Shown here: one piece after another, positions 1 to 64,000 of the stretch
Layout: each line of letters opens with the position of its first letter
How positions within the stretch are numbered: the stretch's first letter is position 1
Assembly (NCBI GenBank): GCA_008501635.1
Contig: QQUJ01000006.1
Coordinates: forward strand, 1 to 64,000
From: Pseudomonadota bacterium
GTDB lineage: Bacteria > Pseudomonadota > Gammaproteobacteria > QQUJ01
DNA length: 64,000 nt
Direction of reading: 5' to 3'
The notes under the pieces: model-generated
What the model saw: the letters and a program-made list of their open reading frames with translations, nothing else
Database searches by the model: none
Told to the model about the DNA's origin: nothing
Position numbers and translations under genes: made by a program

Positions 1-2
1 AT

Positions 3-71
3 GCCTTGTTTGTACTGAGTGCATTGACCAATCTGTACCTGGCGCGGCGACGATTGCGATGCCCGACATAG
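3..71 (+). CDS. 3' end of an unidentified upstream gene (partial)
   Basis: The reading frame open from the window edge encodes about 22 residues and stops with TAG at 69-71. It reads as a hydrophobic stretch (LFVLSALTNLYLA) followed by an arginine-rich tail (RRRLR), which is typical of the last membrane helix and cytoplasmic end of an inner-membrane protein. Upstream of accB many gammaproteobacteria carry a membrane thiol-disulfide protein or aroQ, but too little is present to identify this gene. It could also be a chance open frame. Confidence 0.3.
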   Translation, partial: ALFVLSALTNLYLARRRLRCPT

Positions 72-247
72 GATTGGTGCGCCTGATAAACCGCAACGGC
101 GCACAAAACGGCTAGAAAACGGCCCATGTTGAGCCGAATACTGCCTGCAAACGCTCCTTATGATGAAAAACACAAACATATTGAATCGGCCGTGCTGGTT
201 TGCATAACTTATTCAGACGTTCCTTAAGATTGATTGGCAGAAGATCA

Positions 248-700
248 ATGGATATTCGCAAAGTCAAGAAACTCATAGAACTACTCGAAGAGTCGGGCAT
301 CGCTGAGTTGGAGATACGCGAGGGCGAGGAGTCCGTGCGCATCAGCCGCAACTCTCAGGCTCCCACTACCACCTATGTAACGGCACCCCAGATGGCCCCG
401 CAATCGGCCACCGCGGCGCCGGTGCCGCATGATGCACCCACGCCACCGGCACCCGTGGAACACCAGGGTCACACGGTAACCGCACCCATGGTGGGCACTT
501 TTTACCGGGCACCTTCGCCGGGGAGCAAGGTATTCGTCGAAGAGGGGCAGAGCGTCAAGGAGGGCGATACGCTCTGCATTATCGAAGCGATGAAGATGCT
601 CAATCAGATCGAGGCCGACCGCTCCGGCGTGATAAAAAAAATTCTCGCGGAAAACGCTCAGCCCGTGGAGTTCGGACAGCCCCTTTTCGTCATCGAGTAA
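248..700 (+). CDS. accB: Biotin carboxyl carrier protein of acetyl-CoA carboxylase
   Basis: Carrier subunit (150 aa) of the acetyl-CoA carboxylase complex, which makes malonyl-CoA for fatty acid synthesis in the cytoplasm. The N-terminal region (1-35, [17 protein letters not shown]) is the AccB oligomerisation part. A Pro/Ala-rich linker at about 38-75 follows, and the C-terminal biotinyl domain holds the EAMKM motif with Lys116 as the biotinylation site. The ATG at 248 is chosen over an upstream in-frame TTG at 200 because AccB proteins begin with MDIRK. It lies 118 bp upstream of accC, as in the usual accBC operon, so the two are probably cotranscribed. Family length and motifs are normal. 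Confidence 0.97.
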
Positions 701-818
701 CTGGCGGACAGGGGTTCGCGCAGACAACGGGCGGTGTGGCCCCTGCGGCAGACCGACAAATGCGGGCGACAACTCCTATGGGCAAGCACTCGACATCACC
801 CAACCACAGAAATCACTC

Positions 819-2168
819 ATGCTGGACAAAATAGTCATCGCCAACCGCGGAGAGATCGCACTGCGCATCCAACGCGCCTGCCGCGAACTGGGCATCAAGA
901 CCGTCGCCGTTCATTCCATTGCGGACCGCGAACTGAAGCATGTGCGGCTGGCCGACGAGTCGGTCTGCATTGGGCCGGCGCCCTCCGTCGATAGCTATCT
1001 CAACATCCCCGCAATCATCAGCGCCGCGGAAGTGACTGATGCTGTCGCCATACACCCCGGCTATGGCTTTCTTTCCGAGAATGCGGATTTCGCCGAACGC
1101 GTTGAACAGAGTGGGTTTATCTTCATCGGTCCACGCCCCGAGACCATTCGCCTGATGGGCGACAAGGTCTCCGCCATTGCGGCGATGAAGCGTGCCGGGG
1201 TGCCGTGCGTCCCCGGCTCCGATGATCCGCTGGGTGAAGATATCGAAGAGAACATGCGCATGGCCCGCAAGATCGGCTACCCGGTGATCATCAAGGCGGC
1301 CGGGGGTGGCGGTGGGCGCGGTATGCGCGTGGTCCATACCGAGGGCAATCTGCAGAACGCCATATCGATGACTCGCAGTGAAGCCGCTTCCGCTTTCGGC
1401 AATGACATGGTCTACATGGAGAAATTTCTGGAAAATCCACGCCACGTGGAGTTTCAGGTGCTCGCCGACGAACACGGCAACGCCGTGCATCTTGGTGAAC
1501 GCGACTGCTCCATGCAACGCCGCCACCAGAAAGTCATCGAAGAGGCACCGGCACCCGGCCTCAGCAACGACCAACGCAACGCAATGGGCGAGCGCTGCGC
1601 CGCTGCCTGTCGCGAGATCGGCTATCGCGGTGCGGGAACGTTCGAGTTTCTCTACGAGAACGGTGAGTTCTATTTCATCGAGATGAACACCCGCGTTCAG
1701 GTGGAGCACCCGGTCACCGAAATGATCACCGGCATCGATATCGTGCGGGAACAACTGCTGGTTGCGGCGGGTCGACCACTGAGCTTCAAACAGGACCAGG
1801 TCCGCATCACCGGGCACGCCATCGAGTGCCGCATCAATGCGGAAAACCCTGACAACTTCATGCCCTGCCCCGGCACGATCACGCAGTATCACATGCCCGG
1901 CGGCCCCGGCATCCGCATGGATTCACACCTCTACAGCGGCTATACCGTCCCGCCCTACTACGATTCGCTCATTGGCAAGCTGATCGCCCATGGCGATAGC
2001 CGCGCCTCCGCGCTGGCACGCATGCGCACGGCCCTGAGTGAGATCGTGATCGGCGGCATCGAGACCAATGTTCCCCTGCATCTGCAAATCATCAATGACG
2101 CGGCCTTCCAGGCCGGCGGCACCAACATCCACTACCTGGAGCAACAGCTGCGTTTGCGCAAGCACTGA
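819..2168 (+). CDS. accC: Biotin carboxylase subunit of acetyl-CoA carboxylase
   Basis: ATP-grasp enzyme (449 aa, the normal length) that carboxylates the biotin on AccB using bicarbonate and ATP. The N-terminal biotin carboxylase domain begins [16 protein letters not shown]. The glycine-rich ATP-binding loop [12 protein letters not shown] is at about residues 159-170. The catalytic [14 protein letters not shown] segment is at about 288-301, and the C-terminal biotin-carboxylase domain follows. It lies downstream of accB on the same strand, and prmA starts 51 bp after its stop, so accB-accC-prmA is likely one transcription unit. Confidence 0.98.
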
Positions 2169-2219
2169 GCACGGTCGCCGGTGCTATCTCGAGCGTTCAG
2201 CGGCATGAGCTGAGCTGAT

Positions 2220-3101
2220 ATGCCCTGGACCCAACTGACCATCGCCTCGACCGCCGAGCGCACCGAACTCCTGACCAGGACATTGGAGGCGGCCGGGGCG
2301 CTCGCGGTTACGCTGGTGGATGCAGCCGATCATCCCGTCCTCGAACCCGGCCCCGGTGAAACGCCTGTATGGCCCGCCACGCAAGTGGTGGCGTTGTTTC
2401 CTGCAGATACCGATCTTGCGCCCCTGCAGGCCGCACTCTCGCCCCATCTGACGCTCACCGAGCAACGCTCCTGGTGCAGCGCGACGCTGGAGGATCAGAC
2501 CTGGGAACGAACCTGGCTGGAACATTTTCACCCGTTGCGCTTTGGCCAGCGACTCTGGGTCTGCCCCAGCGATCAGCAGCCACCCGTTACCGATGCGGTG
2601 ATCGTGCGCCTCGATCCAGGTCTCGCCTTCGGCACCGGCACGCATCCCACCACCGCGTTGTGCCTGGAGTGGTTGGACGGAACGCCACTGACCGGCAAAA
2701 CAATGATCGATTACGGCTGCGGATCGGGCATTCTCGCGGTCGCCGCCGCGAAGCTCGGGGTGGCAGCGATACGTGCGGTCGATATCGATCCCCAGGCATT
2801 GGTCGCAACTTGCGAAAACGCTGCACGCAATGCCGTCGAGCAGCGCATTGACACCTGTTTACCCCGGGACCTGGAGCGCACCCCGGCGGATCTGGTCGTC
2901 GCCAATATTCTTGCCGGCCCATTGGCTGAGTTGGCGCCCGAACTCATCACCCTGCTCAAACCCGGCGGAGATCTCGTCCTCTCGGGTCTGCTCGGCAGCC
3001 AGGTGAGCACGGTGCAAAACGCTTACGGCCCGGCTGTCACCTGGTCTCCACCCGCCTTTCAAGCGGAGTGGGCGCGCCTTCACGGCGTGCGTGCCGGCTG
3101 A
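2220..3101 (+). CDS. prmA: Ribosomal protein L11 methyltransferase
   Basis: SAM-dependent methyltransferase (293 aa) that trimethylates ribosomal protein L11. The N-terminal substrate-recognition part (1-about 95, MPWTQLTI..) contains the conserved EDQTWERTWLEHF segment. The Rossmann methyltransferase domain carries LDPGLAFGTGTHPTT at about 127-141, motif I as DYGCGSGILAVAA at about 163-175, and the NILAGPL motif. It follows accC in the same orientation, the order found in many gammaproteobacteria. The start is the first ATG, 51 bp after accC. Confidence 0.96.
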   Translation: MPWTQLTIASTAERTELLTRTLEAAGALAVTLVDAADHPVLEPGPGETPVWPATQVVALFPADTDLAPLQAALSPHLTLTEQRSWCSATLEDQTWERTWLEHFHPLRFGQRLWVCPSDQQPPVTDAVIVRLDPGLAFGTGTHPTTALCLEWLDGTPLTGKTMIDYGCGSGILAVAAAKLGVAAIRAVDIDPQALVATCENAARNAVEQRIDTCLPRDLERTPADLVVANILAGPLAELAPELITLLKPGGDLVLSGLLGSQVSTVQNAYGPAVTWSPPAFQAEWARLHGVRAG

Positions 3102-3164
3102 TCCTCGGTTGGGCTTGTAGACGCCTCGCGTTATGCTGTATCAAAACCTGACCGCCGAGTAACC

Positions 3165-4904
3165 GTGAGTCCACAAAAACTCGTCACCCAATGTCCCCAT
3201 TGCGACACCCGCTTTCGCATCACTGAGGCGCAACTGGATGCCGCTGGCGGCAAAGCGCGATGCAGCCGTTGCCATCGGGTATTCAATGCACGCGCCTATC
3301 TGCAGGAAGGCGTCGGCAAAGCATCGCGTGGGGAAGCCGCCCATCGAGGGCGGCGCGAGACAGCGTCTGCCCCACAACCCGCCCCGCCGCCCGTGGAAAC
3401 GGAACGCCCTGGGCTCACAGCCACGCCCTCGACCGATCTCGACATCGAATCCTCTGTGGCAGCGGACACCGGCATCGCGCAGGTGGATTTTGAGCTGGCG
3501 AGCGACTTCGGCGCCCCCGAGGATCCGTTTCCGTCGCAGCGACCGGCTGATGAGCCCACCCCTGAATTCCAACCCGTCGATACCCCGCCGCCCACACCGG
3601 AAACCGCCCAAACAGACGAGAGCACATTCGCCTTTGACGCCGCATCCTGGGAATCGCCACCTGAAGCGGATGCGATCGACTCGGCGGTCGACGCTGCCGG
3701 GGAGCAGGCACCGGCCGGGGAGTTCGATTTCGACCTCGCCGGACTGGCGGGCGACCACGCTGCCGACGAATCCGGCTTAACGTCCGAGTTCGAACATTCG
3801 CTGACGGAGGATGCCGACGCCGGGGAGATCGAATTCGACTTCCGCGAGCCGGCCAGCGACGAAGTCGCCACGGCTGAACGCGCCGAAGACGAGGAGACAA
3901 CCCTCGGATTGCCCCCCTGGTCTTTCGATTCACCCGAAACAACCGATCCGTTGTTCGCCAGCATTGCCGAAATCGACACGATGGAGGTGAATGACTACAC
4001 CGGCGACGCCCCCGAGTCACTCCCGGATTTGGCGGCAACCGCCGCCGAACCAACCAGCAACAGGCCAACAGCAGATCAAGAGTCTGTGGACGACGGCGCG
4101 CTCGACAACAGCGATGAGCCTGAGAGCAGCTACGAGCAGGCCATCGACGCTTTGCAAGCGAACGATTCGGTAACCGAATCGTTGTTCGCCGGCTGGGGAC
4201 ACGCCGCGGCGCAGGAACCCACCGATCAGCCTCAATTCGCTGACGAGGTGCCCCAGGTCGAAGTCGAGGCATTATCCCCCTCCGACGCCACGGCGCTCTT
4301 CGATGAACCCGAGCCCGATCTGCCCGAGTCCGACGCGCCGCCGCCGCTTCCTGAGACCGACGAACGTCGCACAGAACCTTACAGCAGCGCATTGGCGCAA
4401 GAGCTGGAAGCAACCCTCACCCAGCGCAAGCGGCAACTCCCCACCCTGCTCTTCGGGACGGGATCGCTCATTCTGCTGGCGCTGCTGCTGGTTCAGGCGG
4501 GCAACACCTTTCGCGCCGAAATCAGCCAATACCCCGCCTTGGCGCCGATTGCCGGCCGGTTCTGCGAAGGCCAGGAGTGTGTAGCGCCGGAAAAGCGCGC
4601 GCCTGAAAGAATCCGCATCGTCAATCGCGACGTCCGCCCCCACCCCGAAGTGGCCGGGGCGCTACTGATTTCGCTCAGCTTTGTAAACGAAGCCGAGTTC
4701 CCCCAGGCCTATCCGACGTTGGAAGTAAGCTTTTCTGATATCCACGCTCAACTGATCGCGCTGCGCCGCTTTCAGCCCGCCGAGTACCTGGGAGGCGAGC
4801 GCCGATCTTCCAGTCCGCTTCCGCCGGGCGAACTGGTGGCGCTCAGCCTGAGCATCGTCGATCCCGGCGAACAGGGTGTCAGCTTCCGTTTCGAGTTTTA
4901 CTAG
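3165..4904 (+). CDS. DUF3426 zinc-finger membrane protein
   Basis: Protein of 579 aa starting at GTG. It begins with an MJ0042-type zinc ribbon (CPHCDTRF .. CSRCHRVF, residues about 10-42), then a very acidic low-complexity region of roughly 370 residues rich in Asp, Glu, Pro and Ala. One transmembrane helix lies at about 425-446 (LLFGTGSLILLALLLVQ), followed by a C-terminal DUF3426 domain of about 130 residues with the family's beta-rich pattern. It sits between prmA and dusB-fis, where DUF3426 proteins commonly occur. Function is unknown; the architecture (cytoplasmic Zn ribbon, one helix, outer domain) suggests a membrane-anchored sensor or scaffold. The acidic linker is unusually long. 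Confidence 0.9.
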   Translation: MSPQKLVTQCPHCDTRFRITEAQLDAAGGKARCSRCHRVFNARAYLQEGVGKASRGEAAHRGRRETASAPQPAPPPVETERPGLTATPSTDLDIESSVAADTGIAQVDFELASDFGAPEDPFPSQRPADEPTPEFQPVDTPPPTPETAQTDESTFAFDAASWESPPEADAIDSAVDAAGEQAPAGEFDFDLAGLAGDHAADESGLTSEFEHSLTEDADAGEIEFDFREPASDEVATAERAEDEETTLGLPPWSFDSPETTDPLFASIAEIDTMEVNDYTGDAPESLPDLAATAAEPTSNRPTADQESVDDGALDNSDEPESSYEQAIDALQANDSVTESLFAGWGHAAAQEPTDQPQFADEVPQVEVEALSPSDATALFDEPEPDLPESDAPPPLPETDERRTEPYSSALAQELEATLTQRKRQLPTLLFGTGSLILLALLLVQAGNTFRAEISQYPALAPIAGRFCEGQECVAPEKRAPERIRIVNRDVRPHPEVAGALLISLSFVNEAEFPQAYPTLEVSFSDIHAQLIALRRFQPAEYLGGERRSSSPLPPGELVALSLSIVDPGEQGVSFRFEFY

Positions 4905-5190
4905 AACCCGTGCTTCACCGCGCGGAGCCCTTACATCGGATTGATTCTCATCGCCGCGAACGGCGCTTTCACGCCAAACTGTTTGAAGGTAAACTGTCCG
5001 CCCCCTCAGGTCATGGTCTCGCTCGCCGTCCAACAACCGGCAGATCGGATCGGCGGCCTTGGGAGGCACAGGAGTCCTCACCGGGTACCGGCTGAACAGC
5101 GCGCCCGGATCGAGACCACAGCTGAAAAACGAGGCGACAACACCCCGGAAAATAAGATGCGGTTCGGGCCACTGCCACCCGCACAGTGTT

Positions 5191-6177
5191 ATGCAGATTG
5201 GATCCTACAAACTAACCAACAACCTGGTCCTTGCCCCCATGGCCGGCGTAACGGATCGTCCGTTCCGGCTGCTCTGCCGCCACTTCGGCGCTGGACTGGC
5301 GGTCTCGGAGATGGTCTCTGCCAACTCCTTGCTGTGGGGTAGCGAAAAGACCAGGCGCCGCGCCGATCATAGCGGTGAACCTGAACCGCGCTCGGTGCAG
5401 ATACTCGGTGCCGACCCGGGGATGATGGCCGCGGCCGCGCGCCACAATGTCGCCAACGGGGCCGAGATCATCGACATCAACATGGGGTGTCCCGCCAAGA
5501 AAATATGCAACGCGGCCGCCGGATCGGCATTGCTCCGTGATGAACCTCTGGTCCGCAGGATTCTCGAGGCGGTGGTAGGCGCCGTCGATGTCCCGGTGAC
5601 CCTCAAGATCCGTACCGGGTGGGATGCCCAGAATCGCAACGGGGTACGCGTCGCGCAGCTGGCCGAGCAGGCCGGCATCCAGGCCCTGGCCATTCATGGG
5701 CGCACCCGCGCCTGCGGATACTCGGGCGACGCCGAGTACGAAACCATACGCGCCATCAAGGCGGCTGTATCGATCCCCGTCATTGCCAATGGCGATATCC
5801 GCACACCGCAAAAGGCGCAGGAGGTACTGGCCTACACCGGCGCCGATGGCATCATGATCGGTCGCGCCGCCCAGGGGCGCCCGTGGATCTTTCGCGAAAT
5901 CGACCACTATCTGCGCACCGGCCAGGAGCTTGCGCCTCCCGCGCTGGAAGAACTGCGCGCTGTGCTGCGTGGACATCTGCACGCACTTTACCGTTTTTAC
6001 GGGGAACACACCGGCGCCCTCATGGCTCGCAAGCATGCGGCCTGGTACACCAAGGGACTGCCGCATGGCGCCTCTTTCCGGCGCGCCATCAATGGGGAGA
6101 CATCCACCGCCAGGCAGCTTGCGCTGATGGATGAATTTTTCGACCGCCTCGGGGACCAGAAGGAGTTGGCGGCGTGA
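5191..6177 (+). CDS. dusB: tRNA-dihydrouridine synthase B
   Basis: FMN-dependent enzyme (328 aa) that reduces uridine to dihydrouridine in tRNA. The FMN-binding start reads LAPMAGVTDRPFR, the catalytic cysteine lies in NMGCPAKK at about residue 100, and KIRTGW, HGRTR and NGDI are the further phosphate- and FMN-binding motifs of the TIM barrel. The frame is open back to 5059, but the ATG at 5191 (MQIGSYKL) matches the family start and the upstream part has no resemblance to Dus proteins. Its stop overlaps the fis start by 4 bp, which is the conserved dusB-fis operon. Confidence 0.96.
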   Translation: MQIGSYKLTNNLVLAPMAGVTDRPFRLLCRHFGAGLAVSEMVSANSLLWGSEKTRRRADHSGEPEPRSVQILGADPGMMAAAARHNVANGAEIIDINMGCPAKKICNAAAGSALLRDEPLVRRILEAVVGAVDVPVTLKIRTGWDAQNRNGVRVAQLAEQAGIQALAIHGRTRACGYSGDAEYETIRAIKAAVSIPVIANGDIRTPQKAQEVLAYTGADGIMIGRAAQGRPWIFREIDHYLRTGQELAPPALEELRAVLRGHLHALYRFYGEHTGALMARKHAAWYTKGLPHGASFRRAINGETSTARQLALMDEFFDRLGDQKELAA

Positions 6178-6446
6178 ACAGAAAAACGACTGATACATCA
6201 AAAACCGAAACCCTGCGCGACTGCGTTCATCGTTCGCTCGACGGGTATTTCGCACAAATGGACGGCCACCCCGCCAGTGATCTCTATCAGCTGGTGATGG
6301 GCGAAATCGAGCCGCCCCTGCTGGAGTGTGTGATGCGCCACTGCGGCGGCAACCAGACCCGGGCGGCTTCGATTCTGGGATTGAGCCGCAGCACGCTGCG
6401 CAAGAAACTTCGTGCCTACGGCTTGGAGACACCCACCGTCCCGTGA
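6174..6446 (+). CDS. fis: DNA-binding protein Fis
   Basis: Nucleoid-associated factor (90 aa; E. coli Fis is 98). The C-terminal helix-turn-helix is clear: [21 protein letters not shown] at about residues 60-80. The N-terminal part contains the dimerisation helices ([12 protein letters not shown]). It starts with GTG at 6174, and GTGA overlaps the dusB stop, so it depends on dusB transcription and probably on coupled translation. Fis bends DNA and controls rRNA promoters, replication and recombination. Confidence 0.95.
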
Positions 6447-6546
6447 AAGCGGGCGCCGACGGCGCCCTGGCGGAGACTCCGCACCCCGCGTTCCTGCTAC
6501 GCGACACCAGAGTGCTGTTTTTCGTCAACCAGACCAGAAAGTAGCC

Positions 6547-8115
6547 ATGTCCAAGATTGAACGCGCCCTGATCAGCGTCTCCGACAAAACTGGAATCGTC
6601 GAATTCGCCCAGGGCTTGGCGGAACTCGGAGTCGAGATCCTCTCCACCGGGGGCACCGCCAAGCTGCTGTCGGAAAATCACATCGCCGTCGTCGAGGTCT
6701 CGGACTACACCGGTTTTCCAGAGATGATGGACGGCCGTCTGAAGACCTTGCACCCGAGAATCCACGGCGGATTACTGGGCCGCCGCGGGACCGACGAGGC
6801 GGCGATGCACGAGCATGGCATCAAGCCCATCGATCTCGTGGTGGTCAACCTCTACCCTTTCGAACAGACCATCGCCCGTACCGATTGCAACCTGGCGACG
6901 GCCATCGAGAACATCGACATTGGCGGCCCCACCATGCTGCGGGCTGCCGCCAAAAACCACCGCGACGTCGCGGTGGTTGTGGATGCCGGCGACTACGAGA
7001 TCCTGCTTGGTGAACTGCAGGAGAGTGGCGGCCTGCTCGAGGCGGACACCCGGTTCCGTCTCGCGGTGAAAACCTTCGAGCACACGGCTCGCTATGATGG
7101 GGCCATCGCCAACTACCTGGGCAGCATTTCCGATTCCGGGGAGCGCGTCACCTTCCCGCACACCTTCAATGTGCAATTCCGCAAGATGCAGGAGATGCGT
7201 TACGGGGAAAACCCTCACCAGGACGCAGCCTTCTATGTCGAGCACCGCCCGAGCGAACCGAGCATCGCCACCGCGCGCCAACTGCAGGGCAAGGAACTCT
7301 CTTTCAATAACATCGCCGACGCCGACGCCGCCCTGGAGTGCGTGAAAAGTTTCGACGGCGAAACGGCCTGCGTCATCGTCAAGCACGCCAATCCCTGTGG
7401 TGTCGCCTTAGGGGGCGATCTCCTCGAATCCTACGATCGCGCCTACCAGACCGACCCCACATCGGCCTTCGGCGGCATCATCGCCTTCAACCGCATGGTG
7501 GATGACGTCACCGCGCAGGAGATCCTCAACCGTCAGTTCGTCGAGGTGATCATTGCCCCGCGTTTCGACGGCGACGCGTTGGAGATTCTGGCGAAAAAAC
7601 CCAATGTGCGGGTCCTCGAATGCGGCGCCTGGGGCGAGAGCCGCGTTCCGAGCTTCGATTACAAACGCGTCAACGGCGGCCTGCTGGTGCAGGATCGCGA
7701 TCTTGGCAGTGTCACGCGTGCTGAGCTCAAAGTGGTCACCCAGCGCGCCCCCACCGAACGGGAGCTGGGCGATCTGCTGTTCGCCTGGAAAGTGGTGAAG
7801 TTCGTCAAATCCAACGCCATCGTCTATTGCCGCGGCGGCCAGACCATCGGCATCGGTGCCGGTCAGATGAGCCGCGTCTACTCGGCGCGCATCGCCGGCA
7901 TCAAAGCGGCCGATGAGGGACTGGAAGTGAAAAGCTCGGTGATGGCCTCCGATGCCTTCTTCCCCTTCCGCGACGGTATCGACTCGGCGGCGCGGGCCGG
8001 CATCACCGCCGTTATTCAACCCGGTGGATCGATGCGCGACGAAGAGACCATCGCCGCCGCCAACGAACACGGCATGGCCATGGTGTTCACCGGGATGCGA
8101 CATTTTCGGCATTGA
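6547..8115 (+). CDS. purH: Bifunctional AICAR formyltransferase / IMP cyclohydrolase
   Basis: Enzyme (522 aa) for the last two steps of IMP synthesis. The N-terminal MGS-like IMP cyclohydrolase domain (1-about 150) begins [15 protein letters not shown] with STGGTAKLL and DGRVKTLHP-like residues. The C-terminal AICAR formyltransferase domain carries [19 protein letters not shown] and the final [12 protein letters not shown] segment. The start is the ATG at 6547; the longer open frame back to 6412 overlaps fis and is not part of the family. purD lies downstream in the same direction with the small MaoC gene between them. Confidence 0.97.
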
Positions 8116-8121
8116 GTTTTT

Positions 8122-8197
8122 TCTCGCGCCAAGCCGCCAAGTCCGCAAAGGAATATCGGACGCTTCACCGGGCGCCTCCTGGCGTCTTGGCGCGAGA
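8122..8197 (+). repeat. Dispersed palindromic repeat, copy 1
   Basis: Imperfect palindrome in the purH-MaoC gap with perfect 12-base outer arms, TCTCGCGCCAAG at 8122-8133 and CTTGGCGCGAGA at 8186-8197. It belongs to the family seen at 8667-8754, 11849-11937 and 20608-20681. The RNA could fold into a long hairpin. REP/BIME-like behaviour is inferred, not shown. Confidence 0.7.
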
Positions 8198-8215
8198 TCC
8201 AGCCCGATTCAGACC

Positions 8216-8650
8216 ATGGACTACCGACTGACCACTTTTGACGACCTGGCCGTGGGCCAGGAAGCGGACTTCACCAAAACCGTCACCGAGGCGGACATCG
8301 ACCATTTTGTCGCCATAACGGGTGACACCAACCCGCTGCATGTGGATGCTGAGTTTGCCGGGCAGACCTTTTTCGGCGAGCGCATTGCCCACGGCATGCT
8401 GTCGGCCGCGCTGTTTTCCACCCTGGTGGGGCTGCACTTGCCGGGCATTGGCGCGATCTATCGCTCGCAGACGCTGCAATTCCTGCGTCCGGTCCATATC
8501 GGTGACACGATCACCGCGCGCTTGCGCATTACCGCCATCGATCGCGAAGCCGAACGCATCGAAATGGAGAGCTGGATCGACAATCAGCGCGGCGAACGCG
8601 TCATCGAAGGCACGACCGTGGCGAGCCTGCTGCGGAAGTTGAAGAAGTGA
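8216..8650 (+). CDS. MaoC-like hot-dog hydratase
   Basis: Small protein of 144 aa with the single hot-dog fold of (R)-specific enoyl-CoA hydratases (PhaJ/MaoC-like). The hydratase motif is visible as [20 protein letters not shown], followed by [16 protein letters not shown], including the catalytic Asp/His pair of the family. The in-frame sequence extends upstream to 7952 inside purH, but ATG 8216 ([11 protein letters not shown]) is the natural start. It probably hydrates a trans-2-enoyl-CoA, for polyhydroxyalkanoate supply or fatty acid breakdown; the substrate cannot be read from sequence. It is flanked on both sides by copies of the dispersed palindrome. Confidence 0.88.
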
Positions 8651-8666
8651 TGATAGAGCGCTGGTC

Positions 8667-8754
8667 TCGCGCCAAGACGCAAGGGCGCCACGACCGCAAA
8701 GGGTTAACGAAGAACTTTCTTGGCGACTCTTCGCGTCCTGGCGTCTTGGCGCGA
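8667..8754 (+). repeat. Dispersed palindromic repeat, copy 2
   Basis: Palindrome between the MaoC-like gene and purD. The perfect 14-base arms are TCGCGCCAAGACGC (8667-8680) and GCGTCTTGGCGCGA (8741-8754), with internal CGCAAAGG and CTTGGCGACTC segments. Same family as the copies at 8122, 11849 and 20608. Confidence 0.75.
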
Positions 8755-8786
8755 ACCCCAAACGCAATGAATATTGGAGCCACACA

Positions 8787-10079
8787 ATGAAAGTACTGGT
8801 TATCGGCGGCGGTGGTCGCGAACACGCATTGGCCTGGAAGCTGACCCAATCGCCCAGGGTGGAGCGCGTTTACGTCGCCCCCGGCAACGCCGGTACCGCG
8901 CACGAGCCGCGGATGGAGAACGTGCCCATCGGCGCCGAAGATATTGCCAGTCTGATCCACTTCGCACAGGAGGCACAGATCGCATTCACGGTAGTCGGCC
9001 CGGAGGCGCCCCTGGTCGCCGGCATCGTCGATGCCTTCGCGGTGGCGGGCTTGCGCTGCTTCGGCCCGACGCGAGGCGCAGCCCAGCTGGAGGGCTCCAA
9101 GGCTTTTACCAAGGACTTCCTGGCCCGCCACCGCATCCCCAGCGCCTGGTATCAGGTGTTTACCGAGGTCGAACCCGCGATCGCCTACATTCGCGAAAAG
9201 GGTGCGCCCATAGTCGTCAAGGCCGATGGGCTGGCCGCCGGCAAGGGAGTGATCGTCGCGCAAAATGAAAACGAGGCAATTGCCGCCGTGCGCGACATGC
9301 TGGCGGATAACGTCTTCGGAGCAGCGGGCAGCCGCGTGGTCATCGAAGAGTTTCTGCGTGGCGAGGAAGCGAGCTTTATCGTGATGGTCGACGGCGAGCA
9401 CATTCTGCCCATGGCCAGTTCGCAGGACCACAAGGCGCGCGATGACGGCGATCGGGGCCCCAACACGGGCGGCATGGGCGCCTACTCGCCGGCACCGGTG
9501 GTCACACCCGAGATGCACCAGCGAATCATGACCGATGTCATCGAGCCGACAGTGCGCGGCATGGCCGCCGAGGGGTATCCCTATACCGGCTTTCTCTATG
9601 CTGGCGTCATGATCGACGCTGATGGCGTTCCCAAGGTACTGGAGTACAACTGCCGGTTCGGCGATCCGGAGACCCAACCCATCATGCTGCGGCTGCGTTC
9701 CGATTTCGCCGTACTCATCGAGGCGGCTTTGGACCAGCGTCTGGAGCAGGCGGCCGCAGAGTGGGACCCCCGCGCCAGCCTCGGCGTCGTGCTGGCCGCC
9801 GGCGGCTATCCCGCCAGCTACCGTAAAGGCGACGCGATCGACGGCCTCCCCTCGGAGGAGGAGACCGATACCAAGGTGTTTCATGCCGGCACCGCCGAGA
9901 AAGGGGGCAGGGTGGTCACCAACGGTGGCCGTGTCCTCTGTGCGTGCGCCCTGGGCGCGACCGTCGGCGAGGCACAACGGCGCGCCTATCAACTCGTCCG
10001 GCGCATCCACTGGGACGATGTCTACTATCGCAGCGATATCGGCTATCGGGCCGTGGCGCGGGAGAAGGCGGGCAATTAG
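8787..10079 (+). CDS. purD: Phosphoribosylamine-glycine ligase
   Basis: GAR synthetase (430 aa), second step of purine synthesis, joining glycine to phosphoribosylamine with ATP. The N-terminal domain starts MKVLVIGGGGREHALAWKL. The ATP-grasp domain contains VKADGLAAGKGV at about 146-157, the SSQDHKARDDGDRGPNTGGMGAY stretch, and LEYNCRFGDPE at about 286-296. Length and motifs are typical. It is downstream of purH in the usual gammaproteobacterial order, here separated by a MaoC-like gene. Confidence 0.97.
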   Translation: MKVLVIGGGGREHALAWKLTQSPRVERVYVAPGNAGTAHEPRMENVPIGAEDIASLIHFAQEAQIAFTVVGPEAPLVAGIVDAFAVAGLRCFGPTRGAAQLEGSKAFTKDFLARHRIPSAWYQVFTEVEPAIAYIREKGAPIVVKADGLAAGKGVIVAQNENEAIAAVRDMLADNVFGAAGSRVVIEEFLRGEEASFIVMVDGEHILPMASSQDHKARDDGDRGPNTGGMGAYSPAPVVTPEMHQRIMTDVIEPTVRGMAAEGYPYTGFLYAGVMIDADGVPKVLEYNCRFGDPETQPIMLRLRSDFAVLIEAALDQRLEQAAAEWDPRASLGVVLAAGGYPASYRKGDAIDGLPSEEETDTKVFHAGTAEKGGRVVTNGGRVLCACALGATVGEAQRRAYQLVRRIHWDDVYYRSDIGYRAVAREKAGN

Positions 10080-10165
10080 CCCGGCGCAATAGCTTCAATT
10101 CCATACATTGACTCAGGTCAACTCGATTTGGCCGTGCCCCATCGGCCCGGTAGAATGCAGCGCCT

Positions 10166-10771
10166 ATGTCAACCGATACGATTGTCTATCCCATCGGCGA
10201 GCGGCTCTATATCAATCTCACCGACCGCTGCACACTGGCGTGCGCGTTTTGCCCCAAGCACAACGGGACATGGCAGCTGCGCGAGCATGACCTGGCGTTG
10301 CACCATCGACCCGCGGCGCGGGAGGTGATCGATGCCGTGGGTGATCCCGGCCGTTACCAGGAGGTCGTTTTCTGCGGCTATGGTGAACCGACCCTGCGCA
10401 TCACAGAGTTGCTGGAGGTGGCCCGCCATATCAAAGGACTGGGCGGCCGCGTGCGGGTCAACACCGACGGGTTGGCGAATCGCATCCACAAGCGCAACGT
10501 GTTGCCCGAGTTGGGCACCTGCGTCGATACATTGTCGATCTCGCTGAATGCCCAGAATGCGGCCGTCTACGAGCACCACTGCAAACCGGCTTTTCCCGGT
10601 GCTTATCAGGCGATGCTCGATTTTCTGCAACTCGCGCCACGTTATGTAAAAGAGGTTACCGCCACGGCCATCGACGGGCTGGAGGACGTGAACGTCGAGG
10701 CCTGCGCCCGCCTGGCGGCGAGCGCCGGGGCAAAATTTCGCCGGCGCGTACTCGACGTCGTCGGCCAATGA
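10166..10771 (+). CDS. TatD-linked radical SAM protein
   Basis: Radical SAM protein of 201 aa. The cluster-binding motif is C-x3-C-x2-C (CTLACAFC, near residue 26), preceded by INLTDRC. The segment VVFCGYGEPTLR resembles the GGEP-type SAM-binding motif. It resembles the family of short radical SAM proteins that occur with or fused to TatD nucleases. No tatD gene is in this window. It sits directly upstream of ubiU, 63 bp away, so it may be cotranscribed with ubiUV. The reaction is unknown. Confidence 0.8.
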   Translation: MSTDTIVYPIGERLYINLTDRCTLACAFCPKHNGTWQLREHDLALHHRPAAREVIDAVGDPGRYQEVVFCGYGEPTLRITELLEVARHIKGLGGRVRVNTDGLANRIHKRNVLPELGTCVDTLSISLNAQNAAVYEHHCKPAFPGAYQAMLDFLQLAPRYVKEVTATAIDGLEDVNVEACARLAASAGAKFRRRVLDVVGQ

Positions 10772-10834
10772 TCACCGATCGGGCCCGCGCCCGTTAACGG
10801 TAAAGCACTCTGGCTTCGCCAAGGGGGAAACAGT

Positions 10835-11830
10835 ATGGAGCTCGTCTGTCCCGCAGGTAACCTGCCCTCGCTGAAGGCGGCCATCGATCAGGGTGCCGAT
10901 GCGGTCTACATGGGATTCCGCGACGACACCAATGCGCGTCACTTTCCCGGACTGAATTTCACCGAAGGCAACGCCGGCGACGGCATCCGTTACGCGCAGG
11001 ATCGCGGTCGGCGCGTCTTCGTCGCACTCAACACCTATCCCCAACCGCAGGGCTGGGAACGCTGGCAGCGCGCTGTCGATCACGCCGCCGATCTCGGCGT
11101 CAACGCCTTGATCATGGCCGATATCTCGGTCTTCGAATACGCCGCGCGCCGCCATCCCGGTCTCAACCTGCACCTTTCGGTACAGGGCTCGGCCACCACC
11201 CCGGAGGCGATCTCGTTCTATCACGAGCACTTCGGCATCAAGCGCGCTGTGCTACCGCGCGTGCTTTCGATGAAGCAGGTGGAACAGGTGGTCGCGGACA
11301 GCCCGGTGGAGCTGGAGGTATTCGGCTTCGGTGGGTTGTGCGTCATGGTCGAAGGGCGGTGCACGCTCTCTTCCTACGTCACCGGCGAATCCCCCAACAA
11401 CTGCGGCGCCTGCTCGCCGGCCAAGGCGGTGCGTTGGGAAGAATCAGCGGGCGGGCTCGAAACCCGCCTCAGCGGCATGCTCATCAACCGCTTCAACAAG
11501 GAGGAGAAGGCGGGATACCCCACCATCTGCAAGGGGCGCTACCGGGTGGGTGAACACACCTATTACGCCATCGAAGACCCCACCAGCCTCAATACCCTCG
11601 AGCTGCTGCCCGAGCTCTACCGCATGGGTATCGCCGCGATCAAGATCGAGGGTCGGCAACGCAGCCCCGCCTACGTCAAACAGGTGGCGCGCGTCTGGCG
11701 TCAGGCGATCGACAGCTGCGAAGCCAATCCCGATGCCTTCACGCCAAAACCCGAGTGGCAGATGGAATTGGCCAAGGTCTCGGAAGGCACCCAGACTACG
11801 CTCGGTGCCTACAACCGGCCGTGGCAGTAA
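10835..11830 (+). CDS. ubiU: Oxygen-independent ubiquinone hydroxylase subunit UbiU
   Basis: U32 peptidase-family protein (331 aa) which with UbiV hydroxylates ubiquinone intermediates without oxygen, using prephenate as oxygen donor in characterised systems. It begins MELVCPAGNLPSLKAAI with a GGGGGA-type ribosome site just upstream. The four [4Fe-4S] cysteines known from E. coli UbiU are at the same positions here: Cys169, Cys176, Cys193 and Cys232. ubiV follows after 132 bp that contain a palindromic repeat, and ubiT lies convergently beyond it. The trio indicates ubiquinone synthesis under anoxia. Confidence 0.93.
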   Translation: MELVCPAGNLPSLKAAIDQGADAVYMGFRDDTNARHFPGLNFTEGNAGDGIRYAQDRGRRVFVALNTYPQPQGWERWQRAVDHAADLGVNALIMADISVFEYAARRHPGLNLHLSVQGSATTPEAISFYHEHFGIKRAVLPRVLSMKQVEQVVADSPVELEVFGFGGLCVMVEGRCTLSSYVTGESPNNCGACSPAKAVRWEESAGGLETRLSGMLINRFNKEEKAGYPTICKGRYRVGEHTYYAIEDPTSLNTLELLPELYRMGIAAIKIEGRQRSPAYVKQVARVWRQAIDSCEANPDAFTPKPEWQMELAKVSEGTQTTLGAYNRPWQ

Positions 11831-11848
11831 CACGGTCAAGAACATTCG

Positions 11849-11937
11849 TCTCACGCAAAGACGCAAAGTTCGCAGAGCCGATTAAGCGAATTGAAAAACT
11901 TCGTGACTCTTTGCGTCTTGATGTCTTGGCGCGAGAC
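11849..11937 (+). repeat. Dispersed palindromic repeat, copy 3
   Basis: Imperfect palindrome between ubiU and ubiV. Internal perfect arms are AAGACGCAAAG (11858-11868) and CTTTGCGTCTT (11909-11919). The outer ends are GTCTCACGC and GGCGCGAGAC. Same family as copies at 8122, 8667 and 20608, but the outer arms are more diverged. Confidence 0.65.
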
Positions 11938-11962
11938 AAAACTCAGATAGCAGCATGCGCAT

Positions 11963-12874
11963 ATGACTGAACACAAAATGAAGCTCTCCATCGGACCCGT
12001 GCTCTACTACTGGCCCAAAGAGCAGCTGCGGGACTTCTACGCCATGGTGGCGGAGTCATCCGCCGATATCGTCTACCTGGGGGAAGCCGTCTGTTCCAAG
12101 CGCCGCCAGTTTCGCGGCGACGATTGGCTGGAGACCGCCGAGATGCTCGCCCACGCAGGCAAGGAGGCGGTGATCTCAACACTGGCGCTGATCGAAGCCG
12201 ACTCCGAACGCAAGACTCTGAAGCGGATCTGCGCGAACGGCCGTTTCACGGTCGAAGCCAACGATGTGGGTGCGATCAACCTGCTCGCAAACCAGGCGAT
12301 CCCCTTCGTCAGTGGCCCAAGCGTCAACATCTACAACGACCGTACCCTCGCCTTCTTCGCCAAACTGGGGTTGAAACGCTGGGTAATGCCCGTTGAACTG
12401 TCGCGAGAGACTCTGGCGCAGATCCAGCAAGGGCGTCCGGCAGGCGTCGAAACCGAGGTGATGGCCTACGGGCGCATCCCGCTGGCCTGGTCGGCGCGCT
12501 GCTTCACCGCCCGCGCCTACCATCTGCAAAAAGACGACTGCCAGGAAAAATGTATTGCCGATCCCGACGGCCTCACTGTCTACACGCAGGAAGACGATGC
12601 CTTCCTGGCGCTGAACGGTATTCAGACCCAGTCGGCCCAGACCTACAATCTGCTGGGCGAGATTGGGGATTTGCGCCGGCTTGGAATAGACGTGTTGCGC
12701 ATCAGTCCCCAGTCAGCCCATATGCAGAGCGTCATCGAGAAGTTTGCCGCCGTACTGGCGGGCAAGGTGGACGCGCGTGAGGCAGCGCACCAACTGGAGG
12801 CGCTGATGCCGGTCGGAAGCTGCAGCGGTTACTGGTTCGGCGACGCAGGAATGCAGACAGGCGCGCCGACCTGA
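11963..12874 (+). CDS. ubiV: Oxygen-independent ubiquinone hydroxylase subunit UbiV
   Basis: U32-family partner of UbiU (303 aa from ATG 11963, or 298 aa from ATG 11978, MKLSIGP). Counting from 11978, the cysteines at 39, 175, 188 and 192 reproduce the E. coli UbiV pattern (39, 180, 193, 197), including the 13- and 4-residue spacings, so a [4Fe-4S] cluster is expected. The second start agrees better with family numbering; neither has a strong ribosome site. It converges on ubiT with only 6 bp between the stops. Confidence 0.93.
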   Translation: MTEHKMKLSIGPVLYYWPKEQLRDFYAMVAESSADIVYLGEAVCSKRRQFRGDDWLETAEMLAHAGKEAVISTLALIEADSERKTLKRICANGRFTVEANDVGAINLLANQAIPFVSGPSVNIYNDRTLAFFAKLGLKRWVMPVELSRETLAQIQQGRPAGVETEVMAYGRIPLAWSARCFTARAYHLQKDDCQEKCIADPDGLTVYTQEDDAFLALNGIQTQSAQTYNLLGEIGDLRRLGIDVLRISPQSAHMQSVIEKFAAVLAGKVDAREAAHQLEALMPVGSCSGYWFGDAGMQTGAPT

Positions 12875-12880
12875 ATCGTT

Positions 12881-13363
12881 TTACGGGCGGACAACGAAGC
12901 GCTCGCAGAAGGCGACGGCCCGCTCTCCGGCGCTTTGAATCGGCTCCGGCACATGGGGCAGCGAGTACTCCAAGCCATCCAGCAGGTTCTTCACCATCAG
13001 GCCCACCTCGGTATCACCCTCCATGCGCAGGCGCCGCTGAAAGAAAAGCGTGTCCGCATCTTCACGGCGGGTGGCCAGGAGCAGGAAATCGTAGAGCGTA
13101 CCCGAGATCGAGGCTGCGACGGGTTGCTGGCGATCAACAGCCACCAAACGTCCCCTGCTCTTGGTGAGCCGGTACTCGATTCCCGCATCCTCGATCGCGA
13201 TGCGCAGTACCCGATCCTGCAGAAAATCGAGTTCACCATCGCGCACCAACAGCGCGAACAGCCGGCTCAGCGCCACACCGAGCGCGGTGGAATGGACGAT
13301 ATTGGGAACCAGGCGCAGCGGTGCAGTTAACAGCCGCGGCAGGGAAGGAGTGCTTTGGCGCAT
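12881..13363 (-). CDS. ubiT: SCP2-domain accessory protein UbiT
   Basis: Lipid-binding SCP2 protein (160 aa), the anaerobic counterpart of UbiJ that brings ubiquinone precursors to the UbiU/UbiV hydroxylases. The N-terminal helical segment (residues 1-45) has LPRLLTAPLRLVPNIV. The SCP2 fold follows with GELDFLQDRVLRI and, near the end, FQRRLRMEGDTEVGLMVKNLLDGLE. That last segment is characteristic of YhbT/UbiT proteins. It is transcribed from the rho side (rho stop is 28 bp upstream), opposite to ubiUV. Identification rests on the SCP2 signature plus neighbours. Confidence 0.88.
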   Translation of the reverse strand: MRQSTPSLPRLLTAPLRLVPNIVHSTALGVALSRLFALLVRDGELDFLQDRVLRIAIEDAGIEYRLTKSRGRLVAVDRQQPVAASISGTLYDFLLLATRREDADTLFFQRRLRMEGDTEVGLMVKNLLDGLEYSLPHVPEPIQSAGERAVAFCERFVVRP

Positions 13364-13391
13364 CTTCTCGGACTCCGGACGCTTACCGGGA

Positions 13392-14648
13392 CTAGCGCTT
13401 CATCGAATCGAAGAACTCGCTGTTGGTCTTGGTCCCCTTTAGCTTGTCGTGCAGGAACTCCATGGCCGCCAGCTCATCCATGGGGTGGAGCAACTTGCGC
13501 AGTATCCACATCTTCTGCAACTCATCGACGAGTGTCAGCAATTCCTCGCGACGCGTACCGGAACGATTGATATTGATGGCGGGGTAGATACGTTTCTCCG
13601 CAATGCGGCGATCCAAATGGATCTCCATGTTGCCGGTGCCTTTGAACTCCTCGTAGATCACATCGTCCATGCGCGAGCCGGTATCGATCAGGGCGGTGGC
13701 GATGATGGTCAGGCTGCCGCCCTCCTCTATGTTGCGCGCAGCGCCGAAGAAACGCTTGGGCTTCTGCAGGGCATTGGCATCGACGCCACCGGTCAGCACC
13801 TTACCCGACGAAGGAACCACGGTGTTGTAGGCGCGTGCCAGACGGGTGATGGAGTCGAGCAGGATCACCACGTCCTTCTTATGCTCCACCAGACGCTTGG
13901 CCTTTTCGATGACCATTTCCGCCACCTGCACATGGCGGCTGGCCGGTTCGTCGAAGGTGGAAGAGACCACCTCCCCACGTACCGAGCGTTCCATCTCGGT
14001 CACCTCTTCAGGGCGCTCGTCGATGAGCAGCACGATGAGATAGCACTCGGGATGCTTAACCTCGATGGAGTGCGCGATATTCTGCAATAGCATCGTCTTG
14101 CCGGCCTTGGGAGGCGAGACGATAAGGCCGCGTTGCCCCTTGCCAACGGGCGACATCAGATCGATGACGCGCGCCGTAATATCCTCGGTGCTGCCATTGC
14201 CCAATTCCAGCGACATACGCTTGTTGGGGTGCAGCGGTGTGAGATTCTCGAACAAGACCTTGTTCTTCGCCGTCTCGGGCGATTCGTAATTGATCTGGCC
14301 CACCTTGAGCAGGGCGAAGTAGCGTTCGCCCTCCTTGGGTGGACGGATCTTGCCCGAGACAGTATCTCCCGTGCGCAGATTGAAGCGCCGTATCTGACTG
14401 GGCGAGACATAGATGTCATCGGGGCCTGCCAGGTAGGAGCAATCCGCTGAACGCAGAAAACCGAAACCGTCCTGCAGGATTTCCAGCACCCCATCGCCAA
14501 AGATATCTTCGCCGTTCTTGGCGTGGGCCTTGAGGATGGAAAAGATCACATCCTGCTTGCGCGACCTTGCCATTCCTTCGACGCCCATATCCTGGGCAAT
14601 TTGTATGAGTTCTGAGGCGGTTTTTTTCTTGAGTTCGGTGAGATTCAT
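13392..14648 (-). CDS. rho: Transcription termination factor Rho
   Basis: Hexameric RNA helicase (418 aa) that terminates transcription. The N-terminal helical domain ([19 protein letters not shown]) is followed by the RNA-binding cold-shock-like domain with [29 protein letters not shown]. The P-loop is [12 protein letters not shown] at about residues 177-188. [10 protein letters not shown], the Q-loop and the R-loop region ([14 protein letters not shown]) follow. Full length and very conserved. It lies downstream of trxA in the same direction, as in E. coli, with a 184-bp leader between them. Confidence 0.99.
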
Positions 14649-14743
14649 GGCGCTGTGTCAGATGGGTTGAAACCGGAAACGGAGGAACATGCACAATGCC
14701 TGGCGAGTCCAGACACTATGGAAAATCAGGGGAGTTTTTTTGG

Positions 14744-14776
14744 GTATGGCTGCGGCCGCAACGACCGCAGCCATAC
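14744..14776 (-). other. Hairpin in the trxA-rho spacer
   Basis: Perfect 12-bp inverted repeat, GTATGGCTGCGG (14744-14755) and CCGCAGCCATAC (14765-14776), loop 9. It lies downstream of trxA and in the leader of rho. The T-run (14735-14741) is on the plus-strand side, so for minus-strand transcripts the hairpin is followed by A residues and is not a canonical terminator. A role in the rho leader (Rho autoregulates its mRNA in E. coli) is possible. Confidence 0.55.
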
Positions 14777-14832
14777 GCTATCACTTTGTTCAGCCAGGGT
14801 CTAGGTTTTGGTGTGCTCCGGCCGAAATAACC

Positions 14833-15159
14833 TTACAGATTGCTATCGATAAACGCGGTAAGCTGCGACTTCGACACGGCGCCCACCTTGGTCGCCTCCA
14901 CATTGCCATTTTTGAACAGCATCAGCGTTGGAATTCCGCGGATTCCATATTTCGGTGGTGTATTCGGATTCTCGTCGATATTCAGCTTGGCCACCTTGAC
15001 GCGCCCATCGTACTCGTCGGATATCTCATCGAGTATCGGTGCAATCATTTTGCACGGACCGCACCAGTCGGCCCAAAAATCGACGAGCACGGGGTTTTCG
15101 GAATTCAGTACGTCTGCTTCGAATGTTTCGTCGGTAACGTGTACCATGCGTTCGCTCAC
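14833..15159 (-). CDS. trxA: Thioredoxin 1
   Basis: Cytoplasmic dithiol reductase (108 aa) for ribonucleotide reductase, PAPS reductase and other proteins. The active site WCGPCK is at about residues 32-37, preceded by the buried LVDFWADW strand. The cis-proline region [14 protein letters not shown] is present at about 70-83. The start ATG gives [11 protein letters not shown]. It is divergent from rhlB and upstream of rho, the same arrangement as in E. coli. Confidence 0.98.
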
Positions 15160-15401
15160 CTTGATTGCCTCCAGTGGGCTCCTTACCGGACTTCAATAAT
15201 TGCGATCGGAGAAAGGAACTCGGGAAAGTTGCTGTCACGCGGTGCGTCTTTATTGTGGCTGCATGACTCGCGACACCGCTGACCGACATCCGTACCTCGA
15301 TGATGCCGGCCCAACCTAGCATCATTTCAGCCGAATCGTCCCCATATTGCAAGCCTAAAAAAGCCTCGCCCCTTGTTCCATATGGGGTATGCTTGCCCGC
15401 C

Positions 15402-16694
15402 ATGGATAACTCACATTTGTCGAAAACCACCTTTTCGGAGCTAAATCTGCCCCCTGAATTGCTGCGCGGCACAACCGAAGCAGGCTTTACTCTCTGCACG
15501 CCAATTCAGTCCGAAACCCTGCCCCTGGCCTTGTCAGGTAAGGATGTCGCCGGTCAGGCACAGACCGGTACCGGCAAGACCGCCGCCTTTCTGTTGGCCA
15601 CCATGACGCATCTGTTGCGCCGCGCCCCGCCCCCGGCTCGCAAGGCGACACAGCCCCGGGCGCTCATACTCGCGCCTACGCGCGAACTCGCGATTCAGAT
15701 TCACCGTGATGCCGAGAGCCTGGGCGCCTATACGGGGTTGACCCTGGGCCTTGTTTACGGGGGAACCGGTTACGAGGAACAGCGCAGAATGCTCCAAGCC
15801 GGCGTAGACATCCTGATCGGAACGCCCGGTCGACTGATCGACTACTTCAAACAGCACATCTTCGATCTGAAGGCCATCCAGGTGATGGTGCTCGACGAGG
15901 CCGATCGCATGTTCGATCTCGGCTTTATCAAGGATATTCGCTACCTGCTGCGGCGCATGCCATCACCGGATCAGCGCCAGGGCATGCTCTTCTCGGCGAC
16001 CCTTTCCTATCGCGTGACCGAACTCGCTTACGAGCACATGAACAACCCCGAGTTGGTGATGATCGAGCCCGACAAAGTGACGGCCGACAAGGTCAAACAG
16101 ACAGTCTATTACACCGCCAACGATGAAAAGATCGCACTGTTGATAGGGCTGCTCCAGCATATGGATCCGAGCCGCAGTATCGTTTTTGTCAACACCAAGC
16201 GAACGGCGGAGCGCGTCACTGACTACCTGGAGGCCAATCAAATCCACGCAGCGATGCTCTCCGGCGATGTGCCGCAGACAAAACGCCAACGACTGCTGCT
16301 GGCCTTCCAAAAGGGCGAACTGCCGATCCTGGTGGCTACCGATGTGGCCGCGCGGGGCCTACACATCCCGGACGTCAGCCACGTCTTTAATTTCGATCTG
16401 CCGCAGGATGCCGAGGACTACGTCCACCGCATCGGTCGTACCGCCCGTGCGGGCGCGCTGGGTGATGCCATCAGCTTTGCCTGCGAGGAGTATTCGTTCT
16501 CCCTGCCGGAGATCGAGGCCTACATCAGCCATAAGATCAGCGCTGAATCATTCGATCCATCCCTGCTTACGGATTTGGTCCACCCCAAACGGCGCCAATC
16601 GCGCGTGCGACCGGGAGGAGCGCGTCGTCGTCCGACGGGGCAGAACAAACGCCCGCAAAACACCTCACGTCATAAACCGAAGCCGAGAAATTGA
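15402..16694 (+). CDS. rhlB: ATP-dependent RNA helicase RhlB
   Basis: DEAD-box helicase (430 aa), a component of the RNA degradosome in enterobacteria. Motifs in order: Q motif [11 protein letters not shown]-loop [29 protein letters not shown] at [16 protein letters not shown], and [11 protein letters not shown] basic C-terminal tail of about 45 residues ([15 protein letters not shown]..) is typical for RhlB. The frame is open back to 15300, but [14 protein letters not shown] at 15402 is the family-like start. It is divergent from trxA, as in E. coli. Confidence 0.94.
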
Positions 16695-16816
16695 CCCTCC
16701 GCGTCACTTTGTGACCCCGGTCGCATCCCCCACTGTGACCGGATCATCCCTCCCCGCATTCAGGATCGGCACCACTCCCGCGCTTTCAGTGGACAGCAAC
16801 ACTCCCGACGGTTTTC

Positions 16817-16836
16817 TGTAAAGTCCTGTTATTACA
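16817..16836. promoter_or_regulatory. Inverted repeat, possible activator site
   Basis: TGTAA at 16817-16821 and TTACA at 16832-16836, separated by 10 bases. It is centred about 95 bp upstream of the predicted start of the sigma-54 type promoter at 16897. That is the usual distance of enhancer-binding-protein sites, so it is a candidate upstream activating sequence. The arms are short, and the match could be chance. Confidence 0.3.
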
Positions 16837-16896
16837 ACCTCTTAAGAAAGCGTTGCAAAACGCAGCCGACAAAAAGCGACCAACCGCGCACTGAGT

Positions 16897-16912
16897 TGGC
16901 ACGCATAGTGCT
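16897..16912 (+). promoter_or_regulatory. Sigma-54 (-24/-12) type promoter
   Basis: The sequence TGGCACGCATAGTGCT matches 14 of 16 positions of the RpoN consensus TGGCACG-RNNN-TTGCW, with the invariant GG and GC correctly spaced. The mismatches are C for R at position 8 and G for T at position 12. Transcription would start about 12 bases after the GC, near 16922, directly before the first stem of the c-di-GMP riboswitch at 16925. Confidence 0.7.
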
Positions 16913-16924
16913 TCAGCAATAACG

Positions 16925-17023
16925 AGTTTCGTTACAAAGGCAACCCGCCCGAAAGGGCTGGATCGCAAAGCTACCTGCCTTGAGGTCGCAAATGACCATG
17001 GTAGAGGGGCTGCAGGAGAAACT
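16925..17023 (+). promoter_or_regulatory. Cyclic-di-GMP-I (GEMM-I) riboswitch
   Basis: The conserved core of the GEMM-I class is readable in order. AAAGGCAACC at 16936-16945 is followed by a stem closed by a GAAA tetraloop (GCCC-GAAA-GGGC, 16947-16958). Next come GGATCGCAAAGC (16960-16971) and a second stem of CTACC (16971-16975) with GGTAG (17000-17004), which encloses GGTC..GACC. GCAACC (16940-16945) pairs with GGCTGC (17008-17013) apart from one mismatch. A further stem of AGTTTC (16925-16930) with GAAACT (17018-17023) runs into the AGGAG ribosome site (17014-17018) of the ORF starting at 17025. This suggests translational control. Which state is ON is not shown; closing of the basal stem would occlude the ribosome site. 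Confidence 0.85.
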
Positions 17024-17024
17024 G

Positions 17025-17234
17025 ATGAACAGAATCAGCCGAATCCGCTCCAGAATCGCACCGCGCCTCAGTCGGCCGGTCGAACTCCTGACGCCGCTCT
17101 TCTTACCAATGCTCACCAAGGAGAAGCGGCATGAAAGCAACAACCCGTTTCAACCGCTCTACGCAGAGGCGATCGCGCCGCGCCTACCGCATGCGCCGCA
17201 AGACGCGTATCGCTGGAAAAGGAGAGACACCTAG
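17025..17234 (+). CDS. Small orphan protein under c-di-GMP riboswitch
   Basis: ORF of 69 codons directly after the riboswitch. AGGAG at 17014-17018 is 6 bases before the ATG, a strong ribosome site embedded in the riboswitch basal stem. The product is basic, with an Arg-rich start (MNRISRIRSRIAPRLSR), a short hydrophobic stretch (VELLTPLFLPML) and a Pro-rich C-terminus. I recognise no family. It overlaps a second ORF (17131-17241) in another frame, so it may be the regulated protein, a leader peptide that couples translation to the second ORF, or both. A strong terminator follows at 17355, so no larger gene belongs to this transcript. Confidence 0.5.
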   Translation: MNRISRIRSRIAPRLSRPVELLTPLFLPMLTKEKRHESNNPFQPLYAEAIAPRLPHAPQDAYRWKRRDT

Positions 17235-17241
17235 CGGATAG
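17131..17241 (+). CDS. Very basic 36-residue peptide
   Basis: Short ORF in the +1 frame relative to the ORF at 17025, with its own good ribosome site (AAGGAG at 17119-17124, 6 bases before the ATG). The product begins MKATTRFNRSTQRRSRR and contains about 13 Arg/Lys in 36 residues, like a nucleic-acid-binding peptide. It is too short for reliable family assignment. Its start lies inside the 69-codon ORF, so translational coupling after riboswitch control is plausible. Which of the two ORFs is real cannot be decided from this sequence alone. Confidence 0.45.
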   Translation: MKATTRFNRSTQRRSRRAYRMRRKTRIAGKGETPSG

Positions 17242-17253
17242 GCTTCAGTTTAC

Positions 17254-17310
17254 GGAATCTGGTCGATTTCCTTCGCTTACTCTCGCTCCTCCTCGCTCCG
17301 ACCAGATTCC
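17254..17310 (+). other. Long hairpin in 3' region of riboswitch transcript
   Basis: Perfect 12-bp inverted repeat GGAATCTGGTCG (17254-17265) and CGACCAGATTCC (17299-17310). The 33-base loop is pyrimidine-rich and includes CTCCTCCT, complementary to Shine-Dalgarno sequences. A second, 7-bp palindrome (GGCCCAATTTGGGCC) follows at 17329-17343. It lies between the small ORFs and the terminator. Confidence 0.6.
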
Positions 17311-17354
17311 ACCAACCGGGGGTGCTGCGGCCCAATTTGGGCCCAGCCATTTCA

Positions 17355-17384
17355 CCCCACCCCTAACCGGGTGGGGTTTTTTTT
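17355..17384 (+). terminator. Intrinsic terminator of riboswitch unit
   Basis: Stem CCCCACCC (17355-17362) and GGGTGGGG (17369-17376) with a 6-base loop, followed directly by eight T residues (17377-17384). This is a canonical Rho-independent terminator for plus-strand transcription, closing the unit that begins at the promoter near 16897. Confidence 0.9.
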
Positions 17385-17393
17385 GCAGTGTGG

Positions 17394-17600
17394 TCAGCGC
17401 TCCACCTTGGTCAACACCTGCGTTTGATTGTCACCCGAGCGCAGGTAGACATAACGCTCCTGCATTTGCTCGAACTCCCTGTCGCGGCGCCGCTCGGAGG
17501 CAAACCAGCGAAAGTATTCCAGGTTCTCCAAAAGATGCGCTTTCGCCATAGCATCACCCTCTGGCAAAACAACCCGTATCCCAAATCGCTTATCAGTCAT
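17394..17600 (-). CDS. Small hypothetical protein
   Basis: ORF of 68 codons starting at ATG 17600 (MTDKRFGIRVVLPEGD). The composition is soluble and charged, with an amphipathic central part (HLLENLEYFRWFASERRRDREFEQM). No signal peptide or membrane helix is visible. It looks protein-like rather than a shadow, since nothing overlaps it on the other strand, but I do not recognise a family. Convergent with the riboswitch unit. Confidence 0.5.
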   Translation of the reverse strand: MTDKRFGIRVVLPEGDAMAKAHLLENLEYFRWFASERRRDREFEQMQERYVYLRSGDNQTQVLTKVER

Positions 17601-17884
17601 GCCAATTCCCGCCAGCTGTGGATTCGGTGGCGATTATAGCGGATGGCGGCGCTGGCTCAGACCGGTAACGCACGACTGGAATATCAACCGGGCATGCGGC
17701 GCGGGGTGGCCCGGTTCAATCGCCGAACCCCTTGCCATTTATCTGCAAAAAGTCCCCAGCCTGCCAATTCCTCCAACACTGATCGCGCGTCATTCGCTCT
17801 GCCGCAAGGATTGTGGGGTCACGCGCTCTGCCCGTGAACAGCGCGGCAAAGCGTTAATCGGATTGTTGGTGCTCGAAACCGATC

Positions 17885-17954
17885 GAGTTGCGCTTTTGAC
17901 GTTGAAACCACGAGCGACCCGCACAGTTGGCGTGGGATTTTGAGACAGGTTCTA
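17885..17954 (-). repeat. Partial copy of the AGAACC nested-palindrome element
   Basis: The stretch ending GGGATTTTGAGACAGGTTCTA resembles closely the reverse complement of the left arm of the element at 44505-44772. Both contain CCACGAGCGACC, then GCACAG, then GGGATTTTGAGA and AGGTTCTA in the same order. The other half of the element is not evident here. It lies in the 411-bp gap between 17601 and 18011. The rest of that gap holds nothing else I recognise except a TATACT -10-like hexamer at 17972-17977 before the YkgJ-like gene. Confidence 0.65.
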
Positions 17955-18011
17955 GATGAAGCACGGTTTGCTATACTCGACCCCTTCGTCACTTCTTGCA
18001 CTTTCGATTCA

Positions 18012-18431
18012 ATGAACAGAGCGAGCGGAAAACACCGCACCATAGAAATCACGCCTGAAACCAAATGCGGTTTCTGTCACAACAGCAAGTGTTGCACCTA
18101 CATCACACAGCACATCGACACGCCGAAAAAGAAGGAGGAGTTTGACTTTCTGCTCTGGCAGCTGTCCCACGAAAACGTCCAGGCCTATAAGGACGAAGAC
18201 GGCTGGTTTCTGCTTTTCAATTCGCGCTGCAGACATCTGCTGAGCAACGGTGGTTGTGGCATCTATGAGACCCGCCCCCAGATCTGTCGCGACTATGACA
18301 ACGATTTTTGCGAGCACGACGAACCCGCCGAAAAACATTTCGAAATCTTTTTCGACAGCTACGAAACACTGGATAAATACTGCCGCAAGCGCTTCAAGAA
18401 ATGGGATAGGCGGTTTAAGAAAAACAGCTAG
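18012..18431 (+). CDS. YkgJ-family cysteine cluster protein
   Basis: Protein of 139 aa with the zinc/iron-chelating cysteine cluster of the YkgJ (UPF0153) family: CGFCHNSKCC near the N-terminus, then CRHL.., GGCGIYETRPQICRDY at about 78-93 and FCEH. It probably binds a metal or Fe-S cluster; the function is unknown. ATG 18012 is preferred over the in-frame start at 17940, which lies in the repeat copy. Confidence 0.8.
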   Translation: MNRASGKHRTIEITPETKCGFCHNSKCCTYITQHIDTPKKKEEFDFLLWQLSHENVQAYKDEDGWFLLFNSRCRHLLSNGGCGIYETRPQICRDYDNDFCEHDEPAEKHFEIFFDSYETLDKYCRKRFKKWDRRFKKNS

Positions 18432-18441
18432 CTCACTGCGG

Positions 18442-19110
18442 TCACCGAACTCCCGGCATGAGTTCCAAAAAATGATGTACGGCTGGAAACTCGCTGATTT
18501 CGCGTTCGCGCTGTTGTGAATCAGGTTTGCGCACCCCCAGCACGTATCCCAACCCATAGCTGCTGGCCGATCGCAACACCGCGAGGCTGTCATCGATCAA
18601 CACGGTGCGATCGAGTTCGAACGGTTCGCAGTCGCGCAGACGATCCCAAAACCGCGGATCCTCCTTGGGTACACCCAAATCGTGGGCACAAACCAGGGCA
18701 TCGAGATGGGCACCCAGTGGCGTGCGCCGCATCTTCAGCGAGATCGCCTTGCCGTGAGCATTGGTTACCAGAACGCGTCGTTTTCCCGCGCGCTTCAACG
18801 CTTCAAGGAACTCGATGACATGCGGGTGCACGGCAATCAGGTGATCGACCTCCTCCTTGAGCAAGGCGATATCCATGCCCAACTCACGCGTCCAGTAGTC
18901 GATGCAGTACCAATCAATAGTGCCTTCCACCGCCTTGTAACGCGCCAGCAACTCCGCCAGTGATTGCTCAATTTCCAATCCGTGCAGTTCGCCGTAGCGT
19001 CTCGGCACGTGCTCCAGCCAGAAGTGATTGTCGAAATGCAGATCGAGCAGCGTGCCGTCCATATCCAGCAGCACGGTGTCGATGCAGTCCCACTCGAGCA
19101 GTTGCGGCAT
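18442..19110 (-). CDS. yrfG: GMP/IMP nucleotidase, HAD family
   Basis: HAD-superfamily phosphatase (222 aa). Motif I is LLDMDGTLLDL at about residues 14-24, with the nucleophile Asp and the +2 Asp. Motif II is VLVTNAHGK, motif III the Lys in LGVPKEDPRFW, and motif IV is LIDDS. Length and the DNHFWLEHVPRRYGE segment match YrfG, which dephosphorylates purine mononucleotides in E. coli. It is divergent from nudE, with cysQ next, as in the E. coli yrfG/nudE neighbourhood. Confidence 0.9.
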   Translation of the reverse strand: MPQLLEWDCIDTVLLDMDGTLLDLHFDNHFWLEHVPRRYGELHGLEIEQSLAELLARYKAVEGTIDWYCIDYWTRELGMDIALLKEEVDHLIAVHPHVIEFLEALKRAGKRRVLVTNAHGKAISLKMRRTPLGAHLDALVCAHDLGVPKEDPRFWDRLRDCEPFELDRTVLIDDSLAVLRSASSYGLGYVLGVRKPDSQQREREISEFPAVHHFLELMPGVR

Positions 19111-19219
19111 GATGCGACCCCTTAGAACCGGGCTACATTGTAGGCGGGTTTCTGACCACTGTCGTCACGGCGTATACTGGAAAGCGTCATCCCAACCCCG
19201 ACAGTCACCTCACGATCTC

Positions 19220-19768
19220 ATGAGAAAAAAGCCCGAAATACTGAATCGCCGTGAGGTGGCCCGCTCGCGGATCTTTCGTATCGAGGAGCGCGAACTGCGC
19301 TTCCCCAACGGTACGGTAGTGCATTACGAGCGGCTGCTGACGGCACGCCACGGAGCGGTGCTGGTGGTGCCCATGGCTGATCGCGACACTGTGTATCTGA
19401 TTCGCGAATATGCGGCTGGCACCGACCGCTACGAACTGGCCCTGCCCAAGGGTCTGGTCTCCGACGGTGAGACGCCGCTGCAGGCGGCCAACCGCGAGCT
19501 GAAGGAAGAGATCGGCCACGGCGCGCGCCAACTCAGCCATATCAATACGCTGAGTGTGGCGCCCGGCTATCTGGAGCACTGCACCCACATCATTCTCGCG
19601 CAGGATCTCTTCGAGCAGCGCCTGCCGGGCGACGAACCGGAGGAGATCGAGGTCGTACCCTGGTCGCTCAGCCGCCTGACCGAACTCGTGGCGCGCGACG
19701 ACTGCACCGAGGCCCGCAGCATCGCCGCGCTGTATATGGTGAAAGAACTCCTGGCCAATGAATCCTGA
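19220..19768 (+). CDS. nudE: ADP compounds hydrolase NudE
   Basis: Nudix hydrolase (182 aa) acting on ADP-ribose, NADH and Ap3A in E. coli. The Nudix box is GLVSDGETPLQAANRELKEEIG, residues about 82-103 (GX5EX7REUXEEXGU). The N-terminal FRIEERELRFPNG resembles NudE. ATG 19220 is chosen because the sequence upstream of it runs into yrfG and has no family resemblance. The 3' end overlaps cysQ by 11 bp, indicating an operon. Confidence 0.92.
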   Translation: MRKKPEILNRREVARSRIFRIEERELRFPNGTVVHYERLLTARHGAVLVVPMADRDTVYLIREYAAGTDRYELALPKGLVSDGETPLQAANRELKEEIGHGARQLSHINTLSVAPGYLEHCTHIILAQDLFEQRLPGDEPEEIEVVPWSLSRLTELVARDDCTEARSIAALYMVKELLANES

Positions 19769-20585
19769 AGACCCAACCGGCCTCACCAACGATCTGGAAT
19801 CACTACTCAACCCCGTCATCACCCTGGCACGCAGCGCGGGCGACGAAATCCTGGCTGTTTATGACAGCGATTTCGCCGTTCAGCACAAGGACGATGACTC
19901 GCCCCTGACCGCGGCCGACCTGGCATCTCACCACGCCATCGTCGCAGGATTGCGCGCACTGTCACCCGATCTCCCGATCCTCTCCGAGGAGTCCGCGCCC
20001 CCCGAGTTCGCCACCCGCGCCCGGTGGCGCCGCTACTGGTTGATCGACCCGCTGGACGGCACCAAGGAGTTCGTCAGACGCAGCGGCGAGTTCACCGTCA
20101 ATATCGCACTGATCGAGGACCAGCAGCCGGTGTTGGGGGTGGTCTACACGCCGGTGCAGCGCCTCACCTATGCCGGCGCAAGAGGGGTCGGTGCATTCAA
20201 ACTACTGGACGATCAGGCTCGTGAACCGATCCACGTGCGCCCGCTGGCGAACGGCGCGGTGACGGTGGTAGGCAGCAAGTCCCACGGCACCGAGGAACTC
20301 AACGCCTACCTGAAACGGCTGGGCGAGCACCAACTGCGTTCCATGGGCAGTTCGTTGAAGTTCTGCCTGGTGGCCGAGGGCGCGGCTGACCTGTATCCGC
20401 GCCTCGGCCCCACCTGCGAGTGGGATACCGCGGCCGCGCAGGCGGTGGTGGAGGCGGCGGGTGGTCGGGTGACGGATCTGGAGATGAATCCCCTGCGCTA
20501 CAACACCAAAGCGTCGCTTCTCAATCCGCATTTCTTTGTCTTCGGCGATCCGCGCGGGCAGTGGGATCGCTACCTCACGCATTGA
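19758..20585 (+). CDS. cysQ: 3'(2'),5'-bisphosphate nucleotidase CysQ
   Basis: Mg-dependent, lithium-sensitive phosphatase (275 aa) of the inositol monophosphatase fold that removes PAP, a by-product of sulfate assimilation. Motifs: DDDSPLTAADLASH at about 51-64, LSEES at about 81-85, WLIDPLDGTKEFVRR at about 94-108 (metal site), and CEWDTAAAQAVVEAAGG at about 219-235 (second metal site). It overlaps nudE by 11 bp. PAP is linked to NudE-type nucleotide metabolism only loosely, but the pairing is conserved. Confidence 0.95.
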   Translation: MNPEDPTGLTNDLESLLNPVITLARSAGDEILAVYDSDFAVQHKDDDSPLTAADLASHHAIVAGLRALSPDLPILSEESAPPEFATRARWRRYWLIDPLDGTKEFVRRSGEFTVNIALIEDQQPVLGVVYTPVQRLTYAGARGVGAFKLLDDQAREPIHVRPLANGAVTVVGSKSHGTEELNAYLKRLGEHQLRSMGSSLKFCLVAEGAADLYPRLGPTCEWDTAAAQAVVEAAGGRVTDLEMNPLRYNTKASLLNPHFFVFGDPRGQWDRYLTH

Positions 20586-20607
20586 CGGAGAAATGGCATC
20601 ACCGATC

Positions 20608-20681
20608 TCTCGCCAGGACGCGAATATCGCCAGGAAAAACCTTTCGATCTTTTCCTTTGCGCGCTTTGCGTCCTGGCGAGA
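20608..20681 (+). repeat. Dispersed palindromic repeat, copy 4
   Basis: Palindrome between the convergent cysQ and V-ATPase subunit D genes. Perfect 14-base arms are TCTCGCCAGGACGC (20608-20621) and GCGTCCTGGCGAGA (20668-20681), with inner AAAACCTTTCG and CTTTGCGCGCTTT. It is a diverged member of the family at 8122, 8667 and 11849. Here it could also serve as a bidirectional 3'-end structure. Confidence 0.7.
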
Positions 20682-20690
20682 TAAACAACG

Positions 20691-21308
20691 TCATCCGCTT
20701 CCCTGCTTCAGCCGCTTGAGCTGAAACAGGGTATTGCGCTCTTCTTCCTCCAGCACCGACTCGATGTAACGCACCGTCGCGCGGTAGCGCGGGATGATGT
20801 TGTAACGCAGTGCGTTGACCCGCTTCTGGGTCTTGCGCTGCTCCTCCAGCAGCCGCCACAGCGCCGTCTCGGACTCGCCCAGGCGCGCCAGCACCACCGC
20901 GGCACGGGCCAGATCGAGGCGCGTCTGATCGAGGCTCGGATCGGTGCCGAGCAATCCGACCGGCTGCAACGGCTGCAGGCGCGCGGTAACGCTCGGATAT
21001 TCCACGCCCAGACTGCGCCGCGGCAGAATCTCCACTTCCAGCGCCGGCGCCAGACCGATGGCCACCTGGCCCAATGCCTGGCTGCTCATGCGCAGTGTGG
21101 AGATACCCAGCCAACGGTACGCCGCGGCCAGGAGCGTGCGCGCCTCGCCGCGCAGTTCGCGGTACTGGGCGAGACGCTCGTAGACCAGGCGGGTCAGCAG
21201 CTCTTTCTTGCGCTCCAGCAACTGATGGCCCTGTTCCAGAAAGGCGACCTGGCGCCGTACTGCCAGCAGCGCACTGCGCGTGGGCGGAATGTTCAGGCGT
21301 CGGCCCAT
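20691..21308 (-). CDS. V/A-type ATPase subunit D
   Basis: Central rotor shaft subunit (205 aa). The start MGRRLNIPPTRSALLAVRRQ and the long coiled-coil N- and C-terminal helices (e.g. EEQRKTQKRVNALRYNIIPRY at about 162-182) are diagnostic of V/A-ATPase subunit D. It is the last gene of the operon, and its start overlaps the subunit B stop by 16 bp. It couples ATP hydrolysis or synthesis in A3B3 to rotation of the membrane ring. Confidence 0.94.
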   Translation of the reverse strand: MGRRLNIPPTRSALLAVRRQVAFLEQGHQLLERKKELLTRLVYERLAQYRELRGEARTLLAAAYRWLGISTLRMSSQALGQVAIGLAPALEVEILPRRSLGVEYPSVTARLQPLQPVGLLGTDPSLDQTRLDLARAAVVLARLGESETALWRLLEEQRKTQKRVNALRYNIIPRYRATVRYIESVLEEEERNTLFQLKRLKQGSG

Positions 21309-22686
21309 TCCGTCTCCATCGGGTGGTGATAGCGCTCCAGCTCCGCTTCGGTGACGCGGGTCAGCTCGTCGGCCGGCAGCAGCGACAGTAGATCCCAGGC
21401 GAGATCCAGCGTCTCGACGATGCTGCGGTCGTCAGCCGCCCCCTGGTTGACGAACTGGCGCTCGAAGGCGTCGGCGAAACGCAGGTACTGACGGTCGCGC
21501 CGCGACAGCTCGTCGGCACCGATGATCGAGGCGAGGTTGCGCGCCTCGATCGCGCGTGCGTAGGAGGCGTAGAGCTGACTCGCCACCCGCGGGTGGTCGG
21601 AACGTGTCTCCTCCTTGCCGATGCCGTCCTTCATCAGCCGCGAGAGCGAGGGCAGCACCGTCACCGGCGGGTAGATGCCCTTGCTGTGCAGCTCACGGCT
21701 GAGCACGATCTGGCCCTCGGTGATGTAACCGGTGAGATCGGGAATCGGATGGGTGATGTCATCGCTCGGCATGGTCACCACCGGCACCATGGTGATGGAG
21801 CCGTGACGGTCGCGGATGCGCCCGGCACGCTCGTAGATCGCCGCCAGATCGGAGTAGAGATAACCGGGGTAGCCTTTGCGCGACGGCACATCGCCCTTAG
21901 CGGTGCTCACCTCGCGCAACGCCTCGGCGTAGTGGGTCATGTCGGTCATCACCACCAGTACGTGGCGGTCCTGGTCGAAGGCCAGGTACTCGGCGGCGGT
22001 GAGCGCGGTGCGCGGCAGGATCAACCGCTCCATGGGCGGATCGTCGGCGAGGTTGATGAACATCACCACGTTTCCCAGCACACCGCTGTTCTCGAACTCC
22101 TCCTGGAACAGCCGTGCATCCGCGTAGGAGACCCCCATGGCGGCGAAGACGATGGAGAAGTTGGCCTCCTCGCCGGGCAGCCGCGCCTGACGCACGATCT
22201 GCGCGGCGAGCCGGTTGTGGGGCAGCCCTGAGCCCGAGAAGATGGGCAGCTTCTGGCCGCGCACCAGCGAGTTCAACCCGTCGATGGTGGAGATGCCGGT
22301 CTGCATGAACTCGCGCGGATAGGCGCGCGCCGCCGGGTTGACCGGCGCGCCGTTGACATCGCGCCGTACCCGAGAGAGCAGCGGCGGCCGCCCGTCACGC
22401 GGCTCGCCGACACCGCTGAAGATACGGCCCAGCAATTCCAGCGACAACGGCAGCTCGAAGGGCCGATCCAGAAACCGCACCCAGGTGCTCTCCAGATCGA
22501 GATCGTCGGTGCCCTCGAAGAGCTGCACCGCCACCTGGTCGCGGCCGCTCAGGATCACCTGTCCGTTGCGCACGCCCCCGTCACGATCACGCACCGCGAC
22601 CCGATCGCCCAGCGCAACCCCCGGCACCGCCGCCATATAGAGCAGCGCACCATGGGCAGCACTTGCTGTGCGGTACTCCTTCTCCC

Positions 22687-22690
<4 letters not shown>
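21293..22690 (-). CDS. V/A-type ATPase subunit B
   Basis: Non-catalytic nucleotide-binding subunit (465 aa) of the A3B3 head. ATG 22690 has an AGGAGG ribosome site and overlaps the subunit A stop as ATGA, so it is preferred to the in-frame start at 22717. Motifs include FSGVGEPRDGRP, PREFMQTGISTIDGLNSLVRGQKLPIFSGSGLPHN at about 123-157 (no true P-loop, as expected for B), and YPGYLYSDLA. Typical length. Confidence 0.96.
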
Positions 22691-24460
<1,770 letters not shown>

Positions 24461-24468
<8 letters not shown>

Positions 24469-25111
24469 GCTCCACCCATCCCGCCAGCATCGCCGGTGCG
24501 AACAGGCGCTCCAGAACCTCCTCCTGAAGATTTTCCGCCAGACGCGCGCGGCGGCCTTCGAAGCTGTTGTCCACCCGCACCCGATTATCGGCGGTGCGCA
24601 CCAGCAGGCCGCCGCTGCCGGGCATCGGCTCCTCGTCGAGGGCGAGCTTGCAGCCTGGGACGGCTTCGCTCACCAGCGCCTCCCACTCGGCGGCAAAGCG
24701 GCGATAATCCCGGGCGTTGAGGTGCGCCACCAGACCCTCTGCGTCGAGCGCCTCCACCCCTTGGCGCAACAGCCCCTGCAACACCCCGCGATAGCGTGGA
24801 GCGTCCTTTACCAACGCGTCGAGCTGGGCATCCAGGCCCGCCAGCGTGGCGCTGACCAATGTCCAGCGCAGCCGATCCAGTTCACCCTGAAGGCGAATCT
24901 CCGCAGCCTGAACCTGCCGGCCGTAGAGGCGCTCGGCTTCGGCCTTGGCGGCCAGCACTTCCTTCTCCTCGCGCAGATGAAGCCGTGCCTGGGCCTCCTC
25001 GGCGATACGCTCGGCACTGCTGCGGCCCCGCTCGCGGTACTCAGCGGCCAGATTCTCGGCCCGCGCCAGGAGGGCAGTCTCCAGATCGCCGATCTGCTGT
25101 GCATCGCTCAT
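24461..25111 (-). CDS. V/A-type ATPase subunit E
   Basis: Peripheral stalk subunit (216 aa). Residues 1-110 form a long charged helix suited to coiled-coil pairing with subunit H/G (AEEAQARLHLREEKEVL). The C-terminal globular domain includes GGLLVRTADNRVRVDNSFEGRRARL at about 166-190, the typical E-subunit signature. It overlaps subunit F (ATGA) and subunit A. Confidence 0.9.
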
Positions 25112-25428
25112 AGGCTCTTCTCCAGCGCATTCGGGCCCAGCACCCGGCGCACCAGGGCTTCCACGGGCGGCCGATAGTCTGCCGGGGCATGCAGGGGCGG
25201 TACCTCGCTGATCACAATGCGGCCTCCCTCCGCCCGCACCCGACGGAACGCTGGACCGCCCGCCTCGGCCAGCGAGTGTTCGACGATCACCAGGGCTTTG
25301 GCGTCGCTGCGCAACAGCTCCTGGAGCACCTGTTCCAGGTCTTCAACCGTGGCATCCGGTCGAGTCTCGAAGCCGAGCAGGGCAAAGCCTTGCGTCAGCG
25401 CAGCGCCCCCCAGGGCGATCATCCTCAT
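25108..25428 (-). CDS. V/A-type ATPase subunit F
   Basis: Small central-stalk subunit (106 aa), of normal length. It begins MRMIALGGAALTQGFALLGFET, a Rossmann-like strand-loop-helix seen in all F subunits, and has KALVIVEHSLAE and IVISEVPP in the expected places. Its ATG overlaps the K stop and its TGA overlaps the E start, so these genes are translationally coupled. Confidence 0.88.
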   Translation of the reverse strand: MRMIALGGAALTQGFALLGFETRPDATVEDLEQVLQELLRSDAKALVIVEHSLAEAGGPAFRRVRAEGGRIVISEVPPLHAPADYRPPVEALVRRVLGPNALEKSL

Positions 25429-25880
25429 CCGATTCGTCCCAGCATCAGGATGGTGACCACCAGGCCGTAGATCGCGATTCCCTCGGCCAGCCCCAGGTAG
25501 ATCAGACTGCGGCCGAACACCTCGGGCTTTTCGGCGATCACCGCCAGCGCGGCGGCGCCCACAGGTCCGACGGCGATGCCCGCGCCGATGGTGGCCAGCG
25601 CGGTGGGAATGCCGATACCGATGAGCGCCAGACCCAATCCCACCGACACCTCGACGGGTCCGCCGGCCGCGGCGGTAGCGGGCTGCGCCAGCACCTCCTG
25701 AACCCCCAGCAACAGCAGGCCCAGTTCGGCGCCCAGAAACATCAGCAGATTGAGCCCCACCGCGCCCTTGAACCAGCGGCGCGTGCGTCGGCGTTCCGCC
25801 AATGGGCGCATCTCCAGGTAGATACCCAGCGCGACGATACCCAACAGACTCAGCGTAATGATTGCCACCATCCCGTACAT
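25425..25880 (-). CDS. V/A-type ATPase proteolipid subunit K
   Basis: Membrane ring subunit (151 aa) with four predicted helices at about 4-23, 41-60, 79-112 and 125-147. The ion-carrying Glu is Glu133 (YLGLAEGIAIYG). Helix 2 also carries an acidic residue, Glu52 (LGAELG). Helix 3 is glycine-rich (GIGIPTALATIGAGIAVGPVGAAA). Glu133 is followed by Gly, not Ser/Thr, so the common Na+-coordinating Glu-Ser/Thr pair is absent. Proton use is therefore favoured, but this is weak evidence. The N-terminal hairpin is diverged from the C-terminal one. Confidence 0.9.
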   Translation of the reverse strand: MYGMVAIITLSLLGIVALGIYLEMRPLAERRRTRRWFKGAVGLNLLMFLGAELGLLLLGVQEVLAQPATAAAGGPVEVSVGLGLALIGIGIPTALATIGAGIAVGPVGAAALAVIAEKPEVFGRSLIYLGLAEGIAIYGLVVTILMLGRIG

Positions 25881-25902
25881 TGCTACCCCTTTCGTGCCCT
25901 CG

Positions 25903-27837
25903 TTATGAGTGAGAACGCGGTTCGCGCAGCTTCGACTGCGTCCTCCGCTCCGTCGTTCGCTCCAGCCGCAACGGTCGATACTCGCGCCCCGTCCCGGTAA
26001 AGAACCGTGAGAATCCCTCGTAGTACTCCAGGCGCAATACCTGGATCGCCACGATAGCCCCTTCCAGCACCGTGATGACGACGTTGCCGATCACCACGGT
26101 AATCCAGTACCCCGCTTCGCCCATCATGTCCGCCAGGGTGAAGACCGCCACCGCCAACGCGACGTGATTGAGACTGAAGGCGGCGAGGCGCAAAAAAGAG
26201 AGCGTATTGGCGGCGTAGGCGAGCAGCGTCTCGAACGCCTCCATCACCACCACCAGCAGACGTTCGGCGAAGCCCGCCCGATTGCGATAACCGTAGTAGC
26301 CCATCACCACCGCCAGGGGAATCAGCACCAGCAGCGCGTGCCAGCCGTGCAGCGGCTGCTGGCGAAACCAGAGGCTGCCAACGTAGAGACCTCCCAGGTA
26401 GATCGCCGCCCCCGCCAGACCCCGACCGTCGAACAGGGCATCGCGCCACATCCCCTGCGCCACCCGGTTGACGATGGTGATCAGCGTCGCCAGCAGAATA
26501 AAGCCGACACCGCAGTAAAAGGCCACGCCCAACATGCGCTGCGGATCGGAGAGCGGCGCAATCCACAACGGTTCCAGCCAATGCTCTACCCCGAAGACGC
26601 TGCCGTAGAGCCAGCCGAAGAGCATCGATGAGATCCCGGCACTGAGAAAGGCGGGACGCAGCCGCCGCCAGCGCCGCGGCAGCAGCAGTCCGGCCACGGC
26701 AATCATCGCGCCCTGGCCGAGATCGCCGAACATCATCCCGAACATCACCAGGAAGCTGACCGTGAACAACAGCGTCGGATCGAATTCGTTGTAGCCGGGA
26801 ACCCCGTAATTGCGCACCAGTTGGACGAAGGGCCACAACCACCGGTGGTGAGAGATCGTGGAGGGGACCTGTTCACTCTCCTCCGGAAACGGATCACGCG
26901 CGTGCAATACGAAGGGATGAACGAGACCCTCCTCGAGCTTGAGCTGCAACCGCAGCAACTGCTGGGATGGCACCCAGCCGCTGAACAGGGCGAGACCTCC
27001 GCGTCCGCGCAGCACATCGGCGAGACGCGCATAGGGCGCTGCCAGCACCAACACACCATGCAGCGCCTGCAGCTCGACTTCCGACTCCCGGGCCGCGCGT
27101 TGCAACCCGGCCTGCATCGTCTGACGCTGGGTGATGATTTCCTGCAGCCGCTGGCGCAGATCGCGCGCCACCTCGGTGGGGTGATCGGTGAACTCCTCGG
27201 GAATATTGACCGCGCGAAATCCCGCGGCCTCCAACACCTGGTTCAGCTCTCCCTCCTGTTGCGCGGACGGGCCCGCCACCACCACGTAGGCCGTACCCGC
27301 GCTCACCAGAAACACCGTGATGACATAACCGGCCAGCGACACCGCCTGGGTGAGGCGTGGCAAGTTGGCTTCCGGGACGGTACCCACACGCACATCGAGA
27401 AAACGTTTACGCCGCTGCAGGTGACCGAGATCGACGTCGAGTGCAGAGAACTTCTGCAGGGTCTCAAGCAACTGCTCCAATTCGCGTCGCTGATCCTCGA
27501 GCCGCCGCAAGCCTTCCTGTGTATCCGAAGCAGCGCGCCACAGCTCGCCCAGGCGGTCATCGGCTTGGGCCAGCTCCGACTCCTGGATGACCCGCAGTTC
27601 CGGCTCCCCCGCTTCGGGCGCCAGATGATACGCCTCGCACAGTTTCTCCAGTCGGGTATGCGCGCTCTCGTAAAGCTCGCGATAACGCACGCTCAGCAAT
27701 TCCGGCAACTGCGCGTCGACACCCTTATCGGGCTGGGGATCGAAGACACCGCAGTCGGCGAGCAGCAGCGCCGCCTTGGGTGCGTCCTCACGCAGCACCT
27801 GCAGATGGACGCGCTGCATGCGTTGCGGTCTAAACAC
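25903..27837 (-). CDS. V/A-type ATPase membrane subunit I
   Basis: Stator and ion-channel subunit (644 aa), related to V-ATPase subunit a. The GTG at 27837 is chosen because it gives a family-like start (FRPQRMQRVHLQV) with GAGGTGGGG upstream; the open frame extends to 27879. The N-terminal half is soluble, with coiled-coil arms at about residues 75-135 and 225-265. The C-terminal half has about seven to eight membrane helices, including MFGDLGQGAMIAVAG (the conserved GDxGxG) and the ESLLAYAANTLSFLRLAAFSL-like segment near the end, which contains the channel arginine. Overlaps subunit C by 8 bp. Confidence 0.94.
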   Translation of the reverse strand: MFRPQRMQRVHLQVLREDAPKAALLLADCGVFDPQPDKGVDAQLPELLSVRYRELYESAHTRLEKLCEAYHLAPEAGEPELRVIQESELAQADDRLGELWRAASDTQEGLRRLEDQRRELEQLLETLQKFSALDVDLGHLQRRKRFLDVRVGTVPEANLPRLTQAVSLAGYVITVFLVSAGTAYVVVAGPSAQQEGELNQVLEAAGFRAVNIPEEFTDHPTEVARDLRQRLQEIITQRQTMQAGLQRAARESEVELQALHGVLVLAAPYARLADVLRGRGGLALFSGWVPSQQLLRLQLKLEEGLVHPFVLHARDPFPEESEQVPSTISHHRWLWPFVQLVRNYGVPGYNEFDPTLLFTVSFLVMFGMMFGDLGQGAMIAVAGLLLPRRWRRLRPAFLSAGISSMLFGWLYGSVFGVEHWLEPLWIAPLSDPQRMLGVAFYCGVGFILLATLITIVNRVAQGMWRDALFDGRGLAGAAIYLGGLYVGSLWFRQQPLHGWHALLVLIPLAVVMGYYGYRNRAGFAERLLVVVMEAFETLLAYAANTLSFLRLAAFSLNHVALAVAVFTLADMMGEAGYWITVVIGNVVITVLEGAIVAIQVLRLEYYEGFSRFFTGTGREYRPLRLERTTERRTQSKLREPRSHS

Positions 27838-28888
27838 GCGTTTCCCCACCTCGCCCTTGACCGCCAAAACCGGCGGCAAAGCGGATCAGCGCGGAGTCCA
27901 GGCCAAGTTGCCGCCCCTTCAGCACGGCCAGCAACTGCTGCATCTGCAGCTCGCGCAGCAACAGATAGGCCAGCGCCCGCGCCACGCTGAAACCACCGTC
28001 GCGCAGGACCGACTCCGCCACCGACTGGGTCTCGCGCTGCAGCCGCCGCTGCACCTCGCTGATGGTCTCGGCTCCTTCCAGCAATTGCGCCAGTGTTCGC
28101 GGCAGCGCGCCGATCAATTCGGCCATCGACCCCAGATCGGCCAACGCCAACCACTCGCGCGCGGCAATTCGGTGGCCGGCCGGCGCCAGCAGATAGAAGG
28201 CCTGGGCCGGCGGCAGATTGTAGGCGTAGCGATAGCGCAGCAACCAGACGAGATTGACATGGTCGATGTAGGAACCGACCAACCGGTTGAGCAGCTGCCG
28301 GTCCTTGCCGTCGAAGCCGCGCAGCTGGCGTGCCAGCCCGGTGAAGTAGCGCTGATCCAAAGTCGCATCAAGGATGAAGAGTTCCGGCTGCTCCTCGAAC
28401 GCCAGCCGCGCCTGATGCACGATCGAGCCGTAAGCGGTGGTCTCCAGCTGACGCAATAACTCCGCCAGATCCTCCGTCGCCAGCAAGCGGTCGGCAGGCA
28501 GAGTGGCGAACGGCCCCAGGCGGACGAGTTCAGCGCGAATCGCGGCAGCGGAGCGGCCGGCCACCTTGCCGCGCAGCAGCGCCTTGAGATTGGCCAGTTC
28601 GAAGCGTCGAATCCAGTAGATCAGCAGATCGCGGGCATTACCGTGGGTACCGCGCACCAGCACCGAAAACTCCTGCAAAAGTGCGAGCAGCAGCGCCGAT
28701 TCCAGAAAGGCAGGATCGACCTGGGCCTCCTGGCCCAGGTCGGCCAAATCGGGAATCAGTGCATGGGCGGCCTGTTCGGGTGTACTACCCTCGATGAGGG
28801 CCTCCACCTCGGCCGCGGGCAACAGCCGGTCCGCCATGCCCGACACCCGGGCATTGAGGTAGGCGTAGCGGGCCACCGCACCACTCAT
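27830..28888 (-). CDS. V/A-type ATPase subunit C
   Basis: Socket subunit (352 aa) that links the central shaft to the ring; all-helical. ATG 28888 (MSGAVARYAYLNARVSGM) lies 1 bp after the subunit H/G stop and is preferred to the much longer frame to 29083, which overlaps the upstream gene. Conserved features include YAYLNARV and ENVDLRN-like residues in FELANLKALLRGK at about 110-122, and DHVNLVWLLRYRYAYNL at about 208-224. In most A/V operons C lies between E and F; here it is second, directly before I. Confidence 0.88.
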   Translation of the reverse strand: MSGAVARYAYLNARVSGMADRLLPAAEVEALIEGSTPEQAAHALIPDLADLGQEAQVDPAFLESALLLALLQEFSVLVRGTHGNARDLLIYWIRRFELANLKALLRGKVAGRSAAAIRAELVRLGPFATLPADRLLATEDLAELLRQLETTAYGSIVHQARLAFEEQPELFILDATLDQRYFTGLARQLRGFDGKDRQLLNRLVGSYIDHVNLVWLLRYRYAYNLPPAQAFYLLAPAGHRIAAREWLALADLGSMAELIGALPRTLAQLLEGAETISEVQRRLQRETQSVAESVLRDGGFSVARALAYLLLRELQMQQLLAVLKGRQLGLDSALIRFAAGFGGQGRGGETRV

Positions 28889-28889
28889 C

Positions 28890-29213
28890 TCACTCCTCCC
28901 GCGCGGGATCGAGCACCAGTTCCAGCGCCGCGCGCAGAGCCTCGCGCTCGCGCTGCTGGGCCATTTCGCGCAGCTGACGGGAACGCTCCGCATAGCGGCG
29001 TTCCAATTCGTGGATCGCCTGGGCGGCGCGCGTCTCCGCCTTGCCGAGAAAGGAGGCGCGCAGGTCAGGAAGGCGGGCTTCAAACTGCGCCTCCACGGCC
29101 CGCGCGTCGGCCAGCGCCTGATCGATCAGGCGCTCCCGCTCCGCTTCGGCGCCGGCGACCACCTCCTCGGCGCGCAGCTCCGCATCCAACAGCCGCTTCA
29201 GGGTATCTTCCAT
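28890..29213 (-). CDS. V/A-type ATPase subunit H (G-like peripheral stalk)
   Basis: First gene of the operon, 107 aa from ATG 29213 (MEDTLKRLLDAELRAEE). It is almost entirely charged alpha-helix with Ala/Glu/Arg heptads, as expected for the coiled-coil partner of subunit E in the peripheral stalk. Low-complexity composition prevents a stronger family match; position and shape support the call. Confidence 0.8.
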   Translation of the reverse strand: MEDTLKRLLDAELRAEEVVAGAEAERERLIDQALADARAVEAQFEARLPDLRASFLGKAETRAAQAIHELERRYAERSRQLREMAQQREREALRAALELVLDPAREE

Positions 29214-29316
29214 TCTCTCTCTCGCTTCAGTGCTGACGGGCACTATCACGCACTACGCTGTCCCCACAGGGTGACCGCTGGCGCGGGTGTTCTGCAACCT
29301 CCCTCATTGGCTAGAG

Positions 29317-29346
29317 AGTATAAGTTCATGGTGCTGGGGTATCGAA
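29317..29346 (-). promoter_or_regulatory. Candidate sigma-70 promoter of V-ATPase operon
   Basis: On the minus strand TTCGAT (29341-29346) and TATACT (29317-29322) are separated by 18 bases, close to the -35/-10 consensus. It would give an approximately 95-base leader before subunit H. Read by eye only. Confidence 0.45.
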
Positions 29347-29406
29347 CCGGCCGCCGGAGCGCGGATCATCGTCTGTGCATCCGCAACGGCACTTCACTGA
29401 CAGCGC

Positions 29407-30126
29407 TCAATCGTCTGATGCGGCGCTGATCGGCTGCAGGAGATGAAAGGGCACGCGAAAATAGGTGACCTGGAAGCGCCGATCTTCGGGGATGACGGTG
29501 GCGGTGCAGCGGTTGACGCGCTGAATGCGCCCCACCCAGTTGCGCTGCCCCCGGCCGGGAAAGGCGACCCGGTCGCCAGGTGCGAATCGATCGCGCAGCT
29601 CTAAAGCGGGCTGGAGCGATTGCGGCGGTACGGTGGCGTTCAGATCCACCCCTGTGCAGGCTGCTGATTCGCGCAGCCGCACCAGCACCTGATGCGCCGC
29701 TCCTTCGCTATAGAGCTTACCCAACACCTCGTAGAAGCGCGCATTGTGCACCGAACCGCGCCGCCACCAGCGGTTGGCCTGCTGAATGAGGTGAGCGAAT
29801 TCATGACACACCGTATGGGCCAGCAGCTCGCCCACCGCGGGCAGACCGCCCCAGTAGCCGTAACGGTGGATTTCGCGCGTCGTCAGCCATTGCGCGGCCA
29901 GATCGGGGACGCACTTCTCGCTCACCATGCGCACCCCGAAGGTGATGGTGAATTGATGGCGCTGCTGCTGGCAGTAGGTGGCGCGCCCGCAGCCGGTGCG
30001 GATCCGCAACGCGCTATCGGGCAACTTGCGCTCCAGCCAGCGGTTGCGCTGCGGCCAGAGCAGATCCTCGGTCGCGGCGCACATCGCGGCGGCGATGCGC
30101 TGATGTGCGGGCAGAACCGGCGGCAT
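29407..30126 (-). CDS. SprT-like zinc metalloprotease domain protein
   Basis: Protein of 239 aa with the SprT-family zinc motif HEFAH at about residues 108-112 (VCHEFAHLIQQANR), followed by a downstream histidine in SVHNARFYEVLGKL. The C-terminal 60 residues (FAPGDRVAFPGRGQRNWVGRIQRVN) resemble a small SH3-like beta domain. The N-terminus contains CGRATYCQQQ. It starts 2 bp after the moaA stop, so the two are cotranscribed. The cellular role is unknown; SprT/Spartan relatives act on DNA-protein crosslinks in eukaryotes. Confidence 0.8.
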   Translation of the reverse strand: MPPVLPAHQRIAAAMCAATEDLLWPQRNRWLERKLPDSALRIRTGCGRATYCQQQRHQFTITFGVRMVSEKCVPDLAAQWLTTREIHRYGYWGGLPAVGELLAHTVCHEFAHLIQQANRWWRRGSVHNARFYEVLGKLYSEGAAHQVLVRLRESAACTGVDLNATVPPQSLQPALELRDRFAPGDRVAFPGRGQRNWVGRIQRVNRCTATVIPEDRRFQVTYFRVPFHLLQPISAASDD

Positions 30127-30128
30127 GG

Positions 30129-31148
30129 TCAGCCGCCCAGGCTGGTCATATCGTGCAGCGGCGCCTGCCCCGCTTCGAGGAAATCGTGTTTCATGGGTTT
30201 GCGCGCGATAGCGCCGATCAGCACCTCTTTCAATGCCTCATCGCTCAGGCCGCCGCGCAGTTCGTCGCGCAACGGCACGAAGTCGTCTTTGCCGAGGCAG
30301 AAGACCAGATCCCCCCGGGCGGTGAGCCGCACCCGATTGCAGGTCTCGCAGAAATGGCGCGACATGGCGGTGATCGCGCCGATGCGCACCGACCCGTTTC
30401 CCACCTGATAGTAACGCGCTGGACCTGCGCCCCTGGTGGTGCCCACCGGCACCAGATCACCGCCGAAGCGGGCACGCACCCGTTCCAGAATCTGATCGGC
30501 CGGGTAGTAGTAGTCGACCCCCTCGCCCCCCGCCGCGCCCACCGGCATGGTCTCTATGAAGCGCAGATCGGCACCGCGCGCGACAGCGAACTCCACCATC
30601 GCTTCGATCTCCCCGTCGTTGAGCCCCTTCATCACCACCATGTTGAGTTTGACCGGTGTCAGGCCCACGGCCAGCGCGGTATCGATGCCGCGTATCACCG
30701 CCGCCAGATCGCCGCCGCGGGTGATCTCGGAAAAAACCTTGGGATCGAGTGAATCGAGCGAGATATTGACGCGCGACACACCGGCCTCTTTCATCTCTGC
30801 CGCGAATCTCCCCAGGAGGTGGGCGTTGGTGGACATGGAGAGATCGCAGACCTCGGGAATCTCGCCGATCATCCGCACCAGCGCCATGAGGTTGCGCCGC
30901 ACCAGGGGTTCACCGCCGGTCAGGCGCACATTCTTAACGCCCATTTCGACAAAGATCCGGATCAGGCGCGCCATCTCCTCGTGACTGAGGATGTCGCGCT
31001 GCTGGCGCCACTCCAGCCCCTCGGGCGGCATGCAATAGAAACAGCGGTAATTGCAGCGATCGGTCACCGATACGCGCAGGTAGTCGATACGGCGCCCGAA
31101 CGGGTCGATGAGTTGTCGCGTGGAAGCCTGGGCGTCGGAGGTCATCAT
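30129..31148 (-). CDS. moaA: GTP 3',8-cyclase (molybdenum cofactor synthesis)
   Basis: Radical SAM enzyme (339 aa) for the first step of molybdopterin synthesis. The N-terminal cluster motif is CNYRCFYC (C-x3-C-x2-C), preceded by RVSVTDR. LTGGEPLVR follows. The C-terminal second [4Fe-4S] site is CETCNRVR with a third Cys in FCLG. The protein ends in Gly-Gly, the tail needed for activity in characterised MoaA. No other moa gene is in the window. Confidence 0.97.
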   Translation of the reverse strand: MMTSDAQASTRQLIDPFGRRIDYLRVSVTDRCNYRCFYCMPPEGLEWRQQRDILSHEEMARLIRIFVEMGVKNVRLTGGEPLVRRNLMALVRMIGEIPEVCDLSMSTNAHLLGRFAAEMKEAGVSRVNISLDSLDPKVFSEITRGGDLAAVIRGIDTALAVGLTPVKLNMVVMKGLNDGEIEAMVEFAVARGADLRFIETMPVGAAGGEGVDYYYPADQILERVRARFGGDLVPVGTTRGAGPARYYQVGNGSVRIGAITAMSRHFCETCNRVRLTARGDLVFCLGKDDFVPLRDELRGGLSDEALKEVLIGAIARKPMKHDFLEAGQAPLHDMTSLGG

Positions 31149-31262
31149 TTACTCACTGCCAATGCCTGGTTTTAAAGAGCGCAAGCACCTGTGGAGCGAT
31201 TGAAGATAGCGGAATCGCCGCGGCCGCGATACCCCACAGATCAAGGAATCGATGGATAGATC

Positions 31263-32513
31263 TCAGGGTGTCGATTTCTCTTCCAGGTGACTGCGCGGAT
31301 CCAGTTCCAGCACCGCCGGCGAGGTGCGCATCACCGCGACAAAACTCCCCTGATCCTCCAGACTGACCGGCGCAGCCACCGTCATGCGGTACAGCGCGAA
31401 GAGCGTCAGCGCTCCAAAAGCGCCGGCAAAATAGAGCAACAGCATGCTCACGCCGAAGGCATCCATCAGCACTCCGACCACGGCAGGTCCCAGCACCGAG
31501 CCCGCGCCATAGATCAGCAACAGCCCGCTGGAGGCTTCCAGCGCCAGCGACGACGGCAGATGGTCGTTGACGTGGGCAACGCTCAGTGAATAGGCGGCGA
31601 AGGCCAGCCCCCCGTAGAGGAACATGCAGACCAGCAGCCCGGTCAACGAGTGATCCATCACCCCGTAAGCCACGCCGCCGAGCAGCGCCGCGGCCGCGCA
31701 GTTGAGCGTCAGCACCTTGCGCCGATCGTAGCGATCGGAGATATGACCCAGCGGCCACTGCAGCAGCGCCCCACCAAGAATGGTGACGCTCATGAAGGCG
31801 GCGATACGCGGTGCATCGAGCCCGATCCCCGCGGCAAAGACCGCCGCCATGCCGAAGAACGAACTGTTGGCCACCCCGGTCACGAAGGCGCCGGCCACGC
31901 CCAGCGGCGATACCTGGAACAGTCGACGAATCCGCAGCCCGTGATGTTCGATCACCGCGGGCTGATCGATACGGGTCAGGGCAATCGGCACCAGCGCCAT
32001 CACCATCAGAATCGTGGTCAGCGCAAACAGCTCAAAACCCGCAACAGGCGCCAGCAACATCAGATATTGGCCACCGGCCATGGCCAGCAGCGTGACCGAC
32101 ATGTAGATGGCCATCACCTGGCCACGGCGCTCGTTGGGTGCGTTGGCGTTGAGCCAGCTCTCGATCACCATGTAGAGCCCGACCACGCATACCCCCATCA
32201 CCGCGCGCAGCACCATCCACGCCACGGGCGTGACGAACAGCGCATGGCTTATCGCGGCCGCGGCGGCGACGGCGGCCATGGCGGCGAAGGCGCGGATATG
32301 CCCCACACGGCGGATCATGCTCGGTACCGCCTGCGTGCCCACCACGTAGCCGGCGAAGTAGGCGGACATCATCACGCCGATCTCGCTTTGACTGAATCCC
32401 TCCAGAGTGCCGCGCACACCGAGCAGCGTGCCAAGCAAACCGATCCCGCCCAACAGGATGGCGGTGCCGAGTAGCAGCGAAAAGAGCGAGGTGACGGCGG
32501 CAATCATGGGCAT
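31263..32513 (-). CDS. MFS transporter, YcaD-like
   Basis: Membrane protein of about 416 aa with twelve hydrophobic segments. Typical features are GGIGLLGTLLGVRG after helix 1 and the loop 2-3 signature around SMIRRVGHIRAF, plus a related DRYDRRKV motif between helices 8 and 9 (GHISDRYDRRKVL). Resembles the YcaD/UMF drug or metabolite exporters. The start is uncertain: ATG 32513 (MPMIAAV) gives a family-like beginning, and the frame is open to 32537. Substrate unknown. Confidence 0.85.
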   Translation of the reverse strand: MPMIAAVTSLFSLLLGTAILLGGIGLLGTLLGVRGTLEGFSQSEIGVMMSAYFAGYVVGTQAVPSMIRRVGHIRAFAAMAAVAAAAAISHALFVTPVAWMVLRAVMGVCVVGLYMVIESWLNANAPNERRGQVMAIYMSVTLLAMAGGQYLMLLAPVAGFELFALTTILMVMALVPIALTRIDQPAVIEHHGLRIRRLFQVSPLGVAGAFVTGVANSSFFGMAAVFAAGIGLDAPRIAAFMSVTILGGALLQWPLGHISDRYDRRKVLTLNCAAAALLGGVAYGVMDHSLTGLLVCMFLYGGLAFAAYSLSVAHVNDHLPSSLALEASSGLLLIYGAGSVLGPAVVGVLMDAFGVSMLLLYFAGAFGALTLFALYRMTVAAPVSLEDQGSFVAVMRTSPAVLELDPRSHLEEKSTP

Positions 32514-32667
32514 GGAATCGTTTGACCATCCCACCATACCGGAAAGCCGGTTTGAAGACTCATCGCAAATCCTACTTTCCGTTTTGTACGCCCTGCCTGC
32601 GGACTACGGTACTTGACGCTATCGTCATACCGGTGAAATCAGCGCGCCAGTGCGGCGTCCGATCCAG

Positions 32668-33162
32668 TCACTTCATTTGCTGATCGAACTCGACTTCACC
32701 TTCGATCTCAACCGGAATATCGAATGGCAACTCGGCCATCCCAACCGCACTGCGTGCATGCGCGCCGACCTCCGGACCATAGAGTTCGAGTATCAGATCC
32801 GAGAACCCGTTGATGACGCTGGGTTGTTGATTGAAGCCTTCAGCCGAGTTGACCATGCCGAAGACGCGCCCCCAGGCGGTGATACGGTCGAGGTCGCCGA
32901 GCGCGCGTTTGAGACTGCCCAGAATCGAGAGCGCGGTCAGGCGCGCGGCCAAATAGCCCTGTTCGACGGTGATTTCTCCGCCGAGCTTACCCAGCGGCGC
33001 GGCGATCGAACCATCGTCATTCTGCGGGCCATGACCGGAGACAAGAGCACGGTTACCCGACAGCCTGACGAACTGAAACGGCAGCACGACACCGGGAGGC
33101 GGTTTCACAGGCGGCGGCAGCACCAGCCCCAGCGCCGATAGTCGTTGTTCAATGATGGCCAT
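32668..33162 (-). CDS. RidA/YjgF-family protein
   Basis: Protein of 164 aa resembling the larger RidA-like subgroup (YjgF / chorismate mutase-like fold). The core has LVSGHGPQNDDG, LTALSILGSLKRALGDLDRITAWGRVFGMVNS and GMAELPFDIPVEIEGEVEF. RidA proteins hydrolyse reactive enamines/imines, but this subgroup often lacks the canonical catalytic Arg, and substrate is not known. ATG 33162 has GAGGTGA upstream. Confidence 0.87.
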   Translation of the reverse strand: MAIIEQRLSALGLVLPPPVKPPPGVVLPFQFVRLSGNRALVSGHGPQNDDGSIAAPLGKLGGEITVEQGYLAARLTALSILGSLKRALGDLDRITAWGRVFGMVNSAEGFNQQPSVINGFSDLILELYGPEVGAHARSAVGMAELPFDIPVEIEGEVEFDQQMK

Positions 33163-33215
33163 GGATCACCTCGCGATAGCGTCAAGCGTCTCTAAAGATA
33201 GGAGGTGCTCACCGT

Positions 33216-33572
33216 TCAGGAGAGCCCCACCAGCGCCAAGCCTATCGCCGCGGGGAACGCTTGTACAAAGAGAATCTTGCGATCGGCTGTCGCCGCACCA
33301 AAGATGCCCGCCACCAGGATGCAACTCAGAAAGAAGATTTTGATGCTGGTGCCGTCGGCGCCCAGGCTCAGCCCCCAGATGAGGCCAGCGGCCAGAAACC
33401 CGTTGTACAGACCCTGGTTGGCGGCCAAGACTTTGGTCGCGGCAGCAGCCGCTCTTGTTTGACCGAAGGTTCGCAGCCCCAGAGGCTTATCCCACAGAAA
33501 CATCTCCAGCACCAAAAAGTAGACATGCAGCAGAGCGACCAGGGCGATGACGATATTGGCAGCGGTGGTCAC
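33216..33572 (-). CDS. DUF1304 membrane protein
   Basis: Membrane protein of 118 aa. GTG 33572 is the start, with GGAAGGA just upstream; the longer frame to 33995 overlaps the neighbouring gene antisense and is not used. Four helices are visible: at about 5-25 (IVIALVALLHVYFLVLEMFLW), 50-70, 76-95 and 100-117. The beginning HVYFLVLEMFLW and NQGLYNGFLAAGL match the DUF1304 family, function unknown. Confidence 0.86.
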   Translation of the reverse strand: MTTAANIVIALVALLHVYFLVLEMFLWDKPLGLRTFGQTRAAAAATKVLAANQGLYNGFLAAGLIWGLSLGADGTSIKIFFLSCILVAGIFGAATADRKILFVQAFPAAIGLALVGLS

Positions 33573-33655
33573 GGCATTTCCTTCCGTAGAGCGCTGAGTG
33601 TTGGCAGCGAGCGGTAAACAACAGTCTGGCGGTGCCTGCAGGTTTGAACCCGAGG

Positions 33656-34189
33656 TCAGTTCCGCGCGTTGGCCTCGCTGGTGCCGACGTCGCACCACAT
33701 CTGGATTTTCGACACGAAGCCAGCGCCCACGGCAACCGCCAGCGGTTCGATGCCAAACGGAACGAAGCCGCATTGCACGTACAACGCCTGGGCGGCCTGA
33801 TTCCCCTGTGTCACGGTCAACTGAACCACCCGCATGCCGGTGCGCGTCTTGGCCTCCGCCAACGCGGCCTGGACCAATTGACGACCGAAACCGCGACGCC
33901 GAAACCTGACCGCCACATACATGCCGAAAAGCCTCGCTTTGTGGCGAACCTCCTCGCGCGATTCGAACGCGAGACCGGCGACCCCCGCCAGGCATTGCCC
34001 TTGAAATACGCCGACCACGATCTCGGCAGCTTGCGAGTCACCCGATAAGCGCGCTGCCCACCAGTCAGGCGCGAGCACAGCGCGCTCCGCGGCGCTCGAT
34101 GTGAACGCATCGGGATGCAATGCGTACGCTTCCAGCATAAGCGCCTGATACGCCGATGCATGCGCTGGAAGCAGCCGCCTGACAGCCAT
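33656..34189 (-). CDS. GNAT-family N-acetyltransferase
   Basis: Acetyltransferase of 177 aa (MAVRRLLPAHASAYQALML). The acetyl-CoA motif A is VAVRFRRRGFGRQLVQAAL at about 94-112 (consensus R/Q-x-x-G-x-G/A). The C-terminal part has LYVQCGFVPFG at about 139-149, typical for motif B. The open frame allows a start at 34222 as well. Substrate is unknown. Confidence 0.85.
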   Translation of the reverse strand: MAVRRLLPAHASAYQALMLEAYALHPDAFTSSAAERAVLAPDWWAARLSGDSQAAEIVVGVFQGQCLAGVAGLAFESREEVRHKARLFGMYVAVRFRRRGFGRQLVQAALAEAKTRTGMRVVQLTVTQGNQAAQALYVQCGFVPFGIEPLAVAVGAGFVSKIQMWCDVGTSEANARN

Positions 34190-34239
34190 GCCGGTCTCAG
34201 TCCGCACTCGACTGTGCGCCATGATATTCGGCCGCCCGT

Positions 34240-35091
34240 TTATAGAGCGCTCACCCAGACACCCACGTCGAGCGCCGTTCCGGGCGGACCAACGAATGAA
34301 CCAGCTACCGGCGGCACCGATTCCGGCAACCTCGCCACCGCCACAGCGATATGGTTGGGCCCGACGAGTTCACCCACCGTGGGATCGAACCCCTTCCATC
34401 CCACACCGGGCAGGTACACCTCGGCCCAGGCATGGGTCGAACCGAAATCGATTGTCGTGGGCGGGGCGTGGAGATAACCGCTGACAAAGCGTGCAGCAAA
34501 ACCCAGGTGCCGTGCCACCTCGATGAACAGCTGCGCGAAATCGCGGCACGAACCCGTACCCAGCTCCAGCGTCCGCGTCGCGGCTTGTACGCCGGGTTCC
34601 TCGCGCAACCGGTAGGAGCATCCCTGGTGGATGGCGCCGTTGAGTCGTTGCAGTAAGGCAAAGGTTGGGAGGGACTCGCCGGGTTGCCAGATACCCTTGA
34701 TCCACTCAGCGAGCGCATCGTCGCCAGGCTCCTCGGCAGCCACCCTATAGGGGGCCAACACCAACTCGTCCTCTGCCGCGTAGGTGAACGGGTAATCCGC
34801 CGCCGCATCAGTCACCAGGAAATTGAACGGGGTCTGATCGTATTGCTGAATGATCACTTCGCTCTCAATCAGGAGTTGATTGGTCGATCTATCGAAGGTG
34901 GCAATGGCCACCGAGTTGTCTTCGACATCAAAAAACCACTGCAGATTGGCCCGCGGTGAGATGTCCAGCTTCGATGACTCGATCCGCAAATTGTGGCCTT
35001 CTCTAGGCCGCAAACGCAAAGCATGGGGTCCGAGCTGCACAGCGGCGGAGAAATTGTAATAGGTACGATGCAGAATCTTATAACGCTGCAT
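34240..35091 (-). CDS. Transglutaminase-like family protein
   Basis: Protein of 283 aa with the N-terminal beta domain of bacterial transglutaminase-like proteins (YKILHRTYYNFSAAVQLGPHALRLRPR) and a cysteine-protease-like transglutaminase domain. The catalytic triad is visible: Cys in GSCRDFAQL at about 181, His in THAWAEVY at about 217, Asp in GFDPTVG at about 233. Probably a peptidase or amide-crosslinking enzyme; no signal peptide. Function of the family is largely unknown. Confidence 0.9.
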   Translation of the reverse strand: MQRYKILHRTYYNFSAAVQLGPHALRLRPREGHNLRIESSKLDISPRANLQWFFDVEDNSVAIATFDRSTNQLLIESEVIIQQYDQTPFNFLVTDAAADYPFTYAAEDELVLAPYRVAAEEPGDDALAEWIKGIWQPGESLPTFALLQRLNGAIHQGCSYRLREEPGVQAATRTLELGTGSCRDFAQLFIEVARHLGFAARFVSGYLHAPPTTIDFGSTHAWAEVYLPGVGWKGFDPTVGELVGPNHIAVAVARLPESVPPVAGSFVGPPGTALDVGVWVSAL

Positions 35092-35236
35092 TATTCATCC
35101 TGCCCACTGTGTTCTGCAGGGTTGCCAGCTTGCTCGAAACCGTGCCCGGCCCCGTGCACCCCTGTTTCCAGTTGCCGTCGATTGCAGCGGGGGCGGACTC
35201 TGCGCAGAACCATCCCCAACCGGGATCGGGCGCCCA

Positions 35237-36433
35237 TCATGCATGCGCCGCACAAAAATCGACAAACGCTGCGTCGTCCATGGGTTTTGCCAGGAAAAAC
35301 CCCTGCGCCGCATCACAGCCCATCTCTCTCAGGAGTTCCCAATCCGCTTGGGTTTCTATACCTTCGGCGACCGTTGTGATCGCCATCCCCTTGGCAACCG
35401 CCAGGCTTGACTGGATGATGATCTGCGCCTCCGAACTCCCGGCACAGCCGGTGACAAAACTCCTGTCTATTTTGAGTTCGCTGAAAGGCGCTCGCGTCAG
35501 TTGCTGCATGCTGGAGAATCCGGTTCCATAATCATCGATGGAAAGGCCGAATCCCCACATGCGAAGCCGGGACAGATTCTCCAGCACCGGAGCTATCTCT
35601 GCGGTCGCGGCGGTTTCGGTAATTTCCAGCGTGACGTATTGTGGCTCCAATTTGGCAATACGCACCGTATTCAACACCTTCTCCGCGAAAGTGGTATCGG
35701 AGAGCGAAACGAGCGACAGGTTCACCGAAACCGGAACTTCGTATCCGCGCTGTCGCCACGACCGGCAACTTTGGGCGGATAGCGCCAGCATCAGAAAGGT
35801 AATATCGTCCATTTGCCGGTTTCGTTCGAGGACTGGTAGAAAGGCCTGCGGATTGACGATGCCGTGCTGTGGATGCAGCCAACGCACCAGGGCTTCCGCG
35901 CCAATCAGCTTCCCTGTCACCAGATTAAACTTGGGCTGGAAAAACGGTCTGAATTCCATTCTTTCGATGCCCGACACAATCTGTTCGAGTGTCAGCATCG
36001 GCTGTTTTTCAGCATAACCCGACGAATCACGGTCAACCGGCGTGTGCTGCTCCAGCAGAGCCATCAGGCGTTCTGTGTCGATGGGTTTTTCAATAGTCCC
36101 CAACAGCCTGGCACCGTAAGCAACACACATCTTCTCAACCGAGCGCAACAACGGCCTGTCCAGACTGCTGGTAATGATGACCGACAAGTGGGGTTTCGCC
36201 TGACTGATGAGCCGGATGAACTCCATGCCGTCCATTTCCGGCATATCCAGATCGCACAGGACGATCTCCGGTTGCGGAACCGAGGGGGAATTCAGCAACT
36301 CCAGCGCCTCCCTGCCATTGGCGGCCATTAGCACTTCTTGAAAGTTCAGACTGTGCAACATGCGCATGACAATCTGCCGCTGCATGTCCTGATCCTCGAG
36401 CACCATGATCACTTTGTCTGTGGATAGCACCAA
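35237..36433 (-). CDS. Response regulator with c-di-GMP phosphodiesterase (REC-EAL)
   Basis: Protein of 398 aa. The N-terminal receiver domain (about 8-125) has the phospho-Asp in VLCDLDMPEMDG and the Lys in IEKP. The C-terminal EAL domain (about 150-395) has AEALVRW, SVNLS, LEITET, SIDDYGTGFSS, LKIDRSF, EGIET and AQGFFLAKP, the full set of metal- and substrate-binding residues, so it is likely active and hydrolyses c-di-GMP when signalled. No GGDEF domain and no partner kinase is next to it. It connects logically with the c-di-GMP riboswitch at 16.9 kb, though they are not adjacent. Confidence 0.94.
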   Translation of the reverse strand: MVLSTDKVIMVLEDQDMQRQIVMRMLHSLNFQEVLMAANGREALELLNSPSVPQPEIVLCDLDMPEMDGMEFIRLISQAKPHLSVIITSSLDRPLLRSVEKMCVAYGARLLGTIEKPIDTERLMALLEQHTPVDRDSSGYAEKQPMLTLEQIVSGIERMEFRPFFQPKFNLVTGKLIGAEALVRWLHPQHGIVNPQAFLPVLERNRQMDDITFLMLALSAQSCRSWRQRGYEVPVSVNLSLVSLSDTTFAEKVLNTVRIAKLEPQYVTLEITETAATAEIAPVLENLSRLRMWGFGLSIDDYGTGFSSMQQLTRAPFSELKIDRSFVTGCAGSSEAQIIIQSSLAVAKGMAITTVAEGIETQADWELLREMGCDAAQGFFLAKPMDDAAFVDFCAAHA

Positions 36434-36627
36434 CTTTTACCTAACTCGTGTGATACCGAATATCACGTGCGCGCGGATGCAGCTTCGCCACTGCGTGCGC
36501 GCGAGCAACTCATCGATCCCGCGCCCGCCCACCATCGAGTAAAGCAGTCCGCGGTCCAGCAATCCAGCGAACAGGCCTGGAATACCAATGTGCAAACCGA
36601 GGTCATCAATCGACAACGGGCGGAGAT

Positions 36628-37629
36628 TCACTCAAAAATCATACGCGCCACGCGTTTTAGCGCCGCCCGGGCATTGTCACGTTGTGCATAAAAAGCCACG
36701 TGATCGTCAGCACCTGCGGTCGGCGACAATTCGACACCCCAGAGGGGCGCGATCTTCTGCGGCAGCATCGAATAACGCACGTCACCGATACGCTGCCCAT
36801 TGCGCGGATCGACAGCGATATACCCAGCCGACGACTCGCTAAAGCGCTCAATATCGAGCGCCTGCTGCGACTCCGGGCTGAGCCACGGAAAATCACGGCC
36901 GGCATTGAGTTTCAAAACACTGTCACCTGGCCAAATTGTCGGTTCTGAAAACGAGGGCTTGACCGCATCCACATAGAATCTGTCGGCGGTTTCGTACACC
37001 ACCTTCCACACCGCCAGATTGCCAAAACTGGGTTTGGCTTCCAGGCGCAACACCTGATGCCCGCGGCTCTGCGCCACCTCAAAACCAATGGCCTCGGCTC
37101 GCTCGTGCTGCAGGTAGCCGATAGATAAATAGACGGCACCCCAGAGCATCGCCCATTTGACGTATTGCCTCGACCTGGTAATCGCCGCGCACGACACCAA
37201 CACCAACAGCGGGACGGTGAACAGCGGATCCACGATGGAGATGATATCCAGGGAGTAGCGTTGGTCGCTGAGCGGCCACAACAGCTTGGTGCCGTAAGTC
37301 GTGCACCCGTCCAGCAAACCATGAGTGGCATAACCGATGATGCTCCACATCAGGGTTTGTGCGTAACTCAGCCGCCAGCGTTTACCCAGTATCGGGTACA
37401 GCAGCAGGCTGCACAGCAAACCACCGATCGGGATGAACAACAGCGAATGGGTGAAGTGGCGATGAAACTCGACCGCCAGCAGCGGATCGGCGGATGACTT
37501 GATCAGTATATCCAGATCCGCCGCCATTCCCGCGATGGCGCCGATAACGGCGGCTTTGGCCAAACCCTGTTTTGGGCCGCGCGTCTGGGCAAACACGGCG
37601 CCCAGGACGCCCTGTGAAACGGGATCCAT
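36628..37629 (-). CDS. Membrane-bound metal-dependent hydrolase (YdjM-like)
   Basis: Protein of 333 aa of the DUF457 / YdjM family. The N-terminal half is membrane-embedded with about five helices and conserved metal-ligand motifs: MAADLDIL (DLD), HRHFTHS, THGLLDGCTTYG. The C-terminal 160 residues are soluble. The ATG (MDPVSQGVLGAVFAQ) is the typical family start. Function is unknown in most species. Confidence 0.88.
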   Translation of the reverse strand: MDPVSQGVLGAVFAQTRGPKQGLAKAAVIGAIAGMAADLDILIKSSADPLLAVEFHRHFTHSLLFIPIGGLLCSLLLYPILGKRWRLSYAQTLMWSIIGYATHGLLDGCTTYGTKLLWPLSDQRYSLDIISIVDPLFTVPLLVLVSCAAITRSRQYVKWAMLWGAVYLSIGYLQHERAEAIGFEVAQSRGHQVLRLEAKPSFGNLAVWKVVYETADRFYVDAVKPSFSEPTIWPGDSVLKLNAGRDFPWLSPESQQALDIERFSESSAGYIAVDPRNGQRIGDVRYSMLPQKIAPLWGVELSPTAGADDHVAFYAQRDNARAALKRVARMIFE

Positions 37630-37803
37630 GAATGGGTTACTTTATGTGGGGATTCGGCGACCAAACACAGCGGGCAAAACTTCCAATCGGGGCATCCTGT
37701 TCAGAATAGACTTCACCAGCAGTGTAAACGGTTCGTGCACGCAAGGTACACCGCTCATTGGGGTTGCCGATGTGCAAGACGTCCAGGATTCCGAAAAACG
37801 TTC

Positions 37804-38937
37804 TCAATCGCGCGGTTCGAGCCGCCATAACTTACCGTTCGAGCTGTCGGTCAGCAGGTAAAGAAAACCGTCGGGCCCCGAACGCACATCGCGGATGCGC
37901 TCGCGCAACTCCCCGAGCAGCACCTCCTGCGCGACCACTTTGTCACCCTGGAGTTCGAGACGGCGCAGATGCCGTTTCGCCAACGCCCCGACGAAGAGAT
38001 CGCCCTGCCATTGCGGGAATTGCGTGCCGCTATAAAACGCCATACCCGAAGGCGCGATGGAGGGATCCCAGTAGACCACCGGCTGCTCCATGCCCGGCGC
38101 CTCGGTCAAGTCAGAGATCTTGAAACCGGAGTAGTCGATGCCGTAGGTGATGGCCGGCCAGCCATAGTTGGCGCCGGGCCTCAGGATGTTGACCTCGTCA
38201 CCGCCGCGCGGTCCGTGCTCATGGGCCCAGACCGTGTTGGTGCCCGGGCGCAGCGCTATGCCTTGCACATTGCGATGGCCGTAGCTGTAGATTTCCGGCT
38301 GGGCGCCGGGACGGTCGACGAAGGGATTGTCCGCCGGCACCCCACCGTCGCCGTGCAGGCGCACGATGGTGCCCAGGTGATCCTCGATCGACTGCGCGCG
38401 ATCGCGGTAGTTGTAACGGTCACCCAGGGTGACGAAGAGATAGCCATCGCGATCGAACAACAAACGGCTGCCGTAGTGATTGCTGCCGCCGGTTTTCGGC
38501 AGGGCGCGGAAGATCACCCGAGCGTCATGAAGACGCCGCCCGTCGAAGCGCGCACGCACCACCTCGGTATTGACGCCGTCGGGACCGCGGCCCGCGTAGC
38601 TGAGATAGAGCAGGCGGTTGGTCCTGAAATCGGGGTGCAGTGCGACGTCGAGCAGCCCGCCCTGCCCGCGTGCCACCACCTCCGGCACGCCGGCGATGGG
38701 CTGCGGCTGCAGCACCCCGGCGGCGCTGATCAGGCGCAACCGCCCCGGGCGCTCGGTGACCAGCAGGGCGCCATCCGGAAGAAAGGCCATGCCCCAGGGA
38801 TGTTCGAGATTGTCGGCGACGGCCACCACCTCGAAGGTCGCCTGTTGCGTGTGCTGCACCTTGGCGGCCTCGACGCAGCCGGAACCCGCCAGGGAGGCAA
38901 CAACCAGCAATACCCACGCCGGGCGTAGCGACTTCAT
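37804..38937 (-). CDS. PQQ-dependent aldose sugar dehydrogenase-like protein
   Basis: Periplasmic or lipoprotein-type protein of 377 aa (start MKSLRPAWVLLVVASLAG). The signal sequence ends near SGCVEAA; the lipobox is imperfect, so ordinary signal-peptidase cleavage is also possible. The rest is a six-bladed beta-propeller of the soluble glucose dehydrogenase / Yli family: HPWGMAFLPDGALLVTERPGRLRL, GGLLDVALHPDF, GSNHYGSRLLFDRDGYLFVTLGDR, IYSYGHRNVQGIALRP, WAHEHGPRGGDEVN, SGMAFYSG. PQQ ligands of the family appear conserved. Start 38937 is chosen because a signal peptide begins there. Confidence 0.92.
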   Translation of the reverse strand: MKSLRPAWVLLVVASLAGSGCVEAAKVQHTQQATFEVVAVADNLEHPWGMAFLPDGALLVTERPGRLRLISAAGVLQPQPIAGVPEVVARGQGGLLDVALHPDFRTNRLLYLSYAGRGPDGVNTEVVRARFDGRRLHDARVIFRALPKTGGSNHYGSRLLFDRDGYLFVTLGDRYNYRDRAQSIEDHLGTIVRLHGDGGVPADNPFVDRPGAQPEIYSYGHRNVQGIALRPGTNTVWAHEHGPRGGDEVNILRPGANYGWPAITYGIDYSGFKISDLTEAPGMEQPVVYWDPSIAPSGMAFYSGTQFPQWQGDLFVGALAKRHLRRLELQGDKVVAQEVLLGELRERIRDVRSGPDGFLYLLTDSSNGKLWRLEPRD

Positions 38938-39275
38938 CGTCTCTGTTCGTCCTTTGAAGGTGAAGAAATTCTGGACCAGCCTACACCGGTGGTCAAACTT
39001 GCCCGATATTGCGGATGGCGACGATACGGATAGGATGAAATCAGGTTGAACTGGCTGCCCGATACCGCTCTTCCACCTTGGCAACTCTTTTTATGCCGCC
39101 AAGACGCCAGGCGTGCAGATGAAAACACGGCCGCTAATGCTGAACATCATCGCGCACAGCCGATTGATGGCACAATTGATGGTTTTCTGGCGTTTCCTGC
39201 CGGATTGGCGAGAGTGGCGAATCCTCCCCAGCCTCCAAATTGCGCTAGCCACAGTACTACGCGTAAATTACAGGC
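38938..39275. other. Intergenic gap, ppc upstream region
   Basis: 338 bp without a supported gene between divergent genes. It contains a fragment (GCCGCCAAGACGCCAGGCG, 39095-39113) similar to one arm of the dispersed palindromes, without a matching second arm. Promoters for the dehydrogenase and ppc must lie here, but none stands out. Confidence 0.4.
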
Positions 39276-41930
39276 ATGAAGGACGACCCGGAACACAATC
39301 CCATCACCTCGTTGCGCGATGACGTACGCCTGCTCGGCGAACTGCTCGGGGAAACGCTCATCGAACAGGCCGGTCGCGAGGTATTCGACAAGGTCGAGGC
39401 CGTGCGCAAGCAGGCCAAGGCAATTCACGAAGCCAAGGGTTACGATCGCAGCGCACTGCACGACATCATCTCGGAACTCGCGCCGCAGGAGGTGCTGTCG
39501 GTGGCGCGCGCGTTCACACAGTTTCTCAATCTCGCCAACATCGCCGAACAGGCGCACGGCGCGCGCCCCTACGGTCAGGTAATCGCCGAGGCGCAAGACC
39601 CTGCGGCGCTGGATGCCTGTCTGGGGCGTCTGCTGAAATCAGGCATCACTTCCGAACGGCTACTGCAGACATTGCGCAACCTCAACATCGAATTGGTGCT
39701 CACCGCTCACCCGACCGAGGTCAAACGCCGCACGCTGATCCGCAAGGACAACAATATCGCTGCGCAACTGGAAGCGCTGGAACTGGCGCGACGTACCGGT
39801 GAACCGCAACGCCTGATCATCGACGAGTTGCGCCGCGAGATCAGCGCCTACTGGCTGACCGACGAGATCCGCCGTAAGCGTCCGACGCCGGTCGAAGAGG
39901 CGAAGTGGGGCTTCGCCGTGATCGAGACGGTGCTGTGGCAGGCGGTGCCGCGCTATCTGCGCAAACTCGACCGGCTGGTGCGCGCACACACCGGTGAATC
40001 GCTGCCGCTGGATCTTGCACCGGTGCGCTTTGGCAGCTGGATGGGTGGCGATCGCGACGGCAATCCCAACGTCACGCCCGACGTGACCCGCGAGGTGAGC
40101 CTGCTGGCGCGCTGGATGGCGGCGGATCTCTATTGGCGCGATATCAGCGTGCTGCGCGCCGAACTCTCGATGCGCAAGGCGAGCGATGAGCTGCGCGCAC
40201 GGGTCGGCGATTGCCCCGAACCCTACCGCGAACTGCTGCGCGAGGTGCGCGACCGCCTCGCCGCCACCCGCGACTGGGCCGAGGCGCGCATCGACCGCAC
40301 CCAACATCCCGGCCCGCGTCCCTATCTCACCCGCGAGCAGCTGCTGGAACCGTTGCTGCTCTGCTACCGCTCCCTGCACGAGGTGGGTGCCGGGCGCGTC
40401 GCCGACGGCAAGCTGCTCGATACGATCCGCCGGACGGTCTGCTTCGGCACCACGCTGATGCGCCTCGACATCCGCCAGGAATCGACGCGCCACAGCGATG
40501 TCTTCAATACCATCACCGAACATCTCGGTCTGGGTACCTACAACAGATGGGGCGAAGAGCGCCGCCAGCAGTGGCTGCTTTCCGAACTCGACAACCGCCG
40601 CCCGTTGATTCCGCCCGATCTGCCGGCCAATCCCGAAGTCCAGGAGGTGCTCGACACCTTCACCATGCTCGCCGACCGCGGCGAAGAGACGCTGGGCAGT
40701 TACATCATCTCCATGGCCACCGATCCCTCCGACGTGCTCGAAGTGGCGTTGTTGCAGAAAGAGGCGCGGCTGGCGCATCCCATGCCGGTGGTACCGCTCT
40801 TTGAAACACTGGACGATCTGGAGCAGGCGGCCGACAGCATCGACCGACTGCTCTCGTTGCCCGCCTACCGCTCGCGCATCGGCGATTTTCAGGAGGTGAT
40901 GATCGGTTACTCCGATTCCGCCAAGGATGCCGGGCTGCTGATGGCCGCGTGGGCGCAGTATCGCGCGCAGGAACAGCTCACCACGGTCTGCCGGCGTCAC
41001 GGCGTGCGCTTGCGTCTCTTTCACGGCCGTGGCGGTTCGGCCGGCCGCGGCGGTGCGCCCGCACACGCGGCGATACTGTCACAGCCCCCCGGATCGGTGA
41101 ACGGCAATCTGCGCGTCACCGAACAGGGCGAGATGATCCGCACCAAGTTCGGCCTGCCACGGCTGGCGCTGCGCACGCTGGAGAGCTACACCTCGGCGGT
41201 GCTGGAAGCGACGCTGGTACCGCCTCCGGAACCCAAGGCCGAATGGCGTGAACTGATCCAGCAACTGGCGGACGACTCCGTTGGCGGCTATCGCGAAATC
41301 GTGCGCGACACTCCACAGTTCGTGCCTTACTTTCGCGCCGCCACGCCGGAACAGGAACTGGGCGAACTGGCCATCGGCAGCCGCCCTGCGCGCCGCCGCG
41401 CCGAAGGCGGTATCGAAAGCCTGCGCGCCATTCCGTGGATATTCGCCTGGACGCAGAACCGCCTGCTGCTGCCGGCGTGGCTGGGCGTGGGTGTGGCGCT
41501 GCGCGAAGCGCTCGACAACGGACTGGGCCCGAAACTCACCGAGATGATCACCGAGTGGCCGTTCTTCGCCGCCACCCTCAATCTCGTCGAGATGGTGATC
41601 GCCAAGGCCGACCCCAATATCGCCGCCTGCTACGACGCCGGGCTGGTGCCCGCTGAGCTGCAGCCGCTGGGCGGTTCGCTGCGCCGGCGTTTTTTCCACA
41701 CGCGCCAGGCCGTACTCGATGTCATCGGGCATCAGGAACCGTTGCAGGGAAACCCGGACCTGCTGCGCTCCATCCAGGTGCGAAACCCCTACGCCGACGC
41801 GCTCAACCTCATGCAGGTGGAACTGCTCAGCGCCGTGCGCGAGCAAGGGAAAAACGCCGATCCACGGTTGCAGGATGCATTGCTGGTGACCATTGCGGGA
41901 ATCGCCGCAGGGATGCGCAATACAGGGTAG
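39276..41930 (+). CDS. ppc: Phosphoenolpyruvate carboxylase
   Basis: Anaplerotic enzyme (884 aa) that carboxylates PEP to oxaloacetate. Conserved motifs: VLTAHPTEVKRRT at about 146-158 (catalytic His), GGDRDGNPNVT, VMIGYSDSAKDAGLLMA at about 546-562, and the FHGRGGSAGRGGAP loop at about 589-602; the more usual form is FHGRGGTVGRGG. The C-terminus MRNTG is the family terminus. A full-length, apparently functional gene. Confidence 0.98.
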   Translation: MKDDPEHNPITSLRDDVRLLGELLGETLIEQAGREVFDKVEAVRKQAKAIHEAKGYDRSALHDIISELAPQEVLSVARAFTQFLNLANIAEQAHGARPYGQVIAEAQDPAALDACLGRLLKSGITSERLLQTLRNLNIELVLTAHPTEVKRRTLIRKDNNIAAQLEALELARRTGEPQRLIIDELRREISAYWLTDEIRRKRPTPVEEAKWGFAVIETVLWQAVPRYLRKLDRLVRAHTGESLPLDLAPVRFGSWMGGDRDGNPNVTPDVTREVSLLARWMAADLYWRDISVLRAELSMRKASDELRARVGDCPEPYRELLREVRDRLAATRDWAEARIDRTQHPGPRPYLTREQLLEPLLLCYRSLHEVGAGRVADGKLLDTIRRTVCFGTTLMRLDIRQESTRHSDVFNTITEHLGLGTYNRWGEERRQQWLLSELDNRRPLIPPDLPANPEVQEVLDTFTMLADRGEETLGSYIISMATDPSDVLEVALLQKEARLAHPMPVVPLFETLDDLEQAADSIDRLLSLPAYRSRIGDFQEVMIGYSDSAKDAGLLMAAWAQYRAQEQLTTVCRRHGVRLRLFHGRGGSAGRGGAPAHAAILSQPPGSVNGNLRVTEQGEMIRTKFGLPRLALRTLESYTSAVLEATLVPPPEPKAEWRELIQQLADDSVGGYREIVRDTPQFVPYFRAATPEQELGELAIGSRPARRRAEGGIESLRAIPWIFAWTQNRLLLPAWLGVGVALREALDNGLGPKLTEMITEWPFFAATLNLVEMVIAKADPNIAACYDAGLVPAELQPLGGSLRRRFFHTRQAVLDVIGHQEPLQGNPDLLRSIQVRNPYADALNLMQVELLSAVREQGKNADPRLQDALLVTIAGIAAGMRNTG

Positions 41931-41954
41931 TCCGGCCATCCCGACAATACGCGA

Positions 41955-42292
41955 TCAAACCGAATCCACAGGGCTGATCACGCCCCTTCCACCGCATTTG
42001 ACTACATGTGTATATATCTCGGTGGTTGCGACGTTGGAGTGCCCCAGCAATTCCTGAATCGAAAACAGTCGGGGACAGACCCTGAGGTTTCCAGGTCCGA
42101 CAAAAACTTCGAAACCTGCTGCTCTCCTAAATCCACCGGGTGTTTCTTGTCATGGAAACAGATGAACTTTCTGATCCAATTCAGGTAGGTTTTTTGGGTT
42201 TTACAGGCCAGCCCACGCTCTCGAATTACCGCGCGAACTTGTCGCAAGAAAGGACTCTTTTCCCTGTTCAAGGGTATAGGGATATCGTCCAT
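41955..42292 (-). pseudogene. Integron integrase remnant (intI)
   Basis: Starting at 42292 the frame encodes an N-terminal SAM-like integrase domain ([35 protein letters not shown], about residues 14-58). Near 42075 it breaks. In a different frame from about 42060 to the TGA at 41955 the extreme C-terminus of an integron integrase follows: [20 protein letters not shown] then [10 protein letters not shown]. That last motif is specific for IntI-type tyrosine recombinases, and the Tyr of IYTHV would be the catalytic nucleophile. About 200 residues, including the catalytic Arg/His and the IntI-specific insertion, are missing. The junction carries a CGGGGACAGACC scar. Confidence 0.85.
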
Positions 42293-42618
42293 GACATGCT
42301 TCTCCGAATACCGATGTTATTGACAGCAATACGACTGGGATCTGAGTCGGGAAGGTTCAAATCTACCCAGTTCAATGGAATCGTTCCGTATATTTCCAGG
42401 ACAGCAATTTTGGCGACGGAAAAACCATTGAATCTTCAAAGCGATAGGGATATGTTCTCTTTTGGACATAATAAATAGACGGCAGGGAATTAGCTGGAAC
42501 ACTTCCGTATAATTCTCTGACTGTAATTCCATCTCGTAGAATGCTTGGGGATTTTTTCGGCGTTGTCAGAAATAGACTGCGCGGGAGATATCTGAATTGT
42601 TCCGTTGAAAAAACTGTT
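42293..42618. other. AT-rich gap beside integrase remnant
   Basis: 326 bp in which attI and the integrase and cassette promoters would be expected. I cannot recognise a typical attI core (GTTRRRY) or confident promoters. Short open frames here are without family resemblance. Confidence 0.3.
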
Positions 42619-43128
42619 ATGAGTAATAAAATGGAACCTGAAAATCTGACACCTCGAGATTTAGATAAAGCAGGAAAGCTCGATGAAGTTAAAGCTTGGC
42701 TGAAAAATGATTTTGATAGGTCTAGAGATGCAGAGAGCCAAGCCATAAATGAGTTTGAGAAAACTCTGTGGCTCGCAAACTCAGCGGCGGCAACAATTAC
42801 AATTGGCTTCTTAACAAGCAATGATACCCCTACTATTTATCAATTCTATGGCAGCTTTTCTTTTGTTTTGGCCATAGTTTTACTTCTACTAATGAAACTA
42901 GTTGCTGAGTTCAATGCTTCCAGAGACAGATACCGCAGGCAAGATCATTCAGACAAGTTTTATACCGAAAATAGGCCGCTATCATTCATAAGTGGAATCG
43001 GGGATTTTTTGTTTAAGTTGCTTAATATCGCGTACAAAGGCCTTAAATACAGCTCCGCCTTTCTATTTGTTCTGGGCTGTTCCTTTACATTGGCAGGGGT
43101 GTACCCAAGCATTGAAACTCATAACTAG
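42619..43128 (+). CDS. Integron-cassette-like membrane protein
   Basis: Protein of 169 aa (MSNKMEPENLTPRDLD..), low GC compared with flanks. A charged N-terminal part is followed by two or three hydrophobic segments: IYQFYGSFSFVLAIVLLLLMKLV at about 72-94, and SSAFLFVLGCSFTLAGVY near the C-terminus. No family is recognised. The stop codon lies inside the first core of an attC site, the normal cassette arrangement. The start could also be ATG 42631. Confidence 0.6.
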   Translation: MSNKMEPENLTPRDLDKAGKLDEVKAWLKNDFDRSRDAESQAINEFEKTLWLANSAAATITIGFLTSNDTPTIYQFYGSFSFVLAIVLLLLMKLVAEFNASRDRYRRQDHSDKFYTENRPLSFISGIGDFLFKLLNIAYKGLKYSSAFLFVLGCSFTLAGVYPSIETHN

Positions 43129-43195
43129 GTGCTCAATTCGCAGCCTTCGGCTGCTGGGGCGCCGCAAAGCGGCGTGAACTAGCACGGCGTTAGGT
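43119..43195. other. attC recombination site (integron cassette end)
   Basis: The right core is GTTAGGT (43189-43195), fitting GTTRRRY exactly. The left end has CATAAC followed by the cassette stop TAG. GTGCT (43130-43134) pairs with AGCAC (43181-43185), giving the L''/L' stem with unpaired bases. Between them lie two hairpins (GCAGCCTTCGGCTGC and CGCCGCAAAGCGGCG). About 77 bp, typical for short attC sites. The left core is not a perfect RYYYAAC. Confidence 0.75.
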
Positions 43196-43211
43196 TTCAC
43201 CGATCAACGTC

Positions 43212-44126
43212 GTGGGAAAACCGTTCAGAACCGTAGTTGGTGGGCAAGTTCGTTTCGCTATACTCCCCGATGCGCCTTGTCCGTGTGGGTCGGCGTCGCC
43301 AGCCGAGAAGTGCTGCCTCACTTCTCGCGGTTTAGTCAAACAACCGGTTTCATCAAGCCCACCCGGAGCCGCTACCGGGAATCAAGTTGAGCGGTGCTAT
43401 GCAGCCCAGTTGAATGACTGCGGATCGGGAATTTCTAGAGAGCACTACGTTTCAGAAGTTCTGCTCAAGTTACTAGATTCCGAAGGTGCTTTGACAGTAT
43501 CAGGGCTCTCTTGGACCGGTGACGAGAGCAAGAAATTGAGTCCAAACTCATTGGCTTCGAAGGTACTTTGCGAGAGGCACAATTCGGCATTGGCAACTCT
43601 TGATGCAATAGCTCTAAGTATCTTTCAAGCTTTCGATGAGCGCGGTGCAGCGGGAAGTAAACAGAGGCGTCTACATCTATTCAGTGGCCATGATCTTGAG
43701 CGGTGGTTACTGAAAGCTTTGTGTGGTCTCGCAAGCTCGAACTCTTTCGTTCTCGATCGCCACGCCGATCTATCCATACCGAAGTACTGGTTGGACATTC
43801 TCTTCTCGGGTACGCAGTTTCCCGATGGGCAGGGGCTATACGTGTGCAGGTCAAAGGGGCATGAGTTCAAAGGGCCGAGCGGGCTCGCGATCCAGGCGAT
43901 CATCTCTGGCCATGGCAGACTTACCGGTATCGGATTCAAGATCTGCGGCTACGAGCTGGTATTGTCAATGTCCGGGTTTTCTTCGCGGAGATTCGATGGC
44001 AGGGAATTCGCGTATCGTCCGTTGGAGCTTTACGCTACGGCTAATGACTTCGAAAAGAGCATCGTCTTTTCTTGGGATGGCCAAGCTGATCTTGGGACTA
44101 TCGCAGTCAGCTTGGGCGAAACCTAA
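43212..44126 (+). CDS. Cassette protein with SEC-C-like zinc motif and HNH-like pattern
   Basis: Protein of 304 aa from GTG 43212. The N-terminus contains PCPCGSASPAEKCC at about 21-34, the CxCGSxxxxKxCC pattern of SEC-C zinc motifs. A second cysteine/histidine set follows: a Cys and His in CGSGISREHYVSE, and CERHNSAL about 45 residues later, an arrangement seen in HNH-type nucleases, but the catalytic residues cannot be confirmed. The remaining part is unrecognised. It follows the attC site within the island; the start is the only start codon close to the cassette boundary. Confidence 0.65.
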   Translation: MGKPFRTVVGGQVRFAILPDAPCPCGSASPAEKCCLTSRGLVKQPVSSSPPGAATGNQVERCYAAQLNDCGSGISREHYVSEVLLKLLDSEGALTVSGLSWTGDESKKLSPNSLASKVLCERHNSALATLDAIALSIFQAFDERGAAGSKQRRLHLFSGHDLERWLLKALCGLASSNSFVLDRHADLSIPKYWLDILFSGTQFPDGQGLYVCRSKGHEFKGPSGLAIQAIISGHGRLTGIGFKICGYELVLSMSGFSSRRFDGREFAYRPLELYATANDFEKSIVFSWDGQADLGTIAVSLGET

Positions 44127-44306
44127 TGTTTGTAAAAGATGCTATAAAATGCACAAAAAGGGGGCGGAGGGAATAAATATTCCATATGTTGCTTTCAAGC
44201 TAATGGGACACTGGCAAATGCGTAATACTCAAAGACAGCTTCGCCTGCTTCGCAGACTGCGGCCGGGGTTAATCGTAACCACCCACACAACAATATAAGC
44301 ATATAT

Positions 44307-44507
44307 ATGTCACCTCTACTTCTGACAATCATAAGCCTTATAGTAATAGGTATGGCTATTTGGGGTTTAATATCCGGCAAAATCATGGCTGGATCGAGAG
44401 GTCTACGACCAAATTATTATGCTAAAACAGATAGCCCGGTTTTATACTATAGTTTTATCTGTATTTACCTGTTAATTGGTGCGTTTTTACTATTCATAGC
44501 CTATTAG
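44307..44507 (+). CDS. Small two-helix membrane protein, possibly truncated
   Basis: ORF of 66 codons, AT-rich, with two hydrophobic helices (LLLTIISLIVIGMAIWGLI at about 4-22; YYSFICIYLLIGAFLLFIAY at about 47-66). No Shine-Dalgarno sequence is evident. The TAG stop (44505-44507) is the first three bases of the inverted-repeat element at 44505, so the element may have cut a longer gene. No family recognised. Confidence 0.45.
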   Translation: MSPLLLTIISLIVIGMAIWGLISGKIMAGSRGLRPNYYAKTDSPVLYYSFICIYLLIGAFLLFIAY

Positions 44508-44772
44508 AACCTATCTCAAAATCCCCCGCGAGCTGTGCCGGTCGCTCGTGGCTCCAGCGCCAAACGCGGCGAGCGTGGTTGGGTCATTCCCAATGAGCGA
44601 GCCGCAACACCGCGCTGGAGCCGCGAGCGCCCGGCCCTTCGGGTTGGCCCCAGAGGTGCGCTGGCGGTGTTCTCGACTTGCCAATAGCGTTGCTATTGGC
44701 TGCGCCTTCGGGCCTACCCAGCGCACCTCTGGGGCTCAACACAGCACGCGGGAGATTCTGCGATAGGTTCTA
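44505..44772. mobile_element. 268-bp nested-palindrome element (MITE-like)
   Basis: Ends TAGAACCTATC (44505-44515) and GATAGGTTCTA (44762-44772) are perfect 11-bp terminal inverted repeats. Inside are two long hairpins. The first pairs CGCTCGTGGCTCCAGCGC (44543-44560) with GCGCTGGAGCCGCGAGCG (44612-44629), one mismatch. The second pairs GCCCCAGAGGTGCGCTGG (44647-44664) with CCAGCGCACCTCTGGGGC (44718-44735), perfect, and has a smaller hairpin in its loop. No transposase ORF. A partial copy lies at 17885-17954. Confidence 0.75.
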
Positions 44773-44954
44773 GTAAAGAACCACGGATTCAGCCCATAGA
44801 TAAACAATCGGAGACAGACCACAGTTTCGAGCCGCCAGTTTCAGCCGCCTGGGTCAGAGAGCAATTATTTCCAGTAGAGGCAGCACCAATACTAGAGCGT
44901 GCGCTCTCTGGCCCGGATTTTCCCATATGCTGAATCTCCACCGACATATATGAA

Positions 44955-46379
44955 ATGAAAAGAGTAACCGCAGGAATAGCAATTATTACATTTTCCATGT
45001 CGAGCTATGCCTACGACATCCCTGAGAAAAATTGGGGTGTCGCTATAGGCATACGAAGCGCAACCATCCCGCTTAAGGCAAAAGAAGAAAACGTTCGGGA
45101 TCTGATCCCACTTCTATATTACGACGGCGATCGATTTTTTATTCGCGGTTTGAGCGGTGGTGTAAAGATATATAAAAACGATGCGTGGCAATTCAGCCTG
45201 CTTGGAAAGTACCGCTATTTTGACATTCCTGCGGAATATCAGAACCTGGTGCAGGGCAATGCGCTTGATATCGGCGGGCAAGTAAAATATCACTTTAACG
45301 ATAATTTTGAAGCCAACTTTGAGATATTACGCGACCAGGATAGTCGGTACTACACTTCCTTGAATACACGTTATTACTGGAAGTCCGGTTCCTGGGAATT
45401 GTTTCCATACGTCGATCTGCGCTTCAAGAGTGCTGACTTCAACAATTATTACTATGGTCTGGATGGCTTTAACAATCCGGCTACTCCATCCAGTACTTTA
45501 AACAATAAAATCGGCAGCGGGTTTGATATAACAGTGGGTAGCGAGTTGCGTTATCACGTAGTGAGCAATTTTTATCTTATCGGTCGCGCTCAGTATACTG
45601 TCCTGGATAGCAATACCCGCAACTCGATCAGCATCCAGGATGGCTCCTACGGTGAAGTCTATATGGGGGTCGCTTTCTTTAATGATAGAACCAACAGGAA
45701 AACACCGTCACTAATGTCAAAACCTTATATTCGGGTCGCTCATGGCTGGGCAACACCATCAAACGTGGGGGAGATTATTGAGTTTAACGTAGAGGATGAC
45801 GAGCAGAACAATCAGTTCACATCTTTTTTTTATGGGCATCCAATCGCGGACAGTCTGTTTGGAATTGAAGATCTCGATCTCTATATAACTACCGGTTATG
45901 TGTATCACCATGGCGCCAACCCCTACAGCCAGACTCTGATACCCGGGCAGGGCATCAACACGCCTGACTCGGTTGGTCTTGGCAATAACCCCTGTGACGG
46001 TGTTAATCCCTGTACAATCACCTATAACAAGCAGCCTAGCAGGGAATATATTCTGGCTATCAAGGCCTATTACAACATGACCTGGCCGGTGCGCTGGCGA
46101 ATTGGTCTGGCTGAGGGTTTGTCCTACATTGAGACCGTTGGCAATCTTGAACAAAGAGAGATGGACAAAAAAGGCTATCGCTCCAGTCAGCTCATGAACT
46201 ATATGGACATCACGGCCGATTTTAGTCTGGGCGACGCCTTTGGCGTTGGCACAATGCGTGAAGTCTACCTTGGCGCCGGCATTCACCATCGGTCTTCCAT
46301 ATTTGAATCATCATCTGCCTTCGGGCGGATAAAGGGCGGCAGCAACTATCTATCTCTTTATCTGCAATACCATTGGTAG
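44955..46379 (+). CDS. Outer membrane protein, MipA/OmpV-like with second barrel region
   Basis: Secreted protein of 474 aa: signal peptide MKRVTAGIAIITFSMSSYAY with likely cleavage after SSYA. Residues about 24-235 have the alternating aromatic beta-strand pattern of MipA/OmpV proteins (WGVAIGIRSATIP, RFFIRGLSGGVKIYKND, YYTSLNTRYYWKSG). Residues about 258-474 form a second strand-rich region ending in GAGIHHRSSIF and SNYLSLYLQYHW, which recalls PagL-type lipid A deacylase barrels; catalytic identity is not certain. Moderate GC, lower than the core genome, and located at the right of the island. Confidence 0.75.
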   Translation: MKRVTAGIAIITFSMSSYAYDIPEKNWGVAIGIRSATIPLKAKEENVRDLIPLLYYDGDRFFIRGLSGGVKIYKNDAWQFSLLGKYRYFDIPAEYQNLVQGNALDIGGQVKYHFNDNFEANFEILRDQDSRYYTSLNTRYYWKSGSWELFPYVDLRFKSADFNNYYYGLDGFNNPATPSSTLNNKIGSGFDITVGSELRYHVVSNFYLIGRAQYTVLDSNTRNSISIQDGSYGEVYMGVAFFNDRTNRKTPSLMSKPYIRVAHGWATPSNVGEIIEFNVEDDEQNNQFTSFFYGHPIADSLFGIEDLDLYITTGYVYHHGANPYSQTLIPGQGINTPDSVGLGNNPCDGVNPCTITYNKQPSREYILAIKAYYNMTWPVRWRIGLAEGLSYIETVGNLEQREMDKKGYRSSQLMNYMDITADFSLGDAFGVGTMREVYLGAGIHHRSSIFESSSAFGRIKGGSNYLSLYLQYHW

Positions 46380-46518
46380 TATGAAAAGTATGATATATGG
46401 AACCTATAACTTTCAGTCGGAGCAGTTTCGGAGTAAGCGTAGTATCAACCAAGACTGACCCCAGTGGTCTCCATCGAAGCGAATCTGCTCAGGCAACTGC
46501 CCGAAGGAATCTCCGGCC

Positions 46519-47244
46519 ATGATGAAGTGCGATCCTGTCACGGGCGCTTGCCTGCTGCCCGACCTGGACAAGCCCGTCGATTCCGCCGCACCTGCTGCGC
46601 GCCGCGGCTGGGCCATCCACTATATCGGCGATCCGATGTGCTCCTGGTGCTGGGGCATCTCGCCCACCGTCGGCGCAGTAGAGGCCTTCTGCGAGGCGGA
46701 GGGCATCGAATTCTCGATCACCATGGGCGGCCTGCGGGTGGGCGGCGGCGACCCGTGGAACGCGGAGTTCAAGGACTTTTTGCGCAACGAATGGCGGCAA
46801 ATCGCCCAGACCACCGGCCAGCCCTTCGGCTTCACGCTACTGGAGGCACCGCATTTCGACTATGATACCGAGCCCGCCTGCCGCGCCGTGGCGACCATCA
46901 AGCTGCTCCAGGCCCGGAATCGCCTTCCGATCTCGATCGCGTTGAAGTTTTTCTCGGCGGTTCAACACAAGTTCTATGTAGAGGGACAAGACCCCAAAGT
47001 GGTGGACTTCTACGCCAGCATCTGCGCCGGCCTGGCACTGGATTTCGACGAATTTCGTGCCGTGTTCGATTCACCAGAAGCCCGGCAGGCGGTTCAGCAG
47101 GAATTCGTTCGCTGCCGGCAATGGGGCGTGCGCTCCTTTCCGACGCTGCTGCTGGAGCGCCATGGCGAGACAGAGCCGCTGGCCGTGGGATTTGTCACGA
47201 CAGAGCAAATACTCTCTCGGCTGCGGCAAGAGATCACCGCGTGA
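46519..47244 (+). CDS. DsbA-family thioredoxin-fold protein
   Basis: Protein of 241 aa with the GDPMCSWCWGISP signature of the COG3531-type putative protein-disulfide isomerases (active-site CxxC at about residues 40-43), and the cis-Pro loop VRSFPTLLLE at about 206-215. The N-terminus has an additional CDPVTGAC pair. No signal peptide, so cytoplasmic. GC is back to the genome average, marking the right border of the island. Confidence 0.85.
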   Translation: MMKCDPVTGACLLPDLDKPVDSAAPAARRGWAIHYIGDPMCSWCWGISPTVGAVEAFCEAEGIEFSITMGGLRVGGGDPWNAEFKDFLRNEWRQIAQTTGQPFGFTLLEAPHFDYDTEPACRAVATIKLLQARNRLPISIALKFFSAVQHKFYVEGQDPKVVDFYASICAGLALDFDEFRAVFDSPEARQAVQQEFVRCRQWGVRSFPTLLLERHGETEPLAVGFVTTEQILSRLRQEITA

Positions 47245-47428
47245 GTCGAATCTCTCCATGCCCGCGAAGCAAAGGAGGGAAAGGGGGGGCAGATTTATTT
47301 TCCACGAAAACAACCTGTCTTTTGTTTCCCCGCTGCACCACATGATGTGGAAAAATTGTTAAAGGGGTCAAAGCCTTTTTTGCCTCTGGTCAATCCCGGG
47401 CCGCTGCGCTGAAGCAATATTGCGCCCG

Positions 47429-49792
47429 TCACGCCGGAAAACGGATCCTCGACAGAGCGCCAGGTACGGGCGAGCTTTCGGCTTCGACAGGGTCTTCGCG
47501 GAGTATTGGCCGTGAGGCGTTCAGCACCACCAGAATGCTACTCACCGACATGGCAAGGGCGGCCGCCAAGGGGTTGAGATAACCCGTCATCGCCAGCGGG
47601 ATCGCCACCCCGTTGTAGGCAAGCGCCCAACCGAGATTCTGTCGAATACGGTTACGGGTGACGCTGATGAGCTTGAAGGCGTCAAGCACGCGCTCCAGTT
47701 GTTTTCCGGGGATAACGATATCGGCCGCCTCGGCCGCCAAGGCCGTCGGTGCACCGAAGGCGATGCCGAGATCGGCCTCGGCCAGGGCCGGTGCGTCGTT
47801 GCTGCCGTCGCCGATCATCGCCACCCTGCCGCAGGTCTTGAGCTGACGGACCACGGCCGCCTTGGCCTCGGGCGGCACTCCGGCGTGGACTTCATCGGTA
47901 TGTGCCTGATAGCCGTTGGGGTGCTCGGCACCGGTCAGCAGCACCACGCGGCTGAGCCGGCGCAACCGTTCGGCGATCCGCTCCCAGTTCGGGCGGGACT
48001 GGTCACGAGTCAGGATCGCACCCTCGGCACGACCATCCCAGCCGACATAGGAGACCACACCTTCACCGTGACAACTCTGCTCGATGCGGGCCGCGAGCGG
48101 CTCCGGAATCGCCCAGCCCAGGGTCGCAAACAGCGTCCGGCTGCCGACCGCCACGCGCCGGCCGCCGATATTGCCCAACGCACCGCGGCCCGGGTGGGTC
48201 TGAATATCGCTGGCGTTGAGACCCGTATCCAACCGCGCGATAGCCTGGGCAACGGGGTGCGGTGAATAGCGCTCGACAGCCGCGGCATGAACGGCGATTT
48301 CGGGTGGGCCGACCACCTCGACCACGGCCATCTCGCCGCTGGAGAGCGTTCCTGTCTTGTCGATAGCGACGATATCGATATGCGGCTCCTGCTCGAACAG
48401 GTCGGCGCTGGTGACGATGATGCCGCGGTGCAGCGCCGAACTGATGGACGCCGCCGTGGTCAGCGGAATCGCCAGACCGAAGGTGCACGGGCAGGAGACA
48501 ATGAGCGTCGCCAGACTCGCCAGCAACGCCCTCTCGAGCGGGGCACCGCTGATGTAAAACGCGAATCCCACCAGTGCCGCGAGCACCAGCACGGCGGGCA
48601 CGAACACACGCGAGAGCCGGTCTATTTGGCCTTGAACACCGGCACTGGAACTCTGCATGTTCCAGAGGATGCGCGCCAGGTTCGCCATGCGGCTCTCCAC
48701 CTGTGGTCCCGTCTCTATTTCCAGATTGCCCTCGAGCAATACACTGCCGCCGATGACCTGTTCACCCGCGCCACGCGCCATCGGAAACGGCTCACCGGTC
48801 ATGAGTGATTCGTCAATCGCGCCCTGGCCGACGACGAGGGTGCCGTCGACGGGAATGGTCTCCCCCTGACGCACCAGCACGCGATCGCCGGGGAGCAGAT
48901 CATCCAGTTTGCAGACGACGTACTGGCCACCGCGCCGCACGCAGGCCTCGGGCGACCAGGCCTGCATGATGGTGTTGAGTGCCTGGGTGGCGCGCACGCG
49001 CACGCGGCGCTCAAGGTAGCGGCCGATGGTCACCACCGCGACCAGCGTGCTTGCCACTTCGAAATAGAGATCGATGGGATCGTGGAACAATTGAACCACG
49101 CTATAGCCATAGGCCGAGAGGAATGAGAGCGCAACCAGGCAATCCATGTTCAACAGACCGGCGCGCACGCCCGTCCATGCCCCGCGCAGGATGGGCAAAC
49201 CGACGTAGAAAACGACGATGGTGCTCAACACAAACAGGGCGATGGGCGTCACCTGGAAGGCCACCCAGCTGATCGCCTCGTAATCGGCCGGCACCGCAAA
49301 ACCGGCATGGATGGGGTAGATGAACAGGAACGACAACATCATGACGAAGGATGCCAGGGTGCCGCCCGTCAGCATCCGCAGCAGATCCGGTCGCTCGTCG
49401 TACTCCGGTGCCGCCTCATCGCGCAGCCGGGCATGGTAGCCCGAGCGGTTGAGAAGCGTGGGCAGCTCAGCCTCGCTTATCTGGTCAGGGTCGTAGGTAA
49501 TCTTTGCCGTCGAGGTGGCGTAGCTTGAAACCGCCGCGAGCACACCGCGGGCCTTCAGCGCGATTCTTTCGATAAGGAACTCGCAGGAGGCGCAGTGCAT
49601 GCCATCGATCCACAGATAGGCATCCTGCCCCTGAACGGCAGGTGCTGCATCAGGGGTCCGTTGTCGCTGCGCTGCGAACACGGCCTCACCGAAGCAGCGA
49701 TACACCTCACGGCAGCCATAACAGCAGAACTCGTGCGCGTCATCACGTATCGGCGGGTTGGGCGTGGGCAGGCCGCAAAGCGTGCAAGGCAT
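47429..49792 (-). CDS. Copper-type heavy-metal P-type ATPase (FixI/CcoI-like)
   Basis: P1B-ATPase of 787 aa. ATG 49792 with GAGGA upstream is chosen over a TTG start at 49858, which lies in the preceding terminator. Order: N-terminal cysteine region CTLCG and CCYGCREVY, HMA domain with GMHCASCE, eight helices, TGEPFP, the metal-binding SCPCTF, DKTGT and GDGSNDAPAL. The extra N-terminal Cys-rich domain is typical for FixI/CcoI, which supplies copper to heme-copper oxidases. It follows subunit I of the heme-copper enzyme after a terminator, and its job is likely to supply CuA of subunit II or a related cuproprotein. Confidence 0.93.
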   Translation of the reverse strand: MPCTLCGLPTPNPPIRDDAHEFCCYGCREVYRCFGEAVFAAQRQRTPDAAPAVQGQDAYLWIDGMHCASCEFLIERIALKARGVLAAVSSYATSTAKITYDPDQISEAELPTLLNRSGYHARLRDEAAPEYDERPDLLRMLTGGTLASFVMMLSFLFIYPIHAGFAVPADYEAISWVAFQVTPIALFVLSTIVVFYVGLPILRGAWTGVRAGLLNMDCLVALSFLSAYGYSVVQLFHDPIDLYFEVASTLVAVVTIGRYLERRVRVRATQALNTIMQAWSPEACVRRGGQYVVCKLDDLLPGDRVLVRQGETIPVDGTLVVGQGAIDESLMTGEPFPMARGAGEQVIGGSVLLEGNLEIETGPQVESRMANLARILWNMQSSSAGVQGQIDRLSRVFVPAVLVLAALVGFAFYISGAPLERALLASLATLIVSCPCTFGLAIPLTTAASISSALHRGIIVTSADLFEQEPHIDIVAIDKTGTLSSGEMAVVEVVGPPEIAVHAAAVERYSPHPVAQAIARLDTGLNASDIQTHPGRGALGNIGGRRVAVGSRTLFATLGWAIPEPLAARIEQSCHGEGVVSYVGWDGRAEGAILTRDQSRPNWERIAERLRRLSRVVLLTGAEHPNGYQAHTDEVHAGVPPEAKAAVVRQLKTCGRVAMIGDGSNDAPALAEADLGIAFGAPTALAAEAADIVIPGKQLERVLDAFKLISVTRNRIRQNLGWALAYNGVAIPLAMTGYLNPLAAALAMSVSSILVVLNASRPILREDPVEAESSPVPGALSRIRFPA

Positions 49793-49864
49793 GACGGTCC
49801 TCGTGAGGTCAGTGCGCAGCGTCGTCTCTCCGCTGCTGGGACTGTCGGTGGTGTGCAAAACAAC

Positions 49865-49892
49865 AGAGCGTCCGCATCGCTGCGGACGCTCT
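49865..49892 (-). terminator. Intrinsic terminator after heme-copper subunit I
   Basis: Perfect 12-bp stem AGAGCGTCCGCA / TGCGGACGCTCT with a 4-base loop, about 30 bases after the stop at 49922. On the minus strand it is followed by GTTGTTTTGC, a weak U-tract. It separates the operon of subunits II and I from the P-type ATPase. Confidence 0.7.
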
Positions 49893-49921
49893 CATAGGGT
49901 TACAGATCTTGCGCTGGAGAT

Positions 49922-51451
49922 CTACGCCGGTACCTGCTCACCCAGGGGCGTGGAAATCTCGCGAGACTTCATCAGATTGTAGGCATAGACGACCAGAGAT
50001 GCGCCCAGGATCAGCCCGAAGATTACGATCAGATTGCCGTAAAGCATCCAACCCTCCTGGTTCCAATCGGCGAAACGCCGCGGCATGCCGGCGGAACCGG
50101 CCGCCAGCATCGACAGGGCCGCACCTACGCCGCCGATCGTAAAGAGCTTGACGAACCAGGACCCCAGCACGGGATCGAGCTTACGCCCCGTGATCACCGG
50201 GTAGTGGTGATAGAGCACCCCCAGCCACATGGCGGACATCGCCGCGATCACCGTCATGGTATGGCCGCTCTGCCACATCGTGCCATGCAGTACGTACGCC
50301 CAGGCGACGTTCGAGGTCACCATTGCGCTGGCGCCGTCGAGGATATAGAGCAGCCAACCTACCAGCACTGTGATAATGCCCGGCTCCGGCCGCAGGCCGT
50401 GCTTCCAGATCGTGGCGAAGACGGTGAAGATGGTGATCGCCGCGCCGATGCCGGTACCCCAGCTCATGATATTGCCCCAGTAGGAGAGCACGACCGGCTG
50501 ATTGGGGCTCAGGGTGATGAAGTGGTGCAGGAACGAGGTGACCGAGGTGAGCAGCAGGATCCACAACGCCAGATTGGCAAGCTTGTTGCTAAACAGCTTG
50601 CGCGTACCGTCGGCGAGGTAGAGCGGCAGCGTCGCGTACATCGCGCTCGTCACCATCAGCGCCATCACCTCCATCAGGTTGTGGGCGAAGATGTAAAAGC
50701 TGTACTGGAACACCACCGGCTCGGCCGCCCAGGCGGCCATGGACATCGGGATGATCCCGTACAGCGCGGCCACCAGTGTCGTGCCGACCACCACCAGCGG
50801 GGCACCCGTGACCAACAGTACCAGTGTGGCGAGGATCATGCCCAGCATGCCGGGATCGTTCAGAGAACGTGGCGAGAGTAAGAGTTCCTGGCGCTTCTTG
50901 CCGAAAAACATCACTTTGAGCACGAGCAGTGGGTAGAACAGGATCATGCAGGCCAGCACCAGGTAGATGCCGGTGAAGCCCACGATCACCGAGTTCATGC
51001 TCCAGACGCCCATCTGCGCACCCACCAGGGGTAACGGGTACATGACGATGAAACTGACCTTCAGGCCCATCAGCACGGCGACGGTGAGAATCGCTGCACC
51101 GAGATTCATCGTGATGTACACCATTGCCGGCAGCCAGCCGGTGATCGGTTTACCGACGCAACCGGCTACCCGGTGCAGCCCGACTCCCGCCATGAGCTGG
51201 AACGAGAAGGGAAAGACGAGCGCCGCGGCGTGGAGCGTCATGGTTGTATAGTACAGATCGGTGTTGAGCTCGAAGATCTGCGTCGCCGGCATGACGAAGC
51301 CGAGCACACCGGCGACGGCCAGCCAGACGAACGATGTCATGATCATCAGGGCCGGCCAGGCATTGATTTCTTCAAGCCCGGTGCTCTTGTCGACGGTGAA
51401 CATCTTGCCGAAGATCGGTGTGTTCTGAACTAGTGTGCTGGCAATACTCAT
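49922..51451 (-). CDS. Heme-copper oxidoreductase subunit I, NO reductase-like
   Basis: Membrane protein of 509 aa with about 12-13 helices. ATG 51451 has GGAGGAGGA upstream. Ligands by position: His74 (LHAAALVF) for the low-spin heme; His257, His309 and His310 (FLHH) for the second metal; His397 for the high-spin heme; Met399 at the place where oxidases have the second His of GHFH. At the residue four after His257, where oxidases have the cross-linked Tyr (H-P-x-V-Y), this protein has Glu261 (HNLME), as in NorB (HLWVE). This resembles the NorY subunit of the NorSY (sNOR) type found in ammonia oxidisers. Inferred activity: 2 NO to N2O. Could also be a divergent oxidase; not proven. Confidence 0.78.
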   Translation of the reverse strand: MSIASTLVQNTPIFGKMFTVDKSTGLEEINAWPALMIMTSFVWLAVAGVLGFVMPATQIFELNTDLYYTTMTLHAAALVFPFSFQLMAGVGLHRVAGCVGKPITGWLPAMVYITMNLGAAILTVAVLMGLKVSFIVMYPLPLVGAQMGVWSMNSVIVGFTGIYLVLACMILFYPLLVLKVMFFGKKRQELLLSPRSLNDPGMLGMILATLVLLVTGAPLVVVGTTLVAALYGIIPMSMAAWAAEPVVFQYSFYIFAHNLMEVMALMVTSAMYATLPLYLADGTRKLFSNKLANLALWILLLTSVTSFLHHFITLSPNQPVVLSYWGNIMSWGTGIGAAITIFTVFATIWKHGLRPEPGIITVLVGWLLYILDGASAMVTSNVAWAYVLHGTMWQSGHTMTVIAAMSAMWLGVLYHHYPVITGRKLDPVLGSWFVKLFTIGGVGAALSMLAAGSAGMPRRFADWNQEGWMLYGNLIVIFGLILGASLVVYAYNLMKSREISTPLGEQVPA

Positions 51452-51479
51452 TGTATGTCCTCCTCCGCAGTAGATGCGC

Positions 51480-52043
51480 TCAGTTGCTCGCAACTACGGT
51501 TAATTCGTCCTGCATGGCATGGTGAACGATGCCGCAGTATTCGAGGCAGCGAACCTTGTATTTTCCCGGTTCCTTGAACGTATGGACTACCTGAGTCGGA
51601 TTGGTAAGGCCCGGCATGAGTATCATGGTGAAAAGCAATCTGCCGTCAGGATGGTACACAGCGAAACCATGCTGGGTGTCGCTGCTCTTGCCGGAGAAAC
51701 GCACCGGGCTACCGGCCACGATCTCGCGATTGGAGATGTCGTAGGACCAGGATTGCGCGGTCAGCTCGATCTCCTGAACCGGTTCCCCGCTGGTCGCCGC
51801 ATGCGCGGCGGCAATGGTCGGCATGAATCTGAGACTGGCGAGGTTTACGCCGACGAAGACCACGAAGACCACGGTCATCCAGACGCCTTCAAGCTGCGAC
51901 AACTTGTTGCGTGGGGTGGCACTGGGGCCGGGGTCGACGACGCTCTTTCTGCGAATGATCCAGTAAAACATCAGCGCAAACGGGGCGAGCATAAACAGCG
52001 TCATCCAGAATGCGCCCCACCCGGTAAACAGGAAGTCCAGCAT
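51480..52043 (-). CDS. Heme-copper oxidoreductase subunit II with CuA domain
   Basis: Protein of 187 aa. Two membrane helices at about 10-30 and 53-74, then a cupredoxin domain outside. CuA ligands are complete: His125, Cys166, Glu168, Cys170, His174, Met177 (CLEYCGIVHHAM). AGGAGGG lies before the ATG. Subunit II precedes subunit I with 28 bp between them, an operon. CuA takes electrons from a soluble cytochrome c or cupredoxin, so the enzyme is not a quinol type. Gene order II then I is that of NorS-NorY and of B-family oxidases. Confidence 0.88.
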   Translation of the reverse strand: MLDFLFTGWGAFWMTLFMLAPFALMFYWIIRRKSVVDPGPSATPRNKLSQLEGVWMTVVFVVFVGVNLASLRFMPTIAAAHAATSGEPVQEIELTAQSWSYDISNREIVAGSPVRFSGKSSDTQHGFAVYHPDGRLLFTMILMPGLTNPTQVVHTFKEPGKYKVRCLEYCGIVHHAMQDELTVVASN

Positions 52044-52538
52044 ATCTATCCCTCCTCAGTCTTTTCAGTATGCGGGAAACCCTACCGCGCGCGGTATTGG
52101 CAGCTTTATCGCCAATCGCGGGGACTCCCCTTTTATTGTATATGCCCGACCATAGGACGGAGAGATAGCCATAGCAATTAGGACATTCACCTAGTGAGCT
52201 GTCGGTTTTTCCCTAGTTTTCCTACCTCTGGCATCAACTAAATCGTGTTTAAACTCCCTGCGCCGGTGCCGTCAGGCCGCGACGGAACGATCATTGCATA
52301 ACGTAAGTACACCTTCGACCTGCAACCGGCGATCATCACTGCGACGAGTGTGTTTCGGTGACCGTCAAAGCGTGTCGCGACTACCGATTCGGTGCGCCGC
52401 TGCGGCAGTGCAGCACGGGTTGCCGGCATCCAGTTCGTTGGTCTGCTCGAACCGGTCAACCCTGTGCCGGCTTCCCTCTTGCGCGGTTACCCGCTACGGT
52501 TACATCATTTTGGAACGAACAATCTTCTACGAGTGCTT
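52044..52538. other. Divergent regulatory region between heme-copper operon and sensor kinase
   Basis: 495 bp without a clear gene. CCTAGT occurs twice on the same strand (52190-52195 and 52212-52217), 22 bases apart, two helical turns, and could be a regulator site. No good FNR/NnrR-type TTGAT-N4-ATCAA palindrome is seen. The reading frame of the kinase extends to 52392 but without family resemblance. Confidence 0.35.
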
Positions 52539-53831
52539 ATGGAAAGCGATGCGATCTGGTTGGGTGTGGTAGCGCTTGGTTGGCTTTCAACATCGGCGCT
52601 GATCGGATGTGCGGTGCTGATCCTGAATCACCGCGAGGCCGAGCGTCGGATACACGACCAGGAGGTCGCCCACCAGGAGATCACGAAGCGGCTTGAGGAG
52701 AGTGAAACCCGCCTGCGGGCGATCATCGAATCGGAGCCGGAATGCGTAAAGCTGCAAGCTTCCGACGGCACGGTGCTGGAAATAAACCCGGCAGGGCTTA
52801 CGCTGCTCGATGCGGGATCGCCCGCAGAGATCATCGGCAAACCCATCTACAACTTTGTCGCGCCGGATTTCATACCTTTCTACAAAGAAAACATGCGGCG
52901 CGTCTTCTCGGGCGAATCCATGGTCTACGAGTTCAAGTCGATTACGCTCAAGGGTCGGGTCTGCTGGATGGAGACGCACGCAGTTCCGCTGCGCGATGAA
53001 CAAGGCACCGTTTACGCACTGCTCGGCATCACTCGTGACATCACCGAGCACAAGTGGGCGCTGGACCAGGCGCGCCAGCATCAATTGGAATTGGCACGGG
53101 TGGCGCGACTGTCCACGATGGGCGAGATGGCGACCGGGCTGGCCCATGAACTCAACCAACCGCTTGCGGCAATCGCCAATTTTACCCGCGGCTGCATTCA
53201 CCGCCTGCGCAGCGGAAAAGTGGCGCCGACGGAATTGATCGAACCGCTCGAGGAGGTCTGCGAGCAGGCGGAACGCGCCGGAGAAATCATGCGCCACGTG
53301 CGCGATTTTGTGCGTAAAAGCGAACCCCGGATTATTGCGGCCGATATCAATCAGATCGTTCGCAGCGTGGCCAAGTTCGTGGAATTGGAGACGCGGCAAC
53401 AGGACGCGCGGGTGACACTGGAACTGGCGGAAGATCTACCGCAGGTGCAGGCGGACGCCATCATGATCGAACAGGTCATCTGCAATCTGGTCCGCAATGC
53501 GGTCGAAGCGATGGTGGAGTCCAATTCTCCACAACGGGAAATCACCATTTGCACCAAACATCGGGACGCGGGCGATATTCTGGTCGAGGTTGGCGATACG
53601 GGTCCGGGTATAAGCAGATCGATTGCCGACAAGATCTTCGATCAGTTCTTCACCACCAAGCGTGAAGGCGTCGGCATGGGACTCTCCATCAGCCGCTCGA
53701 TCATCGAATCCCACGGCGGGAAGTTGCGTGCACTACCGCAGCCCGACAGCGGAACCGTCTTCACATTTTCATTGCGGACTTTCATACCAGGACAACCCAA
53801 CGATGAGCGGGCCCACCGTATTTATCATTGA
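52539..53831 (+). CDS. PAS-domain sensor histidine kinase (FixL-like architecture)
   Basis: Kinase of 430 aa starting MESDAIWLGVVALGW. One membrane helix at about 6-26, a short coiled coil, a PAS domain at about 50-175 (LRAIIESEPECVKLQ.. ITRDITEHK), and a HisKA domain with GLAHELNQPLAAIANF (His at about 203). The HATPase domain has NLVRNAVEAM, DTGPGIS and GMGLSISRSI. No heme-binding residue can be identified, so the signal is unknown. It overlaps its response regulator by 29 bp. Lies divergent from the NO reductase-like operon and is probably its regulator. Confidence 0.88.
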   Translation: MESDAIWLGVVALGWLSTSALIGCAVLILNHREAERRIHDQEVAHQEITKRLEESETRLRAIIESEPECVKLQASDGTVLEINPAGLTLLDAGSPAEIIGKPIYNFVAPDFIPFYKENMRRVFSGESMVYEFKSITLKGRVCWMETHAVPLRDEQGTVYALLGITRDITEHKWALDQARQHQLELARVARLSTMGEMATGLAHELNQPLAAIANFTRGCIHRLRSGKVAPTELIEPLEEVCEQAERAGEIMRHVRDFVRKSEPRIIAADINQIVRSVAKFVELETRQQDARVTLELAEDLPQVQADAIMIEQVICNLVRNAVEAMVESNSPQREITICTKHRDAGDILVEVGDTGPGISRSIADKIFDQFFTTKREGVGMGLSISRSIIESHGGKLRALPQPDSGTVFTFSLRTFIPGQPNDERAHRIYH

Positions 53832-54414
53832 TGACGATCCAGCCGTCGCACGCAGTCTGCGCTGGCTGATCGAAGCGGTGCAGCTCAATGTGGAACTGTT
53901 CAGCTCGGCACAGGCTTTTCTCGAAGCCTACGACGCGACCACGCCGGGATGCATGGTTCTCGATGTGCGCATTCCCGGATTGAGCGGGCTGGAACTACAG
54001 GAGCAACTGGCGGGAAAATACGCCTACCATGCGCCGATCATCTTCATAACCGGCCACGGCGATGTCAAAATGGCGGTGCGCGCCATCCAGGCAGGCGCAT
54101 TCGACTTCATCGAGAAACCTTTTCGCGATCAGGAACTGCTCGATCGAATCCAGAGGGCGATCATCTTTGACGCGGAACAGCGCGGCAAAATCGCAGAACG
54201 TGTAGAGATTTCAGAACTGTTTGCGACGCTCAGCCCGCGCGAACGCGAAGTCTTCGGCCTCGTTGCCGAAGGGATGTCAAACAAAGCCATCGCCTACGAT
54301 CTCGGCCTGAGCTCCAAAACCGTCGAAGTCCATCGCGCCAAGGTCATGGAAAAGCTGCATGCGCGATCACTTGCCGATCTGGTCAAGATGTCGATGCAGA
54401 TGAAGTCGGGATAA
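53803..54414 (+). CDS. FixJ/NarL-type response regulator
   Basis: Regulator of 203 aa. Receiver domain (about 1-120) with FIIDDD, phospho-Asp in MVLDVRIPG at about residue 53, TGHGDVKMAVRAIQAGAFDFIEKPF, and a LuxR-type helix-turn-helix at the C-terminus (LSPREREVFGLVAEGMSNKAIAYDLGLSSKTVEVHRAKV). ATG 53803 lies inside the kinase 3' end. FixJ-type regulators activate respiratory or stress genes. Confidence 0.93.
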   Translation: MSGPTVFIIDDDPAVARSLRWLIEAVQLNVELFSSAQAFLEAYDATTPGCMVLDVRIPGLSGLELQEQLAGKYAYHAPIIFITGHGDVKMAVRAIQAGAFDFIEKPFRDQELLDRIQRAIIFDAEQRGKIAERVEISELFATLSPREREVFGLVAEGMSNKAIAYDLGLSSKTVEVHRAKVMEKLHARSLADLVKMSMQMKSG

Positions 54415-54420
54415 GGCCGT

Positions 54421-55317
54421 TCAGTACGGCAGATAATGATCGACAAGCAGTGCCGCAAAAAGCAATGACAGGTAGGAGATGGAGTAGCGAAATGTCCGGC
54501 GGGCGGCCGCGTCGCTGTAGCTCAGTTTCATCCGCCATGCCTTGACAACGAACAGGACGCTCAGAACGGCAGCCGATACCAGATACACCCAGCCACTCAT
54601 GCCGATGAAATACGGCAGGGTCGCAACGAGCCCTAATACGATGGTATAGGCCAGAATGCTGTTCAACGTGTATTCGCGCCCCTTCACCACCGGCAACATC
54701 GGCAGTCCCGTACGTGCGTATTCATGGGTCCGATAGAGCGCCAGCGACCAGAAATGCGGCGGCGTCCAGAGAAAGATGACCAGGAACAGCAACCACGCCT
54801 GATACGGCGCCTCTCCGGTCATGGCTGCCCAGCCGAGCACCGGCGGCATCGCGCCTGAAGCGCCGCCGATGACAATGTTCTGCGGTGTCAGCGGTTTGAG
54901 TACGATCGTATAGATGATCGTATACCCCACAAAGGTCGCCAGGGTCAGCCACATCGTCAGCGGGTTCACAAAATAGTAAAGCACACCAAGACCCACGCAG
55001 GCGGTTACGACCAGGAAGAGCAGCGCTTCGATCGATCCCACTTCCCCGCGCGGCAGCGGGCGGCCACGAGTGCGCGCCATCAGCGCATCGATCTTCTGCT
55101 CCACCAGGCAGTTCAACGCCGCTGCCGCTCCGGCTGCCAATGTGATTCCGAAAATCGCCGCCACGAGGACCACCAGAGGCACCATGCCGTCGGTCGCGAG
55201 CAACATCCCAATCGCGGCGCAGAAGATTATCAGCGACACCACGCGCGGTTTTGTCAGGCGAAGATAACGCTGCACAGTGGCACTGGGGCGCGTCCGGGAA
55301 AGTACCGTCTCGGTCAC
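54421..55317 (-). CDS. cyoE: Protoheme IX farnesyltransferase (heme O synthase)
   Basis: Membrane prenyltransferase (298 aa) that farnesylates heme b to heme o. Nine hydrophobic helices. Motifs: [10 protein letters not shown], the conserved [21 protein letters not shown] segment (polyprenyl-diphosphate binding), [30 protein letters not shown], and [18 protein letters not shown]. It is convergent with the response regulator (6 bp gap). Heme o is used by some bo/ba/caa oxidases and its presence suggests the adjacent heme-copper enzyme or another terminal oxidase uses heme O/A. Confidence 0.95.
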
Positions 55318-55685
55318 ATGAATTCCTATCAGTACATTTTCGGCAATCTCAGTCTATTGGCCTCGGTCGGCGATTCAATAAGTAGAAACCGCTAAGGAGT
55401 TAGGTATATGTCCTTACTCCACGAAGTCTCGATGTATGTACTAATAGATAAGGAACCTCTGATCAGTGACTCTGTTGCCCGGAAGCGGCGGTTTCGGTGT
55501 TGGAAAGCTTGGCAATAGCGGGCTATTACCCGCACTTTCCGCCTTGAACTCGCCCCTTCTGTACAGCACTCTCATCTGAACAGACCCAATCAGAGGTTCC
55601 ATGAGGATCGTTCGTTGATTATTCACGATGTCTATGCCAAGGTTTTTTGGAAAACAACTTAAAACACGAAGTCGGAGGAGTTTTT
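55318..55685. other. Upstream region of frmA
   Basis: 368 bp without a gene. It contains the element at 55452-55600 and, before it, AAGGAGTTAGGTATATGTCCTTACTCC (55394-55420), an imperfect palindrome that could be a regulator site. The ribosome site GGAGGAG of frmA lies at 55675-55681. Confidence 0.45.
55452..55600. mobile_element. 149-bp MITE-like element with 12-bp inverted ends
   Basis: GGAACCTCTGAT (55452-55463) and ATCAGAGGTTCC (55589-55600) are perfect terminal inverted repeats enclosing a non-coding 125-bp interior with a small hairpin (GCGGGCTATTACCCGC). The ends resemble those of IS5-group elements, but a target-site duplication is not clear. No transposase. Confidence 0.65.
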
Positions 55686-56795
<1,110 letters not shown>

Positions 56796-56802
56796 GGTGG
56801 CT

Positions 56803-57642
56803 ATGGAACCCATTGAACGCATCAAAGAGTTCGACGGATGGCTGAACCGCTACCAGCACGCATCCGCAAGCTGCCACTGCGACATGACCTTCTCCGTCTA
56901 CCTGCCGCCGGCAGCGAAGTATCGGCGATTACCGGCGGTGTACTGGCTTTCGGGGCTGACCTGTACCGACGATAACTTTCGTACCAAGGCGGGAGCGCAG
57001 CGTTACGCAGCCGAGCACCAGGTGGCCCTGATCATTCCCGATACCAGTCCGCGCGGGGACGATGTACCAGATGAACCGGAGCGCTACGATTTAGGCAAAG
57101 GAGCGGGATTCTACGTCAACGCCACCCGGCCGCCGTGGGCTCGGCACTACAACATGTACGACTATGTGGTGCACGAACTGCCGCAACTGATCGAGGCCGA
57201 GTTTCCGATAGAGCCGGGTAACAAGTCGATCATGGGGCACTCCATGGGTGGCCACGGTGCACTAATCTGCGCGCTGAAGAACCCTGGGGCGTACCGTTCG
57301 GTTTCGGCCTTCGCGCCGATCTGCAATCCCATGCAGTGCAGCTGGGGAGAGGGCTGTTTTGGCGCCTACCTCGGCGCCGACAGGAACGACTGGGAGGAAT
57401 ACGATGCCACCTCCCTGATCGCATCCGGCGCACCCCCTATCGAGCTGCTCATCGATCAGGGTACGGATGACGAGTTTCTGGCCGACCAACTGCACCCGCA
57501 AAATCTCAGGGAGGAATGCGAGCGGAAGAACTTTCCACTGCAACTGCGCATGCAGCCCGGGTACGATCACAGCTATCACTTCATCGCCACGTTTATCGGG
57601 GAGCACATCGCCTATCACGCCGAGAACCTTCGCACCCGTTAG
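56803..57642 (+). CDS. fghA: S-formylglutathione hydrolase
   Basis: Esterase-D family serine hydrolase (279 aa), releases formate and glutathione. The nucleophile is in GHSMGGHGA at about residue 145; catalytic Asp and His of the alpha/beta hydrolase are in LLIDQGTDDEFL and DHSYHFI. ATG 56803 is chosen; a GTG at 56797 is possible. Works in sequence with frmA, and formate can be oxidised further for energy. Confidence 0.95.
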   Translation: MEPIERIKEFDGWLNRYQHASASCHCDMTFSVYLPPAAKYRRLPAVYWLSGLTCTDDNFRTKAGAQRYAAEHQVALIIPDTSPRGDDVPDEPERYDLGKGAGFYVNATRPPWARHYNMYDYVVHELPQLIEAEFPIEPGNKSIMGHSMGGHGALICALKNPGAYRSVSAFAPICNPMQCSWGEGCFGAYLGADRNDWEEYDATSLIASGAPPIELLIDQGTDDEFLADQLHPQNLREECERKNFPLQLRMQPGYDHSYHFIATFIGEHIAYHAENLRTR

Positions 57643-58028
57643 CAGCGTGACGACCAACCCACCCCGTTTCTCACGGCGACTCCCGGCGACCTGCTGCCGG
57701 GAGTCGCCACACACCCGTTCCTGTAGCCCGCTGCCAATTGCCAGACCACGAGCATGCCTGCAATGCACAGGTGCAGGTTGCAGATGGGCATGATCGGTAC
57801 CGTGCTGCAGGCAGACAAACCACGCGATGCCCCACGCGGATCGAAACTGCTCCTAAATAGCCTATGCTGTAGACAGTGGGTGATCGCGGCCGACCCTGAT
57901 CGACTTCTTTCACACCAATGTCTCGTCGCTTCACCCTTGGATCACGTGCAGCCCGAGCAATCATGGAAGGTCGGTCGCTCATTGCACATAAATTTTGCGA
58001 TACGTCCTCAATCGACAGGAGAAGAACC
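57643..58028. other. Gap between fghA and dodecin with a strong hairpin
   Basis: 386 bp without a gene. GGCGACTCCCGGC (57675-57687) and GCCGGGAGTCGCC (57696-57708) form a perfect 13-bp hairpin with an 8-base loop 33 bp after fghA. It lacks a T-run, so its role as terminator is uncertain. The rest holds the dodecin promoter and leader without evident special sites. Confidence 0.5.
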
Positions 58029-58238
58029 ATGTCAGAAAGCGTCTATAAGGTTGTTGAATTGGTGGGTACCAGCACCGAGTCCTGGGAGAAAGCGGCCGCG
58101 GCGGCTGTTGAGCGGGCAGGAAAGAGTTTGCGCGATCTGCGCGTCGCGGAGGTATCGGAGCTGGACATGCAGATCAAGGACGGGCGTGTAGAGGGGTATC
58201 GCGCAAAGGTCAAAGTCTCGTTCAAGTACGAGGGCTGA
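58029..58238 (+). CDS. Dodecin
   Basis: Small flavin-binding protein (69 aa), forms hollow dodecamers that store or buffer flavins. Family residues: VYKVVELVGTSTESWEKAAAAAVERA and the strands LRVAEVSELDMQIKDG and YRAKVKVSFKYE. The ATG has CAGGAGAAG upstream. Monocistronic. Confidence 0.95.
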   Translation: MSESVYKVVELVGTSTESWEKAAAAAVERAGKSLRDLRVAEVSELDMQIKDGRVEGYRAKVKVSFKYEG

Positions 58239-58351
58239 ACCGGTCCGCATGATCCCGAAGTAGGGCCTTGGAGATACTCGGGGGTACCTCATACCTCTGA
58301 ATGCGTGCTGCGGCGACACCGCAGGTAGCGCAATAGCGGGCAATAGAAAGA

Positions 58352-58378
58352 AAAGGGCCGCATCGACAGCGGCCCTTT
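58352..58378. terminator. Bidirectional terminator between dodecin and HDOD gene
   Basis: Perfect 10-bp stem AAAGGGCCGC (58352-58361) / GCGGCCCTTT (58369-58378) with a 7-base loop. T-rich sequence follows on the minus strand (TTTTCTTTCTATT reading), and a shorter TTTCTC on the plus strand. It lies between converging genes, 113 bp after dodecin and 167 bp after the HDOD gene stop. Confidence 0.75.
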
Positions 58379-58544
58379 CTCGCGATCGTGCGGAACCCGG
58401 TCTGGAGGCGTTATTTCAGTTTCTCCAGACAGGCACCCAATGCGGGCAGTGAGAGGATACCTGCAGGCTGAGGGGTGCAGCTGTAGACGGGCCAAGGCCG
58501 GATGTCAGGGCCTGCCAGCGGTGTGCGGAACGCGAAGTTGCGCC

Positions 58545-59585
58545 TCAGCCGGCGTTACCCACCAGATGCAGCACGCGATCCAATTCCTCGATGCAGCCCG
58601 CCTGATGACGGCGCAGTCGCGGGACGCAGATCCAGGACTCCGCGTAGCGCTCCGGAAGATAACGTTCCGCAACCACCAGGGTATGCAATTTCGCCAGGCG
58701 CGCTGCAGTCAGCACCACCTGGCCCAACGGCGAACCGGTGTCTTTCGGATGCAGACCCGCGACCACCGTCTCAGGCAACGCCCACTCGCGTGCAACGCGG
58801 TAGGTGAGGCGCGGTGTCACCACAGTCAACATCTGGCGAAAATGCTCGCCGGCAGGCGGCGGTGTCTTGCCCATCAAACGATTCATGATGCGGAAAGCCA
58901 CGGCCGCGCCCACGTTGTGCATCAATCCTGCCAGGAACGCGTCGAAGCGATCGACCCGCAACGCGCTGGCCAGGAGCGAACACGCACTGGCGCACTTGTT
59001 GGCCTGCTCCCAGATGCGGGGTGCGAAGGTTTGATTGTAAAGACCGGCGTCGAACTGGACGACGGGGCGCAAGGCGATTCGCGCCACAGTCTCGCGCAGA
59101 CCGCTGGAACCCAACACCATGATGGCATGTTCGATATCGCGTATCTTGCTGTGAGTCCGGTAGTAAGGGCTGTTGGCGGTGCGCAGCACCTCGGCCACGG
59201 TCACCGGATCGCTGCGGATCAGTTCAGCCAACTGACGGCCCGACTTGTTCGGGTCATGAAGGCTGTGCATCAGCTTCGGCAACAGCGTCGGCAGGCGTGG
59301 CACCTGACTGCTGAGTGAATGCGAATCCTTGACCAGTTCGATGAGGGTTTCGAGCGCCTCGCGTTCGAGTTTGATCAGGGGGCGATTGACCATCGAATCG
59401 ACCCCCATCAGCAATGCGAAATAGTCGCGCTCGAGGCCAACCGATATCGGACTGTTGGGATCGCAGGGGGAGCCGGATTCGGGTTCTTCTGCCGGACTCT
59501 CTGTCACTGCCGGCCTGCCGTGACTGAGAGACGCTTTCTCCGACGCCGGTTTACCGCCCATCCATTTGCGCAACCAACCGAGCAT
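58545..59585 (-). CDS. HDOD-domain signalling protein
   Basis: Protein of 346 aa: N-terminal variable part (about 1-95), then a HDOD domain at about 105-295 (VPRLPTLLPKLMHSLHDPNKSGRQLAELIRSDPVTVAEVLRTANSPYY), with LMHNVGAAVAFRIMNRL. HDOD is a catalytically inactive relative of HD domains, used as a signalling module. It is divergent from the response regulator at 59740; 154 bp between, suggesting a shared pathway, possibly motility or chemotaxis. Confidence 0.88.
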   Translation of the reverse strand: MLGWLRKWMGGKPASEKASLSHGRPAVTESPAEEPESGSPCDPNSPISVGLERDYFALLMGVDSMVNRPLIKLEREALETLIELVKDSHSLSSQVPRLPTLLPKLMHSLHDPNKSGRQLAELIRSDPVTVAEVLRTANSPYYRTHSKIRDIEHAIMVLGSSGLRETVARIALRPVVQFDAGLYNQTFAPRIWEQANKCASACSLLASALRVDRFDAFLAGLMHNVGAAVAFRIMNRLMGKTPPPAGEHFRQMLTVVTPRLTYRVAREWALPETVVAGLHPKDTGSPLGQVVLTAARLAKLHTLVVAERYLPERYAESWICVPRLRRHQAGCIEELDRVLHLVGNAG

Positions 59586-59739
59586 GCTTGCGTAGCCTTG
59601 TCACCAGTGATCCAGCGATAACCAATACGTGAGACTTCCCGCTTTGTCAAAGGCCTGGATTGTCCATGCCATTGCGTAGTGTGACAGATACCGCCACTCG
59701 GGCTACGATGCCCACATTCACCGCCGTACGAGCGTACCC

Positions 59740-60618
59740 GTGACCCCCAGAGTCCTCATTGTCGACGACGCCAATTTCACCCGCGACCTGATAAGAAAAG
59801 CTGTGCGCAGCCGCTTTCCTCATTTTCATCTGGAGGAGGCGACAAATGGCAAGCAGGCACAAAGGAAACTCGCCAGCGACACCTTTCAATTGATTCTTTG
59901 CGATTGGGAGATGCCCGAGATGGGCGGTGATGAACTGCTGCACTGGGTGCGCGGCAATGAGGCAACCAAAACACTTCCCTTCATCATGATCACCAGCCGC
60001 GGCGACAAAGAGAACGTCGTTCAAGCCATTCAACTCGGTGTGAGCAACTATGTCACCAAACCCTTCACGACCGACAAGCTGGTGGACGTGATCGTCAAAG
60101 TGCTGGCCAAACACCTGCCCGCAAGCGCACTGCGGCCACCCACAGGCACCCGTCCAGCGTCCATGGGCAACGATTCCGCCAACGTGCTGTTGGCGGCGGC
60201 AAACAAAGAGATCGGTCGCTCCGGGGCCATTCCTGTCGCCGCGCACATTACACGCGATCGCACCGCCGGCGCCGCCCCCGATCTCCCGGGTACGGTCAAG
60301 GTTACCGCAAAACTGATCGCGCAGATCCGTTTTGGTACCGCAATCGCCAAGTGCCTGATCAAGGAGATCGGTCTCGATGAGGTGACGGCAGTGCTGCGTC
60401 GCGATGGCGACATCCCGGCCATCCTCGATCTCGCGGTGTTCGATTTCGAGAATACCACCGGCGGCACCTCGCGCATCAACGCCTTTGTTCACCGGCTCGA
60501 GGCACGCGATCCCAGTCAGGAATCGGAATTCATCAATATCACGCTGCGCTTCGTGGACGACGATGCCGGGAAGCGCCGGCACCTGGCGGACCTTGTGCGA
60601 TCGGTTCGGAGCGACTGA
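59740..60618 (+). CDS. CheY-like response regulator with unrecognised C-terminal region
   Basis: Protein of 292 aa, GTG start. N-terminal receiver domain (1-about 125): LIVDDANFTRDLI, phospho-Asp in ILCDWEMPEMGG at about residue 53, Lys in YVTKPF. A linker (about 130-185) is low-complexity; the C-terminal 110 residues (KVTAKLIAQIRFGTAIAK.. FDFENTTGGTSRINAFVHR) are not recognised as a DNA-binding or enzymatic domain. Divergent from the HDOD gene. Confidence 0.85.
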   Translation: MTPRVLIVDDANFTRDLIRKAVRSRFPHFHLEEATNGKQAQRKLASDTFQLILCDWEMPEMGGDELLHWVRGNEATKTLPFIMITSRGDKENVVQAIQLGVSNYVTKPFTTDKLVDVIVKVLAKHLPASALRPPTGTRPASMGNDSANVLLAAANKEIGRSGAIPVAAHITRDRTAGAAPDLPGTVKVTAKLIAQIRFGTAIAKCLIKEIGLDEVTAVLRRDGDIPAILDLAVFDFENTTGGTSRINAFVHRLEARDPSQESEFINITLRFVDDDAGKRRHLADLVRSVRSD

Positions 60619-60743
60619 CACTGCATTGCGCGCACCACCCGGAATCCCTCAGCGCAGTTTCACCGCCACCTCCGCTCGGGCCTCACCCGTCCATTCTTCG
60701 ACGCCAATCCGGCGCGGCAACAGCCGTCGGGAACCGCCCGACA

Positions 60744-60947
60744 TCACCCCCTCCCACTCACCTGTACCGGCGGACACGCCACAGTGCCGTAGGAGCAGAA
60801 TACGCAGCAATCACCCGCGCGGGGTTTGAGCAAGGCGCCGCAACCTGGGCACTCAAAAAAGTAGAGGCAGGCATCCTCGGGCATGGTCTGTTCGGATTGT
60901 TGCCCGCACTGCGGACAGGTAAGGATCGATGTCCGTTGCACATCCAT
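60744..60947 (-). CDS. GDCCVxC-domain small protein
   Basis: Protein of 67 aa from ATG 60947 (MDVQRTSILTC). Two CxxC pairs (CPQCGQ and CPGCGA) form a Zn ribbon, followed by GDCCVFCSYGTVACPP at about 45-60. This GDCCVxC signature defines a family in which some members carry selenocysteine in the last Cys position; here it is Cys. Function unknown, probably redox or metal binding. Starts 2 bp after the cupin gene stop, so the two form an operon. Confidence 0.85.
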   Translation of the reverse strand: MDVQRTSILTCPQCGQQSEQTMPEDACLYFFECPGCGALLKPRAGDCCVFCSYGTVACPPVQVSGRG

Positions 60948-60949
60948 GC

Positions 60950-61393
60950 TCAATAGCGAATGAACTCGGCCACCGGCGCCAGGGCACGCAGTTGCACCAG
61001 ATCTTCGGCGCTGGGCAGCTGCGGCTGGTCGCGCGCGCAATTGACCAGACAAAGAAAACCCAGCGGCTCGCCGGCGGTGGCACGAAACTGATGCCAGGTC
61101 AGAGCGGGAATGTCCACCAGATCGTGTTCGCCGACGGTTTCGATCCTGTCACCCAGCAGCACCTGGCCACGGCCGCGCAAGATCATTACTCCGTGGGCAT
61201 GTTCGTGGCGCTCCAGCGTGGAGTAGCCGTTCGCTGCGATCTCAAAGTAGCGCAGTTGTGCTTGAAGCCCCAGTTCCTCGCCGAACAGTACCTGGCGCGT
61301 GATCTCCTTAAAGTGCGCGCCCGTCTCTTTGTAGGCCAGCACCTCGACATCATCCCAGCTGAAATCGGTGCAGTGTCGTATCTTCATGGACAT
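60950..61393 (-). CDS. Cupin-domain protein
   Basis: Single-domain cupin of 147 aa (MSMKIRHCTDFSW). Cupin motif 1: HEHAHGVMILRGRGQVLLGD at about 63-82; motif 2: DIPALTWHQFRA at about 93-104. The metal-binding His residues are present. Substrate unknown. It is cotranscribed with the GDCCVxC gene. Confidence 0.85.
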   Translation of the reverse strand: MSMKIRHCTDFSWDDVEVLAYKETGAHFKEITRQVLFGEELGLQAQLRYFEIAANGYSTLERHEHAHGVMILRGRGQVLLGDRIETVGEHDLVDIPALTWHQFRATAGEPLGFLCLVNCARDQPQLPSAEDLVQLRALAPVAEFIRY

Positions 61394-61585
61394 TTTGCGA
61401 AAAGGAGGGTGCGTTCAATGTACCGCTGCGCCACCCCCCGCTCAAGACTCCCGCCGCAACCCCTGCCGCGCCGGCGTTGCATTCTGCCCCACACCACCTA
61501 GGGTTAGAAGACCGACTGGCGTTTCTCGACCCGGTTCGGGCAGCGTCATCGGGTCCCCCTGGATGCAATGAATAAGGAGGAGACC

Positions 61586-62014
61586 ATGGGAATGCTCGAT
61601 AAGTGGTTTGGTGGCCGCAAGGACTACCCGCCGCTCCCCACCGACAATGAGGCGCAGGCGAAACTCGACGACGTACGCAGCCAGCTCGAGGAGTTGGCAC
61701 AGCGTGTTTCAGATCACCTGGAGGTTGTCCCCGCCGAACGTGAGGCGTATGTCTTTCTCGGCAAACCGCCCAAGCGTTTCGGAATTGCCTGGATCCACGA
61801 CGGCAAAGTCAGCGGTCTCAAAGAACTGGTCGATGAGAACCAGTTATCGCCGCGTGCCATCGAAAAGCTCGTCGACAATCTGGGCAAGGCCTACGAACAT
61901 GCCAGCGAGGCGCCGCGTTATTCGACACGGATCGGCGGTAAAGAGATGGTGGTGATTCCCTCCGCAGGCCTCGGCCAGGAGGTGCACCAGATCATCGAAA
62001 GGGCCACGCACTAG
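61586..62014 (+). CDS. Conserved-looking protein of unknown function
   Basis: Soluble protein of 142 aa starting at ATG 61586 (MGMLDKWFGG), with the ideal ribosome site AGGAGGAG upstream. Parts: a helical N-terminus (AQAKLDDVRSQLEELAQRVSDHLEVV, about 25-50) and a beta-containing core with YVFLGKPPKRFGIAWIHDG, then helical SPRAIEKLVDNLGKAYEHA. No family recognised. Its stop converges with znuA. Confidence 0.7.
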   Translation: MGMLDKWFGGRKDYPPLPTDNEAQAKLDDVRSQLEELAQRVSDHLEVVPAEREAYVFLGKPPKRFGIAWIHDGKVSGLKELVDENQLSPRAIEKLVDNLGKAYEHASEAPRYSTRIGGKEMVVIPSAGLGQEVHQIIERATH

Positions 62015-62961
62015 TCGCGCAAGCACTCCACCAGGCTGCGTGACAACTCGCGCATCAATCGAAAATAGAGCTCGGGGCCCGGTGCAATGCGGGCCCCGAG
62101 GGGATCCAGCTCGCTTACCCTGACCGCGGTGCCCTCCACCAGTGTGCGAATAATCCGTGGTTCGAACTGCGGCTCGGTAAAAATGCAGTATGCGCCCCGC
62201 TCGTTGAAGAGTTGACGGATCTCGTGCAGTCGTCGCGCACCCGGCGCTCGCCCATCACCCAGGCTGACCGAGCCTGCCGGCGAGAGCTGATAGCGGTGTT
62301 CCAGATAGTGATAGGCATCGTGAAAAACCACGTAGGGCGTGGCGTGCACCGGGGCCAGCGCCTGCTGCAATTCCCCATCCAAAGCCTTGAGCCCCGCCTG
62401 TAGCTGCTCGCCATTGCGGCGATAACGCACCGCATTGGCGGGGTCGACGGCGCTCAGCGCATCCACCATACCCAGCGCCCAGCGGCTGGCATTGCGCGGA
62501 TCCAGCCAGAGATGCGGGTTGTACCCCGTCGCTGCGCCGTGACGGTGCTCATCTCGCTCGGGCGTCGACGGTTCGGCGTGCGCCGCGGCGGCCCAGATAC
62601 CTCCGGCGCGCTGCGGGAGTCGCTCCACCCCCTCCAACCTGGCGAGTTCCACCGTGCGCACGCTTTTATCCAACACTGCCAACACCCTGGGCAGAAAACT
62701 CTCCAGGCCCTCGCCTACCCAAAACACCAGCTGCGCTTCACCCAGCGCGCGCCGGTCGGAGGGCCGCAAGACAAAGTCGTGAGGTGAGGCGATCCCCCGG
62801 ATCAGAAGATGCGGTTCGCCAACGCCCGCCATGATTGCGGCTACCAACGAGTGCACCGGTGCCACGGTTGCCACCACACGGGGGGTGGCAGTCGCCGACC
62901 ATGAGCCGGCTGCCAGTAACAGACCAACCGTCGCCATTCCCAGCGCACGTCGCGTGGACAT
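62011..62961 (-). CDS. znuA: Zinc ABC transporter substrate-binding protein
   Basis: Periplasmic zinc-binding protein (316 aa) with signal peptide MSTRRALGMATVGLLLAAGSWSATA. Zinc ligands: His in ASPHDFVLRPSD, His in YNPHLWLDPRN and His in FHDAYHYLEHRY. A His-rich loop (DEHRHG) lies between the first two. It is divergent from zur-znuC over 94 bp, with a Zur-box-like palindrome in between, so it is likely repressed by zinc. Confidence 0.94.
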   Translation of the reverse strand: MSTRRALGMATVGLLLAAGSWSATATPRVVATVAPVHSLVAAIMAGVGEPHLLIRGIASPHDFVLRPSDRRALGEAQLVFWVGEGLESFLPRVLAVLDKSVRTVELARLEGVERLPQRAGGIWAAAAHAEPSTPERDEHRHGAATGYNPHLWLDPRNASRWALGMVDALSAVDPANAVRYRRNGEQLQAGLKALDGELQQALAPVHATPYVVFHDAYHYLEHRYQLSPAGSVSLGDGRAPGARRLHEIRQLFNERGAYCIFTEPQFEPRIIRTLVEGTAVRVSELDPLGARIAPGPELYFRLMRELSRSLVECLRD

Positions 62962-62978
62962 CAGATGACCTTTTTGTG

Positions 62979-63012
62979 ATGTTATAAAGTAACGTTAATT
63001 ATGATATTATCA
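62979..63012. promoter_or_regulatory. Zur-box-like operator pair
   Basis: ATGTTATAAAGTAACGTT (62979-62996) is an imperfect palindrome close to the gammaproteobacterial Zur consensus (ATGTTATANTATAACAT). Directly next is the perfect 11-bp palindrome TGATATTATCA (63002-63012). Both lie in the AT-rich promoter region between znuA and zur, where a bidirectional operator is expected. Confidence 0.7.
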
Positions 63013-63055
63013 CGCACTTTCCAGACCGGCCAGATCGCCAGACCAACACCACCCC

Positions 63056-63544
63056 ATGTCCCACGCGACCGATTTCCCCGCCCCAGGACACGACCATAGT
63101 CACTGCATCGCCGCGGCACTGGACCGGGCCGAAAACCATTGTCGCGAACAAAAGGCGCGACTGACCGCACAACGGCGCCGGGTGCTGGAGATCGTCTGGT
63201 CCAGCCATGCACCGATAGGCGCCTACGCGATTCTCGAACAACTCGCCGACGAGGGGGCGAAACCGGCGCCCATGACCGTCTATCGGGCGCTCGATTTCCT
63301 CCGGACTCAGGGGCTGGTGCACAAGGTGGCGGGGTTGAACGCCTTTGTCGGCTGTTCCCATCCGGGTGCCATGCACGACGGTCAGTTCCTCATCTGCCGC
63401 GAATGCGGTGCTGTGGCCGAGATCAACGATCCCACCCTGGACCGCGCCGTGAAGGGTTGCGTCGCGACAGTGGGTTTTCAACTGACCCAGGGGCGCATCG
63501 AACTGGAAGGGATCTGCACCCACTGCCTGTCCCACCATGAATAA
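63056..63544 (+). CDS. zur: Zinc uptake regulator Zur (Fur family)
   Basis: Fur-family metal-responsive repressor (162 aa). N-terminal winged helix with LTAQRRRVLEIVWSSHAPIGAYAILEQL and MTVYRALDFLRTQGLVHKV. Structural zinc ligands CRECG and, near the end, CTHCLSHH. The extra N-terminal His-rich piece (GHDHSHC) is a variant feature. Overlaps znuC by 8 bp. Represses zinc uptake when zinc is enough. Confidence 0.93.
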   Translation: MSHATDFPAPGHDHSHCIAAALDRAENHCREQKARLTAQRRRVLEIVWSSHAPIGAYAILEQLADEGAKPAPMTVYRALDFLRTQGLVHKVAGLNAFVGCSHPGAMHDGQFLICRECGAVAEINDPTLDRAVKGCVATVGFQLTQGRIELEGICTHCLSHHE

Positions 63545-64000
63545 TCCCGCTTCGCCGCTGATCGAAGGCCGCGGCCTGTCGCTGACGCTGGGGGCCAAGC
63601 AGCTCCTCAGCGGGGTCGATATCGCGGTGGCGGCGGGTGAGATCGTCACCCTCATCGGCCCCAACGGGGCCGGTAAATCGACCCTGGTCAGGCTGCTGTT
63701 GGGGCTGATGAAACCCACCAGTGGCACCGTCGAGCGCCAACCCAATCTCTCCATCGGTTATCTGCCCCAGCACCTGACCATCGACCCGGTGCTGCCCCTC
63801 TCAGTGCGCCGCATGCTGACACTGACCCAGCGGGCATCGCTGACCGAGCAGGAGCAAGCGCTCACCCAGGTCGGCGTGGCGCACCTTGCCGATGCCCCGC
63901 TGGAGACCCTCTCCGGTGGCGAACGCCAGCGGGTGCTGCTGGCCCGCGCCCTCCTGCGACGCCCGCAACTGCTGGTGCTCGACGAGCCGACCCAGGGCGT
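63537..64000 (+). CDS. znuC: Zinc ABC transporter ATP-binding protein (partial)
   Basis: First about 154 codons, cut by the window end. Walker A in GPNGAGKSTLVRLL at about 42-55, Q-loop region in GYLPQHL, ABC signature LSGGERQRVLLARALL at about 123-138, and Walker B LLVLDEPTQG. The start overlaps the zur stop. With znuA across the gap and an expected znuB outside the window, this is the complete high-affinity zinc importer. Confidence 0.93.
   Translation, partial: MNNPASPLIEGRGLSLTLGAKQLLSGVDIAVAAGEIVTLIGPNGAGKSTLVRLLLGLMKPTSGTVERQPNLSIGYLPQHLTIDPVLPLSVRRMLTLTQRASLTEQEQALTQVGVAHLADAPLETLSGGERQRVLLARALLRRPQLLVLDEPTQG

Follow-up and report, generated by a model that had tools for sequence, protein, structure and literature searches.

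Riboswitches without a recognisable target gene are rare, and the main c-di-GMP example that we found is merRNA of Bdellovibrio bacteriovorus, a 445-nt c-di-GMP-I transcript that contains no conserved ORF and is massively expressed in attack phase (PMC3627812). Its authors propose a role in c-di-GMP storage, still to be validated, and report no conservation outside Bdellovibrio (PMC3627812). Here, we describe a riboswitch locus within a 64 kb stretch of DNA (the window, by which we mean that whole stretch) for which merRNA is the nearest described system. The reading that we favour, tentatively and with less than even confidence, is that this locus produces a sigma-54 transcript of ~460 nt, the usual partner of which has been lost and the riboswitch of which now gates a start codon.

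A preliminary description had placed a GEMM-I riboswitch at this locus, and an Infernal search against Rfam bore this out: the c-di-GMP-I (GEMM-I) family RF01051 matches on the plus strand with 58.1 bits (E 9e-9; gathering score 35) over the full model, in both sequence and secondary structure (Table 1). No other Rfam family exceeds its threshold anywhere in the 64 kb window. The match is also the single c-di-GMP-I element of the 3.93 Mb genome, in which 34 GGDEF matches were counted. The c-di-GMP-I-GGC variant RF03167 scores below its cut-off. The basal stem, AGTTTC with GAAACT, is present where that description had drawn it. Over ten relatives, 91% of P1 pairs are standard and both partners vary at three of the pairs, and none of 500 shuffles matched the observed pairing score or the observed covariation score. 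The inner P1 pair, G-C in nine others, is replaced in the window by a compensatory U-A. Because P1 covaries, including this replacement of G-C by U-A, the window aptamer looks to be under maintenance.

Table 1 Features of the riboswitch locus, in window coordinates.
Feature	Position	Strand	Basis or remark
Inverted repeat TGTAA-N10-TTACA	16817-16836		5-base arms, near -97; alone not beyond chance
Sigma-54 (RpoN) promoter-like site TTGGCACGCATAGTGCT	16896-16912	+	12/14 informative positions, GG/GC spacing correct
P1 outer stem, 5' strand AGTTTC	16925-16930	+	Sequence, P1 covariation
c-di-GMP-I (GEMM-I) riboswitch aptamer	16929-17017	+	RF01051, 58.1 bits; RF03167, 52.2 bits, under cut-off 59
Shine-Dalgarno AGGAG of ORF1, P1 3' side	17014-17018	+	Placed alike in L017, L048, L051 and L056
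P1 outer stem, 3' strand GAAACT	17018-17023	+	Sequence, P1 covariation
ORF1, 69 codons, orphan, putative	17025-17234	+	ATG 17025-17027
CUCCUG, candidate competitor hiding the Shine-Dalgarno	17085-17090	+	Perfect complement of CAGGAG (17013-17018)
12-bp hairpin with one bulge, enclosing the ORF2 Shine-Dalgarno (AAGGAG)	17093-17130	+	Local z -3.4
ORF2, 36 codons, arginine-rich, putative	17131-17241	+	Overlaps ORF1 in another frame
Perfect 12-bp hairpin, 33-nt pyrimidine-rich loop with CUCCUCCUC	17254-17310	+	z -5.0
Intrinsic terminator, run of 8 T	17354-17384	+	9-bp stem at 17354-17377, then T run

With regard to the ligand, we equate a G and a C of the window aptamer with positions G20 and C92 of the Vc2 structure, and take position 17013 to be the ligand-contacting C92. 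Both putative equivalents are kept, so c-di-GMP rather than cGAMP is expected, and we infer that c-di-GMP is the ligand of this riboswitch. In P3, the window aptamer has U-A in place of the consensus G-C, a trait that it shares with the subtype described below. The idea of a subtype without the ligand-binding C92 was dismissed, since the altered base sits in P3. Three other aptamers, L048 (7144-7227), L008 and L016 (G053), read AAAAGC where the window has AAAGGC; the A in question occupies the position that we take for Vc2 G20, where this change marks cGAMP-binding GEMM-Ib riboswitches.

To place the aptamer among its relatives, the subtype pattern GCAAAGYYACCTRYC...TGGYAGNGGG was run over 84,980 named species genomes, where it recovered 13 loci. 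Nine of them lie upstream of a small, secreted multihaem cytochrome c of ~165-215 aa, in which a conserved HPVG segment accompanies three CXXCH motifs; one member weakly matches cytochrome c7-like Pfam models (E about 1e-4). The other four, in Rhodocyclaceae, lie upstream of signalling genes, which from their translations appear to be CheV-like and EAL/HDOD-like. In L017, L048, L051 and L056, the Shine-Dalgarno of the cytochrome gene (GGAG) is found at the P1 3' strand with the ATG within about ten bases, and the Shine-Dalgarno and ATG of the window are placed relative to P1 just as these cytochrome starts are. A profile search for the cytochrome in the window's own genome came back empty, whereas the control genomes G044 and G093 were strongly positive, and a profile of the nine cytochromes matched no remnant in the six frames of the window. 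The cytochrome partner was presumably lost from this genome rather than never present. No further copy of the unit was found in its own genome; its only DNA relatives are the G044 aptamer (72% identity) and two 30-base matches, and a comparison of 16990-17400 with proteins downstream of other GEMM-I loci returned chance-level matches only.

L048, with its AAAAGC aptamer, lies upstream of a cytochrome from the same family. In L052 and L054, a short ORF starting from a P1-associated Shine-Dalgarno and an apparent intrinsic terminator (called by script in L054, read by eye in L052) are located between riboswitch and cytochrome gene, which suggests leader-ORF or termination control within the subtype.

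Upstream of the aptamer, a motif scan using the sigma-54 consensus YTGGCACGRNNNTTGCW (14 informative positions; GG-N10-GC) confirmed the RpoN site that had been proposed there. With this one included, the two strands of the 64 kb window contain three sites of this quality, so the probability that chance alone would place one at the right position, give or take about 20 nt, is roughly 5e-4. From its -12 C at 16911, the +1 is expected near 16922-16923, i.e. 2-3 nt upstream of P1, in line with the start near 16922, just before the first stem, that had been suggested. The genome encodes rpoN (PF00309, 55.5 bits), and no sigma-70-like site was called in 16600-17700. A sigma-54-dependent promoter placed exactly at the aptamer 5' end is plausible from these data, and the cell presumably makes use of it. 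Short inverted repeats are present upstream of it at -97 and -67, the former of which (TGTAA-N10-TTACA) is a possible activator site. At the other end, the terminator said to close the unit at 17384 is real, with its stem and T run, and the existence of a short terminated unit stands. The transcript probably extends from about 16922 to 17384 as a terminated unit of its own.

The ORFs fared less well. The basal stem had been described as enclosing the AGGAG of a 69-codon ORF: the last G of AGGAG is indeed in the outer stem, but its other bases lie between the outer stem and the ligand site. AGGAG, ATG and ORF1 are all there, yet the length of ORF1 is within chance, as a reading frame of 69 codons from the fixed ATG survives in 25% of dinucleotide-preserving shuffles (P=0.25). 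Its codon-usage score, -0.09 per codon, ranks at about the 5th percentile among real stretches of 69 codons and near the 75th percentile among off-frame ones, i.e. within the off-frame range; ORF2 scores lower still (-0.25). Searches of Pfam and NCBIfam gave no significant match for the small ORFs. For ORF1, neither the 84,980 named species genomes nor viral contigs contained a relative, and a search of 369 whole genomes from the class gave two weak matches at chance level (E 0.0011 and 0.009 per genome); the genomes covered came from orders and families other than the window's own. An AlphaFold model of ORF1 built from one sequence was uninformative (mean pLDDT 62). Thus, neither the coding signal expected of a small-protein gene nor conservation across these genomes was found, and the tiny proteins of the preliminary description are unsupported. 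What survives of its c-di-GMP-gated gene is the aptamer, the promoter, the placement of Shine-Dalgarno and ATG, and the terminator, with the ORFs staying putative.

We next consider how such a unit could work. In the ensemble predicted without ligand from the single sequence, CAGGAG (17013-17018) pairs with CUCCUG (17085-17090) with a probability of 0.92-0.97. Because this pairing would take 17013, the putative C92 equivalent, away from the aptamer, the two folds are mutually exclusive. As the Shine-Dalgarno is partly enclosed in the P1 fold as well, the sequence is compatible with control in either direction. In the favoured reading, the sigma-54 promoter would give rise to a transcript starting at P1 and ending at the intrinsic terminator; binding of c-di-GMP would close P1, which would compete with CUCCUG (17085) for the Shine-Dalgarno, and this competition would set ORF1 translation, whether up or down. 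More speculatively, ribosomes on ORF1 may open the 17093-17130 hairpin and so free the ORF2 Shine-Dalgarno. Both ORF1 and ORF2 would then be translated. Promoter, aptamer, Shine-Dalgarno and start codon are all intact even though the cytochrome is absent, and the location of a Shine-Dalgarno and ATG behind the aptamer favours a translational switch. Against it stand the properties of the ORFs, with ORF1 being of chance length, weak in codon usage and devoid of credible relatives, and ORF2 being worse. Overall, we give gated translation of a putative small ORF a slight edge over an RNA-only role, with a functionless relic coming third.

An RNA-only role draws on the 3' part of the transcript. 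None of the shuffles folds as well as the 17254-17310 hairpin, the loop of which holds the single occurrence of CTCCTCCTC on the plus strand of the window. The order of elements, i.e. a hairpin with CUCCUCCUC in its loop, a second hairpin and a terminator with U8, resembles, as far as the predicted folds go, the working end of an sRNA. The locus might thus encode a stand-alone regulatory RNA of ~460 nt, with the ORFs occurring by chance: either a c-di-GMP sponge or a c-di-GMP-sensing sRNA, the 3' module of which would pair with Shine-Dalgarno regions. This is possible, if on balance unlikely. No ORF goes beyond chance, the predicted 3' hairpin is far more stable than its shuffled versions (z -5.0), the element is the only one of its type in the genome, and the size is near the 445 nt of merRNA, which is likewise specialised in its expression and lacks a conserved ORF (PMC3627812). 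However, an RNA-only unit has no need of a Shine-Dalgarno and ATG exactly at the translation start of its relatives, a sponge requires very high expression, and the Rfam sRNA matches of the 3' part are under cut-off and driven by the terminator. The specific form of this idea, a c-di-GMP-sensing sRNA made by sigma-54 that joins a 5' aptamer to a 3' hairpin module of anti-Shine-Dalgarno type (CUCCUCCUC), we hold to be decidedly improbable; were it true, c-di-GMP would tune a trans-acting sRNA instead of a downstream gene.

Known sRNA families were considered for the 3' part and rejected. The anti-hemB and toxic sRNA models gave the sub-cut-off scores just mentioned, and the anti-hemB model does so in 11 of 14 control genomes too. 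A second locus of the window's genome (G000:C26:14631-14732) reaches 43.9 bits with this model of a Burkholderia sRNA (cut-off 49.5), outscoring the window's 3' module. DUF1127/CCUCCUCCC sRNA units were considered as a parallel and set aside, with neither a family match nor a paper found.

It is improbable that the unit is a relic, in which promoter and riboswitch linger without function after loss of the cytochrome gene and the RNA ends at a fortuitous terminator. The absence of the subtype's usual cytochrome from the genome, downstream ORFs that are unlike genes, and the lack of any other copy or relative of the unit would all fit. Decay should however have broken some of its parts, and promoter, aptamer core, P1 (with its compensatory change), Shine-Dalgarno and terminator are all intact. 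Very improbable, finally, is that the unit forms the 3' UTR of the DEAD-box helicase gene directly upstream (15300-16694), made by read-through and ended by a terminator serving the helicase: no intrinsic terminator was called on the plus strand between the helicase stop and 17354, but a sigma-54 site sits at the aptamer 5' end, stop codon and terminator are 690 nt apart, and at the other c-di-GMP-I loci examined the riboswitch is followed on the same strand by a longer ORF, as a 5' leader would be.

The helicase gene is part of a region (12884-16694) encoding Rho, thioredoxin and the DEAD-box helicase in the rhlB-trxA-rho order of other Gammaproteobacteria. On the minus strand, 20694-22717 encodes V/A-type ATP synthase subunits D and B (Pfam ATP-synt_D and ATP-synt_VA_C); judging by its relatives, the genome that carries these genes would belong to the Gammaproteobacteria.

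How unusual the arrangement is was assessed on 114 collected c-di-GMP-I loci, nearly all gammaproteobacterial, of which five were too short downstream and 109 were judged. The window is the only one (1/109) where no ORF of at least 100 aa (or running off the end) starts within 500 nt, a coarse test that a chance ORF at another locus would pass; the orphan 69-codon ORF is what follows its aptamer. The arrangement had been called atypical for GEMM-I, and by this count it is. In the same collection, one gammaproteobacterial genome (G166; L029, L082-L089, L118) has 11 c-di-GMP-I matches, several of them >100 nt. Strong sigma-54 sites upstream of the aptamer are also found in L112, L009, L043 and L059. 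In L112 (G310), L009 (G081) and L043 (G334), they are located 26-46 nt before the aptamer, which in turn precedes related proteins of ~180 aa, that of L112 matching PagP (Pfam E 5e-13).

The locus combines the one c-di-GMP riboswitch of its genome, which has 34 GGDEF matches, with a putative sigma-54 promoter and a missing cytochrome, and would make a compact test case for riboswitch rewiring, the possible outcomes of which are a new small protein, an RNA-only role or decay.

Compared with RF01051 riboswitches in general, the one described here differs in having no gene of known kind downstream. With L112, L009 and L043, it shares a strong sigma-54 site before a GEMM-I aptamer; unlike the window, these have an aptamer of the standard kind with a gene for a PagP-like protein of ~180 aa downstream, and form a recurring sigma-54 and riboswitch unit for an apparent relative of the outer-membrane lipid A acyltransferase. 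Because it recurs in three other genomes before a PagP-like gene, the combination of sigma-54 and GEMM-I is not in itself new. The cytochrome-linked subtype (L017/L049, L048, L050-L052, L054, L056, L015/L057 and L059) has the aptamer sequence and P1 of the window and a Shine-Dalgarno within or adjoining the P1 3' strand, as in the window. It differs in that no sigma-54 site occupies the corresponding position at any of its loci and in that it precedes a small multihaem cytochrome c, a gene that the window's genome does not have. With merRNA, the locus has in common a c-di-GMP-I riboswitch in a transcript of ~450 nt without a conserved ORF; what sets it apart from merRNA is its sigma-54-like promoter and the Shine-Dalgarno and start codon that directly follow the aptamer.
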